Source: an uncultured Alphaproteobacteria bacterium (GTDB lineage: Bacteria > Pseudomonadota > Alphaproteobacteria > Rhodobacterales > Rhodobacteraceae). From it: DNA of 50,383 bases. The position numbers and the translations under genes were made by a program. Positions 1 through 50,383 of this stretch are shown here, in pieces. The DNA is taken from NCBI GenBank assembly GCA_902574225.1, contig CACGMO010000008.1, forward strand, positions 20,001-70,383, given 5' to 3'. The notes beneath the pieces were generated by a model. That model saw only the letters and a program-made list of their open reading frames with translations, was not told the origin of the DNA and ran no database searches. Position 1 is the first letter of the stretch. Each line of letters opens with the position of its first letter.

Positions 1-1132
1 GATCAGACATTTTGACTGCAGCTGTCAAGGCGCTGTCGCTTATTGAAACACCATGATGCACTTCATATTTGTCTTTTATACCTCTTAATATCGATAAACA
101 CTCTTTTGTATTGGGCGGGGTTATCATAACCGGCTGAAACCTTCTGGCCAATGCCGCATCCTTCTCTATATATTTTCTATGCTCATCCAGCGTTGTTGCT
201 CCTATACATCTTAAACTTCCTCTCGCTAACGCTGGTTTCAGAAGGTTTGAAGCGTCCATCGAGCCTTCTGACTTCCCTGCCCCCACTAGAAGGTGAACTT
301 CATCGATAAAGAGTATAATTTCTCCTTTACTTCTCTCAATAGCTTGAAGGACACTCTTTAATCGCTCTTCAAATTCTCCTCTATATTTTGCACCAGCTAC
401 TAAAGACCCCATGTCAAGAGAAAGAAGTTTTTTGTCCAATAAGACTTCTGGAACATCTTCTCTAACTATTCGAAGTGCGAGCCCCTCAGCGATTGCAGTT
501 TTCCCAACCCCAGGAAAACCAATTAAAATTGGGTTATTTTTGCTTCTTCTACTCAAAACTTGGATAGTCCTACGGATCTCTTCATCTCTGCCAATAATAG
601 GGTCAATACTCCCCTCAGAGGCTCTGTTCGTTAAATTTACGGTGTAGTCATCTAGAATATTATCACCTTCTTGGTGACTCTGGCTTTCAATCTTATTCCC
701 TCTTCTTTCTGCAGTTACTAACTCTTCTAGCTGATTAATATTTTTCATTTTGTTAACTAGTTTTTTGGATACTTCACTTTCACCCAAAACAATGCTCAAA
801 AATAAGGCCTCTAGACCAATAAACTTGTCACCCAACCTTTGTGCGTAAATCTTTGCACTCTCTATTGACTCAGACAGTTTTGCATCTATAAGAAGGTGCT
901 TATGTCCTTCAACTCTGGGGAGGGAAATTAATATTTTGTCAGTCTCTTGTATAACCCGATAGTAGTTTCCACCAACTAATTCAAGAAGCCTTCTAAATCT
1001 CTTTTTATTATTTAGTAGAATAGCCTTCATTACATGAGCTGTAGTAATAGTCTGATGGTCTAGTGCTCTAGCACTTTCCATAGCCTCAACCATTGTTTCT
1101 TTTGCTTTATCGGTATATTGTTCCAAATCCAT
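1..1132 (-). CDS. clpB: ATP-dependent disaggregase ClpB, N-terminal part (cut by window start)
   Basis: ClpB is the cytoplasmic Hsp100 chaperone that threads aggregated proteins through a hexameric AAA+ ring together with DnaK. About 377 residues are visible; the rest lies outside the window. The Clp N-domain covers roughly residues 1-145. The first AAA+ module follows, with Walker A GFPGVGKT (about 205-212), Walker B ILFIDEVH, and the [10 protein letters not shown] pore-region segment. The usual GEPGVGKT is GFPGVGKT here. The ATG at 1132 has a strong ribosome-binding site (GGAAGGAG, + strand 1144-1151) and a sigma-32-like promoter just upstream. The gene is divergent from pyrF. The family call is firm; only the missing C-terminal half prevents a check for the second AAA+ module. 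Confidence 0.93.
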
Positions 1133-1161
1133 AAGACTAAAATCTCCTTCCGTACCACTTA

Positions 1162-1190
1162 TAGATGTGGTCTTATTCTTGATATACAAC
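1162..1190 (-). promoter_or_regulatory. Candidate sigma-32 (RpoH) promoter for clpB
   Basis: Read on the minus strand, GTTGTAT (1190-1184) is followed after 13 bases by CCACATCTA (1170-1162). The second box matches the E. coli heat-shock -10 consensus CCCCATNTA at 8 of 9 positions, and the first resembles CTTGAAA. Transcription would start near 1155, giving a leader of about 22 bases that holds the ribosome-binding site. ClpB is a classic RpoH target and rpoH itself lies in this window. This is a visual match, not a scored one. Confidence 0.45.
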
Positions 1191-1214
1191 CGTAAGATTG
1201 ATATTTTTCAAAGA

Positions 1215-1910
1215 ATGAGTAACAAAGATAAAATAATCGTAGCTTTAGATTTCGAGAGTTGCGATAAGGCATTGGCACTCGTTGAAAGCTTAGATGGATA
1301 CGCAAATTTTTTCAAAATTGGATTAGGTTTGATCGGTAGTGGCGGCCTAGAGCTTGCTTGCGAGTTAAAGAAACGAGGTCTTTATGTTTTTTTAGATTTA
1401 AAATTGTTCGATATCTCAAATACTATAAAAAACGCAGTGCGTGGGCTATGTGAGGCTAAATTTGATTTTTTAACGGTTCAAGGTGACCCACAAGTTGTCA
1501 AAGCCGCTGTGGAAGGCCGAGGAACAAGTGTTACTAAAATACTCGCGGTTACATTTCTTACAAGTCTAAACAGGAAGGATTTAGATAACAATTTAATCAT
1601 ACCTGGAGAAATTCAAACTTTAGTTTGTAGTAGAGCTGAAAAAGCAATCTTAGCGGGAGCAGACGGTGTAATTGCTTCACCTCAGGAATTATCAATAATC
1701 AGGGAAAATCCTCTTTGTATGACAAAGATTATTGTTACCCCAGGTATAAGACCGACCGACTCCGCCGCCGATGATCAGAAACGAGTCGCGACACCTTATC
1801 ACGCGCTTAAAATGGGCGCTTCACATCTTGTTATTGGAAGACCTATCTACCAAGCACAGGATCCCCTTACTGCGTATAAAGAAATAAAAACACAGATTTT
1901 GAATAACTAA
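1215..1910 (+). CDS. pyrF: Orotidine 5'-phosphate decarboxylase
   Basis: This enzyme catalyses the last step of de novo UMP synthesis, decarboxylating OMP to UMP in the cytoplasm. The 231-residue protein starts with the typical KIIVALDF strand. It carries the catalytic DLKLFDI signature at residues 61-67 (Asp61, Lys63, Asp66) and the phosphate-binding VTPGIRP and MGASHLVIGRPI segments near the C-terminus. I chose the ATG at 1215 because the family begins there; the frame is open further upstream to 1167, but those 16 residues do not resemble the family. The stop overlaps the convergent downstream gene by 4 bases. The length is normal. Confidence 0.95.
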   Translation: MSNKDKIIVALDFESCDKALALVESLDGYANFFKIGLGLIGSGGLELACELKKRGLYVFLDLKLFDISNTIKNAVRGLCEAKFDFLTVQGDPQVVKAAVEGRGTSVTKILAVTFLTSLNRKDLDNNLIIPGEIQTLVCSRAEKAILAGADGVIASPQELSIIRENPLCMTKIIVTPGIRPTDSAADDQKRVATPYHALKMGASHLVIGRPIYQAQDPLTAYKEIKTQILNN

Positions 1911-2734
1911 TATGCAAAACGCTTAATAAACTCTTCAATTACATCTATAAGTCTTCGTTGGATTTTCGCAAATTCGCTGTTTTTTATTTGCTGTTCTTCA
2001 TGACTATAAAGTGACCGCAAAATTTCAATCTGCACAACGTTTATATTATTTTGGGGACTTGCATAATTTTTAGTGATAAAACCCCCGGAGAATGGATTGT
2101 TTATGCTGACTTTAAAACCCACTTCTGTAAATAAAGTCTTCAACTCAACTATAATTTCATGTTCACAAGAGCAACCAAAACAATCGCCCAGGACAACTTC
2201 CACTGGATCTTTTTTACTAGCTAAATTGACAGAGCTCAGAGGCATTGAGTGACAATCTAAAAGTATAACTTTTTTAAATGAGGCCACTGTTTGTTTTATC
2301 AATGATTTTAGCTTGTCATGATATGGGAAATAAAAACCTTGAAGTCTTTCATTAGCATCGTCAATTGAAAGTCTGTGATTGTAAATTGGCCTTTGGTCCG
2401 CAACAACTCGTGGTATCACTCCAAGACCTGCCGAAACCTTAAGTGTATCTTTATATGCTGTAAGATCTTCGATTAACAATGGATCCAACTCTTCACAATC
2501 TCTATTAAGATCAATATATGACCTCGGAAATTTTGCTGAAAGCATTAGTGACCCTAAACCGACCACTGGAGAAAAAAGCTGATCCACAAACAAATCCTCG
2601 GATGATCTTAAAGTACGTAACGATAAATCAGTCAATTGCATAAATTTATCAGTGTAAATACTACCACTGTGAGGTGAGTTGAAGAGTACGCAATTTGTTT
2701 GATTTAGGGGTAATGACAGTTTATATGGTTTCAT
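1907..2734 (-). CDS. N-formylglutamate amidohydrolase family protein
   Basis: This 275-residue protein belongs to the N-formylglutamate amidohydrolase (FGase/HutG-like) family, zinc-dependent amidohydrolases known from histidine degradation. Visible signatures are NSPHSG near residues 19-24, the SYIDLNRD segment, and LLDCHSMP in the middle. No hut genes are nearby, so its substrate here is not established; many alphaproteobacteria carry stand-alone copies. It is convergent with pyrF (4-base overlap) and stands alone upstream of tRNA-Val, which lies on the other strand. Confidence 0.85.
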   Translation of the reverse strand: MKPYKLSLPLNQTNCVLFNSPHSGSIYTDKFMQLTDLSLRTLRSSEDLFVDQLFSPVVGLGSLMLSAKFPRSYIDLNRDCEELDPLLIEDLTAYKDTLKVSAGLGVIPRVVADQRPIYNHRLSIDDANERLQGFYFPYHDKLKSLIKQTVASFKKVILLDCHSMPLSSVNLASKKDPVEVVLGDCFGCSCEHEIIVELKTLFTEVGFKVSINNPFSGGFITKNYASPQNNINVVQIEILRSLYSHEEQQIKNSEFAKIQRRLIDVIEEFIKRFAY

Positions 2735-2813
2735 ATCGTGAGCTAAAAAAGATCTGGTTTGATTAATTTAAACCTTGACCCTTCTTAGACTTTTTATATA
2801 GAAAAAACAATAG

Positions 2814-2888
2814 GGGCGTATAGCTCAGCGGGAGAGCACTTCGTTGACATCGAAGGGGTCACTGGTTCAATCCCAGTTACGCCCACCA
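2814..2888 (+). tRNA. tRNA-Val (anticodon GAC)
   Basis: A full cloverleaf can be folded. The acceptor stem GGGCGTA pairs with TACGCCC, followed by discriminator A and an encoded CCA (2886-2888). The D arm contains AGCTCAGCGGGAGAGCA. The anticodon stem CTTCG/CGAAG closes loop TTGACAT, so the anticodon is GAC, which reads GUC/GUU valine codons. The T arm holds GGTTCAATCCC. An A-run/T-run follows the gene. Confidence 0.96.
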
Positions 2889-2945
2889 AAAAAAAATGTT
2901 GTTTTTTTGTGAATAATCTTTAGAACATCAAAGTCGGAGAGAAAA

Positions 2946-3071
2946 ATGAAAATAAGAAACTCATTGAGATCATTGAAACAACGCCACAGAAACTGCAGAG
3001 TAGTAAAGAGACGAGGCAAAGTCTACGTGATTAATAAAGTACAACGTAGGTTTAAAGCTCGACAAGGCTGA
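2946..3071 (+). CDS. rpmJ: 50S ribosomal protein L36 (zinc-free type)
   Basis: This small basic 41-residue protein starts [11 protein letters not shown] and ends FKARQG, the conserved ends of bacterial L36. It has one Cys (in [10 protein letters not shown]) and lacks the CxxC...CxxxxH zinc ribbon, so it is the zinc-independent form that is usual in alphaproteobacteria. GGAGAG lies just before the ATG. It stands alone downstream of tRNA-Val. Confidence 0.94.
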
Positions 3072-3088
3072 CTACAAGATTTCAATAG

Positions 3089-4237
3089 ATGAACCTGAAT
3101 AATTGTAACAACTTCAAAGACTTTAGAGAGCTCGCCAAAAGAAGGTTGCCCAGACCTATATTTGATTATATCGATGGCGCCGCAGATGATGAACTCACAT
3201 ATGCAAGAAATACCGAGAGTTTCAACTCAGTATCTTTAATACCTAGCGTATTAAGGTCTGTAAAAGATGTTGATATGTCCACGACGATATTTGGCAAGAA
3301 AATTTCTATGCCAGTATATTGCTCTCCAACAGCTGTTCAGAGACTTTTTCATTACCAAGGAGAAAGGGCAGTTGCTAAAGCTGCAAATAAACTTAATACA
3401 ATGTTTGGGGTGTCCTCTTTAAGCACGGTAAGTGTTGACGAAATATCATCAATATCAGATTGCCCAAAAATGTTTCAGTTTTATTTTCATAAAGACCGTG
3501 GTTTGAACAAATATATGCTTGAAAGAGCAAAAAAAGCTAAATTCGATGTATTAGCATTGACTGTTGATACAATTACGGGAGGGAATAGAGAAAGAGACTT
3601 GAAAACGGGATTTACTATTCCTCCAAAACTTAACTTTAACAGCATGCTTAGCTTCGCAATAAAGCCTTCATGGTTATTCAATTTTCTTACCTCGCCAGCA
3701 TTTGAACTGCCACACCTTCAGAACCATGTTGACGAAGGTACTAGTGCCGTAACATCTATTGGCTCTTATTTCTCTAACATGCTAGACCAGACGATGAGCT
3801 GGAAAGATGCTGAACACCTCAGATCAAATTGGAATGGGCCTTTTGCACTTAAAGGAATAGTTAGTGTTGAGGATGCAAAAAAGGCAGTGGATATAGGCTG
3901 TGATGGGGTAATAGTATCAAATCATGGTGGAAGACAGTTAGATGGTTCTGTATCACCGTTCGATCAGTTGGCAAGGATTGTTGACGCTGTTGGCGACAAA
4001 ACAGACGTTATCTGTGAGGGAGGTATTCAAAGAGGAACTCATGTGCTCAAAGCTTTATCCTTAGGAGCGAAAGCTTGCGCTGGAGGTCGTCTATATTTAT
4101 ATGCGCTAGCAGCTGCTGGACAAAAGGGTGTAGAAAAAGCTCTATCTAATCTTCGAAACGAGATAGAAAGAGACATGAAACTCATGGGAGTCACACGTAT
4201 CGATCAACTTTCAAGAGGAAATTTAAACTTCAATTGA
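3089..4237 (+). CDS. lldD: FMN-dependent alpha-hydroxyacid dehydrogenase, probably L-lactate dehydrogenase
   Basis: This enzyme oxidises L-lactate (or a related 2-hydroxyacid) to the oxoacid and passes electrons to the respiratory chain; it is a flavoprotein of the cytoplasmic membrane face. The 382-residue length is standard. The active-site signature SNHGGRQLDG lies at residues 277-286 (catalytic His279, substrate-binding Arg282). The FMN-contacting FDYIDGAADDE and PVYCSPTAVQRLFH segments are present, as is the C-terminal CEGGIQRGTHVLKALSLGA. Lactate is the likeliest substrate, but glycolate or mandelate relatives cannot be separated from sequence alone. The start lies 17 bases after rpmJ with no clear ribosome-binding site. 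Confidence 0.87.
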   Translation: MNLNNCNNFKDFRELAKRRLPRPIFDYIDGAADDELTYARNTESFNSVSLIPSVLRSVKDVDMSTTIFGKKISMPVYCSPTAVQRLFHYQGERAVAKAANKLNTMFGVSSLSTVSVDEISSISDCPKMFQFYFHKDRGLNKYMLERAKKAKFDVLALTVDTITGGNRERDLKTGFTIPPKLNFNSMLSFAIKPSWLFNFLTSPAFELPHLQNHVDEGTSAVTSIGSYFSNMLDQTMSWKDAEHLRSNWNGPFALKGIVSVEDAKKAVDIGCDGVIVSNHGGRQLDGSVSPFDQLARIVDAVGDKTDVICEGGIQRGTHVLKALSLGAKACAGGRLYLYALAAAGQKGVEKALSNLRNEIERDMKLMGVTRIDQLSRGNLNFN

Positions 4238-4240
4238 TAT

Positions 4241-4807
4241 ATGGAACCAAGTGACTTTGAAAAGAACGTAGCAAAACATATAAAGGGCAGCAAACCAGCA
4301 CCAGTTCACCTATGGAATCCGCCTTTTTGTGGAAACCTTGCGATTCACGTTGACTCAAATGGACGTTGGTATTATCAAAAGTCAGAAATAAAACGAGAAA
4401 GGCTAATAAAGCTTTTCGCAAATATTTTAAAAAAAGAAAAAGATAAATATTACTTGGTAACACCAGTTGAGAAAGTTGGAATTACAGTCGAAGATGTACC
4501 ATTTATAGCTACAGATATCGATATAATTAAAAAAGAAAAAATAGCGCTTTTTAAATTTACAACTAACGTAGGAGACTTTACCTATTTGGAGGACAATAAT
4601 CACTTCAAAATTTTATTCAAAGAATCCAATAATGAGCCTCAACCATACGTAAATGTTAGAGCCAACCTATTTGCTAAAATTGACAGAAAAAGCTTTTACC
4701 GGCTGATTGATTTTTGTACCGAGACTACCTACAGGGGCGAAAATTGGCTTGGGTTTCATTCTAATAATATATTTTTTCCTTTGATAAAGTCCCAACAACT
4801 GGATTAA
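4241..4807 (+). CDS. DUF1285 family protein
   Basis: This 188-residue protein matches the DUF1285 family. The hallmark segments are PPFCGNLAIHVDSNGRWYY near residues 28-45, LIKLFANIL, YYLVTPVEKVGITVEDVPF in the middle, and YVNVRANLFAKIDRKSFYRL near the C-terminus. The family's function is not known to me. It starts 3 bases after lldD and is likely co-transcribed with it. Its last 4 bases overlap the end of the convergent rppH. Confidence 0.8.
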   Translation: MEPSDFEKNVAKHIKGSKPAPVHLWNPPFCGNLAIHVDSNGRWYYQKSEIKRERLIKLFANILKKEKDKYYLVTPVEKVGITVEDVPFIATDIDIIKKEKIALFKFTTNVGDFTYLEDNNHFKILFKESNNEPQPYVNVRANLFAKIDRKSFYRLIDFCTETTYRGENWLGFHSNNIFFPLIKSQQLD

Positions 4808-5277
4808 TTTTTTAAATCTAGATCGAAATCTTTAAGAACAGAGTGATAAAGAGACTTTTTAAAAGGTACTATGGTTGCAAGCATATCAGTTTTTTTTGAC
4901 CATTTCCAATCTGAAAACTCTTGGTATTTTGTATTTATGTTTATGTCTTTATCAGATCCATTAAATCGGAATAAAAACCACTTTTGACTTTGGCCTCTAA
5001 ATTTTCCTCCCCAAAACTTACCTTGTATTTCTTTAGGTAGATCATAGCGATACCAAATCTTAGATTGTTTTAGAAGAGACACATTGCACTTTTCTATACC
5101 AGTCTCCTCAAACATTTCCCGATAGGCCGCTTCTAAAGGAATTTCATTATCGTCAATACCTCCTTGCGGCATTTGCCATGCCTTAGTGCTATCTAGGCGG
5201 CGACCCGTGAAAATTTTTGATTGATCATTTATAATCACTAAACCAACGCCTAAACGGTATGGAAGTGTATTAATCAT
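4804..5277 (-). CDS. rppH: RNA pyrophosphohydrolase RppH
   Basis: RppH removes pyrophosphate from the 5' triphosphate end of mRNAs, opening them to RNase E decay. The 157-residue protein has a Nudix box from about residue 39 to 61, with G39/40, the REMFEETG core at 53-60, and the RppH-type WQMPQGGID lead-in. The N-terminal LPYRLGVGLVIIN is also typical. Its start overlaps the ctpA stop by 4 bases (ATGA type), so the two are translationally coupled. The gpmI-ctpA-rppH order is familiar from alphaproteobacteria. Confidence 0.93.
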   Translation of the reverse strand: MINTLPYRLGVGLVIINDQSKIFTGRRLDSTKAWQMPQGGIDDNEIPLEAAYREMFEETGIEKCNVSLLKQSKIWYRYDLPKEIQGKFWGGKFRGQSQKWFLFRFNGSDKDININTKYQEFSDWKWSKKTDMLATIVPFKKSLYHSVLKDFDLDLKN

Positions 5278-6578
5278 TCTTTTAGGGAATAGACTGATAG
5301 GCCTTCTATCAAATCAATCGCATGAGCTAATTGGTTATCTTTATTTCTTCTCTCCGTTGTTTCTTGAAAACTCATCTCCTCTTTTCTCAGCATCTCTTTT
5401 TCAGCTTCTGTTAAGCTATCATTACTTAGAGCGCCCTCAAGGTCAGCTTCCGAAAACGTTTTCCTATTTTCCTCTTCGCTCTTCTCAACTCTTTTGAACT
5501 CTAAGAAAACATCGGGCGTCACCCCGAGTGCCTGAATAGACCTACCTGATGGCGTATAATATCTCGCCGTAGTAAGTCTAATACCACCACTTTGGCCCAT
5601 TGGAAGCACTGACTGAACTGAACCCTTTCCAAAACTCTTAGTTCCCAAAACAATACCTCTGCGATGATCTTGAAGTGCTCCTGCAACAATCTCTGATGCT
5701 GACGCTGAGCCCGCATTTATAAGAATAACTAGAGGTTTTCCTTCTGCAATGTCACCTTTGGAAGCTTTATAACGCTCTCCTTTACCCTCTCTATCTCTAG
5801 TTGACACAATCTCTCCTTGGTCTAAAAAAAGATCTGTAACTGATATAGCTTCTGACAGCAACCCTCCTGGGTTATTTCTCAAATCTAGTACAAACCCTTT
5901 TGGTTCAGCGTCACCTAATTTTTCAACTGCCTTTTTTATGCCCTCGTCAAGGTTTGGAATAGTTTGCTCATTGAAGGTAGTTACTCTCATAATTACAATG
6001 TCATTCTCTATTCTTACCTTTGCCGCTGTTAGTTTGATTACTGCCCTTGTTACTAGAACTTCAATTGGATCTTCTAAACCTTCTCTAACGATGGTTAACT
6101 TAACAGATGAACCGACAGGACCACGCATTATATCCACGGCTTCAGATAAGGTTAGACCGAGCATAGGCTTGTCATCCACAAATGTGATAAAGTCACCAGC
6201 TAACACTCCCGCTTTAAAAGCTGGTGTATCGTCCATAGGTGATACCACTTTTACGAAACCATCTTGTTGAGTAACTTCAATTCCTAAACCTCCAAAGGAT
6301 CCTTTGGTATCAACTTGCATATCATCGTAACTTTTTGGCGCTAAAAAGCCTGAGTGAGGGTCCAGAGAAGACAACATTCCATTTATTGCTGCCTCTATCA
6401 ATTCCTTGCTTTTCACTTCTTCGACATATTTGGACTTTATTAGATCGAAAACTTGACCGAAAAGATCTAGTTGCTCGTAGGTCTCCTTTTTGTTTTCTTT
6501 GGAGAGGACGGGATTAAGAGTAAAAAAGCTTAAAATAAATAAAATAACTACTAGATACTTACCCATTGAATTTGACAT
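5274..6578 (-). CDS. ctpA: C-terminal processing peptidase CtpA (S41 family)
   Basis: This is a periplasmic serine protease of 434 residues that trims C-termini of envelope proteins and, in several bacteria, controls peptidoglycan hydrolases. Residues 7-27 form a hydrophobic signal segment. A PDZ domain covers about 90-175 (GLGIEV to VREGLED). The S41 catalytic core has NAGSASASE at about 288-296 and the general-base Lys318 in KSFGKGSVQ. The C-terminal tail is charged. Relatives usually sit next to an envC-like M23 peptidase gene between gpmI and ctpA; that gene is absent here. It is coupled to rppH by a 4-base overlap. Confidence 0.93.
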   Translation of the reverse strand: MSNSMGKYLVVILFILSFFTLNPVLSKENKKETYEQLDLFGQVFDLIKSKYVEEVKSKELIEAAINGMLSSLDPHSGFLAPKSYDDMQVDTKGSFGGLGIEVTQQDGFVKVVSPMDDTPAFKAGVLAGDFITFVDDKPMLGLTLSEAVDIMRGPVGSSVKLTIVREGLEDPIEVLVTRAVIKLTAAKVRIENDIVIMRVTTFNEQTIPNLDEGIKKAVEKLGDAEPKGFVLDLRNNPGGLLSEAISVTDLFLDQGEIVSTRDREGKGERYKASKGDIAEGKPLVILINAGSASASEIVAGALQDHRRGIVLGTKSFGKGSVQSVLPMGQSGGIRLTTARYYTPSGRSIQALGVTPDVFLEFKRVEKSEEENRKTFSEADLEGALSNDSLTEAEKEMLRKEEMSFQETTERRNKDNQLAHAIDLIEGLSVYSLKE

Positions 6579-6616
6579 TATTAATCTTCTCTTTTCTATA
6601 TCATTTAATAAATGGA

Positions 6617-6651
6617 ACTCAGAACAGTTCGCACTGTTGTTTTACTTGAGT
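6617..6651. repeat. Compound inverted repeat between gpmI and ctpA
   Basis: AACAGT (6623-6628) and ACTGTT (6633-6638) flank a TCGC loop. An outer pair, ACTCA (6617-6621) and TGAGT (6647-6651), encloses it, so the two arms can form a cruciform or hairpin. It lies in the 93-base gap between the two leftward genes, just before the ctpA ribosome-binding site. It could be a processing or regulatory hairpin or an operator. There is no T-run in the direction of transcription, so an intrinsic terminator is unlikely. Confidence 0.4.
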
Positions 6652-6671
6652 TAATTAGATAAATCAAATAA

Positions 6672-8210
6672 TCAATCTTGCCACTGAAGAAGTGATTTAC
6701 CAGTCATTTGGTCAGGCTTATCTTTACCTAATAACTCCAATATTGTTGGAGCTATGTCTATTAACGAGCCTGAACTTATACTTACTTTTTCCCTATCACT
6801 ATAAAGAATACAAGGAACAGGGTTAAGTGTATGGTAGGTATGTGGATTTTCTGTATCTTCAATATACATCTGTTCGCAGTTTCCATGGTCTGAAATTATC
6901 AATGCTTCCCCACCAACCGAATCTAAACAAGTACATATTTTGCCTAACATTTCGTCCACAGTTTCAACTGCTACTTTTGCTGCAGTCAAATTCCCTGTAT
7001 GTCCTACCATGTCAGGGTTGGCAAAATTTACAATAAGCAAATCGAAAAAATTTCTTTCCAGTGCACATATGAGATTATTACATACTTTCTCTGCTGACAT
7101 TTGTGGTTTTTGTTCATAGCCTTTAACTTGTGGACTTGGTACCAAGGATCTTTCTTCACCCTCATATTCGTATTCGCTTCCACCATTTAAAAAATACGTG
7201 ACATGTGGATATTTTTCTGTCTCTGCTATTCGAAATTGCTTGAGACCATTTCGACTTACCCACTCTCCAAGGCCATTTTTTATCTCATGTTTTTCAAAAA
7301 GCACATTAAATTTTCGCTTGAAATCAGTATCATACTCAATCATACCAATTGCTTTATTAAACATTTTTCCATTAAGACGTGAAAAACTTATAAAATTCTT
7401 ATCGGTCAGGGCGTGTAAGATTTGTCTTGCTCGGTCTGCTCTAAAATTACAGAAAATCAGACTATCCTCTACCCCTTTTATTCCATTGTATTCTTTAAAT
7501 ATAACCGGCTCTATAAATTCATCTGTCACTCCCTTATCATGAGAGTCCTTAATAGCTTTTAATGGATCTCCATAATTCTTGCCTACACCATTTGCAATCG
7601 CTTCATAGGCTTTCTGAGTTCTATCCCAACGTTTATCTCTATCCATTGAATAATATCGTCCCATAAGTGTTGCGATTGTTACATTCGAAGGAAGTTCAGA
7701 GATCAAGTTCTTCAGGTCGTTAATACTAGTTTTTGTTTCAACATCTCTACCATCAGAAAATAAATGCAAGTTGACCTTTAAACTTTTTTTTGAGGCGACC
7801 TTCATCAAACTCTTGAGATGCCTAGCGTGTCCATGCACACCTCCATCCGAGATCAGTCCAGCAATATGAGTTTCACCTCCAGTTAACTTTGTATCCGAAA
7901 GTATTTCTAATAAATCATCATTGTTAATTAAAGCCCCACTGGATATCGCATCATCTATCCTTGGCAACATACTTTGAATAATTCTTCCCGCGCCTATATG
8001 CATGTGGCCAACTTCAGAATTTCCCATTTGATTTTCAGGCAGACCAACTTCTTTACCAAATGTTGTTAAAGTACTATTGGGAAAATTTCTAAGAAGTCGG
8101 TCTATATTTGGTGTGTTTGCCATGAACACTGCATTCCCTCTTTTTTTTTCTCTTAATCCAAACCCATCGAGGATACACAAAACAGTAGATTTCTTTTTAA
8201 CCTTATACAT
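6672..8210 (-). CDS. gpmI: 2,3-bisphosphoglycerate-independent phosphoglycerate mutase
   Basis: This enzyme interconverts 3- and 2-phosphoglycerate in glycolysis and gluconeogenesis, using two metal ions and a phosphoserine intermediate. The length of 512 residues is standard. The N-terminal LCILDGFG motif supplies a metal-binding Asp. The catalytic Ser65 lies in QMGNSEVGH. VNFANPDMVGHTG and LIISDHGNCEQM carry the second metal site near residues 400-445. It starts 7 bases after rlmH ends, so it belongs to the rsfS-rlmH-gpmI-ctpA-rppH run. Confidence 0.96.
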   Translation of the reverse strand: MYKVKKKSTVLCILDGFGLREKKRGNAVFMANTPNIDRLLRNFPNSTLTTFGKEVGLPENQMGNSEVGHMHIGAGRIIQSMLPRIDDAISSGALINNDDLLEILSDTKLTGGETHIAGLISDGGVHGHARHLKSLMKVASKKSLKVNLHLFSDGRDVETKTSINDLKNLISELPSNVTIATLMGRYYSMDRDKRWDRTQKAYEAIANGVGKNYGDPLKAIKDSHDKGVTDEFIEPVIFKEYNGIKGVEDSLIFCNFRADRARQILHALTDKNFISFSRLNGKMFNKAIGMIEYDTDFKRKFNVLFEKHEIKNGLGEWVSRNGLKQFRIAETEKYPHVTYFLNGGSEYEYEGEERSLVPSPQVKGYEQKPQMSAEKVCNNLICALERNFFDLLIVNFANPDMVGHTGNLTAAKVAVETVDEMLGKICTCLDSVGGEALIISDHGNCEQMYIEDTENPHTYHTLNPVPCILYSDREKVSISSGSLIDIAPTILELLGKDKPDQMTGKSLLQWQD

Positions 8211-8217
8211 TGAAGCC

Positions 8218-8676
8218 TCAAGCCTTATGGTAAGGATGTCTATTTATGATACATTTAGCTCTGTAAAGCTGTTCAACCAGGATCAGTCTAGCTATTTTGT
8301 GAGGAAAGACCATTTTGGAAACTGCCAAAATCTTTTTAGCTTTTGAGGTGAGCAGTTTTGGAAATCCCTCTGATCCTCCAATAATAAAAGAAATCTGATT
8401 AATACCCTTCTCTGAAAATGTATTTAAGAGTTTTGCAAAACCTTCTGAGTCAAGATGTTCGCCGCTTTTATCAAGTAACACCATTGTCTCCTTGCCATCC
8501 AACATTTGTGACACCTTTGTGTTAAATGTTCCTTCGATCTCATTTGACTCTGAGATCTCTAAAGAAGTCAAGAAATCGTTATTAAATTGCTTATTAAAGC
8601 GTGTCACATAGTCTGCAATTAGTTCGAGTTCAGGTCCTTTTTTTATCTTACCATGTGCAACTATAATTATTTTCAT
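8218..8676 (-). CDS. rlmH: 23S rRNA (pseudouridine1915-N3)-methyltransferase RlmH
   Basis: RlmH is a SPOUT-class methyltransferase that modifies pseudouridine 1915 of helix 69 in assembled 70S ribosomes. The 152-residue length is typical. The SAM-binding knot region contains LLDKSGEHLDSEGFA, SFIIGGSEGF, and the C-terminal HKIARLILVEQLYRA...INRHPYHKA, all diagnostic. It lies 10 bases after rsfS; both act on the large subunit, which fits their usual pairing. Confidence 0.96.
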   Translation of the reverse strand: MKIIIVAHGKIKKGPELELIADYVTRFNKQFNNDFLTSLEISESNEIEGTFNTKVSQMLDGKETMVLLDKSGEHLDSEGFAKLLNTFSEKGINQISFIIGGSEGFPKLLTSKAKKILAVSKMVFPHKIARLILVEQLYRAKCIINRHPYHKA

Positions 8677-8686
8677 TTTTATAAAA

Positions 8687-9079
8687 CTAACTCGAGATCT
8701 GCGTGAGATGCCCTTTCCACATTTTTTCTATCTGATAATACTCTCTTACCTCTGGTTTGAAGATGTGAACAATCACTGCTCCAAAATCTAGCAAAACCCA
8801 ATCTGCATTCTCCTTTCCCTCTACTTTGCAGTTAATGCGGAACAAACCTTTAACCCCTTCTTGAACCTTCTCAGCTAAGGCAATAACTTGTCTTTTAGAG
8901 GATCCCGATGCAATTAATATCTTTTCAAATTCAGAAAAGCTTTGATCTACCTTAATTTCGGTAATATCGACTGCTTTGTTTTGGTTCAAAGTTTTTTTAA
9001 TATAGCTAAGTAGATCTTTAGCGGAGTCCTTATCGTGTATTTTGGGCTTTAATCCTTTTTCTCTTTCTTTATTTTTCAG
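8687..9079 (-). CDS. rsfS: Ribosomal silencing factor RsfS, probable CTG start
   Basis: RsfS binds ribosomal protein L14 and blocks joining of ribosomal subunits in slow growth. The core FEKILIASGSSKRQVIALAEKV and the later DWVLLDFGAVIVHIFKPEVREYYQIEKMW are diagnostic. No ATG or GTG fits the family start. A TTG at 8989 would give only 100 residues and remove the conserved N-terminal helix (DLLSYIKKTLNQNKAVDI). The frame is open back to a TAG, and a CTG at 9079 sits 6 bases after a perfect AAAGGAG, giving 130 residues. I chose CTG for that reason; it is inference. The nadD gene that often precedes rsfS is absent. Confidence 0.85.
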   Translation of the reverse strand: MKNKEREKGLKPKIHDKDSAKDLLSYIKKTLNQNKAVDITEIKVDQSFSEFEKILIASGSSKRQVIALAEKVQEGVKGLFRINCKVEGKENADWVLLDFGAVIVHIFKPEVREYYQIEKMWKGHLTQISS

Positions 9080-9111
9080 CTTTTTCTCCTTTGGATACTA
9101 TGTCATCGAAA

Positions 9112-10053
9112 TTATATTTCTAAATTAAGTACATTATTCAATACAGTTTCAAAGAATTCATTCTCTTTTACTTCGTTAATGTAGTATGCATTCGGTAGAC
9201 GGTCAGTTACATTCCACCAATCCACAACTGTCATGCCCCTTGTTAATTCTGAGTTTACTTCAACCTCAACATTAACTAGCCTTCCGTTATATATTTCTGG
9301 CTTAAGTAAGTACACTATCACATTAGGATCATGTAAAGGACCACCTTGACTTCCATATTTTTCTACATCATATCTTTCAAAAAAATCTAAAAGCTTAGCG
9401 GCTTGTATAGCACTATTCTTTCCCGACATACGCAATTTCTCAAGAAAATTTCTTTGGACCAGTGTCTTATGTGTAACGTCTAACGGAAGCATTGTTATCT
9501 TCAGTCCACTTCCCAAAACTATTTTTGCTGCCTCTGGGTCCACGTAAATATTAAATTCTGCCGCGGGAGTAATATTTCCACCCTCAAAAAAGCCTCCCCC
9601 CATTAATACAATCTCTTCTATGGAGTCAATCAAAACAGAATCTTTTTTGAGTACTTTTGCTACATTTGTCAGCGGACCAAGAGCACAAATAGTAATTTTT
9701 TCATCTCTATATTTTTCTGTGCACTCAATTATAAAATCCACTGCATCTGTCGGCTCAAGTTCTTTTTTTTTAACCGATAGATCGGTTCCATCAAGTCCTG
9801 TTTTTCCATGCACATGCTCAGCAGTTATTAATTTTCTTTTCAGTGGAGCTTGACTGCCCCTAAACACTGGGACATTAAAAAAACCGCTTAGTTCACATAT
9901 TTTGAGTGCATTTACAGAAGTCAAGTCTAGAGGTACATTCCCTGCAACACAAGTAACACCCAGAACATTTAAATCTTTCTTCGCACCAAAAGCAGTCATC
10001 ATTGCTAACGCATCATCTTGACCAGGATCGGTATCAATTATTATTTTTCTCAA
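9112..10053 (-). CDS. Inosine-uridine preferring nucleoside hydrolase family protein
   Basis: This enzyme cleaves the N-glycosidic bond of ribonucleosides for salvage. The 313-residue protein has the calcium-binding DTDPGQDDALA signature at residues 7-17, LGPLTNVAKVL and EIVLMGGGFFEGGNITPAAEFNIYVDPEAA in the middle, and the C-terminal HDPNVIVYLL with the active-site His. The start is a TTG at 10053 preceded by GGAA; no ATG lies in a sensible place. It is 31 bases after ilvE and on the same strand. The exact nucleoside preference cannot be read from sequence. Confidence 0.9.
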   Translation of the reverse strand: MRKIIIDTDPGQDDALAMMTAFGAKKDLNVLGVTCVAGNVPLDLTSVNALKICELSGFFNVPVFRGSQAPLKRKLITAEHVHGKTGLDGTDLSVKKKELEPTDAVDFIIECTEKYRDEKITICALGPLTNVAKVLKKDSVLIDSIEEIVLMGGGFFEGGNITPAAEFNIYVDPEAAKIVLGSGLKITMLPLDVTHKTLVQRNFLEKLRMSGKNSAIQAAKLLDFFERYDVEKYGSQGGPLHDPNVIVYLLKPEIYNGRLVNVEVEVNSELTRGMTVVDWWNVTDRLPNAYYINEVKENEFFETVLNNVLNLEI

Positions 10054-10084
10054 ATCAATTTTTCCAAACTGCAGGCAATATCCC

Positions 10085-10954
10085 TCAAGATCTCACTTCT
10101 TTTTCATATTTATTAGCAACTTGCTTGGCTAATTCGCCGACCTCGAAATTAAATCGATCTATTTGTCCAACTGGTGTTACCTCGGCTGCCGTCCCAGTTA
10201 ACCAGCACTGCTCAAAACCCTCCAGCTCAGAGAGTTCAATATGTCTTTCAATAACTTCGACCCCAGCCTTTTCAAGAATTCCAATGACAGTTTGTCTAGT
10301 GATCCCATTTAAAAAGCAATCTGGCTTCGGAGTGTGTACTTTATTGTCTTTTACAAAAAATATATTTGCGCCCGTTGCTTCTGCTACGTAACCTCTATAG
10401 TCCAACATCAACGAGTCAGAGCACCCTTTAGCCTCAGCTGCATGCTTCGACATTGTGCAAATCATATACAGTCCAGATGCTTTTGCAAAGCAAGGTATTG
10501 TCTCTGGGCTTGGCCTTTTCCAATCTGAAATATCAAGCTTTGCGCCTTTCATTTTGGCGTCTCCATAATAAGCTCCCCATTCCCACGACGCAACTGCGAC
10601 CCTAACAGGGTTTCTAGATGACGCTACGCCCATATCGGGACCGGATCCACGCCATGCCACAGCCCGTACATAAGCATCTTTTTGTCGATTTGCTTCAAGA
10701 ACTTGGTTTTTGGCTATTTCAAGTTCATCAGCACTATAAGGGACTTCCATATCGACATACTCTGCAGATTTTCTCAACCTAACTGAGTGCTCGTAACTTT
10801 TATATATTTTCCCCCCATAAGCTCTTTCACCTTCAAATACAGATGAACCATAATGAAGAGCGTGAGTGAGTAAGTGGAATTTCGCTTCTTGCCACTCCAC
10901 TAGTTCCCCATCAATCCAAATTTTTCCCTTTAAATTTTCATAAGAATCAACCAT
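10085..10954 (-). CDS. ilvE: Branched-chain amino acid aminotransferase
   Basis: IlvE is a PLP-dependent transaminase that makes valine, leucine and isoleucine from their oxoacids. The 289-residue length is normal. SSVFEGERAYGG (about 37-48) and CFAKASGLYMIC are present, with PLP-binding Lys158 in FAKASGLY. The class-IV signature continues through EATGANIFFVKDNKVHTP. GAGG precedes the ATG. It is divergent from the response regulator at 11118, an arrangement I recall from Rhodobacterales, where a MarR-type gene lies between them; none fits in the gap here. Confidence 0.93.
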   Translation of the reverse strand: MVDSYENLKGKIWIDGELVEWQEAKFHLLTHALHYGSSVFEGERAYGGKIYKSYEHSVRLRKSAEYVDMEVPYSADELEIAKNQVLEANRQKDAYVRAVAWRGSGPDMGVASSRNPVRVAVASWEWGAYYGDAKMKGAKLDISDWKRPSPETIPCFAKASGLYMICTMSKHAAEAKGCSDSLMLDYRGYVAEATGANIFFVKDNKVHTPKPDCFLNGITRQTVIGILEKAGVEVIERHIELSELEGFEQCWLTGTAAEVTPVGQIDRFNFEVGELAKQVANKYEKEVRS

Positions 10955-11117
10955 TAAAAGTTACCTCACTATTTTACTTAACACTGCATACCGAAATTTT
11001 CTTAATTTTTCCAGAATTTGATTCTGTGGCCATGTAAACTTTTCTATGCATTGCGTATATTATAATGATATTGGTAGAAAGATAAAGACACTCCAAGTTA
11101 ATCGAAGGAGGATTAAT

Positions 11118-11819
11118 TTGCCTCGAAACACAGCACATTTATTGCTCGTTGATGATGATAAACGTATTTTATCCCTGCTCAGTGCTTATTTGAGTAAAAA
11201 TGAGTTTCTAATTTCGAGTGCACGGAATTCTACAGAGGCTAGATGTCTTTTAGATTACTTTGAATTTGATTTATTAGTAATAGACATAATGATGCCAGGA
11301 GAAAGTGGCCTTGATTTGTTGGAGAGCATTAGGAAACAAAAAAGCGTCCCAGCTATTTTTCTATCGGCAAAAGGAGAGTCCAAAGACAAAATTTCTGGTC
11401 TAGAAATAGGTGCCGATGATTATCTGTCAAAACCGTTTGAGCCAAAAGAACTCTTGCTTAGATTGGAAAGATTGTTGATAAGAAATGAAAAGGGAGGTTC
11501 CAATAAATCTGGAAAGAGTATTGAGATTGGAAATAAAATCTTTGACTTTCAAAGATTAGAGCTCTACCACGAAAACCATTTAATAAAGCTTACAAACCTT
11601 GAAGCTAGCCTATTAAATTTATTTGCGCTTAATCCCGAAAAAATAATTAGTAGGGAAATGGTCATCAATGACTTAGATCTAAGTCAGGGAAGACAAGATC
11701 TTAATGAAAGAAATGTTGATGTACAGATCACAAGGCTACGTAAAAAAATAGAAACAGACCCAACAAACCCACGGCATTTAAAGACCATTAGAGGCAGAGG
11801 CTACCGCTTTCTTCCATAA
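11118..11819 (+). CDS. OmpR/PetR-like two-component response regulator
   Basis: This transcription factor has an N-terminal receiver domain and a C-terminal winged-helix DNA-binding domain. With the TTG start at 11118, preceded by GAAGGAGG at the right spacing, it has 233 residues. The acidic pocket is VDDDK (12-14), the phosphoacceptor is Asp56 in LVIDIMMPGESG, and the conserved Lys lies in YLSKPFEP. The winged helix ends in RRGRGYRF-like RGRGYRFLP, with NVDVQITRLRKKIE as recognition helix. An upstream in-frame ATG at 11046 lacks a ribosome-binding site and adds 24 residues unlike the family. No sensor kinase lies in the window, so it is an orphan here. Confidence 0.88.
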   Translation: MPRNTAHLLLVDDDKRILSLLSAYLSKNEFLISSARNSTEARCLLDYFEFDLLVIDIMMPGESGLDLLESIRKQKSVPAIFLSAKGESKDKISGLEIGADDYLSKPFEPKELLLRLERLLIRNEKGGSNKSGKSIEIGNKIFDFQRLELYHENHLIKLTNLEASLLNLFALNPEKIISREMVINDLDLSQGRQDLNERNVDVQITRLRKKIETDPTNPRHLKTIRGRGYRFLP

Positions 11820-11826
11820 ATCAGTA

Positions 11827-12369
11827 TCATTTACCTCTACTGGTTCCCCAAATATGTTCGGCAAGCACATACCCACGAATATTTTTTATTCGAATGAAAC
11901 ACCATAAACCCTCACATTTGATTAACTTTCCAATTACTTCTCTTTTCAAAATTGCTTTACCTAAAGAATCAAAACCTGCTTTGTTTCTTAAAAGAGTTTC
12001 TTCCTTGTTTACGATAATATATCTTGATCCAGAAAGTAGATCTTTATAAATCCAGCCTGTATAGCCTTCAAAATCAGTTACCTTTCTCCAGTGACCAAAC
12101 TCACCCACAATCATGACTGGCAAGTGTTTTCTTTGGTAAACCCAATCAATTTTATAATCTAAACTGGGCCCTCTTCTCAAATTTACTTTATTGCCTTTCA
12201 GAGATACAAACCTAGGTAGTGGAAGTCCTGTTTTTTTGCTAATTATAGACCCGCTACTTGCAGACATAGCGTTGACTATGAGAAATAAATTAATTAACAG
12301 TATTATGAGAATTATTTTTGAAAACGTTTTGATATTAGATAAAATATCTATATTACTTGTTAGACACAT
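11827..12369 (-). CDS. Secreted or membrane-anchored bacterial SH3-domain protein
   Basis: This 180-residue protein has a single N-terminal hydrophobic segment (about residues 13-33, IILIILLINLFLIVNAMSAS), which is a signal peptide or anchor. Two SH3-like repeats follow: the first contains VSLKGNKVNLRRGPSLDYKIDWVY...GWIYKDLLSG and the second TLLRNKAG...GYVLAEHIWG. Such domains bind cell-wall or protein ligands in the periplasm. I chose ATG 12369, since an open frame upstream to 12447 would overlap the divergent dehydrogenase start. Pairing with a glyoxylate-reductase-like gene recurs in alphaproteobacteria as far as I recall. The precise role is unknown. Confidence 0.75.
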   Translation of the reverse strand: MCLTSNIDILSNIKTFSKIILIILLINLFLIVNAMSASSGSIISKKTGLPLPRFVSLKGNKVNLRRGPSLDYKIDWVYQRKHLPVMIVGEFGHWRKVTDFEGYTGWIYKDLLSGSRYIIVNKEETLLRNKAGFDSLGKAILKREVIGKLIKCEGLWCFIRIKNIRGYVLAEHIWGTSRGK

Positions 12370-12408
12370 AATAAAAAAATACCAAAAAAGATCACATAAG
12401 CAACAGCA

Positions 12409-13389
12409 ATGAAAAATCCCAAAGTGATAATTACAAGGAGGTTGCAAGACCGGGTCGAAAAGAGAATGAAAGAGCTGTTCAACGTTGATCTATCTAGTGC
12501 AGAATATCCCATAAGTAAGCAAGAATTATTATCAGCTGTAAAAGATGCAGAAATTCTTGTGCCCACAATCGGTGATAAAATAGACGCAAGTATTTTGAGT
12601 GCAGCAAGTTCTAAACTAAAGCTGATTGCAAACTATGGGGCAGGCTATGATCATATTGATATAAAAACGGCTCTACAAAGAGGTATCATTGTTACCAACA
12701 CCCCTAGTGTTTTAACCACTGACACAGCTGATATGACAATGGCTCTGATTTTGGCAATACCCAGAAAGTTAAGAGAGGGTCACGAAGAGATGCAGTCTGG
12801 TAACTGGAAAGGCTGGAGCCCATCCGCGATGATTGGGATGAGGATTACAGGAAAAAAACTAGGGATTCTAGGAATGGGTAGAATTGGCCAGGCAATTGCA
12901 AAGAGAGCAAGAGCATTTGATCTGAATATAAACTACCATAACAGAAGACGCTTACACAAAAATATTGAAAAAAGCTTATCAGCAACGTACTGGGAAAATT
13001 TAGAGGAAATGCTGTCAGCTGTTGATATTTTAGTTGTTAGCGCCTCACTAAATTCATCTTCTTTATATTTACTAAATGCGAAATGTCTTGGGAAAATGAA
13101 GCGCGACGCATATTTAGTAAATATTTCTAGAGGGGAGATCATAGATCAGAAAGCTTTAGTAAGACAACTTAAGGATGGGCGATTGGGAGGAGCTGGACTT
13201 GATGTTTATGATAGCGAAGAAGTAATAGGTTCTGACTTTAAAAGTTTGAAAAACGTTTTCCTTTTGCCTCACATGGGGTCTTCTACATTAGAGGGAAGAA
13301 TCGAGATGGGAGAAAAAGTGATAATTAATATAAAAACATATTTGGATGGTCACCGCCCCCCTGATCAAATAGTGCCGAGTATGCTATAA
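12409..13389 (+). CDS. D-2-hydroxyacid dehydrogenase (glyoxylate/hydroxypyruvate reductase type)
   Basis: This is an NAD(P)-dependent reductase of 2-oxoacids, most like D-glycerate dehydrogenases that reduce glyoxylate or hydroxypyruvate. The 326-residue protein has the substrate-binding IANYGAGYDHID (about 77-88), the Rossmann motif LGILGMGRIGQAIAKRA near 145-161, the catalytic Arg in VNISRGEIID, Glu in the AGLDVYDSEE segment, and His in LLPHMGSST. It ends one base before the stop of the convergent moeB, so the pair has no intergenic space. Its substrate is inferred from family resemblance only. Confidence 0.87.
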   Translation: MKNPKVIITRRLQDRVEKRMKELFNVDLSSAEYPISKQELLSAVKDAEILVPTIGDKIDASILSAASSKLKLIANYGAGYDHIDIKTALQRGIIVTNTPSVLTTDTADMTMALILAIPRKLREGHEEMQSGNWKGWSPSAMIGMRITGKKLGILGMGRIGQAIAKRARAFDLNINYHNRRRLHKNIEKSLSATYWENLEEMLSAVDILVVSASLNSSSLYLLNAKCLGKMKRDAYLVNISRGEIIDQKALVRQLKDGRLGGAGLDVYDSEEVIGSDFKSLKNVFLLPHMGSSTLEGRIEMGEKVIINIKTYLDGHRPPDQIVPSML

Positions 13390-14151
13390 CTAAACGACGT
13401 TTTGACACGTACTACATTGTTCACTTTTTTTTGTATATAAAATCTCTGTCGCTCCATTGAGAGCATCACAAATTAGGAGCTTATTTGTTAGCTGTTGCCC
13501 TGTCTCACATATGAGCTTAATTGTCTCTGCTACCATGAAGGTTCCGACTAAAGAGGTAGTTACGCCCAGAACACCCTCTGAGCTACAATCAAAAAAAGAA
13601 GACCTTATTTCGGAACTTGTAAAGACACAGTCAAAGCACGCACTATTCTTATAAACAAACAAACTCACAAGACCTTCCCAACCAGATACCCCTCCGAATA
13701 TGAGAGGTTTACGCTCCTCAACGCAGTGCTTATTAATGAGTTTTCTAGTCTCGAAATTGTCAGTACCATCCAAAACTACATCGTATTCACTAATTATTTT
13801 TGAAGTGCTGCCTCCACTTAAAAAAAAGTTATACTCAGTTATTTCAACATTTTTATTCAGTTTTTTGACAAAATTTGATGCAACACTTACTTTCTTTCTT
13901 CCAATATCTTCATATTTATAAATTGTCTGTCTCTGTAAATTAGATAGTGCGACAGTATCTTGATCAACTAAGCCAATTTTACCAATTCCTGCAGCAGCTA
14001 AGTGTTGAAGAACAGTGGAGCCTATTCCCCCTAAACCAATAAGAAGTACCTTAGCTTGCCCCAATTTTTTCTGACCTTGACCACCAATATTCTTTATTAA
14101 AATATGCCTTTTATAGCGTTCAAAATATTCATTATCTATTTGACTATCCAT
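13390..14151 (-). CDS. moeB: ThiF/MoeB family E1-like adenylyltransferase
   Basis: These enzymes adenylate the C-terminal glycine of ubiquitin-like sulfur carriers (MoaD or ThiS) for molybdopterin or thiamine synthesis. The 253-residue protein has the nucleotide loop VLLIGLGGIGSTVLQHLAAAGIG near 34-56, NLQRQTIY, the adenylate-binding DGTDNFETRKLIN, and two zinc-binding pairs, CFDC and the C-terminal CSTC. That length and the absence of a rhodanese domain point to MoeB or ThiF rather than MoeZ. No moa or thi partner lies in the window, so the pathway assignment stays open. Confidence 0.85.
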   Translation of the reverse strand: MDSQIDNEYFERYKRHILIKNIGGQGQKKLGQAKVLLIGLGGIGSTVLQHLAAAGIGKIGLVDQDTVALSNLQRQTIYKYEDIGRKKVSVASNFVKKLNKNVEITEYNFFLSGGSTSKIISEYDVVLDGTDNFETRKLINKHCVEERKPLIFGGVSGWEGLVSLFVYKNSACFDCVFTSSEIRSSFFDCSSEGVLGVTTSLVGTFMVAETIKLICETGQQLTNKLLICDALNGATEILYTKKSEQCSTCQNVV

Positions 14152-14232
14152 TTATAAATTCACAACAATCTAACCCTGTATGAAATTTGCTGAAAATAAC
14201 AAGTTTATTTCACCCATACCAAACAAAAAATT

Positions 14233-14883
14233 CTAACATGAAAATTCCTCAACTATTTTTTTACAAATTAGCTTTGCGATCCCTTCCTTACTCTGTCTCG
14301 CAACTTTAACTTCTTCGTTTTTTTTTATTATAATCACTTCATTCTCCCCGCCACCCATATTATTGCTTTCAGCAGTTACTTTATTTGCCACAATCCAATC
14401 ACATCCTTTATTTTTCAACTTCAATCGAGCATTAGTTAACAAATCATTAGTCTCAGCCGCGAAGCCAATAACCAGATTGGGTCTATTTTCAGCGACGCAA
14501 ATGTTTTTTAAAATGTCTGGATTCTCTACTAATTCCAAAAATTGTGGTTTACTTATCGAGCTTTTCTTTATTTTTGTTGTCGCCTTCTCTTTTGGCCGCC
14601 AATCGCTAACTGCTGCTGCACATATAGCAATATCAAATGGCCCCGTTTCAATAACCGCGTCATTCATTTGCACAGCACTTTCTACGCTAATAACCTTACT
14701 TAATCTGGAAAGGTCCAGGTTTACCGGACCTATTACTAATGTAACGTCCGCTTTAAGCTTCTGAAGACACTTTGCAATTTCGACCCCTTGTTTACCAGAG
14801 CTTCTATTTCCAATATACCTTATATCGTCTAAATATTCATAGGTTGGCCCAGCGGTAACCAAAATTTTTTTTGATTTTAACAC
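14233..14883 (-). CDS. coaB: Phosphopantothenate-cysteine ligase CoaB (separate from CoaC)
   Basis: CoaB joins 4'-phosphopantothenate to cysteine using CTP, a step of coenzyme A synthesis. The 216-residue protein matches the C-terminal half of the usual fused CoaBC. It has KILVTAGPTYEYLDDIRYIGNRSSGKQG at the N-terminus, ICAAAVSDWRP in the middle, IGFAAET, and the conserved Lys-rich RLKLKNKGCDWIVANKV near residues 155-171. The start is GTG at 14883, directly after TAA TAA that ends coaC in the same reading frame, with no ribosome-binding site of its own. Translation probably depends on termination-reinitiation. All visible motifs are intact, so it is likely functional. Confidence 0.9.
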   Translation of the reverse strand: MLKSKKILVTAGPTYEYLDDIRYIGNRSSGKQGVEIAKCLQKLKADVTLVIGPVNLDLSRLSKVISVESAVQMNDAVIETGPFDIAICAAAVSDWRPKEKATTKIKKSSISKPQFLELVENPDILKNICVAENRPNLVIGFAAETNDLLTNARLKLKNKGCDWIVANKVTAESNNMGGGENEVIIIKKNEEVKVARQSKEGIAKLICKKIVEEFSC

Positions 14884-14886
14884 TTA

Positions 14887-15429
14887 TTAATACTTCGTAA
14901 CTAAGGTTTGAAAAATTTGTTGTGGTTCCATCATTCGACCCATTCCAAACTCTCCACAGGCCATTTCACCCTCTGTAGGACCCAAAAATTCACATCCATT
15001 TGATATCAGCGTCTCGATATTTTTTTGAAATAATTTATTTTCCCACATTCTAACATTCATTGAGGGGGCAAAAACTATCTGCTTAGTGGTTGCCATCAAT
15101 AGTGTTTGTGCAAGATCAGCTGCTAGTCCATTAGCAACTGACGAAATGATGTTAGCTGTTGCTGGAGCCACCAAAACTAAGTCGGGCCATCTCGCTAACT
15201 CTATATGGCCCATTTTCATTTCTTGTTCACGATCTTCAAGACTTGTTCTCAAAGAGTTGCCGGATAGGTATTCTATAGACGCGGATGTTACAAACGTCAT
15301 GGCATTGTCAGTAGCAACACATTTTATTTGCTTACCAGCCTTTTTAAAAAGCCGTATCAATTCTAAAGACTTGTAGGCGGCTATTCCCCCTGATATGACT
15401 AATAAAACTTTATCCATATTCACGCTCAT
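14887..15429 (-). CDS. coaC: Phosphopantothenoylcysteine decarboxylase CoaC (separate from CoaB)
   Basis: CoaC is an FMN enzyme that decarboxylates 4'-phosphopantothenoylcysteine to 4'-phosphopantetheine. The 180-residue protein has the flavin-binding SGGIAAYK at 13-20, catalytic His75 in GHIELARWPD, APATANIISSVANGLAADL at 88-106, PSMNVRMW at 122-129, and the substrate-clamp Cys158 in GEMACGEFGMGRM. It ends in TAA TAA just where a fused protein would continue into CoaB, and coaB follows in the same frame. Most proteobacteria, including alphaproteobacteria, encode one fused CoaBC of about 400 residues. Confidence 0.92.
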   Translation of the reverse strand: MSVNMDKVLLVISGGIAAYKSLELIRLFKKAGKQIKCVATDNAMTFVTSASIEYLSGNSLRTSLEDREQEMKMGHIELARWPDLVLVAPATANIISSVANGLAADLAQTLLMATTKQIVFAPSMNVRMWENKLFQKNIETLISNGCEFLGPTEGEMACGEFGMGRMMEPQQIFQTLVTKY

Positions 15430-15482
15430 CTAGTTATTATACTAAATTAAGCGGAAAATGTATGGTGTTCAATATTTTGTGA

Positions 15483-16358
15483 CTAAATAATTGATGCTGA
15501 TCTAATACCCTTGCGAGTTTCGAAATGCTTTCTAAGCTTTTTTAGAGCCTCAGCTTCCAATTGTCTTACTCTTTCTTTGGATACTCCCAGTTCGCCACCG
15601 ATAGAGTCTAACGTCCTAGGTTTATCACGTAGTTTACGTTCTACCACGATAGTCTTTTCCCTATCGTTTAAAGTTTCTATCGCTTCCGCAATCCAAGTTC
15701 TGACTGTTCCATCATCCTTACTTCTCTCAACTCTATGAGCACCGTAGGAATTTTCGTCTTCAATCGTCTCAATCCATTCTCTACCTTCTTCTCCTTGTTG
15801 GAGCGAATTGAGTGAAAAGTCACCCCCTGAAAGTCTTGTATCCATCATTTCTACATCTCTTAGAGATACTCCCATCTTTTCAGCGACCATTTTGTTCAGA
15901 GAGCCATAATCCACTGTGGCACCTGAACTATCGAATTCGCGTTCTATTTGGGATCTAACACGCTTTAAATTAAAAAACAGGGATTTTTGCGACGCTGTTG
16001 ATCCTGTCCTTACCAAGGACCAATTTCTGAGGACAAAGTCTTGTATAGATGCTTTAATCCACCAAGTAGCATAGGTTGAAAATCGTACGCCTCTTTCTGG
16101 ATCAAATTTTTCAGCTGCTTTCATCAGCCCTATTCCAGCCTCTTGGATCAACTCGTTAGTATCTACACCGTATTTTACATATTTCGAAGCCATAGAGACT
16201 GCTAATCTCATATAAGCATTGACCAATCTGTGTAGTGATTTCTCACAACCATCTCTATGCCATCTCCTAGCTAAGTCAAGCTCTATATCTGGCTCAAGCA
16301 TCTCGGCTTTCATTGCCTTGGAAGTTAAAGATTGGTAACTTTTTTGTGATTTAGTCAT
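15483..16358 (-). CDS. rpoH: RNA polymerase sigma factor RpoH (sigma-32)
   Basis: RpoH directs RNA polymerase to heat-shock promoters. The 291-residue protein has sigma region 2 (MRLAVSMASKYVKYGVDTNELIQEAGIGLMKAAEKFDPERGVRFSTYATWWIKASIQDF, about 49-108), the RpoH-specific box QKSLFFNLKR near 123-132, and region 4 with LGVSKERVRQLEAEALKKLR near the C-terminus. The box separates it from RpoD and other group 2 sigmas. A nearby sigma-32-like promoter precedes clpB. Several alphaproteobacteria have more than one RpoH; which copy this is cannot be told. Confidence 0.94.
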   Translation of the reverse strand: MTKSQKSYQSLTSKAMKAEMLEPDIELDLARRWHRDGCEKSLHRLVNAYMRLAVSMASKYVKYGVDTNELIQEAGIGLMKAAEKFDPERGVRFSTYATWWIKASIQDFVLRNWSLVRTGSTASQKSLFFNLKRVRSQIEREFDSSGATVDYGSLNKMVAEKMGVSLRDVEMMDTRLSGGDFSLNSLQQGEEGREWIETIEDENSYGAHRVERSKDDGTVRTWIAEAIETLNDREKTIVVERKLRDKPRTLDSIGGELGVSKERVRQLEAEALKKLRKHFETRKGIRSASII

Positions 16359-16467
16359 GATTGTGCCCTTTCAGGATCGTAACATAAAGGTAACTCGCCT
16401 ATTTTTGAATAGCACAAGATGCATATCATTCATGCGTTTTTCGCATATCGTTCACGTTTCATGGTTT

Positions 16468-16599
16468 TTAATAGCCTGCGATAGCGCCCCCTACCATGTC
16501 AAGGTCAGCACCCAAACCGCTTATTGCTCCACCAACAGTACCGCAGCTAGGCAGACATAGAATGGCAAAAAACAAACCACATAGCACTAGTTTTTTCAT
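16468..16599 (-). CDS. Entericidin-like small lipoprotein
   Basis: This 43-residue ORF begins MKKLVLCGLFFAILCLPSC, a signal peptide ending in a lipobox (LPSC, Cys19 as the lipidated residue). It continues with a small Gly/Ala-rich mature part (GTVGGAISGLGADLDMVGGAIAGY), as in entericidin A/B family membrane lipoproteins. A ribosome-binding site GGGAG lies 7 bases before the ATG at 16599. It lies between rmuC and rpoH, all on one strand. Entericidins are linked to stationary-phase lysis or membrane stress in enterics; a role here is not shown. Confidence 0.78.
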   Translation of the reverse strand: MKKLVLCGLFFAILCLPSCGTVGGAISGLGADLDMVGGAIAGY

Positions 16600-16619
16600 T
16601 TTTTACTCCCATTTTTTGA

Positions 16620-17786
16620 TTAAATTAATTTTATTTTTTTTGAGTCTTCGTCATCTAATATTTTTTCAACCTCAGACGTATCTGCTTCATCTCTTGTGTC
16701 AGATTGCGATAATTCTTCAAACTCAAAACGCTCAATGTTAAATACCCGCTTAGATGCTTTTTTTGCTGAAATTTTTATTTCGTCAACATCTTTTGATGCT
16801 AGCGTAAAATGTTTATCTAAATTGATAATCCGTCCCTCCAATCGCAGCATATCTTTATACAGTAAGTCTAACTCCGCTCTAATGCGACTAGTGTGACGAC
16901 GCAATCTCTCGTCTTTCAAAATAGCCCTCATAGTATTTAATGTTGCCATCAAAGTAGTAGGTGAAACAATCCAAACACGCGACTCAAATCCTTCATTCAC
17001 CAAATTTGAAAAATTTGCGTGAAGCTCAGCATAAATTGCCTCAGAAGGTAAAAATAGTATTGCTCCATCTGCAGTCTCTCCCTCAATAATATATTTTTCA
17101 GAGATGTCTTTTATATGAGTTTTTATTGAGCTCTGGAATAATTGCATGTTTTTGCTCTTATCAACTTCGTTTGTGTTTGATATCATGGCATTGTACGCCT
17201 CTAAGGGAAACTTACTATCTATAACTATATTGCCTTGAGGTTCCGGAAGGTAAATTATACAGTCAGCCCTTTTACTGTTAGACAAAGTATATTGAAAATC
17301 ATAAGCATCTGAAGGAAGAGCTTTACTAACGATATCCTTAAGCTGGATTTCACCAAAAACACCTCTGGCCTGCTTATTGGACAAAATTTCCTGCAAGCCC
17401 AAAACCTCACCTGACAATTTTTCTATATTTGTTTGCGCTTTATCTATAGTTTGTAGTCTCTGCTGCAACTCCCCTAAAGTCTGCGCAGTTTTTACAGAAC
17501 TTCCCGACAACGAAGAGGATATTGATTTCTGTATCTCCTCCAATCTACTCTCAACGTGTTTAATAATCGCTGCTTGCGAAGTAGTTTGTGTATCTGTAAT
17601 CACCTTTATACTGCCTACAATCTGCTGTTGATTCACCGATAGATCTCTCAAAGCTTCTTTAAGGGACTCACTATTGTCTTGCCCATCCTTACGTGAAGGT
17701 CGAAACTGTTTAAATACTATAAAGCCTGCTACAAAAAATAGAGCGCTTGTTAACGCAATAAATAATAGTGGGTCAATACTACTCAT
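16620..17786 (-). CDS. rmuC: DNA recombination protein RmuC homologue
   Basis: RmuC proteins limit recombination between inverted repeats; they contain a PD-(D/E)XK-nuclease-like core. The 388-residue protein has an N-terminal transmembrane segment (about 8-26), a long coiled-coil stretch (30-150), and the conserved core ARGVFGEIQLKDIV...YDFQYTLSNSKRADCIIYLPE...VIDSKFPLEAY followed by ILFLPSEAIYAEL and VSPTTLMATLNTM. Its ATG overlaps the mutL stop by 1 base (TAATG), so the two DNA-maintenance genes are coupled. The C-terminal 60 residues are acidic and variable. Confidence 0.9.
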   Translation of the reverse strand: MSSIDPLLFIALTSALFFVAGFIVFKQFRPSRKDGQDNSESLKEALRDLSVNQQQIVGSIKVITDTQTTSQAAIIKHVESRLEEIQKSISSSLSGSSVKTAQTLGELQQRLQTIDKAQTNIEKLSGEVLGLQEILSNKQARGVFGEIQLKDIVSKALPSDAYDFQYTLSNSKRADCIIYLPEPQGNIVIDSKFPLEAYNAMISNTNEVDKSKNMQLFQSSIKTHIKDISEKYIIEGETADGAILFLPSEAIYAELHANFSNLVNEGFESRVWIVSPTTLMATLNTMRAILKDERLRRHTSRIRAELDLLYKDMLRLEGRIINLDKHFTLASKDVDEIKISAKKASKRVFNIERFEFEELSQSDTRDEADTSEVEKILDDEDSKKIKLI

Positions 17787-19621
17787 TATGTTCGCCCAAA
17801 TAATTTATTTATTTTTTCTAAGTCTAATTTTAAATAGGTAGGTCTACCATGGTTACATTGATCACTATTTGGCGTATTTTCCATTTCTCTTAATAAGGTA
17901 TCCATTTCTTCGTATTTCAGTATCCTGCCAGACCTTACTGACCCATGACATGCCATACTGGAAAAGACTTTATCAATTTTATTTTCTAAGCTCTCAAGAG
18001 AATTAAGATCTTCCAAATCATTCAAAATATCGATAAGCAGTGTTTTTGGGCAAATATCGCCCAACACTGCAGGAATTCCTCTTATACATATTGATGCTGG
18101 CCCAAACCTTTCTATTTCTAAACCTAATTGCTTCATAATGCTCTGTTTTTCAATAATGGCATCGACTTCAACACTAGTAAATTCTACTATTTCAGGAACT
18201 AATAACTCTTGGATCGCTATCCCTTGGTCGTATTTCTGTGACTTAAGTTTTTCGTACAGAATTCTTTCATGTGCAGCATGCTGATCAACTATAACTAACT
18301 CGTTATCATTCTGTGCAACTATAAAATTCTTAAATAAATGTGCTTTAGGTGTACCTAGTCTATTATTGTTAGGGCTTTGCCCATATTTAATCTTGTGGTT
18401 AATATCATCTTTTGGATCAACTCTGGTAGCTAAATTCAGAGTTTCTTCTAGATCAAGGCTTTCTCTCCTACTCCTGGAAAAATCAGTTCCCTTGTTATTT
18501 TTAAAACTCGAATCTTTTCTAAAATAAGAGTAAGCCTGTTTGCTTAAGTGGCTTCTTACATTAAATCTCTCGACATTCAGACTATTGCGCACTGCTGTTT
18601 TAAGACATGTTCTAATAAGATCGAGTTTTTTAAATTTGATTTCCATTTTTGAGGGGTGGACATTTACATCTATTTCCTCGCTCGGAACATTGAAAAAAAG
18701 TATTGCAGAGGGGAAACCACTCTTTTCCAATAGATCCCCATACGCCAATCTTATAAAGCTGAGCAACGACCGGTCTCTTACAAACCGCCCATTTACAAAA
18801 AAATAGCAACCACTAGATTTTCCAGAGATAAAAGTGGGAGAACCGATATAACCTGTAACTTTTACACTTTCACTTTCGTAGTCTACTTGATGGGAGTTTT
18901 CCATGAATGCATTTTTAAGCACCTCTTGTATTCTTTTACTCAGGCCATTGGAGCCTGCGGAATTGTCCAGCCGTAGAATTTCTCTTGGGTTTCCTGCATC
19001 CTTAATTTCATAAAGCCTAAAGCTAATCTCTGGGTGTGATAATGCTAATTTCTTCACAACTTCTAGAATGGAAATTCCTTCTGCTCTGTCAGATTTCAAA
19101 AATTTTAATCGAGCAGGAATAGATTTAAAAAGGTTTTTGATTTCTATAAGAGTCCCTTCGAGATACTGCGAGGGCTTAATCTGTTTTAATTCTCCATATC
19201 TACTGGAAATCTCAAAAGTCTCACTCGCTTCAATAAACTTTGATTTTATTGTTAACTCAGAGACTGACCCGATAGAAGCAAGCGCTTCTCCCCTAAACCC
19301 CAGACTGTTAACTGATGTCAGATCACCGATGGTACTTATTTTGGAGGTCGCATGCCTCGATAAGGCCAATGACAAGTCCTCTTTATTAATCCCATACCCA
19401 TTGTCTTTAACGCTTAAAAAAGATTTTCCACCATTTGAATAAACTATTTCAATTAAGTTTGCACAAGCATCTATTGAGTTTTCAACTAACTCCTTCAAAG
19501 CTGAACTGGGTCTTTCTATAACTTCGCCGGCTGCGATTTGGTTACTGGTATTTATATCGAGTTGCCTTATCCGACTTGGCTGTAAATTTTTTGACGATAA
19601 ACCGAGGTTCTCAAGGTTCAT
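17786..19621 (-). CDS. mutL: DNA mismatch repair protein MutL (endonuclease type)
   Basis: MutL links MutS mismatch recognition to strand incision. The 611-residue protein has the GHKL ATPase N-domain with ELVENSIDA (about 44-52), DNGYGI and GFRGEALASI (108-117), and a low-complexity linker (350-425). The C-terminal domain has DQHAAHERILYE at 446-457, the metal-binding endonuclease motif found in MutL of bacteria lacking MutH-directed repair, and ends with the conserved CNHGRPTYLKL. It therefore probably nicks DNA itself. Confidence 0.96.
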   Translation of the reverse strand: MNLENLGLSSKNLQPSRIRQLDINTSNQIAAGEVIERPSSALKELVENSIDACANLIEIVYSNGGKSFLSVKDNGYGINKEDLSLALSRHATSKISTIGDLTSVNSLGFRGEALASIGSVSELTIKSKFIEASETFEISSRYGELKQIKPSQYLEGTLIEIKNLFKSIPARLKFLKSDRAEGISILEVVKKLALSHPEISFRLYEIKDAGNPREILRLDNSAGSNGLSKRIQEVLKNAFMENSHQVDYESESVKVTGYIGSPTFISGKSSGCYFFVNGRFVRDRSLLSFIRLAYGDLLEKSGFPSAILFFNVPSEEIDVNVHPSKMEIKFKKLDLIRTCLKTAVRNSLNVERFNVRSHLSKQAYSYFRKDSSFKNNKGTDFSRSRRESLDLEETLNLATRVDPKDDINHKIKYGQSPNNNRLGTPKAHLFKNFIVAQNDNELVIVDQHAAHERILYEKLKSQKYDQGIAIQELLVPEIVEFTSVEVDAIIEKQSIMKQLGLEIERFGPASICIRGIPAVLGDICPKTLLIDILNDLEDLNSLESLENKIDKVFSSMACHGSVRSGRILKYEEMDTLLREMENTPNSDQCNHGRPTYLKLDLEKINKLFGRT

Positions 19622-19701
19622 ATGCTTTTACCCACAATATTTAGTATATTAAAAAAATAACATACTATTCTTAGTACATCAAAGAAGATTCGACAACCAT
19701 A

Positions 19702-20169
19702 CTAGTTTTGTTTTTCATCAAACTTGAAAATTAATAGCCCTATTAGCCCAATAAATATAAATACGTCGGCTAAATTAAAAGAATAAGGGTTCCTAATTCC
19801 GCAGCAGGTGACATTTATAAAATCAGCAACCGCTCCATATAGAAGTCTATCTATCGCATTACCTAAGGCACCTCCAATAACTAAAGAAACTAGTATTTGA
19901 ATTATAAGACTTGTCGAATTTCTCAACCAGATAAAAAACACTGTAGAGATAGCAATCGAAATCCCAGTCAAAATGTACGCTTGAACAGTACTATCGCCCT
20001 CGAAAAGACCGAAATTTATACCCTTGTTCCAGGCCATATAGAAATTCATAAACTGATTGTTAAGATTGAGATAAAGTTTTTGTTCTAATTCCAAATAGAA
20101 AACTACAAACCATTTAGACACTTGGTCTAAAGCCAGAAAAACAAAAGAAAATAATAGAATTTTGTACAT
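19702..20169 (-). CDS. lspA: Lipoprotein signal peptidase (signal peptidase II)
   Basis: LspA cleaves prolipoproteins before the lipidated Cys in the inner membrane. From the ATG at 20169 it has 155 residues, the usual size, with about four transmembrane segments. The catalytic aspartates lie in GGALGNAIDRL and the C-terminal FNLADVFIFIG; KGINFGLF is the conserved Asn-containing motif. An earlier in-frame ATG at 20265 would add 32 residues unlike the family, so I prefer 20169, which has AGGA close upstream. It would act on lipoproteins such as the entericidin-like one. Confidence 0.92.
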   Translation of the reverse strand: MYKILLFSFVFLALDQVSKWFVVFYLELEQKLYLNLNNQFMNFYMAWNKGINFGLFEGDSTVQAYILTGISIAISTVFFIWLRNSTSLIIQILVSLVIGGALGNAIDRLLYGAVADFINVTCCGIRNPYSFNLADVFIFIGLIGLLIFKFDEKQN

Positions 20170-20280
20170 TCCTATATTGATAACGCGCTGCTGTAACAAA
20201 GGCCACAAATAAAAATTAAATGTAAGAAAAGAAGCTTTTTCTCCTTGAATAGAAACGAATAGCATTGTAACCCTTTACGT

Positions 20281-20370
20281 GGACAGGTGGCCGAGTGGTT
20301 TAAGGCGCTCCCCTGCTAAGGGAGTGAGGGGGAAACTCCTCCGTGGGTTCGAATCCCATCCTGTCCGCCA
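20281..20370 (+). tRNA. tRNA-Ser (anticodon GCT)
   Basis: This 90-base class II tRNA has acceptor GGACAGG pairing with CCTGTCC, discriminator G and an encoded CCA (20368-20370). The anticodon stem CTCCC/GGGAG closes loop CTGCTAA, giving anticodon GCT for AGU/AGC serine codons. The long variable arm (TGAGGGGGAAACTCCTCC) is typical of serine tRNAs. The T arm holds GGTTCGAATCCC. Confidence 0.96.
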
Positions 20371-20443
20371 TGATACAAAGAATATACAAAAGCAACCCTC
20401 GTTGTATAGTTTAGATTTAAAGCAAACATTTTATTAAAGTAAT

Positions 20444-20860
20444 TTGGCTAGCGAGTATAAATATAAGGTAGAGAAATCACTTATTGATTTTAATGGTCAC
20501 CTTGCGGAATTTGGTTACTATTATTATGGGGTCGATGGGTTAAGAAAACTTTGTGAAGATAAAGGTTGCACACCGAAGCTTTATGAAGAATTGAAGATTG
20601 GTCCAATTACCTTCCAAACGACAGTATCTTTTAAAAAGGAGGTTCGAGAGGACTCAGTGATTATCGTAAGTCCAAGAATTACATCAATGTCAGAAGATTG
20701 CAAAAAATGGTCTAGTCAATCTGATATTATGAATGCGACACGAGAACTTTGTGCTTCAATCGTAAGCAACGGAGCTTTCATGGACCACGTAAGCAGAAAA
20801 GTGGCCCCGCCTCCAAAAGAATTACAAGAAAAATGGAAACTATTATTAGAAATTGAATAA
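20444..20860 (+). CDS. Hotdog-fold acyl-CoA thioesterase-like protein
   Basis: This 138-residue protein resembles the FadM/YbgC type of single-hotdog thioesterases that hydrolyse acyl-CoA esters. The N-terminal YKVEKSLIDFNGHLAEFGYYYYGVDGL has the Asp-x-(D/N)-GHL active-site pattern, and ITFQTTVSFKKEVREDSVIIV forms the central sheet. The probable start is TTG at 20444, with only a weak ribosome-binding site. It lies 73 bases after tRNA-Ser and 243 bases before an M20 amidohydrolase on the same strand. The substrate is unknown; the catalytic assignment rests on the motif alone. Confidence 0.68.
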   Translation: MASEYKYKVEKSLIDFNGHLAEFGYYYYGVDGLRKLCEDKGCTPKLYEELKIGPITFQTTVSFKKEVREDSVIIVSPRITSMSEDCKKWSSQSDIMNATRELCASIVSNGAFMDHVSRKVAPPPKELQEKWKLLLEIE

Positions 20861-20920
20861 AAATGTCCGATTTTTTACGTTGTAAACTACTAATTAAAAA
20901 GATAACACAGTATATACAAC

Positions 20921-21046
20921 ATGTTAATAAAGAGAGATGTCTTCCCAGGCCTAGTTACTGCAAAATATAAAACCCTTGGGGATGAAAAATTATGCTTGAA
21001 TAATCTGCATAAAAAAATTTCATATGGTCGTGGGAAAAATAAATAG
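20921..21046 (+). CDS. Possible small ORF of 41 residues
   Basis: An ATG-to-TAG frame of 41 codons lies between the thioesterase and the M20 amidohydrolase. Its composition is protein-like and basic (RDVFPGLVTAKYKTLGDEK early, KKISYGRGKNK at the end). No ribosome-binding site precedes the ATG, and I recognise no family. It could be a small protein, a remnant of a longer gene, or chance. Confidence 0.2.
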   Translation: MLIKRDVFPGLVTAKYKTLGDEKLCLNNLHKKISYGRGKNK

Positions 21047-21103
21047 GATTCTTAGCCCCTATTTGTTTAGACAGTGCGTTTGTAATCGGAAAGGAAAAAG
21101 CAG

Positions 21104-22273
21104 ATGAATATTTTGCCTGAAATTAGCGTAAATTCTAATCACCTAGAGGAGATTTATAAAGATCTTCATTCGCATCCAGAGCTTGGGTTTGAAGAAGAGA
21201 GAACATCAAAAATTGTGCAAGAGAAATTGAAGGAATACGGAGTAGACGAAATACATACGGAGATCGGAAAAACTGGAGTAGTAGGTATAATTAGAGGTAA
21301 TGATGGTGGAGGAAATAGGAGAATTGGCTTAAGGGCTGATATGGATGCTCTTCCAATTCAAGAGGATACTGGACTTTCCTATGCATCAAAAGTTGATGGA
21401 AAAATGCACGCATGCGGTCATGATGCACATACAACAATGCTTCTTGGAGCGGCGAAGTATTTAGCTAAGACCAGAAATTTTAGTGGGACAGCAATTTTAA
21501 TATTCCAACCAGCAGAAGAAGGTCAGGGCGGTGCAATAAAAATGCTCGATGATGGATTGTTCAAAAAATTTCCATGTGATGAGATATATGGCATACATAA
21601 CTTTCCTAATGGAAAAAACGGAGAGATAGGTATTTGTAAGGGTAAAGCTATGGCAGGGGCGGCCATTTTTGATATTAATATTAACGGGATAGGTAGTCAT
21701 GCAGCAATGCCTCATCAATCAAAAGATCCGATCATTATCGCGCATGAGCTTATTACCCAACTTCAAAGCATTTTAAGTCGAAATGTTCCTCCATTAGAAA
21801 CGATAGTTTTATCAATTACAAAAATTCATGCGGGATCTGCCTTCAACGTCATACCGAATAAATGTGCTATTGCTGGAACCATTAGATATTTTTCCGACGA
21901 AGTTTATGAAATGGTTGAACAGCGTTTCAAAAATATATGTAAGGGATTGGAATTAAGTAACGACGTGAAAATCCAGCTGAGTATTAAAAAGCTTTTTGAT
22001 GTTTTAGTTAATGATGATGAAATATCAGATTATTATATGGATGCTGCTGAAAAAATTGTTGGAGAAAAAAATATCGACAGAAATCAGCTACCCAGTACTG
22101 GCTCCGAAGATTTTGCCGATATGCTACGGCATGTAAAAGGAGCATATTGCTTCATAAGCCATTCTGGAAAAGCGCCTCTTCATAGTCCTCACTTTACTCT
22201 CGATACGAACATACTTCCAATTGGGGCGTCAGTATTAGCCAAAGTGGTTGAAGACAGATTAGTAAAAAGCTAA
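21104..22273 (+). CDS. M20 family amidohydrolase (hippurate / N-acyl-amino-acid hydrolase type)
   Basis: These dinuclear metallo-amidohydrolases cleave N-acylated amino acids such as hippurate or indole-3-acetyl conjugates. The 389-residue length is standard. Signatures are LHSHPELGFEEERTS at about 21-35, GLRADMDALPIQE at 75-87, MHACGHDAHTTMLLGA with the metal-binding Cys-Gly-His-Asp-Ala-His, IFQPAEEGQGGA with the catalytic Glu, and the C-terminal GSEDFADML. AAGGA precedes the ATG. It may be co-transcribed with the kinase-like gene downstream (134-base gap). Exact substrate is not readable. Confidence 0.9.
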   Translation: MNILPEISVNSNHLEEIYKDLHSHPELGFEEERTSKIVQEKLKEYGVDEIHTEIGKTGVVGIIRGNDGGGNRRIGLRADMDALPIQEDTGLSYASKVDGKMHACGHDAHTTMLLGAAKYLAKTRNFSGTAILIFQPAEEGQGGAIKMLDDGLFKKFPCDEIYGIHNFPNGKNGEIGICKGKAMAGAAIFDININGIGSHAAMPHQSKDPIIIAHELITQLQSILSRNVPPLETIVLSITKIHAGSAFNVIPNKCAIAGTIRYFSDEVYEMVEQRFKNICKGLELSNDVKIQLSIKKLFDVLVNDDEISDYYMDAAEKIVGEKNIDRNQLPSTGSEDFADMLRHVKGAYCFISHSGKAPLHSPHFTLDTNILPIGASVLAKVVEDRLVKS

Positions 22274-22407
22274 ATAGGCAAACCAAGCTTTCTGAGAACT
22301 ACAGTTTGAGGAGATTAGGTAGAAAGATCTTTAAGATATTGATCTAGAAGCAAATCGTTCCATAATAAGTTATCAGAAATTTAAAATAATTTGATAGGCT
22401 AACTAAA

Positions 22408-23721
22408 ATGGCAGAACTTCTAGATTTAAAACTTGAAGATGCATCATTGGATAAGATTGCAGAGTTAGCGTTAAAAGCAATTGGGGCAAATGCTTCAGCA
22501 AAAAAAAACATAGATGTTAAAGATGTTTCTGGAAATAGCGGTGCTAAAACGTATGTCTGTTCCCTCCACAAGGTTCCAAAGTGCATAGTCAAAGTCAGCA
22601 GTTCTAAAAGCATTATGAGTTCACAACCAATAACGCAAAAGAGAGTGTCGCTAGCTACCGAAGTTCTTCGACATCAAAAACTTGCTCCCCCAGTTGTATT
22701 AAAAGGAACTGACTTTCATATTGAGCACTCAGCTGGAATTTCTGTAATGCAGGACTTCTTTCATTTTAATGAAGAGCTAGCACCACCTGACAAAATAGCT
22801 GAAGTTTTAGCAAAGTTGCACTCAGCTCCAACTAACTGGTATGATCAATTGAGAGCTGAATTTTTAGATGGAGATAAATTTTTGTCTTCAGTATTACATT
22901 CGGTTCCACCTTACGCGCCATTTTGGTGTCTGCCATGGTCCGGGATTGATACAAAAATGCCAGTACTTGGAGTAGGCAACCCAGATCCGAGAATTGCAAA
23001 AAGAATTTTTGACCTTGGTGTAGAAACTGGAGTTTATGAAAAAATCATACAGTGTGAAGCCTTTTCCCCTGTTTCGGAAGCCGCAAGACGGCAGGTGGTC
23101 GTTCACAATGATTTTAAGCCAGATAACATATTATATAATCCTGAATCCAAAGAGCTTACGGTAATAGACTATGATCTGGTTCAAGTTGGAGCGGCAGTAA
23201 TGGATTTTGGATTGCCATACATGATGTGGCTGGGGTCGAGGTTTACGGACTATGCATACAGAAGGAATTTTATAAAATCATATCTTCATCATTCTAGCCT
23301 TCCAACAGACGAAAAAAGTGTTAGAGATATGATGGTTGATTGTGAAATAAATACTATCGTGGCCTTTCCTGGATTATTAGCAAATATTTATGACGCTGAA
23401 ATTCCACTGCTCCGTGGGATTGATCACCCTACAGCTAAATCAGGATATATAGCCCAGTCTTCTAAAGCTTCTCCTACAGGATTAGAACTTATAGACCTTC
23501 TGGCTGAAGCTGTTTTAAAAGTTAAATCAAACGAAGATTTAATCACTTCAAGCCTTGAGCAAGGGCTAGTGGTAACGATTTTCAAGAATAAAGGCTTGGG
23601 GTCAAATTTGCTCTATTCTTGGCTTAAAGAAATGCAAGAAAATAATATGCTCCGGCTTTTTGGCATCGCGGAGACTGATGGAGGTGAACTATTTGTTTCA
23701 GATCATGCCAGAAAGAAGTAA
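22408..23721 (+). CDS. Choline-kinase/aminoglycoside-phosphotransferase-fold protein, substrate unknown
   Basis: This 437-residue protein has the small-molecule kinase core. The catalytic loop VVHNDFKPDNILYN lies near 230-243 with the HxDxxxxN pattern, and the metal-binding Asp in TVIDYDLVQVG lies near 251-261. The N-lobe has KCIVKVSSSKS, and a leucine-rich helix ELAPPDKIAEVLAKLHSAP precedes the core. The N-terminal 25 residues and about 150 residues after the core are not recognised; the tail (ITSSLEQGLVVTIFKNKGLGSNLLYSWLKE) may be a separate domain. It follows the M20 amidohydrolase on the same strand and is convergent with the methyltransferase. It could act on an amino alcohol or an antibiotic-like molecule. 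Confidence 0.65.
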   Translation: MAELLDLKLEDASLDKIAELALKAIGANASAKKNIDVKDVSGNSGAKTYVCSLHKVPKCIVKVSSSKSIMSSQPITQKRVSLATEVLRHQKLAPPVVLKGTDFHIEHSAGISVMQDFFHFNEELAPPDKIAEVLAKLHSAPTNWYDQLRAEFLDGDKFLSSVLHSVPPYAPFWCLPWSGIDTKMPVLGVGNPDPRIAKRIFDLGVETGVYEKIIQCEAFSPVSEAARRQVVVHNDFKPDNILYNPESKELTVIDYDLVQVGAAVMDFGLPYMMWLGSRFTDYAYRRNFIKSYLHHSSLPTDEKSVRDMMVDCEINTIVAFPGLLANIYDAEIPLLRGIDHPTAKSGYIAQSSKASPTGLELIDLLAEAVLKVKSNEDLITSSLEQGLVVTIFKNKGLGSNLLYSWLKEMQENNMLRLFGIAETDGGELFVSDHARKK

Positions 23722-23775
23722 TAGACAATTATATTTTTTATTGTAGGTCAAAAATAATATTTTAATTCGACCGAG

Positions 23776-24624
23776 TTATTTATTCGCCGATACATAATTG
23801 AGGCATGCCTTATAGGTAATTTCTTTGCCATTTTGTCGTTGTTCACATAGTTGAATGATTTCATCTTTTATCATTGAGATTTTTTCGTTTGATAAATTTC
23901 CTTCTGATAAAATTCTTGCTCTTGGACCTATCCCCATGAGTAGTTCAGCATCTTTCACGGCGCTGTCTTTCGTAGAGATAGATGTATAAACCTTATCTAT
24001 ATTTATATTTTTAAATCCAGCTGATTCCAAGACTTCGTAAATATATTCAGGGTCACTGAATGCAAAGGGACCCGGATCTTTTGTTACCTCTGGAAGAAAA
24101 TTTCCAGTATATTTAGTTATAATATCCATACCTTCAACTATAAACTCATTCTCCATCATATTTGTCCAACACACGAAATTTAGAGAACTGTTTGTCCGCA
24201 TAGAACCATGAATATTTTTGAAGGCTTCTGAGGGACTTTCAAAAAACATTACACCAAATCGAGATATAACTTTATCAAAGTATTTTTCATCAAAAGAATA
24301 ATTCTGAGCATCACAATGCAAAAATGTCATTGTATCAATATCTGAAAATTTACTTTTCGCGTGATCAAGCAAAGTTTTCGAAATATCCGCTCCAACGACA
24401 TGTCCACCATCAGCTAATAGTTTTGACACACGAAAAGTTGTATCACCACCTCCGCACCCGATATCTAGAACTTTATCCGATGCCTTTATCTTCGCTCTAG
24501 TAAAAAGTTCATTTGTTAGTATCGATAATCGCTCATTCAATGAATCCTCATTTTTGACCCACTTGGGTCCAGATTTTTCATTCCAGTATTCGGATTGTTC
24601 TACGTTGATAATTTTGTGTTTCAT
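23776..24624 (-). CDS. Class I SAM-dependent methyltransferase
   Basis: This 282-residue protein has the SAM-binding Rossmann motif VLDIGCGGGDTTFRVSKLL near residues 49-67, VVGADISKTLLDHAKSKF (motif II) and FLHCDAQNYSFDEKYFDKVISRFGVMFF (post-I/III), as in UbiE-like methyltransferases. The acceptor is unknown. It starts 14 bases after the iron-sulfur cyclase gene ends, on the same strand, so it is likely part of that operon. It has no sign of a membrane segment. Confidence 0.85.
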   Translation of the reverse strand: MKHKIINVEQSEYWNEKSGPKWVKNEDSLNERLSILTNELFTRAKIKASDKVLDIGCGGGDTTFRVSKLLADGGHVVGADISKTLLDHAKSKFSDIDTMTFLHCDAQNYSFDEKYFDKVISRFGVMFFESPSEAFKNIHGSMRTNSSLNFVCWTNMMENEFIVEGMDIITKYTGNFLPEVTKDPGPFAFSDPEYIYEVLESAGFKNINIDKVYTSISTKDSAVKDAELLMGIGPRARILSEGNLSNEKISMIKDEIIQLCEQRQNGKEITYKACLNYVSANK

Positions 24625-24638
24625 ATCGTGCTCTGCTT

Positions 24639-26420
24639 TTAAGGTTTCTGAATCCAGATATAGCTATCATCTTCCCGAGTGGGAATAACCGTAAGTGGCT
24701 CACAATCTTTTTCTACTTCTTTGGGTTGTAGTCCAACCCATTTTCTCACTTCACCTGATCTAAAACAAAACTCACTATTATGATAAGGACATAAGATAGT
24801 TCCTTCATCTGTAATCTGACCTATGTCCAATGGTAAATTCATATGGGGGCATATGTTCTCAATAGCAAAGATGCCTTCCTGATTTATAAGAAGAAATTCT
24901 TTTCCATCATATTCAAACTTTTTCTTTTCTCCGACATCAAGCTCACTAATAGGCAAAGTCCTTATCCAAGTATTGCCATCAATCTCTTTTACTTTAATAT
25001 CAGAGTGGTCAACTAACTTAGCTTTATTTAGAACGCTAACCTCATGCAAGGTAATTAAATTACTAGATCCCCTTAATTTTAATCGCACAAAATTTCTTAC
25101 ATCAACAGCATCTTTAATTCTTTCATAAGCAACATCGGAAATAAGAAAACGTGTTCCCGCCTCTTTATTTATAGCTTCAATTCTACTAGCAATATTTACA
25201 GTGTCTCCAATTATGGTAAATTTCTTGTCTTCACCGAAACCAACAGAGCCTAGGATGGCTTCACCATAATGAACACCTATTCGTATATCAAAATCTCTAC
25301 CGTAAGCTTGAGACAGATAATCCTTAAATTCGTCCATAGCTTGTAGCATTTCTAATGCCGTGTTTGCTGCTCTAAGCGTCTGTTGTCTTGAGTCTTTGAG
25401 ACCAAAGATAGCCAAAATTGCATCACCAATATAATTATTTATCTCTCCACCGTTTTTAATAATGATTTCGCGCATTATAGAGATGTATCGATTTAAAATG
25501 AAAATCACGTCATAAGCAGCAAGCGCTTCGGAAAAGGGTGTAAAACCTTTGATATCGCAAAACATTACCGTCAGATTTCTAATGGTACCAACAGACTCTA
25601 GTTTCGTATCGGACAATTTATTTGAATTACTCAAATCTCGCTTGTCTAGGAGAAGTCTTCTATAAGAAACAGGTCCACTTATTGTGGTTTGGCAGGCAAG
25701 TCTTATGTTATCTGGAAAGGAAAGCTTATCCGATAGCTTTTTCTCAGCATCAGACCTCGTAGAACAATTTTCTAATCCTTCTGTAATTTCAACTCTGCAA
25801 GTTGAGCATTTTCCAGTACCTCCACAAGCGCTTAAGTGAGATATATTGTTTCTTATTGACGCAGTGAGGATTGTTTCATTAACACCTACCTCTATTTCTT
25901 TTTTGTCAGGCTGAACCAGCGCAGAAAAAAGATCTCCATCATTGAGACTTTGATGTAGTTTATTGTGACTGCCATCACAGAAAGGTTTGTTTTTTGTTTT
26001 TTTACATGTGCAGAAATATTTCGCTTCTGATTTTTCTGCTACATATTTTAAGGGTGTGAATTCACTGCCCGCATGACTGCCATCGCAGAAAGGCTGATTT
26101 TTACTTTTTCCACAACTACACCAAAAGTAGCTTTTATCTTTCTCGACGTTATGAGGTATAGGTTTAAATTCCATGATCTTTGTATCATCGAGGATTGTCT
26201 CTAATTTATCATGGCTACCATCACAGAAAGGTTTGTTTCTTGTCTTTTTACATGTGCAGAAATATTTCGTCTCTGTTTTTTCCGCTACATATTTTAAGGG
26301 TGCGAGTGCACTACCCACATGACTACCATCGCAGAAAGGCTGATTTTTACTCTTTCCACAACTGCACCAAAAGTAGCTTTTATCTTTCTCGACATCATGA
26401 GGTATGGGTTTAAATTTCAT
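24639..26420 (-). CDS. Class III nucleotide cyclase fused to four CDGSH motifs, a ferredoxin and a Rieske domain
   Basis: This 593-residue protein joins four recognisable parts. Residues 1-155 hold four CDGSH iron-sulfur motifs (ligands C19/C21/C30/H34, C55/C57/C66/H70, C101/C103/C112/H116, C137/C139/C148/H152), built as two copies of an 82-residue unit. Residues 170-255 form a [2Fe-2S] ferredoxin domain (C199, C205, C208, C243). Residues 280-460 are a class III adenylate/guanylate cyclase domain: FCDIKGF with metal-binding Asp289, YIGDAILAIFG with Asp333, and VNIASR with Asn409/Arg413. Residues 485-590 form a NirD-like Rieske domain (C524-P-H526, C544-P-Y-H547). All ligands are intact, so it could carry up to six clusters and make a cyclic nucleotide in response to redox, oxygen, NO or iron. 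That role is inference. No signal peptide or membrane segment is seen, so it is probably cytoplasmic. It lies 24 bases after the upstream small gene and 14 before the methyltransferase. Confidence 0.85.
   Translation of the reverse strand: MKFKPIPHDVEKDKSYFWCSCGKSKNQPFCDGSHVGSALAPLKYVAEKTETKYFCTCKKTRNKPFCDGSHDKLETILDDTKIMEFKPIPHNVEKDKSYFWCSCGKSKNQPFCDGSHAGSEFTPLKYVAEKSEAKYFCTCKKTKNKPFCDGSHNKLHQSLNDGDLFSALVQPDKKEIEVGVNETILTASIRNNISHLSACGGTGKCSTCRVEITEGLENCSTRSDAEKKLSDKLSFPDNIRLACQTTISGPVSYRRLLLDKRDLSNSNKLSDTKLESVGTIRNLTVMFCDIKGFTPFSEALAAYDVIFILNRYISIMREIIIKNGGEINNYIGDAILAIFGLKDSRQQTLRAANTALEMLQAMDEFKDYLSQAYGRDFDIRIGVHYGEAILGSVGFGEDKKFTIIGDTVNIASRIEAINKEAGTRFLISDVAYERIKDAVDVRNFVRLKLRGSSNLITLHEVSVLNKAKLVDHSDIKVKEIDGNTWIRTLPISELDVGEKKKFEYDGKEFLLINQEGIFAIENICPHMNLPLDIGQITDEGTILCPYHNSEFCFRSGEVRKWVGLQPKEVEKDCEPLTVIPTREDDSYIWIQKP
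25956..26420 (-). repeat. Tandem duplication of the double-CDGSH coding unit (246-base period)
   Basis: Within the cyclase gene, codons 1-73 recur at codons 83-155. The second copy begins at 26174, exactly 246 bases after the first at 26420. Protein copies differ at only a few residues, and the DNA copies are also nearly the same by eye (only occasional mismatches near each copy start), so the duplication looks recent or is kept uniform by gene conversion. Confidence 0.8.
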
Positions 26421-26444
26421 AATTTCTCAATCCTAAGATCCTGA

Positions 26445-26846
26445 CTAATCTTTTTTTACCTTTTTGACAACAATTCTATATCGCGAATCAAATGTCTTTT
26501 TCTCAGAATTAACTATTAAATACTCAATCTGGCTGGATTTAATTGAAATTCTTACTTTCGTTCCTATAAATTTACGATATTCCACATCGTCCCTGATAGT
26601 TAGCGTGTATCGACCTGGGATTAACCTTTTCTTGAAAATCTGATTTTCTCCTAGCATCCCCAAAACTTTACCATTCAAAATAACTGTGAAACGGCCAAAC
26701 ATGCCAGGTAATCCAGTGGAACGACCAAGTACAAGTGTACCGTGATGAGAAGATGTGGAAGCAACATATAATAAATGGGGAGAGGCACCAACACCGCTAG
26801 AGATCAACGCGAAAATCAGCGTGAATATTTGAAACAGCCTTACCAT
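26445..26846 (-). CDS. Small secreted protein of unknown function
   Basis: This 133-residue protein has a signal peptide (MVRLFQIFTLIFALISSGVGA, cleavage near residue 21). The mature part is beta-rich, with GRFTVILNGKVLGML, PGRYTLTIRDD and KVRISIKSSQIEYLIV, which resembles small beta-sandwich periplasmic proteins of the DUF2846 sort; I cannot confirm a family. The C-terminus is basic (VVKKVKKD). It is the first gene of a three-gene leftward run with the Fe-S cyclase and the methyltransferase. A -10-like TATACT lies about 10 bases before its start. Confidence 0.55.
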   Translation of the reverse strand: MVRLFQIFTLIFALISSGVGASPHLLYVASTSSHHGTLVLGRSTGLPGMFGRFTVILNGKVLGMLGENQIFKKRLIPGRYTLTIRDDVEYRKFIGTKVRISIKSSQIEYLIVNSEKKTFDSRYRIVVKKVKKD

Positions 26847-27008
26847 TTCTTTAGTATAGTTTTATGCAAAGAAAAGAAACAGTTCACTAATTGTCTTACA
26901 GTTAATAAAGGCTATTTGGGCTAATTTCCATCAGGAATTTTGTAAAAAGTTGCTTTTCAATTTTTCACTTGCTCCGCTATATAAATCAGGACAGATTAGG
27001 ATGAGATA

Positions 27009-27221
27009 TTATTTCTTGGATAATCCGCTGGGATCATATTGGTCAGAAATCTCTTCCGGTAAATGTTTGCTGCCTGTTGGATCATCGAAAAAATTGAAGA
27101 AAGCCAAAATGATTACCAGAACAATAAAAATATAGGCAACCCACTTCATGAAACTTAAAAACATTCCATAAGCCTCCTGTGCTTGTTTTAAAGCGGCCTC
27201 TTTTACGTCTTTGTCATCCAT
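27009..27221 (-). CDS. aa3-type cytochrome c oxidase subunit IV-like small membrane protein
   Basis: This 70-residue protein has a charged N-terminus (MDDKDVKEAALKQAQEAYGMF), one transmembrane helix (about 25-46, MKWVAYIFIVLVIILAFFNF) and a polar tail. That layout fits the short subunit IV of bacterial aa3 cytochrome oxidases (COX4_pro family), common in alphaproteobacteria. The ATG at 27221 has GGAG 6 bases upstream. No other oxidase subunit is in the window. It could instead be an unrelated single-pass protein. Confidence 0.55.
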   Translation of the reverse strand: MDDKDVKEAALKQAQEAYGMFLSFMKWVAYIFIVLVIILAFFNFFDDPTGSKHLPEEISDQYDPSGLSKK

Positions 27222-27546
27222 GATAGCTCCAAAAACCAATATTTTATCAGTGGAAAGTAGCCTACCTCACAACCAATAAAGTTATTTTTGTGTCTTACTT
27301 TGACTTCTTTTTTTTGTTAATTTTCACGCGCCACGGCCTTTCCTGGGTTCTTAACCCATGATTTAGAAGTAACGCGGTTGTGATCAGAATCATTAAAAAT
27401 AAAACCATGTTTGAGAGATAGGATTCTATTTTGCTTTGACAAGAAAAACTTTATATAAAAAAGATTGTAAATTGTGCTGTTAGAAATTTTTATCTTATTA
27501 AGAAGAACCATAAACGCTAATTACAAGTATTCCTTCGTTTTGCTGT
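27222..27546. other. Intergenic stretch without a supported gene
   Basis: This AT-rich stretch lies between the subunit IV-like gene and the DUF4177 gene. A 64-codon frame on the minus strand (27317-27511) has a low-complexity, Asn/Lys/Ile-rich translation and no ribosome-binding site, so I do not call it. A short GGGTTCTTAACCC palindrome occurs near 27346. A promoter for the subunit IV-like gene should lie at its left end, but no clear box pair is seen. Confidence 0.5.
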
Positions 27547-27747
27547 TTAATTCGTCATTTTAGCTTTTTTGTAGTAATATCTCAGACAGAGTTCATTGTC
27601 GCTCGATCGATAGGAAACAATATTTATTAATTCCCACCCAGCGTTTCCCAAATGAACCAAATCATCATGCTCCAATTTATTTGGAAATCCATCCTCTATT
27701 TGACTTTCATCAAACTTAAAATCCTTAACATAATATTCCCACTGCAT
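27547..27747 (-). CDS. DUF4177-like small protein
   Basis: This 66-residue protein begins MQWEYYVKDFKF and contains DDLVHLGNAGWELINIVSYRS followed by LRYYYKK. That is the DUF4177 pattern (WEY at the start, LG..GWEL..V in the centre and an aromatic-basic final strand). AAGGG precedes the ATG. The function is unknown. It stands alone between an empty stretch and the DUF2000 gene. Confidence 0.68.
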   Translation of the reverse strand: MQWEYYVKDFKFDESQIEDGFPNKLEHDDLVHLGNAGWELINIVSYRSSDNELCLRYYYKKAKMTN

Positions 27748-27826
27748 AAAATTTTCCCTTAAAATATCTGACTAATATTTGTTTAAGTTACTCTTTAATT
27801 AGGTTGTTTAAATAATCCTGAGCCCA

Positions 27827-28234
27827 TTACGAATGTAGCTTCGCACCCTTTGTAACTTTGTCGACTATTTTTTTCTCTTCTCTGATAGCTAGGCCCACCA
27901 CCGGAAGATCCTCACTAGAATAATTTTTAACCGTTGCTCGATTAGCCTCATCATGCCCTGTAGAAAACATATCCTCGATATAGATAGAACAGATTAGAGA
28001 TCTTCCCAAAATTCGATTATGGATTTTTTTTAAAACTGATAAATCAGCTTCCAAAACAACCACTGGTTGTCTATTTAATGGAAGATACTCATAGTTTGAT
28101 TTATCAATATATCTTTCACCAATCAAGGAGCTCGTTTGACCGATGACACCGCTTGTCAAGAATGACGTCACATTGAGTTTTTGCCAAGTCTTAAGAGATG
28201 ATAGAAGTACTATAGCTATTTTTGTATCAAACAC
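27827..28234 (-). CDS. DUF2000 family protein
   Basis: This protein of about 135 residues matches DUF2000, whose fold resembles peptidyl-tRNA hydrolase 2. It has FDTKIAIVL...LKTWQKLNVTSFLTSGV, YLPLNRQPVVVL, FSTGHDEANRATV, LPVVGLAIREEKKIVDKVTKGAKLHS in order. I chose the GTG at 28234, which has GGAG 9 bases upstream and gives the family's usual FDTKI start. A GTG at 28249 would add 5 residues. The biochemical role is not known to me. Confidence 0.8.
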   Translation of the reverse strand: MFDTKIAIVLLSSLKTWQKLNVTSFLTSGVIGQTSSLIGERYIDKSNYEYLPLNRQPVVVLEADLSVLKKIHNRILGRSLICSIYIEDMFSTGHDEANRATVKNYSSEDLPVVGLAIREEKKIVDKVTKGAKLHS

Positions 28235-28371
28235 TTTTGGTTGCTCCACTCTTTTTAATCGAGTCCTATTGGCTCATTGTTAATATCTAGTAATCAAATA
28301 ATAGTAATCGAAGTATTTTTTTATTTCAAAGTGAATACAATTAATTTTCAAGCATTTTAGCCTCAATCTTT

Positions 28372-28391
28372 TGCTACAACCGTAGCATTTT
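28372..28391 (+). repeat. Short hairpin followed by T-run in a divergent intergenic region
   Basis: TGCTAC (28372-28377) and GTAGCA (28382-28387) flank an AACC loop and are followed by TTTT on the plus strand. No rightward gene ends nearby, so it is not an obvious terminator. It may be a regulatory hairpin upstream of the membrane-protein gene, or chance. Confidence 0.25.
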
Positions 28392-28438
28392 CGAACTTCT
28401 CATGTTACGCTTTGATTGATACAATTTCGGAGGAAAAA

Positions 28439-28858
28439 ATGATCGATGCATTCAATGGACCAATTTTCTTAATTCTTTATATTATTAATTTTTTGGGTGG
28501 AGCTTATTACGCATACCAAGCGCTGTTTACGTCAGAAAAATTTTGTGACCAATACGGTATCCACCACTCTGCAATTTTGCCTCTTAGACTAGCAGGCTCT
28601 CTTATAGCCGCATTGGTATTGGTTTCAGTTTATATATTATTTCGTGAAAATGGTCCCTTGGGAACATGGCCCATTTTTGTGTTTGGTTTTTTACAAAGTT
28701 TGATTTTTACATACTTCGGTTATGTTACGGTAAAGTTTTCTGAGGCTGCGAAATTAGAGGGTGTAAAATATACAGCTGAAGCATATATTGCGCCTGCAGG
28801 TTTCACAATATTGAACGCTATTCTGATTTATGGGTTGAGTGACAAGCTCTATTCTTAA
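28439..28858 (+). CDS. Four-helix integral membrane protein of unknown function
   Basis: This 139-residue protein has four predicted transmembrane segments: about 5-27 (PIFLILYIINFLGGAYYAYQAL), 44-67, 74-96 and 111-130. I recognise no catalytic motif. The ATG at 28439 follows GGAGG at ideal spacing; an in-frame ATG at 28412 has no such site and is not preferred. It starts 29 bases before the CaiB gene, so the two may be co-transcribed. Confidence 0.65.
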   Translation: MIDAFNGPIFLILYIINFLGGAYYAYQALFTSEKFCDQYGIHHSAILPLRLAGSLIAALVLVSVYILFRENGPLGTWPIFVFGFLQSLIFTYFGYVTVKFSEAAKLEGVKYTAEAYIAPAGFTILNAILIYGLSDKLYS

Positions 28859-28887
28859 AATTTTATTTAATGGGAATCTTTTTGTAA

Positions 28888-30117
28888 ATGGCAACAAGTA
28901 GGGACAAAAAATCCCCGAATACTCGACTACCTCTTGAAGGTGTAGTTGTGCTCGATATAACTCGAGTAGTCGCTGGTCCTTACAGTGCCATGATCCTAGC
29001 AGATTTGGGAGCTATGGTTATTAAAATTGAAAACCCGGGAGACCCTGATTATACGAGAAACTTTCCGCCTTTTACAAAAACGGATAAAGAAAGTGCATTC
29101 TTTGCTCAGTATAATAGAAATAAGCAGGGCATGACCTTGAACCTAAAAACTGTAGAGGGCAAAAAAACCTTAAAGCAATTGGTAAAAAAGGCGGATATTT
29201 TAATTGAGAACTTTCGACCGGGAGCAATGAACAGCCTAGGTTTGGGATACGAAGATCTTAAAAAAGAAAACCCTGCACTGGTGTATACTTCGATAAGTGG
29301 TTTTGGTCAGACGGGGCCAAAGTCGTCAAGGCCAAGTTTTGATAACACTGGACAGGCTGAGAGCGGTCTGTGGTCCATGAATGGTTATCCCGACAGACCG
29401 CCCGTAAGGGTTGGCACTATCATTGGAGATCTAGCAGCCTGTTTTTTTGGCACTATAGGGACCATTGTGGCGCTCAGAGAGGCTGAAAAAACAGGAATAG
29501 GGCAATTAGTTGATGTAGCTCAGGTTGACTCCACTCTATGTTTAACCGAAAGCGCGCTTCTTCGTTATTCTGTCGATGGTGTAGAGGCCACCCCTACCGG
29601 AAACGATCATGCCTTTGTTCGACCATATGAACAATTTTCTTGCAAGGATGGATTTGTGTTTTTTGGGGGATATAACGATAAGCAGTGGAGAGAAACACTT
29701 AAAATTTTTAATTGCGATGATTTAGCATCAGATCCTGAAATTGATACAATGCACAAGCGTTTTAATAAGGAAGTGTATGACAGACGCATAAAGCCTCTCA
29801 TTAATGGATGGTTTTCCAGATACACTAAGGCCGAGCTTGAAACTATGCTTGCCGATAAAGTTCCGTTAAGCCCAATCAAGGGAATTGGTGAAGTTGTTTC
29901 TGATCCTCAATTAATAGACCGCAAAATGATTCTTGATATGCCTGTACTAAACGAGGTTGTTAAAGTCTTTGGCAATCCAATAAAGCTTTCGAATATGGCC
30001 GAAACCGAAATTAGAAGAGCACCAAAGCTTGGAGAAGATAATATAGCTATTTTAAAAGAAATGCTTGGATTGAATAATGAACAAATAGAGGCACTTAGGG
30101 ACTCCGGAGCGATTTGA
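28888..30117 (+). CDS. CaiB/BaiF family III CoA-transferase
   Basis: Family III CoA-transferases move CoA between carboxylic acids through an aspartyl-CoA intermediate. The 409-residue protein has the N-terminal LPLEGVVVLDITRVVAGPYSAMILADLGAMVIKIENP, the YNRNKQGMTLNLKT segment, DILIENFRPGAMNSLGLGYEDL and SISGFGQTGP. The catalytic Asp is in GTIIGDLAACFFG. Carnitine, formate/oxalate, bile acid or other substrates are possible. The adjacent genes do not settle it. Confidence 0.9.
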   Translation: MATSRDKKSPNTRLPLEGVVVLDITRVVAGPYSAMILADLGAMVIKIENPGDPDYTRNFPPFTKTDKESAFFAQYNRNKQGMTLNLKTVEGKKTLKQLVKKADILIENFRPGAMNSLGLGYEDLKKENPALVYTSISGFGQTGPKSSRPSFDNTGQAESGLWSMNGYPDRPPVRVGTIIGDLAACFFGTIGTIVALREAEKTGIGQLVDVAQVDSTLCLTESALLRYSVDGVEATPTGNDHAFVRPYEQFSCKDGFVFFGGYNDKQWRETLKIFNCDDLASDPEIDTMHKRFNKEVYDRRIKPLINGWFSRYTKAELETMLADKVPLSPIKGIGEVVSDPQLIDRKMILDMPVLNEVVKVFGNPIKLSNMAETEIRRAPKLGEDNIAILKEMLGLNNEQIEALRDSGAI

Positions 30118-30238
30118 CAACGGCTTAGCTGGTTAATGTTTTGAGAATTATTAATCTTCCTATCTGATTAAAAATTTAGTTTTCGTTCTCAAAAAAAAAA
30201 GATTAAAATTGGATACATTAGCACTTGGAGATTAAGAC

Positions 30239-31423
30239 ATGAAAGATGGAATTACTGATTTAGAAAAAAAAATTCCCTCCAATGAGGAACATGAGAATTT
30301 TCAAACTTTTGAAAAAATTGTTAACCGAGAAACAACAAAAGCTGATGCACCGCTTGCTATAGAAATTAAGAATAATATTCCAATTTATTCTGGGCAGTTA
30401 GTCAGAGACTGTGCAAATTTATTTGAGAGAAAACAGGAATTACTAACTGAGTGGTCTAGCGTATTCGAAAGCGGTGTGGGAATAATTGCGATTTCAAATG
30501 CTATTGAAAATACTTCTGTGGTCGACATAGCAACGACTAATTTTGAAGAAATAATAAACTCTGAAAAATTAAATGGGAATGTAGGCGATCACTTTGCTAA
30601 ACCAGGAGCGAACGATAGAATATGGAATTCACTCCAAAAGCACTGTATGAAGGACCCACAAAACTTTATAGATTACTATTGCTCAGAAGCCATCGCGTTA
30701 GCTTCAGAAGCTTGGCTTGGCCCCAATTACCAAGTAACGGCACAAGTCAATAGAGTGAATCCTGGTGGAAAAGCTCAAAATGCTCATAGAGACTATCACT
30801 TAGGATTTATGTCAGGTGAACAATCTGCCAGTTGGCCTCTACATGTACATGCAATGTCACCTTACCTTACACTTCAAGGCGCAATTGCGCACTGCGACAT
30901 GAGTATTGAAAGTGGGCCTACGCTCTTACTACCGTACTCCCAATTATATAGAAGGGGCTATATTGACTTTTCTAATGAGAAGTATCAAAAATTCTTCGAT
31001 AAAAATGCTGTTCAGATTGAAATGACAAAGGGAGATGCTGTGTTCTTTAATCCTGCTGTTATGCATGGAGCAGGAAATAATAAAACTAAATCAGTAAAAA
31101 GAATGGCCAATCTACTCCAAATATCATCAGCATTTGGAAGAGCAATGGAAACCATTGATAGGAAAACTATGGCTAAGACACTATACCCTCGGTTATTAGA
31201 ATTAGTTATGAAAAAAAAGATGCCTTTCAGGCTAATCGAAAATGTTGTGGGGGCAAGTTCGGAGGGCTATTCATTTCCAACCAATTTAGATCTGGATCCT
31301 CCCATAGACGGAATGGCGCCAAAAACCCAAGCTATGATTATCATTGAGTCATTAAAAGCTGAAAAAGAACCAACTTTTGTCTTTGAAGAATTGAATTTAC
31401 TTGATATTCGACAATCTTCGTAA
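30239..31423 (+). CDS. Phytanoyl-CoA dioxygenase (PhyH) family oxygenase
   Basis: PhyH proteins are Fe(II)/2-oxoglutarate oxygenases with a double-stranded beta-helix. This 394-residue protein has NAHRDYHLGFMSGE near 182-195, whose H-x-D supplies two iron ligands. The distal His and a basic 2-oxoglutarate-binding residue lie in VFFNPAVMHGAGNNKTKSVKRMANLLQ. It ends 15 bases before iolG, so it is probably in the same transcript and may prepare an inositol derivative for the pathway, for example by oxidative demethylation. The substrate is not known; this is inference from position only. Confidence 0.82.
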   Translation: MKDGITDLEKKIPSNEEHENFQTFEKIVNRETTKADAPLAIEIKNNIPIYSGQLVRDCANLFERKQELLTEWSSVFESGVGIIAISNAIENTSVVDIATTNFEEIINSEKLNGNVGDHFAKPGANDRIWNSLQKHCMKDPQNFIDYYCSEAIALASEAWLGPNYQVTAQVNRVNPGGKAQNAHRDYHLGFMSGEQSASWPLHVHAMSPYLTLQGAIAHCDMSIESGPTLLLPYSQLYRRGYIDFSNEKYQKFFDKNAVQIEMTKGDAVFFNPAVMHGAGNNKTKSVKRMANLLQISSAFGRAMETIDRKTMAKTLYPRLLELVMKKKMPFRLIENVVGASSEGYSFPTNLDLDPPIDGMAPKTQAMIIIESLKAEKEPTFVFEELNLLDIRQSS

Positions 31424-31438
31424 AGAGATTTTGATAAT

Positions 31439-32434
31439 ATGAAGCGAATAAAATTTGCAATTTTAGGAATGGGCAGAATTGGTAAAGTTCACGCTGATAC
31501 AATTCAAGCAAACTCCAACGCTGAGCTTGCTGCTATACACGATCCAATAAATAATGAAATTAATAGACTTCAAAAAAGGTATTCGTGTCAACAAATGTCA
31601 CTTGATGACATTACTAATAATGATCAAATTAAGGGTATTCTTATCTGCACTCCCACTGATACACATGTCGATCTTATAAAAAGATTTCTTTATACTAAAA
31701 AAGCTGTGTTCTGCGAAAAACCTCTTGATCTAAATTTAAGAAAAGTTAAGAAACTCGTTCAATTAGTTAGCGAATCCAAATCTCAAGTAATGCTCGGGTT
31801 TAATAGAAGATTTGACCCTCATTTCGCAAAATTGAAAGCACATTTAACCAAAAAAGAAATTGGGGTTATTGAGCAAATCACCATAACATCAAGAGACCCA
31901 AATCCGCCAACAATTGAATATATTAAACAATCTGGTGGTATATTTAAAGATATGGCTATCCATGATCTCGATATGGCTGTCTTCTTAGCTGATGAGAAAA
32001 TACATTCTATCACCGCTTTAGGATCCAATTTTGTAAGCAAAAAAATTGAGCAAGCCGGTGATTACGATACTGCCACTATTTTAATGAGAACCATTTCTGG
32101 AAAGCAGATTTCAATAATTAACTCACGAAGGGCGACATATGGTTATGATCAAAGAGTCGAGGTTCATGGGTCGAAAGGAAGTTTAAAAGTTAACAATCCC
32201 ACTCTCTCGGAAATAGAACTAGCAAAGGAAGCTGGAACAACTAAAGATAGGTTGCACCACTTTTTTATGACAAGGTACATAGACGCTTACAAAAATCAAA
32301 TCGACTACTTTGTTGACTGTATAAAAAAACGGTCAATGCCTAAACCTGACAGTTATGATGGTTATTACGCTCTGTACTTAGCCGAAAATGCTCTTAAATC
32401 TGCTAAAACAGGTAGAACATTTTATTTGAGCTGA
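31439..32434 (+). CDS. iolG: Inositol 2-dehydrogenase (Gfo/Idh/MocA family)
   Basis: IolG oxidises myo-inositol to 2-keto-myo-inositol with NAD+. The 331-residue protein has the Rossmann motif FAILGMGRIGKVHADTI at 6-22, the CTPTDTH and FCEKPLDLN segments (Lys of the EKP motif is catalytic), and GGIFKDMAIHDLDMAVFLADE with conserved Asp/His. These match IolG better than other family members. It sits 15 bases after the PhyH gene and convergent with a second family member. The name rests on motif and context, not on a search. Confidence 0.84.
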   Translation: MKRIKFAILGMGRIGKVHADTIQANSNAELAAIHDPINNEINRLQKRYSCQQMSLDDITNNDQIKGILICTPTDTHVDLIKRFLYTKKAVFCEKPLDLNLRKVKKLVQLVSESKSQVMLGFNRRFDPHFAKLKAHLTKKEIGVIEQITITSRDPNPPTIEYIKQSGGIFKDMAIHDLDMAVFLADEKIHSITALGSNFVSKKIEQAGDYDTATILMRTISGKQISIINSRRATYGYDQRVEVHGSKGSLKVNNPTLSEIELAKEAGTTKDRLHHFFMTRYIDAYKNQIDYFVDCIKKRSMPKPDSYDGYYALYLAENALKSAKTGRTFYLS

Positions 32435-32440
32435 TGTTAA

Positions 32441-33565
32441 CTAAATCTTAATCCACTTTCCACTAAGTGCTGATCTATCTACAGCGTCCATTACTTTTTC
32501 TATTTCATATCCTGATTCAAAATTGGGCCAAGTCTCAGTATCGTGCTCTATTGCGAACAGGAGCATCTGTAGTTCACACATCTTGACATCCATAAATCCT
32601 AAACTGTGACCTCCATTAGGCAGAAAGGATTTATAAAAAGGATGATCAGGACCCGTTAAAATTGTTCTGAAGCCATCGGTGCTTTTCTTTTTTTGTCGTG
32701 TAAATAGTTTGATCTCGTTTAGTCTTTCCTGATCAAATATTATGGTGCCCTCGGTTCCATGTACCTCCCATGTAAGTCCACATTTTTTACCCCAAGTAAC
32801 GCGACTGGCACCGATATGCCCATGTACCCCATTTTGGAAATGAATAAGAGCAGAGATCATGTCATCGTTATCAACGGTCTTAGTTTGTTTTCTATTAGTT
32901 GGATCCTTTCTTTTTAGGTGTACAATATTTATATCCCCTACTACTTTAGATATTGTCGATCCAACTAAAAAGTGCGCCACGCTTATAACGTGACTCAATA
33001 TATCTCCATTTGCACCAGTACCAGACGCTTTTCTCGACATACGCCACGACCATGGTCTTTTTTTATCGGCCTCATTATCAACATCATAACGACAGAAAAA
33101 ACCGGCAACGTCGCCAATGACACCAGTTTCTATTAACTCTCGTGCATGTAATACTGCTGGATTTTTTGTATAGTTGTAACCAATAATTGTTTTGCCTTTG
33201 CTCTTCTTAGATGCTGCAAGCATTTTCTTGCTATCGGGGAGATTACTAGACATAGGTTTTTCACACCACACACTTTTTCCCAACTTTAAAGCTGCAATCG
33301 CAATCTCGGCATGCGTGTCGTTCGGTGTGCAAACAGAAACTAGTTTTACTTCTGGATCGTTAACGACGTCTTGCCAGCTACTTGTATAACGTGAAAAGCC
33401 AAGGTCTGTTGCTCTTTGGCTGGCTCTCTTGGGGCTCAAGTCACAAACTATCTCTAGTCTTGGCCTCAATCCTGTTCCAAAAACTGAAGCAGATCCACTG
33501 TAGGCAACTGAATGGGCTTTCCCCATAAACCCCGTACCGATAACTCCTACACCAATACCTTTCAT
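32441..33565 (-). CDS. Second Gfo/Idh/MocA family dehydrogenase in the inositol locus
   Basis: This 374-residue protein has VGVIGTGFMGKAHSVAYSG at the N-terminus, VSVCTPNDTHAEIA, WCEKPMSSNL, and NGDILSHVISVAHFLVG. It lies 6 bases after convergent iolG and is divergent from the ABC transporter, where both share a promoter region. It may act on another inositol isomer or on an inosose (as IolX/IolW or scyllo-inositol dehydrogenases do), but the substrate cannot be read. Length exceeds iolG by about 40 residues. Confidence 0.8.
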   Translation of the reverse strand: MKGIGVGVIGTGFMGKAHSVAYSGSASVFGTGLRPRLEIVCDLSPKRASQRATDLGFSRYTSSWQDVVNDPEVKLVSVCTPNDTHAEIAIAALKLGKSVWCEKPMSSNLPDSKKMLAASKKSKGKTIIGYNYTKNPAVLHARELIETGVIGDVAGFFCRYDVDNEADKKRPWSWRMSRKASGTGANGDILSHVISVAHFLVGSTISKVVGDINIVHLKRKDPTNRKQTKTVDNDDMISALIHFQNGVHGHIGASRVTWGKKCGLTWEVHGTEGTIIFDQERLNEIKLFTRQKKKSTDGFRTILTGPDHPFYKSFLPNGGHSLGFMDVKMCELQMLLFAIEHDTETWPNFESGYEIEKVMDAVDRSALSGKWIKI

Positions 33566-33674
33566 ATGACTCTCCTAAGCAAATGACTAATGATTATTTT
33601 TTTTTGCGCTCCAAAAACATTTGTTTCCAATCTTGTGTCAAAATTTTATTACATTTCTTTTATAAGCACCACTT

Positions 33675-33703
33675 TTGATATTGATTTTGCGTTAATTTAA
33701 TAT
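33675..33703 (+). promoter_or_regulatory. Sigma-70-like promoter for the inositol ABC transporter operon
   Basis: TTGATA (33675-33680) and TAATAT (33698-33703) are separated by exactly 17 bases, close to the sigma-70 consensus TTGACA-17-TATAAT. The start would fall near 33710, about 60 bases before the binding-protein ATG at 33773, which has GGAGG upstream. It lies in the divergent gap with the second dehydrogenase. No palindromic operator was recognised around it. Confidence 0.5.
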
Positions 33704-33772
33704 TTAACTGTTCAAGGGACTGGATTCTCCAAGATTCTTGTCTTTTTAAATATAAATGGAGGAAAATTATTC

Positions 33773-34699
33773 ATGAAAAAATTATTAGTTACATTGATAG
33801 CGCTAGTTCTATCAACTGGTGTTTCTTTTGGTGCAGATCATAAAGCAAACATAATCGTGGTAACTCACGGATCTGACACAGACGCCTTTTGGGGAGTTGT
33901 TAGAAATGGAGTTGAGGCTGCAAAGGCAGACACCGGTGCAGATGTTCAATACAGAAACCCACCAACTGGAGACTTAAACGAAATGGCATCTTTGATTGAA
34001 GCTGCTATTGCTCAGAAGCCAGATGGTATTGTCGTGTCAATACCTGCACCAGATATTTTAGGTGGACCAATTAAGGCAGCTGTTGCAGCAGGAATTCCAG
34101 TTATATCAATGAATTCTGGAGCCGGCGTTTCAAAAAGCTTAGGTGCTGTAATGCACGTTGGACAACCTGAATATGAAGCTGGTCTAGGTGGCGGCGAAAA
34201 AAGCAAAGGGTTGGGTGGAAAGAACTCAGTTTGCTTTAACCACGAGCCAATGAATACAGCTCTTAAAGATAGATGCCAAGGTTTTGCTGACGGTATGGGT
34301 GAGAAGCTAAATATGGTTGAGGTTTCATCAGATTTCGATGATATCAAAAACACCGTTATCGCACATATGTCTTCCAATCCAGATACAGGAGCTATAATGG
34401 CCGTTGGTCCTACTGGTTGTGATCCAACTATAGCTGCTCTTAAGGAAATGGGTAAAGCTGGAAAAGTCGTTTTAGGTTGTTTTGACCTCGGACCAGCAAT
34501 TGTGGATGGAATAATTGACGGTACAGTTAACTACGCCATCGACCAGCAGCAATTTTTGCAAGGCTATGTACCAGTGGTAGTACTACATCTAAATCATAGA
34601 AATGGTACTCTTCCAGGTAATTCAATTAACTCAGGTCCAGGTTTTGTGACAAAGGGAAATGTTGAATTAGTGAAGAAACTAGCAGGAAAAGAAAGATAA
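33773..34699 (+). CDS. Periplasmic sugar-binding protein of ABC transporter, probably inositol
   Basis: This 308-residue protein has a signal peptide (KKLLVTLIALVLSTGVSFGA, cleavage near residue 21). The mature part is a type I periplasmic-binding fold: NIIVVTHGSDTDAFWGVVRNGVEAAKAD, IEAAIAQKPDGIVVSIPAPD, AAGIPVISMNSGAG and GCFDLGPAIVDGIIDGTVNYAIDQQ. It binds a sugar or cyclitol and delivers it to the permease. Inositol is inferred from the surrounding iol genes. It is followed by a hairpin terminator that should reduce readthrough into the permease gene. Confidence 0.87.
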   Translation: MKKLLVTLIALVLSTGVSFGADHKANIIVVTHGSDTDAFWGVVRNGVEAAKADTGADVQYRNPPTGDLNEMASLIEAAIAQKPDGIVVSIPAPDILGGPIKAAVAAGIPVISMNSGAGVSKSLGAVMHVGQPEYEAGLGGGEKSKGLGGKNSVCFNHEPMNTALKDRCQGFADGMGEKLNMVEVSSDFDDIKNTVIAHMSSNPDTGAIMAVGPTGCDPTIAALKEMGKAGKVVLGCFDLGPAIVDGIIDGTVNYAIDQQQFLQGYVPVVVLHLNHRNGTLPGNSINSGPGFVTKGNVELVKKLAGKER

Positions 34700-34728
34700 G
34701 AAGTATACCTCTTTCTTATTTATAACGG

Positions 34729-34763
34729 TCTGGCAAATCATAGCGATTTGCCAGATTTATTTT
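34729..34763 (+). terminator. Hairpin with T-rich tail between binding-protein and permease genes
   Basis: TCTGGCAAATC (34729-34739) and GATTTGCCAGA (34745-34755) form a perfect 11-bp stem with loop ATAGC, followed by TTTATTTT. This is a good intrinsic terminator by eye. Because the permease gene begins 11 bases later with a strong ribosome-binding site, it probably works as a partial terminator that keeps the binding protein more abundant than the membrane parts. It may also protect the upstream mRNA 3' end. Confidence 0.7.
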
Positions 34764-34773
34764 AGGGGGACAA

Positions 34774-35832
34774 ATGGCATCTGATGAACGCATACGAGAT
34801 ATCGGATTAATCAGAAGATCTATATCTAGACCAGAGTTAGGGTCTGTTTTTGGTTTAATAATAATTGTCATTACTTTTATGACGCTTACCTCAATCAGTG
34901 GCACTTTTGGAGCAATGTGGCTAAATCCAATTGGAATCCAGGCATGGGTTGAGCTAGCAGCGTTTGTGGGCATCTTAGCTATCGGTGCCTCTCTTTTGAT
35001 GATAGCAGGAGAGTTTGATCTCAGCATGGGAGCAAATATTGCTTTAGCTGGACATAGCTTTGCCATTTTTCTTTTATTTGGAGTGCCCATTGAGTTGGCG
35101 ATCATTTTAACCTTTATAGAGCTCGCTTTTTTAGGATTTATCATTGGAGTAATTGTTGTCAGAACGGGACTTCCCAGCTTTATTGTAACTCTGGCATTTT
35201 GGTTTGCTAGTAGAGGGTTTGCAGTATTTCTTAGCCAAACGTTTTTCAATCAATCTAGATTATCTGTGAAGGCAAATCTAAAACCACCCCCGGGAGGTGG
35301 AGAGGATCCTACGCTGATTGATAATATTTTCGCATTCGACAAGGCTTTTGGGGTTCCCTTCGATGCCGAAGTTTATTACTTTATCATTCTTGTGTTCATA
35401 GTTGCTTTCATTACCAATCGAACACCATATGGAAATTGGATATATGCGTCTGGAGGTGACCCGGTGGCTGCAAGAGCTGTTGGTGTTCCAGTAGCAAGGG
35501 TGAAAATTAGCTTATTTATGATCTCGACCTCTCTTGCCTGCCTTTTAGGAATTTTAACCGTAATGACATCTGGTGCATCAGATCCCAAAGCAGGAGATTT
35601 TCGCGAGCTACATGCAATTGCAGCGGCGGTTATTGGCGGTTGTGCATTAACAGGAGGTTACGGCTCTGTCGTTGGAGCAGTTCTTGGGGCATTAATTTTT
35701 GCAATCGCAAGCCGAGGAATAAACTTTGTACCTTTTATCGACAATAACCTTTTTAGGGTGATGCTAGGAATGCTAATTTTAGGATCTGCTCTTTTAAACC
35801 AATTTTTGAGAGACAGGATAGTGAAAGGCTAA
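34774..35832 (+). CDS. Sugar ABC transporter permease, probably inositol
   Basis: This 352-residue integral membrane protein belongs to the BPD_transp_2 (RbsC/FrcC-like) permease family. It has about nine or ten hydrophobic segments and the family motifs LLMIAGEFDLSMGANIALAGH near 75-95, VRTGLPSFIVTLAFWFASRG and the C-terminal FRELHAIAAAVIGGCALTGGYGSVVGAVLGALIFA. It pairs with the binding protein and the ATPase. One gene is present, so a homodimer is expected. Confidence 0.9.
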   Translation: MASDERIRDIGLIRRSISRPELGSVFGLIIIVITFMTLTSISGTFGAMWLNPIGIQAWVELAAFVGILAIGASLLMIAGEFDLSMGANIALAGHSFAIFLLFGVPIELAIILTFIELAFLGFIIGVIVVRTGLPSFIVTLAFWFASRGFAVFLSQTFFNQSRLSVKANLKPPPGGGEDPTLIDNIFAFDKAFGVPFDAEVYYFIILVFIVAFITNRTPYGNWIYASGGDPVAARAVGVPVARVKISLFMISTSLACLLGILTVMTSGASDPKAGDFRELHAIAAAVIGGCALTGGYGSVVGAVLGALIFAIASRGINFVPFIDNNLFRVMLGMLILGSALLNQFLRDRIVKG

Positions 35833-35839
35833 AGAGACT

Positions 35840-36604
35840 ATGATCCCATCAATTGAATTTAGAGGTGTATCGAAGTTTTTTGGTAACATAATAGCGCTGA
35901 AGGATATATCATTTAAGGTTTTTAAGGGTGAGATAACGGCTTTATTGGGTGATAATGGTGCAGGTAAATCGACACTAATAAAACTGTTATCTGGGGTCCA
36001 CATGCCTAGTGAGGGCGAAATACTGCTGAGCGGTGAGCCAGTGAATTTTAAGTCACCAAGACAGGCTGTGTCTGCTGGTATCGGTACAGTGTATCAGGAC
36101 TTGGCGTTACAACCTTTGATGAGTGTGACTAGAAATTTCTTTCTAGGTAGAGAGATTACCAAAGGCTTATTTTTAAATATGCCTCTGATGAATACCATCA
36201 CAAAAAAGGAAATGGCGAAACTGGGTATTGATGTAGCGGACCCAACACAACCGATAGGAACTATGTCAGGCGGTCAAAGACAGACACTAGCGATCGCTAG
36301 AGCTATTTATTTTGGAGCCAATGTTCTTATTCTGGATGAGCCAACTTCGGCCCTTGGACAAAAACAGCAGTTAGAAGTTTTAAGAACTATAAAAAAAGTA
36401 AAAGAGTTAGGTGACATAGCCATAATATTCATAACCCATAATGATATGCATGCTAAGCTTTTGGGAGATCGTTTTGCTTTTCTGAACAGAGGAAAAGTTT
36501 TGGCCGAGGGATCAAGAGACGAAATTGATATGAATAACCTTAGACCCTTGATGGCAGGTGGTGCAGAGTTAGAGAAACTTGAAACAGAATTCTCCGGAAG
36601 ATAG
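35840..36604 (+). CDS. ABC transporter ATP-binding protein (single-domain, FrcA type), probably inositol
   Basis: This 254-residue ATPase has Walker A GDNGAGKST (about 38-46), Q-loop around VYQDLALQP, signature MSGGQRQTLAIARAI, Walker B VLILDEPTSAL and H-loop IIFITHN. Most sugar transporters of the RbsA/IatA class have two fused nucleotide domains of about 500 residues; this one has a single domain, as in the FrcA fructose transporter of rhizobia. It starts 7 bases after the permease. Confidence 0.93.
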   Translation: MIPSIEFRGVSKFFGNIIALKDISFKVFKGEITALLGDNGAGKSTLIKLLSGVHMPSEGEILLSGEPVNFKSPRQAVSAGIGTVYQDLALQPLMSVTRNFFLGREITKGLFLNMPLMNTITKKEMAKLGIDVADPTQPIGTMSGGQRQTLAIARAIYFGANVLILDEPTSALGQKQQLEVLRTIKKVKELGDIAIIFITHNDMHAKLLGDRFAFLNRGKVLAEGSRDEIDMNNLRPLMAGGAELEKLETEFSGR

Positions 36605-36655
36605 CAGTGATTTAAAAGGAGAAAACATCAGCTTTTTGAAAGGCTTAAAAGTAAA

Positions 36656-38563
36656 ATGGTTAATCAAAAAAATGATCTTGATGTAATAACAATTGGACGA
36701 TCTTCAGTAGATTTATATGGAGGGCAAGTTGGAGGACGACTGGAAGACATGACGTCGTTCCAAAAATACATTGGGGGTAGTCCTACTAACATTAGCATCG
36801 GAGCGTCAAGATTAGGTTTGAGATCTGCAGTCATTACAAGAGTAGGTGATGAGCATTTCGGGCGATTTATTACTGAGCAATTAACTAGAGAGGGTGTAAA
36901 CACAGAGGGAATTATTATTGATAAGGAACGTTTGTCCGCTCTCGCTATTTTAGGAATTCGCGATAAGGAACAATTCCCTCTATTATTTTACCGTGAGAAT
37001 TGTGCTGATATGGGCCTCACAAAGAATGAAATTGATCCAGATTTTATTAAACGCTCAAAATGTGTTGTTGTAACCGGTACCCACTTTAGCTCGAAGCAAG
37101 TATCAGAAGCTTCGTTCCAAGCAATTAACTATGCAAAAAATAATAATGTGCTTGTTGGGTTTGATATTGATTATCGTCCGAACCTCTGGTCCCTAGGCGG
37201 TCATGGTGATGGTGAGAACAGGTTCGAAGAAAGTAAGGTCGTAACAAGTCATGTTCAAAAAATCATAAGCCACTGTGATCTTATTGTAGGAACGGAAGAA
37301 GAATGGCATATAGCTGGAGGAACTCAAGACACATTAAAGGCGCTTCGAATCTGTCGTGAACTAACGCAAGCTATAATAGTCTGTAAAAGGGGCGCCATGG
37401 GATGCACCGTTTTCCCCGATGCTATAATTAACTGGGATTCAGGTATCTCTGTAAAAGTTAATAAAATTGAGATATTTAATGTCCTGGGTGCTGGTGATGG
37501 CTTTATGGCAGGTTTTTTATATGGTTGGTTAAATGATCAGTCGTTGGAATTATGCGCGAAGTATGCCAATGCATGTGGTGCTTTAGCAGTCTCTCGACAT
37601 GGATGTGCACCAGCTTATCCATCTAAAATAGAGTTAGAACACTACCTCAAAAATGGTAGCCAGCACTTTTCTTTAAGACAAGATACATTTCTTGAACAAC
37701 TGCATTGGAGTACAAATCGAAGAAAGAGTTTTGATAACCTTTTTACTTTGGCAATAGATCACAGAGTGCAATTTAAAAAGCTAGCAGAGGAAAATGAAAA
37801 ACAAAAAGAGGATATCGCTGTTTTCAAATCAATGGCATTAGAGGCCTGCTTGGAGGCGCAAAAAACTGAGCAAGAAAATGTAGGTATCCTTTTAGATGAA
37901 GAATATGCAGAAAGCTCTTTGCATGCCGCGTCTGATCATGACATATGGATTGGTAGACCAATTGAAAAGGCAGGTGTATTTCCTTTAGAATTAATTGAGG
38001 AGCCTGATATAGGATCACGACTGGCAAACTGGCCAGTTAATCATTGTGTGAAAGTCTTGGCACCCTTAAGAAATGATGATCCAAGAGACATCTATGAACA
38101 TCAAGTAAAACTTTTAAGTCAATTAGCGCAAGCGTGTAGGCTTACTAACCATGAACTATTATTGGAGATTATTACAAAAAGAAATGACAAAGCTTGCTCT
38201 CCTGAGCAGATCCTATCTCTTATGCAGAAATTGTATGAAGATAATATTTATCCCGATTGGTGGAAACTAGAGCCTATTGAAAATGTCGAGTTTTGGTCAA
38301 AAGCCAATAGTATTATACAGCAGTTTGATCCATATGCCCAAGGAATAATCGTTTTGGGCATGGATGCGCCCTCAGATAAATTGGCTTCAGTTTTTGATCT
38401 ATGTAAAAATTATAAACACGTAAAGGGGTTTGCAGTAGGACGGTCGATATTTTTTGAAACAGCCAGAAAGTGGTTTGGAAATAAAATAACTAATCAACAA
38501 GCAAAGGATGAGATGTTTAATAAATTTACTAAGCTTATCAAGTTATGGAAGAGGAAAAATTAA
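36656..38563 (+). CDS. iolC: 5-dehydro-2-deoxygluconokinase fused to DUF2090 (IolC-type bifunctional)
   Basis: The 635-residue protein joins a PfkB sugar kinase (about 1-330) and a DUF2090 domain (about 335-635). The kinase has the nucleotide-binding FDIDYRPNLW and catalytic FNVLGAGDGFMAGFLYGW, and would phosphorylate 2-deoxy-5-keto-gluconate. DUF2090 is reported to act as a 5-dehydro-2-deoxyphosphogluconate aldolase when fused to IolC; its TLAIDHRVQFKKLA and GRPIEKAGVFPLE segments are present. Such fusions are known in alphaproteobacteria. It starts 51 bases after the ABC ATPase and its stop lies 2 bases before the iolD start. Confidence 0.9.
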   Translation: MVNQKNDLDVITIGRSSVDLYGGQVGGRLEDMTSFQKYIGGSPTNISIGASRLGLRSAVITRVGDEHFGRFITEQLTREGVNTEGIIIDKERLSALAILGIRDKEQFPLLFYRENCADMGLTKNEIDPDFIKRSKCVVVTGTHFSSKQVSEASFQAINYAKNNNVLVGFDIDYRPNLWSLGGHGDGENRFEESKVVTSHVQKIISHCDLIVGTEEEWHIAGGTQDTLKALRICRELTQAIIVCKRGAMGCTVFPDAIINWDSGISVKVNKIEIFNVLGAGDGFMAGFLYGWLNDQSLELCAKYANACGALAVSRHGCAPAYPSKIELEHYLKNGSQHFSLRQDTFLEQLHWSTNRRKSFDNLFTLAIDHRVQFKKLAEENEKQKEDIAVFKSMALEACLEAQKTEQENVGILLDEEYAESSLHAASDHDIWIGRPIEKAGVFPLELIEEPDIGSRLANWPVNHCVKVLAPLRNDDPRDIYEHQVKLLSQLAQACRLTNHELLLEIITKRNDKACSPEQILSLMQKLYEDNIYPDWWKLEPIENVEFWSKANSIIQQFDPYAQGIIVLGMDAPSDKLASVFDLCKNYKHVKGFAVGRSIFFETARKWFGNKITNQQAKDEMFNKFTKLIKLWKRKN

Positions 38564-38565
38564 AA

Positions 38566-40413
38566 ATGAAAACAGTTAAATTAACTGCAGCGCAGGCTCT
38601 GGTAAAGTGGATGATTGCCCAGAAGATTGAACAATTTGATGGATCGTTTGAAATGGCTTTCAAAGGTGTGTGGGGAATATTTGGTCACGGTAACGTTGCT
38701 GGCATAGGTGAGGCTTTAGAAAAGCATAAATCCGAACTTCCGACTTATAGAGGGCATAACGAGCAAGGCATGGCCCATGCGGCATTAGCATATACAAAAG
38801 AGATGCGAAGGAGAAGGTTTATGGCCGTCACATCATCTATTGGTCCTGGAGCAACCAACCTAGTAACAGCAGCGGCATTAGCTCACGTTAATAGGCTACC
38901 AATTCTTTTACTACCAGGTGATATCTTTGCTGACAGACGCCCTGACCCAGTACTTCAACAGGTTGAAGATTTTGAAGACGGAACTGTGTCTGCCAATGAT
39001 TGCTTCAGACCGGTCAGCAGATATTTTGATCGAATAACTAGGCCCGAACAATTACTCAATGCGTTACCAAAAGCCATGTCTATTCTTACTGACCCAGCTA
39101 TGGCTGGCCCAGTTACTCTTGCGTTTTGTCAAGATGTCCAAGCCGAAGCCTATAATTATCCAGAATCTTTTTTTGAAATTGTTCACTGGAATGTCAGAAG
39201 AATTCAACCAGACCGAAGAGAGATAGAGAGGTTGGCTAACTCACTAAAAAAGTCAAAAAAACCTGTAGTAATCGCTGGTGGAGGAGTAAAATATAGCGAT
39301 GCGCAAAACGAACTAAAGAAATTTTTAGATTTAACTAAAATACCACTAGTGGCAACACAAGCTGGAAAATCAGTCTTAGTAGAAAAAGATGAGCAGAACC
39401 TTGGATCTATCGGAGTGACAGGTTCTAGTTCAGCCAATGCAATTATATCAGGTGCAGATCTCGTTATTTCCGTAGGAAGTCGCTTGCAAGATTTTACTAC
39501 AGGCTCCAACGGACTAATAAAAGCTCCAGTATATTCCATAAATGTTCAGGCACATGATCTAACTAAACACAAGTCCATACCTGTTCTGGGGGATGCTAAG
39601 GAGACACTCCAATTGCTGAGAGCGCAAAGCATAAATTATAAGGTTAGTGCAGACTATATCGCGCATTATTCTCGAGCAAAGTCGAATTGGACAAAAGACG
39701 TAGACAAAGTAACTTCTACTAGTTTAATGAACAGTCTACCTGCCGACAGTCAAGTAATCGGAGCAGTAAACCGAAGTGTGCCAGAAAACACAATCGTAAT
39801 AGGCGCGGCAGGGTCAATGCCAGGAGAACTACATAAACTCTGGAGAGTTTTAGATCAAGATACGTATCATATGGAATATGGGTATTCTTGTATGGGATAT
39901 GAGGTTTCAGCTGGTATTGGAGTAAATCTCGCTGCACCTAATAGACCAAATGTAATTTTTGCAGGCGATGGCTCTTACCTAATGATGAATTCGGAACTCG
40001 CTACCGCCGCAATGATGGGCGTTTCAATGACTCTCATCCTCACAAATAATAGAGGTTATGGATGTATTAATCGCTTACAAAAAGCTTCTGGGGGGACCGA
40101 GTTTAATAATCTGTTTTCAGACTCTAAATTCGAGAATCAGATAGAAATTGATTACGTTTCTCATGCAAAATCTATGGGAGCTGAAGCCACCCATGTGTCC
40201 GACATAACTGAATTGGAGAGAGAGGTTAAAAGCGCAATTTCAAAAAAGGGCGTCAATGTTATAGTGATAGATACAGATCCAAATATAAGTACTGAGGAAG
40301 GAGGTGCTTGGTGGGATGTGGCCATTCCAGAAACCTTCATAGATAATAGCAAATCAGATCTTTCAAAGAAGTATTTAGTGGCTAGAGCAATACAAGACAA
40401 AGGATCCAAATAG
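38566..40413 (+). CDS. iolD: 3D-(3,5/4)-trihydroxycyclohexane-1,2-dione acylhydrolase (decyclizing) IolD
   Basis: IolD is a thiamine-diphosphate enzyme that opens the cyclitol ring to 5-deoxyglucuronate. The 615-residue protein has YRGHNEQGMAHAALAY near 54-69 with the conserved Glu that activates thiamine, TSSIGPGATNLVTAAALA, and the ThDP-binding IFAGDGSYLMMNSELATAAMMGVSMTLILTNNRGYGCI near 460-500. I chose the ATG at 38566 (GAGGA upstream, family start MKTVKLTAAQALVKW); an ATG at 38545 is in frame but overlaps iolC. Confidence 0.95.
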   Translation: MKTVKLTAAQALVKWMIAQKIEQFDGSFEMAFKGVWGIFGHGNVAGIGEALEKHKSELPTYRGHNEQGMAHAALAYTKEMRRRRFMAVTSSIGPGATNLVTAAALAHVNRLPILLLPGDIFADRRPDPVLQQVEDFEDGTVSANDCFRPVSRYFDRITRPEQLLNALPKAMSILTDPAMAGPVTLAFCQDVQAEAYNYPESFFEIVHWNVRRIQPDRREIERLANSLKKSKKPVVIAGGGVKYSDAQNELKKFLDLTKIPLVATQAGKSVLVEKDEQNLGSIGVTGSSSANAIISGADLVISVGSRLQDFTTGSNGLIKAPVYSINVQAHDLTKHKSIPVLGDAKETLQLLRAQSINYKVSADYIAHYSRAKSNWTKDVDKVTSTSLMNSLPADSQVIGAVNRSVPENTIVIGAAGSMPGELHKLWRVLDQDTYHMEYGYSCMGYEVSAGIGVNLAAPNRPNVIFAGDGSYLMMNSELATAAMMGVSMTLILTNNRGYGCINRLQKASGGTEFNNLFSDSKFENQIEIDYVSHAKSMGAEATHVSDITELEREVKSAISKKGVNVIVIDTDPNISTEEGGAWWDVAIPETFIDNSKSDLSKKYLVARAIQDKGSK

Positions 40414-41213
40414 TGAGCAAGCTCCTAATTAATCCAGATTTGAAATCTATGAGATTACATAACATCACTCCTTCGAGTGCTGGCTGGAAATATGTTGGAT
40501 TAGAGGTTTATAAAGCTGTTAAAGGAAATAAGTTCTCTAGAAATGGTGACTCACGAGAGGTCTGCGTTGTGTTATTGAGTGGAGAAATAAACTTTTTTTT
40601 AAATGGAGAAGCAGTTGGGGACTTTAAAGGCAGAAGTTCAGTTTTTGATAACGAGGCACCTTTTGCGTTTTACTGTCCAGCCAATCATAGCTTCGAAATA
40701 AATACACTTACAGATTGTGAGTTTGCTTATTGCACCGCGCCCGGCTTAACTCAGGATCAGGAATTTCGCGTAATTATACCAGAGAAAATGGAAAAAGAAA
40801 AAAGGGGGGAAGGTTCCAACACTAGATATGTTTGCAACATACTTCCAGAAACTGAGCCAGCTGATAGCTTATTAGTAGTTGAGGTTATTACTCCATCAGG
40901 AAACTGGTCCTCCTATCCGCCTCACAAACACGATCAGGACAATTTACCAACAGAGTCCTATCTTGAAGAAACGTACTATCATAGAATAGATCCTTCGCAA
41001 GGATACGTAACCCAACGCGTATACACAGACGATTTGAGTATTAATGAATCCATGTCGCCCTCTGATAAAAGTGTCGTACTAGTTCCGGCTGGCTATCATC
41101 CAGTTGGTGTCCCACATGGGTATAAAAGTTATTATTTAAATGTAATGGCAGGTCCCAGGAGAGTTTGGAAGTTTAAAAATGATCCAAATCATGATTGGAT
41201 AGTGAGTAAATAA
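40413..41213 (+). CDS. iolB: 5-deoxy-glucuronate isomerase IolB
   Basis: IolB isomerises 5-deoxyglucuronate to 2-deoxy-5-keto-gluconate. The 266-residue cupin-type protein has the metal-binding SSYPPHKHDQDN near 166-177, EETYYHRIDPSQGYVTQRVYTDD and the C-terminal VVLVPAGYHPVGVPHGYKSYYLNVMAGP. The start is GTG at 40413, whose first base overlaps the last of the iolD stop. The length matches the family, and the gene is the orthodox copy of the two IolB-like genes here. Confidence 0.92.
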   Translation: MSKLLINPDLKSMRLHNITPSSAGWKYVGLEVYKAVKGNKFSRNGDSREVCVVLLSGEINFFLNGEAVGDFKGRSSVFDNEAPFAFYCPANHSFEINTLTDCEFAYCTAPGLTQDQEFRVIIPEKMEKEKRGEGSNTRYVCNILPETEPADSLLVVEVITPSGNWSSYPPHKHDQDNLPTESYLEETYYHRIDPSQGYVTQRVYTDDLSINESMSPSDKSVVLVPAGYHPVGVPHGYKSYYLNVMAGPRRVWKFKNDPNHDWIVSK

Positions 41214-41240
41214 ATTGTTTTAAAAGAAAGTGAGTTGTAT

Positions 41241-42140
41241 ATGGAGATAAAGCTTGGTATGTCGCCAATTTCATGGACTAATGATGATTTACCTGAGCTC
41301 GGAGGTGATACGAGCTTAGAAACATGCTTAAAAGAAACACGATTGGCTGGATTTTCAGGTACTGAGTTAGGCGGAAAATTTCCAAAGAACCCTTCTAGCC
41401 TTAAAGAAGTTTTAGAAGAGCATGAATTAAAGCTTATTTCCGGTTGGTATTCTGGCACAATGCTAAATAACAGTCTAAAAGACGAAAAAATTAAACTAGA
41501 TGAAACTTTAAATTTATTTGCCGAAGTTGGTGCAAGCGTTTTAGTTTATGGTGAAACGTTCAATACAGTTCAAAACAAAAAGAATAAGCCCTTGAATTCG
41601 AGGCCGAGATTATCCGAATTTGATATTAAGCAATACGGCCAAGATTTAGGTGATCTAGCCGATTATTGCTTAGACAAAGGCGTACCATTGACCTTTCATC
41701 ACCATATGGGTACAGCCGTAGAGACACAAAATGAGATCGAGCAATTAATGAATAGCACTAGAGACTCAGTTGGCCTTCTTCTAGACACAGGACATCTTCT
41801 ATTTGCCGACGGTGATTATGATAAAATTATTTCTAATTATGGGGATAGAATAAATCATATTCATACAAAAGATATTAGAAAGGACGTTTTCAAGAATGTG
41901 GATAAAAGTAAAGATAGCTTTTTAGACTGTGTATTGGATGGCGTGTTTACAGTGCCAGGAGATGGTTGCATTGATTATCGAAAGTTTATCAAACGGCTTA
42001 AAGATATTAGATACAAAGGTTGGATAGTGATTGAAGCAGAGCAAGATCCTCTGAAAGCCAATCCATTTGAGTACGCAAAAAAGGGTTTCAATACCTTAGT
42101 TTCCTTCTTAGAAGAATATGATTTTAAGATAATTGCCTAA
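41241..42140 (+). CDS. iolE: Inosose dehydratase IolE
   Basis: IolE dehydrates 2-keto-myo-inositol to the trihydroxycyclohexane-dione. The 299-residue protein is an AP-endonuclease-2-like TIM barrel. Conserved segments are LGMSPISWTNDDLPELGG near the start, FSGTELGGKFP, FHHHMGTAVETQNEIE, VGLLLDTGHLLFADGD, NHIHTKDIR and WIVIEAEQDP. The ATG at 41241 is preferred over an in-frame TTG at 41235. It lies 27 bases after iolB. Confidence 0.93.
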   Translation: MEIKLGMSPISWTNDDLPELGGDTSLETCLKETRLAGFSGTELGGKFPKNPSSLKEVLEEHELKLISGWYSGTMLNNSLKDEKIKLDETLNLFAEVGASVLVYGETFNTVQNKKNKPLNSRPRLSEFDIKQYGQDLGDLADYCLDKGVPLTFHHHMGTAVETQNEIEQLMNSTRDSVGLLLDTGHLLFADGDYDKIISNYGDRINHIHTKDIRKDVFKNVDKSKDSFLDCVLDGVFTVPGDGCIDYRKFIKRLKDIRYKGWIVIEAEQDPLKANPFEYAKKGFNTLVSFLEEYDFKIIA

Positions 42141-42145
42141 GTTTA

Positions 42146-43117
42146 ATGACCATCGAATTACCCATAAAATTAAAACAACAAATGGCAAAGGGTAAATTTG
42201 TAATTGTAGGAAGAGCAGGAATGGACCTTTACCCTAAACCAGCCAATAAACAAACAAGTGAAGCCGGTACATTTATCTCTGATTTGGGGGGATCTGCTGC
42301 AAACATTGCTGTTTCTATTTCCAAACTCGGAGGTCGTTCTCAAATTATAACTGTGGTCTCAGATGATGAAATTGGTGATTTTGTTTGGAAAAAATTAGAA
42401 GAGCATAAAGTAGATACTTCATTAGTAACCAAGTCTCAAAATAATAATGCTCGTACATCACTTGCAATAGCAGAGATAAGAGAAGAGCCAAAGGTCGTTA
42501 TCTATCGTAATAATGCCGCTGATCTTTTGATAGATAAACAAAATATTGATAGCTTAAATCTAGAGAATTATGCCGGTATTGTGATCACTGGAACTGCGCT
42601 TTCGGATGAACCATCGAGATCAACAATAAAACTACTTATCGAAAAATCAAAAAATTCAAAATGCCCAGTTATATTCGACGTTGATTACAGAGCAAATGCC
42701 TGGACTTCAATATCGTTGGCATCCGCTGAACTTCGAGGGGTTGCAAAAATAGCTGATATGTGTGTTGGCAATAGAGAAGAGTTTGAAATAATGTTTGAAC
42801 AAACGGATTTACGAAAGGTCAGTGCTAATTTCAATCCAAACCAACTAGTGTTATTCAAAAAAGGAGCTGATGGTTGTGACATTATTTTAGATGGTGAAAC
42901 GGAGTCATATACCGTGTTTAAAGTGAAAGCAAAGAAACCATACGGAGCTGGTGATGCGTTCTTAGGTACAATTCTTCACTCACTCTCAAATGGATTAAGT
43001 TTAGAATCAGCTATAAAAAGAGGTAACGCGTCTGCAGCTATTGTCGTTTCGAAAGAAGGATGCTCATCGGCAATGCCCAATTTTAACCAGCTAATTGAAT
43101 TTATTGAGACACATTAG
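42146..43117 (+). CDS. Second PfkB-family sugar kinase in the inositol locus (IolC paralogue)
   Basis: This 323-residue protein is a stand-alone PfkB kinase with DLGGSAANIAVSISKLGG near 48-65, VVSDDEIGDFVWKKL, FDVDYRANAW and catalytic YGAGDAFLGTILHSL. It has no DUF2090 part. It begins 5 bases after iolE and is followed 9 bases later by the second IolB-like gene. It could phosphorylate the same 2-deoxy-5-keto-gluconate or a related keto-acid; its substrate is unproven. Confidence 0.85.
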   Translation: MTIELPIKLKQQMAKGKFVIVGRAGMDLYPKPANKQTSEAGTFISDLGGSAANIAVSISKLGGRSQIITVVSDDEIGDFVWKKLEEHKVDTSLVTKSQNNNARTSLAIAEIREEPKVVIYRNNAADLLIDKQNIDSLNLENYAGIVITGTALSDEPSRSTIKLLIEKSKNSKCPVIFDVDYRANAWTSISLASAELRGVAKIADMCVGNREEFEIMFEQTDLRKVSANFNPNQLVLFKKGADGCDIILDGETESYTVFKVKAKKPYGAGDAFLGTILHSLSNGLSLESAIKRGNASAAIVVSKEGCSSAMPNFNQLIEFIETH

Positions 43118-43126
43118 GAGTATAAA

Positions 43127-43966
43127 TTGCACATACCGCCCCATGACAATGATAATAGACCCATAATTGATATAAACGATGCAAAAGTTCCATACGCTTT
43201 TTTCAATAGGGTTACTTTAAATAGAGATGAAGAATTTGTATACGAATTAAAAGAGTATGAGAGCTGTATTGTTCCTGCGACAGGGAGTATTATTGTGAAT
43301 GTCTATTCTTTGGACAAACGTTTAATAGGTAATCGGATTAATAACGTTTGGGACGGAGAGCCTGAGGGGGTTTATGTACCAACGGGTTTAACCGCAAAAA
43401 TAAAATGTGCCTGTGACCATGCGGAAATTTTTATTGCAGGAGCCAAGTATTCAGAGCAATTACAGCCATTCTATATTATGGGAGAAGACGTGGATGTAGT
43501 GCAATATGGGTCTGACGACACCAAAACTCATAGAAAAATTAAACATATCTTAGGACAAAAACAAAATGGAAAAGTTGGTCGCCTATTAGTTTCTGAGCTT
43601 TTTACTGTCGGTAAAGGTGGATGGTCAGGGTTTCCACCCCACAAGCACGATACTGATAGAGATGGTGAAACACACCATGATGAAGTCTACAACTTTAGAT
43701 TCGATCCTAAGGAAGGATTTGCTCTTCAATTATTGCAAGGAGAAAATAAAAAGGTTGGAGATGCGCATCATATAGTGGATGGATCAACTTTTGTAATTGA
43801 TAAGGGGTATCATCCTTGTGTGGTCGCTCCAGGTTATCAGATGTACTATTTCACAATTTTAGCCGGTAAATCTCAGAGATCTTTAGTTCAATATTTTCAA
43901 CCTGAATATAGCTGGCAAGTCGAAACTATACCTGGCATTAAAGATATGATAGCCAAATTTAAATGA
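43127..43966 (+). CDS. Second IolB-like isomerase (KduI/IolB family)
   Basis: This 279-residue protein has the same cupin layout as IolB: FPPHKHDTDRDGETHHDEVYNFRFDPKEGFALQLL in the middle and VIDKGYHPCVVAPGYQMYYFTILAGKSQRS near the end. It is clearly diverged from the other copy (different N-terminus, extra DRDGETHHD stretch). The start is TTG at 43127 with AGGAG 6 bases upstream. Its last 4 bases overlap the aldolase start, so the two are coupled. It may act on a different deoxy-uronate. Confidence 0.82.
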   Translation: MHIPPHDNDNRPIIDINDAKVPYAFFNRVTLNRDEEFVYELKEYESCIVPATGSIIVNVYSLDKRLIGNRINNVWDGEPEGVYVPTGLTAKIKCACDHAEIFIAGAKYSEQLQPFYIMGEDVDVVQYGSDDTKTHRKIKHILGQKQNGKVGRLLVSELFTVGKGGWSGFPPHKHDTDRDGETHHDEVYNFRFDPKEGFALQLLQGENKKVGDAHHIVDGSTFVIDKGYHPCVVAPGYQMYYFTILAGKSQRSLVQYFQPEYSWQVETIPGIKDMIAKFK

Positions 43967-44796
43967 CTTTATCTACACTCAGCCAAGAGCTTCACGTTGC
44001 TAGAAGCAAGAGGTACGCACTTGCAGGTTTAGTTATACTGGGATGGGAAGATGCAAAATATTATGTAAAGGCAGCAGAAGAAATTAGCTGCCCAATTATC
44101 TTGCAAGTTGGACCAAATTGCCGCGAAAACACTCCTATAGAAATAATGGGGCCAATGTTAAAAAAACTTGCAGAAGATGCATCAATTAATATCGTAACTC
44201 TATTGGACCACTCTACTAATTTAAAAGAGTGCGAAAGAGCTCTAGATAATGGCTTTTCATCAATTATGTTTGATGGGTCAAACATGGAACTTAACGAAAA
44301 CATTGATATGACATGCAAAGCTGTGGAGCTTGCAAAAAATTATGGAGCATCTGTAGAGGCAGAGCTGGGAGTTGTTGGTTACGATCAAGGGATAAAGTCT
44401 AAGTTTACTGAGCCCAAACTTGCACAAAAGTTTTATGCAGCTACGCAGGTAGATGCTTTAGCAATTTCTGTTGGAAACACTCATCTCGAACAGGAGAAGG
44501 CAACAGAAGTCGACACCAAACTACTCTCTCAAATTGAAAAATTTGTAAAGTGCCCACTTGTTATTCATGGCGGGTCCGGTATAAAGACCACTCAACTTCA
44601 TTGGTTAGCAAAAAACACTGCCATTTGCAAAATTAATATAGGAACACAATTAAGACAGGTTTTTGGAGAAAATCTGAGGGAATACCTATTAAATAACCCA
44701 ACTATTTTTGATAGGATTGAAATTCTTTCTCACGTATATGAGAAGATAATACCTACCACAAAGAAAATAATCTTGAATCTAAGGCCAGATAAATGA
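43963..44796 (+). CDS. iolJ: Class II aldolase, FbaA/IolJ type
   Basis: Class II aldolases use Zn2+ to cleave ketose phosphates; IolJ cuts 2-deoxy-5-keto-6-phosphogluconate to dihydroxyacetone phosphate and malonate semialdehyde. The 277-residue protein has the zinc-binding LDHSTNL near 83-89, SVEAELGVVG near 132-141, SVGNTH and the third His in LVIHGGSGI with the phosphate loop, and INIGTQLRQVF. It is the last gene of the run and is coupled to the second IolB by a 4-base overlap. Fructose or tagatose bisphosphate aldolase activity is an alternative. Confidence 0.84.
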   Translation: MTLSTLSQELHVARSKRYALAGLVILGWEDAKYYVKAAEEISCPIILQVGPNCRENTPIEIMGPMLKKLAEDASINIVTLLDHSTNLKECERALDNGFSSIMFDGSNMELNENIDMTCKAVELAKNYGASVEAELGVVGYDQGIKSKFTEPKLAQKFYAATQVDALAISVGNTHLEQEKATEVDTKLLSQIEKFVKCPLVIHGGSGIKTTQLHWLAKNTAICKINIGTQLRQVFGENLREYLLNNPTIFDRIEILSHVYEKIIPTTKKIILNLRPDK

Positions 44797-44819
44797 CTTT
44801 ACAAAATTAGGGCATTTAT

Positions 44820-45857
44820 TTAATTCAAGATCCTTTCGCAGTCTGTATCTTTGAGTAAGTTAAGTACTTTTTGTTGATCTTTGTCACCAAGACTTCTGAA
44901 CTCTTCACGAATCCATTTTAAACATTTTACTTGATAGGGAAATGTTCTTTGTTCCCACTCACGACCTAAAATTTCTGCACTCCATTTTTCTTCACCACTA
45001 TTAAAAGCTTCTTCGTTCTTTAGCATAGTTGGGACATATGTCTTTCCAACTTCACAAAAAATTCTTTTTATGGTTTCGGGAAGCTTTGAGTCATTGATCC
45101 AATCTTCGCTATCGGGTTCTAATCCAGAAAGGTCTTCTGTTTTTCCTACCCAAGCCATAGTGCGCATTGAGTTTTTCTCTATTATAGAACGAGGTGTAGG
45201 ATCAAATCCTACCAATTGGCTTAATTGTCCAAAGAAAGCAAAATCTGCAGAAGATGGACGGGATCCAAGCAAAAAGGGGAAGTTAATGAAATGATCCTCT
45301 AAAATGCTTATAATTTTTTTGAAACATTGGTCTATAAGAGGTGCTGTTTTTTTGTTCGATCCTACAACCCAAACCCTTCCAAGTTGGCGCTGTGCTATTT
45401 TTTCTTTTTTATAACTAAGTTCCTCGTTTGTAAGAGTGGAGTTTGCATAAAGGGGTAACAACGTCCCTGCATTGTCAATGTCCTTGTCATCATACCATCG
45501 GTAATGAAACATAAATTTCGTTCCCCACTCATCACCATAATCTTCAAGCAAATAGTTTAAAAATCTCAAAACTGGGTTTGAGGGAATAGTGCTGCGGCTC
45601 GTGAATTTGCTCTCTAGCTTTCTAATGATAGGGGTTGAGTCAGTAACTGCCATAATTTTCTTTTCAGAATTTTCGAATAAGAAGGTTGGGTGTAAAACTG
45701 GTTTAGGTTTTTCGATATTGTTCCGGTCTAAATATTCGTCTGGCTCTCCCCAGATAATTTTATACGGGATATGCTTATACCTTAATAAGGCGACCATCTT
45801 TCGTGTGTAGGGTGATCCGTTGTTACCAATTAATTTTATGGGTGCTTTGATGATCAT
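44820..45857 (-). CDS. Glutathione S-transferase family protein
   Basis: This 345-residue protein has a thioredoxin-like N-domain (KLIGNNGSPYTRKMVALLRYKHIPYKII, then VTDSTPIIRKLE with the glutathione-binding D/S-x-S pattern) and an all-helical C-domain with FLLGSRPSSADFAFFGQLSQL. It is longer than typical GSTs (about 210-230) through insertions and an extended tail. The likely start is ATG at 45857, just after AAGGAAAAA. It is convergent with iolJ and 35 bases after the helicase gene end. Substrate unknown. Confidence 0.82.
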   Translation of the reverse strand: MIIKAPIKLIGNNGSPYTRKMVALLRYKHIPYKIIWGEPDEYLDRNNIEKPKPVLHPTFLFENSEKKIMAVTDSTPIIRKLESKFTSRSTIPSNPVLRFLNYLLEDYGDEWGTKFMFHYRWYDDKDIDNAGTLLPLYANSTLTNEELSYKKEKIAQRQLGRVWVVGSNKKTAPLIDQCFKKIISILEDHFINFPFLLGSRPSSADFAFFGQLSQLVGFDPTPRSIIEKNSMRTMAWVGKTEDLSGLEPDSEDWINDSKLPETIKRIFCEVGKTYVPTMLKNEEAFNSGEEKWSAEILGREWEQRTFPYQVKCLKWIREEFRSLGDKDQQKVLNLLKDTDCERILN

Positions 45858-45895
45858 CAAATTTTTCCTTTTTGTAAAATAAGTATCTTACTAAC

Positions 45896-47986
45896 CTAGT
45901 TTTGGTGAAATAAGTTTATGTTAGCGTTTTCAATTTTTTGATTGAGATTAGAATACCGTAAATTCAAAAACACCTTTTTAAGTGCTTCTCGTAATACTCT
46001 TTTGCTCCCAATTAAGCAGACATTCTGCTTCCCTCTTGTGATTGCCGTATATATCAATTTTCTCGTAAGCATTATGCGATGATCATCCACTATTGGCATC
46101 ACGACGTTTGGGTATTCAGAACCTTGACTCTTATGAACCGTTATAGCATACGCTAAATCTAAATAATCTATTTTATTGTTATGAAAGAGTTTCATTTCTC
46201 CATCAAACTCCACTCTAATATTTTTTCCAACTTTATTTACAACGTAACCAATATCGCCATTTCTTACATCAATATCATAATCATTTTGTGTACATATCAC
46301 CTTATCACCTGCACAAAATTTTATTTCTTTTTCACCCTCCATTTTTGAAAAAACCTCGTCGCCATTAGGGTTATATTTTTTTTGCATAATTGTATTCAAA
46401 TTTACAAGACCACTTGAATAACGGCGCATTGGGGAAAGAATTTGTGTTTTGTCAAAATCTATACTGCCATTTTTATTCCCGGTAAAAAAATCAACTACTT
46501 CAATAATTTTATCGACAACTTGACCCTTTTCAACTTCTACAAATGAAAAGCCTGAGCTAGAAAAATCTGAAGAGAATTCTATTAACTCGCCTCTATTTAT
46601 TGCTCTAGCTACTTTTGGGATTACGCTATCACTGCCTTGTCGAAATTGCTTTGATAATCTGCTAACAACAATTTTTTTTGATCTTATTAAATCTAAAAAT
46701 GGTTGCCCTGCGCCGACAGGAGGGAGTTGGTCAACGTCTCCAATAAAAATAAGTTGTGACCCTAAAGGTACCATTTTGACCAAATCATTGAATAAATTTA
46801 TATCGATCATGGAGGATTCATCCACAATCAAAGTATCAAACTCAATATCCTTAGCAGATGAATCAATCATCGCTTTTAGCATGTGAATTGTCGAAGGTTG
46901 AAATTTTTTTAATGCTTGATTTTCAGCTATTCGTTTTGCTGCTCGTCCCGTTGGGGCACAGATACGAATTGTCTTTCTAAAGCCGTTGACTAAAACTTGA
47001 GCGAGGCCTTCTATAATTCTTGTTTTACCTGTTCCTGGGCCACCAGTAATAATCGAAACTCCTGCTTCTAATGAATTTTGGATTGCTTGCACTTGTTCTT
47101 CTGATAAAGGATTAGTGGCATTTTTGTTAGCCGAAAACTGCTTTCCCTTTATTGGTTTGAAATTATCTTTTATCAAACAGATCTGTTGAGCGATATCGTT
47201 GTCTCGTTCACATGCTTCTATGGTTTCTAAAAAATTTTTATCCTGCACTTTGAAATTATTAAATAAATGCTCATGGCTGTTAATAGCTGTTTGAATTGTT
47301 TCAACGTCATTTTTTGTTATTTCTTGAGTTCTCAGTAAAACCCTCTCTAAAGGCCCACAGGTATTGCCACGTTCGGCTTCACTTTGCATAAGTGCATGCC
47401 TAGTAGCGGCAACTATTTTTTGATCTAAAGATACTTCAATTCCAAAAATTGAAATAATACTCTCTATCTTATCGAAACTGAGTCTAGGAATTCTTTGAAG
47501 CAACATATATGGATCTTTATGTATTTCAGCAAAAAACTTATTCCCAAACTCGTCTTTAACAAATTTCTTTTGTGTATATGAAAAGCCAATTTGTGAAAAT
47601 AAGATTTCAAACCCTGAGTTTTCATAATCTAAATCCCATCCTCCTAACAAAGCGTCGGAAAGTTTCTTTGACGTTTTTTCTTCAAGTATGTTTACATTGC
47701 GTTCATGTAAATACTTGATAACTTTAATTCCAATATTTTGCGCTATGGTATCAGCATTCTTCGGACCAATACCCTGAAAGTTTTTAGTCGACAAATATTT
47801 CTTCAGCCCTTCTATTGGTTCTTCTTTTAAAATTATTTGAGCTCCCAAGGGCACGTCATCTTTATTCAAAGGGACAAAATAAAAACCATCACGAGAGGTT
47901 GAAGTTTTTTCTGCTACAACGCTCTCACAATTTAAAGGCTCTGGATTACTATCAAAATAGCTTATTACAGCGATCAATGCGTCCAC
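45896..47986 (-). CDS. recD2: RecD2-type ATP-dependent DNA helicase
   Basis: This is a 696-residue superfamily 1B 5'-3' DNA helicase of the RecD2 type. Residues 65-95 form a helix-hairpin-helix-like region (STKNFQGIGPKNADTIAQNIG), and repeats of that type continue to about 200. The motor has Walker A GGPGTGKT at 315-322, CAPTGRAAKRI, Walker B TLIVDESSMID, IGDVDQLPPVGAG and the motif VI region YAITVHKSQGSEYPNVVMP, ending YTAITRGKQNVCLIG. The start is probably GTG at 47986, but the ribosome-binding site is poor. It lies divergent to the TolB-type cyclase. Confidence 0.9.
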   Translation of the reverse strand: MDALIAVISYFDSNPEPLNCESVVAEKTSTSRDGFYFVPLNKDDVPLGAQIILKEEPIEGLKKYLSTKNFQGIGPKNADTIAQNIGIKVIKYLHERNVNILEEKTSKKLSDALLGGWDLDYENSGFEILFSQIGFSYTQKKFVKDEFGNKFFAEIHKDPYMLLQRIPRLSFDKIESIISIFGIEVSLDQKIVAATRHALMQSEAERGNTCGPLERVLLRTQEITKNDVETIQTAINSHEHLFNNFKVQDKNFLETIEACERDNDIAQQICLIKDNFKPIKGKQFSANKNATNPLSEEQVQAIQNSLEAGVSIITGGPGTGKTRIIEGLAQVLVNGFRKTIRICAPTGRAAKRIAENQALKKFQPSTIHMLKAMIDSSAKDIEFDTLIVDESSMIDINLFNDLVKMVPLGSQLIFIGDVDQLPPVGAGQPFLDLIRSKKIVVSRLSKQFRQGSDSVIPKVARAINRGELIEFSSDFSSSGFSFVEVEKGQVVDKIIEVVDFFTGNKNGSIDFDKTQILSPMRRYSSGLVNLNTIMQKKYNPNGDEVFSKMEGEKEIKFCAGDKVICTQNDYDIDVRNGDIGYVVNKVGKNIRVEFDGEMKLFHNNKIDYLDLAYAITVHKSQGSEYPNVVMPIVDDHRIMLTRKLIYTAITRGKQNVCLIGSKRVLREALKKVFLNLRYSNLNQKIENANINLFHQN

Positions 47987-48120
47987 TCCATTTTTGTTAA
48001 TAATTTTGCTACTTAGAACCGCTTACCAAACAAGTTTAATATACACAAATTACCCATTTGCTATATATTTGATTATTAGTTCTGTATATAAAATTTTATG
48101 AGAGCATAGCGATTAACACC

Positions 48121-49977
48121 ATAAATAGAAAACTAGCTGTTATTTTTGCAACTGACGTCGTTGGCTATAGCAAGCATATGGAAAAAAATGAGAATGAGTC
48201 AGTAAAAACTCTTCGAGCGTGCGAAAATATTCTTAAAGATCTGTTCAAAAAATATGAAGGCCGGCTTTTTAATTCTGGTGGAGACTCTTTCTTTGCCGAA
48301 TTTCCTAGTGCCGTATCAGCTGTTGAATGCGCATCTGAATTTCAAGAACGACTTAATAAATTTTACTCTCAGAATGATCTCCCAATTAAGCTACAATTTC
48401 GAGTTGGAATACATATGGGTGACGTAATAAAAGAAAAGCGAAATCTTCTTGGAGATGGCGTTAATATTGCAGCGAGACTAGAGGCCTTGGCTCAACCCTC
48501 GGGAGTAACAATTTCCAAGTCAATTTTTGATTTGGTTGAAGGAAAAGTAGATTTATCCTTCAATGATCTTGGTTTACAAAAAGTTAAAGAAAACGAATTT
48601 CATGCCTATGATATTCTTTTGAGTAAATCGCAAAAGCGAACTCTAAGAAAATCTTCAAAGCCGATACTCCGGTATTTAGGGATGGTAGCCTCCGTATTCG
48701 CAGTTGTAACTATTGGAATTATTTTTTATCTCCAATCAGATACAAAACCAGTAAGCAAAACCCAAACAATGCCAATTGATAAACCCTCAATTTTGGTAAT
48801 ACCTTTTGAAAATCAAACAGGAAATTCTGATAATGATTTCATCGGATTTGGGGTAACAAGCAATATAATCTCCACATTATCTATTAATGACTCAATATTA
48901 GTATCTTCTTCCAGCACCGGGAAATATGTTCAAGAAAAAAATTATACTGACGAAGAAATTTCACAGAACTATGGGGTTCAATATCTTCTGAGAGGAGATG
49001 TTCAGGGTACCGAGGGAGCCTTTCGTGTCACATTGCAAATGACTGATCTTAAGAGAAGTGAGGTTGTATGGTCAAAGCTTTTTGATTTTGGAGAATTAAA
49101 ACAGCTTTTCCCTGTTCAAGAAAAGATAAGTTTAGCAATTCTGGAACAGCTTAGTGTTAAAACACGGGGTTCACAGCTATCCGATATAAACTATTTTACT
49201 AACCCAGAGGCGTATAGAAATTATCTTAACGCTTGGTCTGCTTTTGGCCTTAAAACTGTGGAGGGAAGTCAAAAAGCTGAAAAGCTTTGGAGAAAAGCTA
49301 TTGAGTTAGATCCCGACAACCGGCGATTAAATTTTATGATGGCTTGGGTTAATTGGAGAAAGGTTACAATGAGGATCTCTGACAACCCAAAAAAGGATAT
49401 GGAGAAAGCCTATACCATTGCATTGAATGCTATTGATGAGTTTCCCGAATGGACAACGCCTAAAGCTCTAGCAGGCTTAATTGAATTATTTTTAAAAAAG
49501 TTTGATGAAGCCTGTGGAAGGATACCTACTCTATTACAAGCTTCAAAAGATCATTCAGATTTAGGTATGGTAAATCTAGTTATTCACTCCTGTGGCAGGT
49601 TAGAAGAAGCAATTGAAAACTATGAAAAAATAATGTTGTCGAATCCCCACCATGCGGCGTGGATATTTTATATGTACAATCACGCTTTAATTGAAAATAA
49701 ACAATATGAGAAATCTGAGAGCTTCGCTCTTACGAAATTAAATGAAAAGCATAATTGGAGTGGGGTTGACCAAACATTATATTTGCAGCTTGCTTATCTG
49801 TATGAGATGAAGGGAAGTAAAAAGAAGGCAAAAAAAATGTTCGAGCTACATAAAGCCATCGACGGAAAGGGTAAAACAGGTGAAATTATTCATAAGGAAT
49901 ATATTACCGCTAGAGACAAGACTTATCTCAATGAATTAATATCTGCCTTAAAACCATATGGACTTTTAGAAAAATAA
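48121..49977 (+). CDS. Class III adenylate cyclase with TolB-like and TPR region; non-canonical start likely
   Basis: The domain order is cyclase (about 1-165), one transmembrane segment (about 184-204), a TolB/FlgO-like domain (SILVIPFENQTGNSDND to about 345) and TPR-like helices to the end. This is a common alphaproteobacterial cyclase type. The first ATG (48178) would cut off the conserved first strand. The frame continues upstream as NRKLAVIFATDVVGYSKHM with the metal-binding Asp (codon 48154), and the family's Met position is an ATA (48121); ATT (48112) and CTG (48082) are the other in-frame starts after the TGA at 48070. GAGAG lies 7 bases before the ATT. If ATG 48178 were used, the protein would lack a catalytic Asp. 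Numbering is from the ATA (618 residues). Confidence 0.8.
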   Translation: MNRKLAVIFATDVVGYSKHMEKNENESVKTLRACENILKDLFKKYEGRLFNSGGDSFFAEFPSAVSAVECASEFQERLNKFYSQNDLPIKLQFRVGIHMGDVIKEKRNLLGDGVNIAARLEALAQPSGVTISKSIFDLVEGKVDLSFNDLGLQKVKENEFHAYDILLSKSQKRTLRKSSKPILRYLGMVASVFAVVTIGIIFYLQSDTKPVSKTQTMPIDKPSILVIPFENQTGNSDNDFIGFGVTSNIISTLSINDSILVSSSSTGKYVQEKNYTDEEISQNYGVQYLLRGDVQGTEGAFRVTLQMTDLKRSEVVWSKLFDFGELKQLFPVQEKISLAILEQLSVKTRGSQLSDINYFTNPEAYRNYLNAWSAFGLKTVEGSQKAEKLWRKAIELDPDNRRLNFMMAWVNWRKVTMRISDNPKKDMEKAYTIALNAIDEFPEWTTPKALAGLIELFLKKFDEACGRIPTLLQASKDHSDLGMVNLVIHSCGRLEEAIENYEKIMLSNPHHAAWIFYMYNHALIENKQYEKSESFALTKLNEKHNWSGVDQTLYLQLAYLYEMKGSKKKAKKMFELHKAIDGKGKTGEIIHKEYITARDKTYLNELISALKPYGLLEK

Positions 49978-50131
49978 GGAAGATCACCAGAGACGAAATT
50001 ATTGTGGTTTGTAAGAACATTATATTTTAATATGGAAGTCTTCTTAAATCAGTTTGCATTAGTCTTATATTTATACTGCCCATTAATTAGATCATAGGTT
50101 TAGTAACCAACCTATTTTATCAAATCTTTAC

Positions 50132-50168
50132 ATCGCCCTGAAAATGTTTTTAAAACGCTCAGGGCGAT
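50132..50168. terminator. Inverted repeat, probable terminator of the leftward Gly/Pro-rich gene
   Basis: ATCGCCCTGA (50132-50141) and TCAGGGCGAT (50159-50168) form a perfect 10-bp stem with a 17-base loop. It lies 32 bases past the leftward stop codon at 50201. The plus-strand side is followed by ATTTTAATAATTT; the minus-strand side has no clean T-run, so it is either a bidirectional terminator for nearby genes or an mRNA-stabilising hairpin. Confidence 0.5.
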
Positions 50169-50200
50169 ATTTTAATAATTTATTCTTCGTTTTCGGGACC

Positions 50201-50383
50201 TCAGCCACTAGGAGGAGGGCCAGGATCTCCACCACCGGGACCAGGACCAGGATCTCCACCGCCGGGACCAGGACCAGGATCTCCACCCCCAGGACCAGGC
50301 ATTCCGCCGCCACCAGGGTCTCCCATTCCGCCACCAGGAGGCATTCCGGGCATTCCGCCACCGGGGTCTCCCATTCCGCCGCC
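50201..50383 (-). CDS. C-terminal Gly/Pro/Met/Asp-rich tail of a protein running out of the window
   Basis: On the minus strand 60 codons are visible, entering from the window end and stopping at TGA (50203-50201). The residues are almost only Gly, Pro, Met and Asp, with units such as GDPGPGPGG and GGGMGDPGG. Such low-complexity tails occur on surface, secreted or chaperone-like proteins, but too little is seen to name it. The other frames also stay open here because the sequence is repetitive; this frame is preferred because the composition is regular and the stop is followed by a hairpin. The evidence is composition only. Confidence 0.5.
   Translation of the reverse strand, partial: GGGMGDPGGGMPGMPPGGGMGDPGGGGMPGPGGGDPGPGPGGGDPGPGPGGGDPGPPPSG
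50221..50301 (-). repeat. 27-base tandem repeat encoding GDPGPGPGG
   Basis: Copies begin at 50221, 50248 and 50275 (spacing 27 each). The first two are nearly identical; the third is partial and degenerates near 50290. It encodes nine-residue Gly/Asp/Pro units in the terminal protein. Tandem repeats of this sort vary easily in copy number between strains. Confidence 0.75.

Follow-up and report, generated by a model that had tools for sequence, protein, structure and literature searches.

Our analyses have identified a 593-residue protein (P0001), encoded in a 50,383-nucleotide stretch of DNA from an uncultured member of the Alphaproteobacteria (hereafter the window), in which a class III cyclase domain is preceded by CDGSH motifs and a ferredoxin (Fer2) domain and followed by a Rieske domain. 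The domain combination is conserved, and the purifying selection estimated for its ligand-bearing domains indicates that it has been selected to function. On balance, P0001 probably acts as a soluble, homodimeric cyclase of class III, with an output that depends on the redox state of bound [2Fe-2S] clusters. The apparently new part is the CDGSH addition; the redox-regulated Fer2-cyclase kind is already known from CyaC.

All four domain families exceed their curated Pfam cut-offs within one open reading frame (ORF) (Table 1), and the plus strand of positions 24639-26420 contains many stops in frame 1. The Pfam family zf-CDGSH matches P0001 in four stretches (E 4.8e-36), with the ligand sets C19 C21 C30 H34, C55 C57 C66 H70, C101 C103 C112 H116, and C137 C139 C148 H152. 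The Fer2 ligands (C199 C205 C208 C243) fit the plant-type pattern C-x5-C-x2-C-xn-C and those of the Rieske domain (C524 H526 C544 H547) fit C-x-H ... C-x2-H. Within 20,000 shuffles of P0001 the CDGSH motif arose 0 times, the Rieske spacing 37 times, and the Fer2 spacing 257 times. Judged from these residues, the chain can hold up to six predicted [2Fe-2S] sites (viz. four 3Cys:1His, one 4Cys, and one 2Cys:2His). The initial annotation had described a single protein of this length with 12 Cys and 4 His in CDGSH motifs, a four-Cys ferredoxin domain, a cyclase domain with Asp289, Asp333, Asn409, and Arg413 intact, and a Rieske motif behind the cyclase; residue positions and Pfam matches bear this out, as does the alignment for the cyclase residues. 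Points that go beyond it are the minus-strand location of the gene, the tandem duplication of the CDGSH pairs in the DNA, and the non-canonical purine-site residues N329 and T402. No 19-residue stretch of P0001 has membrane-span strength (highest mean 1.13), and the protein is predicted to be without a membrane anchor. An AlphaFold model (mean pLDDT 76.7, pTM 0.43) is fair for single domains and, at this pTM, is therefore silent on domain arrangement, cluster distances, and electron path. For its cyclase part, Foldseek returned 3r5g_A (TM 0.84) and 2w01_B (TM 0.87) (scores on target); sequence matches of the cyclase domain to solved structures also gave 3r5g (CyaB) and 2w01, the latter carrying the name adenylate cyclase among the sequence matches and the title "guanylyl cyclase Cya2" among those of Foldseek.

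Table 1. Positions in the window of the P0001 gene, its domains, and its flanking genes
Feature	Position	Strand	Characteristics
Downstream neighbour, SAM methyltransferase	23776..24624	minus	14-base gap; co-transcription possible; adjacency to the cyclase not constant across lineages
Gene for the 593-aa CDGSH2-CDGSH2-Fer2-cyclase-Rieske protein (P0001)	24639..26420	minus	ORF, ATG start, Pfam
Rieske [2Fe-2S] domain, Pfam match residues 485-561	24738..24968	minus	Pfam E 1.2e-14
Class III cyclase domain, residues 280-453	25062..25583	minus	Pfam Guanylate_cyc E 2e-25; D289, D333, N409, R413; purine positions N329, T402
Fer2 [2Fe-2S] domain, residues 170-247	25680..25913	minus	Pfam E 1.2e-10; four Cys ligands and conserved fifth Cys219
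Second CDGSH pair, about residues 86-153, two 3Cys:1His sites	25962..26165	minus	Pfam; kept in 22/22 CDGSH-bearing sequences
Tandem DNA repeat making both CDGSH pairs	25972..26420	minus	Period 246, 1.8 copies, 91% matches
First CDGSH pair, residues 4-71, type 6 CISD-like, two 3Cys:1His sites	26208..26411	minus	Pfam; PDB 3tbn match E 1.2e-22
Upstream neighbour, 133 aa, no Pfam family above cut-off	26445..26846	minus	24-base gap

Fifty ORFs from the fetched loci passed a motif selection, and the collapsing of near-identical cores left 27 distinct sequences, 22 of which, including that of the window, carry CDGSH motifs. Because a sequence was selected only if it had the cyclase motif, which includes D289, a CGG motif, which includes C199, and one CDGSH-like or Rieske-like motif, the conservation of D289, C199, and the CDGSH or Rieske motifs is partly built in, that of the other ligands not. 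One locus (L060) was missed by the selection pattern and is absent from the 27, and another (L020) is a contig-cut member and not a truly CDGSH-less one. All of the 22 CDGSH-bearing sequences retain an intact proximal CDGSH pair; the Fer2 ligands are complete in 21 (the remaining one has an unreadable letter) and the Rieske ligands in 20 (one unreadable letter, one contig cut), and D289, D333, N409, and R413 of the cyclase are present in 22/22 of these and in 27/27 aligned sequences. A non-ligand residue of the Fer2 domain, Cys219, is likewise Cys in 27/27. Within the genus, dN/dS is 0.063-0.132 for CDGSH pair 2 (eight orthologues) and, with nine orthologues each, 0.034-0.117 for Fer2, 0-0.022 for the cyclase, and 0.036-0.078 for the Rieske domain; these estimates cover the four named parts in comparisons within the genus, as dS is saturated in most of the more distant ones. 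An assembly artefact or chance fusion is rejected, since the 22 distinct sequences come from separate genomes.

The CDGSH-bearing sequences are distributed among marine Alphaproteobacteria and SAR324. A scan of GTDB genome contigs yielded 23 loci, of which 21 have the architecture and two match in the cyclase part only; among the 21, contig ends truncate L026 and L032, and L042 has an unreadable letter at a Rieske ligand. Within the genus, the gene was found in 13 of 22 genomes (cut by contig ends in two of the 13) and was missing from two genomes that are about 90 and 91% complete; this patchiness indicates that it has no core function. Two genus genomes without it (G004, G007) retain the flanking methyltransferase with other genes beside it, which marks it as an accessory gene and gives no clean empty site. 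In wider draws, CDGSH-bearing forms were present in 3/394 genomes of the family (the window's own genome, G519, and G549) and in 2/385 of the class (the own genome and G853, yielding the same place as the genome that carries locus L040), and the own genome was the sole match among 292 of the order, 291 of which are highly complete, unlike the gene-carrying genomes. The family draw also held Fer2-cyclase-Rieske proteins without CDGSH in G405, G446, and G454, with G549 holding one as its second copy (by Pfam in G405 and G549), and the class draw a Fer2-cyclase protein only (G663). Within the phylum, 17/398 genomes match at E up to 1e-50, with the CDGSH part covered only in the own genome and a Rieske domain seen by motif in G1233. 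Eleven of these 17 genomes belong to one family (f188; e.g. L078, L079, L080), whose open frames of 307-387 aa have Fer2 and cyclase alone covered among the matches listed. In the family of the SAR324 member L036, 3/31 genomes carry the CDGSH-bearing form and 2 a form with Rieske but without CDGSH.

Mobile elements were also considered as a source. None of 509 matching plasmid records covers 80% of P0001, by which a plasmid-borne family is rejected; the plasmid matches include a Fer2-cyclase-Rieske protein in Rhizobium etli and, among the matches listed, one of the same extent in R. gallicum. A viral origin is likewise rejected, as a scan of IMG/VR with P0001, which reaches close relatives only, found no relative. 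Among the genomes, plasmids, and viral contigs sampled, CDGSH on a Fer2-cyclase-Rieske protein was met in no sequence outside one clade. As support for its reading the initial annotation had named either a lack of further matches or a conserved clade of small size, and it is the second that holds, with 22 distinct sequences in one clade and their ligands kept.

In a tree of the Fer2-cyclase part (39 rows, midpoint root), the CDGSH-bearing sequences form one clade (100/100), in which the contig-cut L020 is the only label exception, and which is nested among Fer2-cyclase-Rieske proteins; the CyaC-type cyclases form a separate group, and a long-branch warning names the CyaC-type rows and L067. 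The Fer2-cyclase-Rieske proteins without CDGSH (e.g. L052 from Rhizobium etli) share the domain order of P0001 at 37-53% identity, their Rieske domains being recognized by Pfam in L056, L059, L068, and L069 and by motif only in L058, L060, and L077. Seven of them (viz. L052, L056, L058, L059, L060, L068, and L069) share a wider clade with the CDGSH forms, L077 having been left out of the tree. The Fer2-cyclase-Rieske protein thus appears to be older and wider than the CDGSH-bearing form, and on the simplest reading a Fer2-cyclase would have gained a Rieske domain, after which one CISD module was fused in front, once. SAR324 is a phylum of its own in GTDB, and because the CDGSH clade spans both it and the Alphaproteobacteria, transfer between them is likely. 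The unfamiliarity of the domain combination, claimed in the initial annotation, stands for the CDGSH addition and falls for Fer2-cyclase-Rieske, which occurs in Rhizobium, the same family, another alphaproteobacterium, and a SAR324 family, and of which no description was found among the papers listed by literature searches on the combination. A CDGSH-cyclase protein was not found in literature searches requiring CDGSH and a cyclase term, in which subscription journals are thinly covered; the matches were a rat brain study with each term once and two Anabaena papers, taken to match by the gene name cdgSH.

Type 6 CISD proteins carry tandem CDGSH motifs about 20 residues apart (PMC3174974), and the 20 residues between H34 and C55, and likewise between H116 and C137, place both pairs of P0001 in this type. 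Residues 4-71 have the same tandem pair of 3Cys:1His sites as the type 6 CISD 3tbn from Magnetospirillum, and residues 5-69 match CISD3/Miner2 (PDB 6avj), also a tandem CDGSH pair, at E 7.7e-16; these are small proteins, whereas the modules of P0001 are fused to a cyclase chain. In PMC3174974, whose main text has 0 occurrences of "cyclase", the named fusion partners of CISDs are a glutamate synthase domain for type 5 and DUF1271 for type 7. Small CDGSH ORFs (mostly 71-96 aa) are present apart from the cyclase in most genus genomes (e.g. G000:C15:25600-25689), including some that lack the cyclase; no CDGSH match was obtained in G001 or G010.

The distal CDGSH pair is present and intact in 9/22 of the CDGSH-bearing sequences. 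Where both pairs are present, their DNA identity to each other is 89% in the window's protein, 89-96% in its subclade (seven sequences), 99.4% in G013, and 73-77% in SAR324 (two sequences), and a tree of the CDGSH modules, with many weak forks, separates the cases of G013, the window's subclade, and SAR324. The module has been doubled after the fusion, apparently several times, three separate doublings being the simplest reading; losses with gene conversion offer an alternative that is not the simplest. In one SAR324 genome four stops break the full-length match, and the ORF retains only one CDGSH pair.

The nearest characterised relative of P0001 is CyaC of S. meliloti, and to our knowledge the control of cyclic-nucleotide synthesis by an iron-sulfur-centre protein is known only from CyaC. 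CyaC is a class III adenylate cyclase with a diheme-B anchor of six transmembrane helices and a [2Fe-2S] centre (PMC10463352, citing Wissig et al., 2019), and it is a quinone-responsive, redox-regulated cyclase, for which the account in PMC10463352 credits redox switching to the hemes and does not credit the [2Fe-2S] cluster as the switch. We have compared P0001 with two proteins of the CyaC type, both 26-28% identical to it, viz. L054, a protein annotated CyaC on plasmid pSymB of S. meliloti strain Ak57 (the studied CyaC is SMc01818, from another strain), and L061, a 577-aa paralogue in the window's own genome (positions 4650-6383 of this locus, minus strand) with a part at the N-terminus that is hydrophobic by eye, Fer2, and cyclase. 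In both, as in P0001, Fer2 lies directly in front of the class III cyclase; in contrast to the six-helix diheme B membrane anchor of CyaC, P0001 has no strongly hydrophobic stretch and bears CDGSH modules at its N-terminus, and it further differs by the Rieske domain behind the cyclase and by Asn for Lys at the purine site. The CxH-x17-CxxH motif of this Rieske domain is that of the HcaC-like Rieske ferredoxins of aromatic dioxygenases, from which it differs in being fused to a cyclase; the NCBIfam HcaC match to P0001 (E 1.1e-9) is far below its cut-off. The CDGSH cyclase is preceded, at a distance of about 1 kb, by a CyaC-type gene in three loci of a sister group (L028, L031, L033).

The Fer2-cyclase unit shared with CyaC, the lack of a membrane anchor, and the CyaC-type paralogue and neighbours are the grounds on which a soluble redox-gated cyclase is proposed. 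The chain would dimerise and bind its [2Fe-2S] clusters, and electrons from a soluble donor would enter or leave via the CDGSH and Rieske clusters, the CDGSH module replacing the diheme-B input that CyaC has in the membrane. The Fer2 cluster beside the cyclase would then act as the switch, its redox state altering the cyclase dimer, so that the cyclic nucleotide would report the cytosolic redox state. A more tentative extension, which we regard as possible and somewhat doubtful, is that the mitoNEET-type CDGSH modules are the sensory input, with up to six clusters of three ligand types serving as a charge store or electron path through which the cytosolic redox state is metered into cAMP or cGMP, and with their copy number tuned by repeated tandem duplication. 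The initial annotation had proposed a redox-, NO- or iron-sensing cyclase, of which redox control gains from the fit with CyaC, with NO and iron as further candidate cues and cAMP and cGMP as the candidate products.

P0001 has the Asp pair and Asn/Arg of class III cyclases and departs from the canonical purine-specifying pair (Lys with Asp or Thr for ATP, Glu with various residues for GTP), the ATP-specifying Lys being replaced by Asn; the pair N329/T402 is present in 22/22 CDGSH-bearing sequences, so that by sequence the product may be cAMP or cGMP. Lys/Thr is retained in both of the CyaC-type cyclases compared. At the first purine site the adenylate cyclase Rv1900c likewise carries Asn, which speaks against cGMP. 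Adenylate cyclases have Lys/Asp, guanylate cyclases have Glu at the first site, where P0001 has Asn, and Thr at the second site occurs in some of both (PMC4215837), so that Thr402 is compatible with cGMP. A weak hint towards cGMP comes from the gene order guaB-CDGSH cyclase-guaA (L040 6531-11077, L041 1423-4901; gaps 3 to 32 bases), in which the flanking ORFs look, by eye, like the GTP biosynthesis genes for IMP dehydrogenase and GMP synthase, but this linkage is limited to two loci of one lineage. With moderate confidence we consider cAMP the likelier product, and an output of cGMP, which would be compatible with each of the sensor models, appears rather unlikely.

A second class III cyclase-like ORF (48178-49977, plus strand, 599 aa) in the window is a weak match to the P0001 cyclase domain, and on visual inspection its long C-terminal region resembles a transmembrane segment and repeats. 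Twenty-one of the 22 genus genomes (all but G001) hold 5 to 17 matches to P0001, mostly to the cyclase domain among the matches listed, which is a high number for genomes that are partial and measure 1.3-2.3 Mb. In the own genome, six cNMP-binding domains are above cut-off (L070-L075), five of them in frames of 109-157 aa and one adjoining a putative hydrolase-cyclase fusion. CRP is longer than 109-157 aa, and the downstream cAMP targets may be other than CRP-type regulators.

A conserved operon that would name the signal was sought in 21 loci and not found. Both neighbours of the gene are kept in L024 and L029 and the upstream one only in L034; otherwise the setting changes, and the gene is thus an accessory one at differing sites. 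Only a methyltransferase (6/21, on either strand) and a short-chain dehydrogenase (6/21) recur across lineages, and they name no pathway because both clusters are loose and generic; in L035, L037, and L038 a methyltransferase of the same loose cluster is near the gene on the other strand. No redox partner is among the recurrent neighbours of the 21 loci, which counts against the redox-gated reading. Promoter-like sites around the gene number 18, against 18.3 in shuffles.

An unlikely alternative is a sensor of iron or Fe-S sufficiency, in which labile CDGSH clusters would be loaded or lost with the iron-sulfur supply and the apo or holo state would gate the cyclase. CDGSH clusters have one His ligand, and low pH destabilises the cluster of mitoNEET and Miner1 (PMC3174974), and the variation of the CDGSH pair number (1 or 2) among close strains suits capacity or affinity over a fixed electron path; however, a loading sensor would have no need of two more cluster types, and 0/7 window neighbours are iron or Fe-S assembly proteins by Pfam. 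Gating by nitric oxide or reactive oxygen, through attack on a cluster or on Cys219, is improbable: the invariance of this non-ligand Cys in the 27 aligned sequences favours it, but Cys219 may be structural, and 0/7 window neighbours are NO or oxidative-stress proteins by Pfam. Least probable of all is domain accretion, in which the extra iron-sulfur domains would be a scaffold or electron carriers unrelated to the cyclase, for although the CDGSH copy number is variable, Fer2-cyclase-alone matches are frequent in the phylum draw, and L067 is Fer2-cyclase only, the ligands are kept from Alphaproteobacteria to SAR324 with dN/dS of 0.03-0.13 in the cluster domains.

The biochemical role of CDGSH domains is still debated. 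If the redox-gated reading, or the iron-sulfur one, is true, CDGSH domains would gain a direct enzymatic readout and the cell a soluble path by which its redox or iron-sulfur state reaches a second messenger, and the natural versions with 1 and 2 modules would suit the testing of dose effects. A predicted CDGSH-bearing cyclase is conserved in some marine bacteria, and our results suggest that they convert their redox or iron-sulfur state directly into a cyclic-nucleotide signal.
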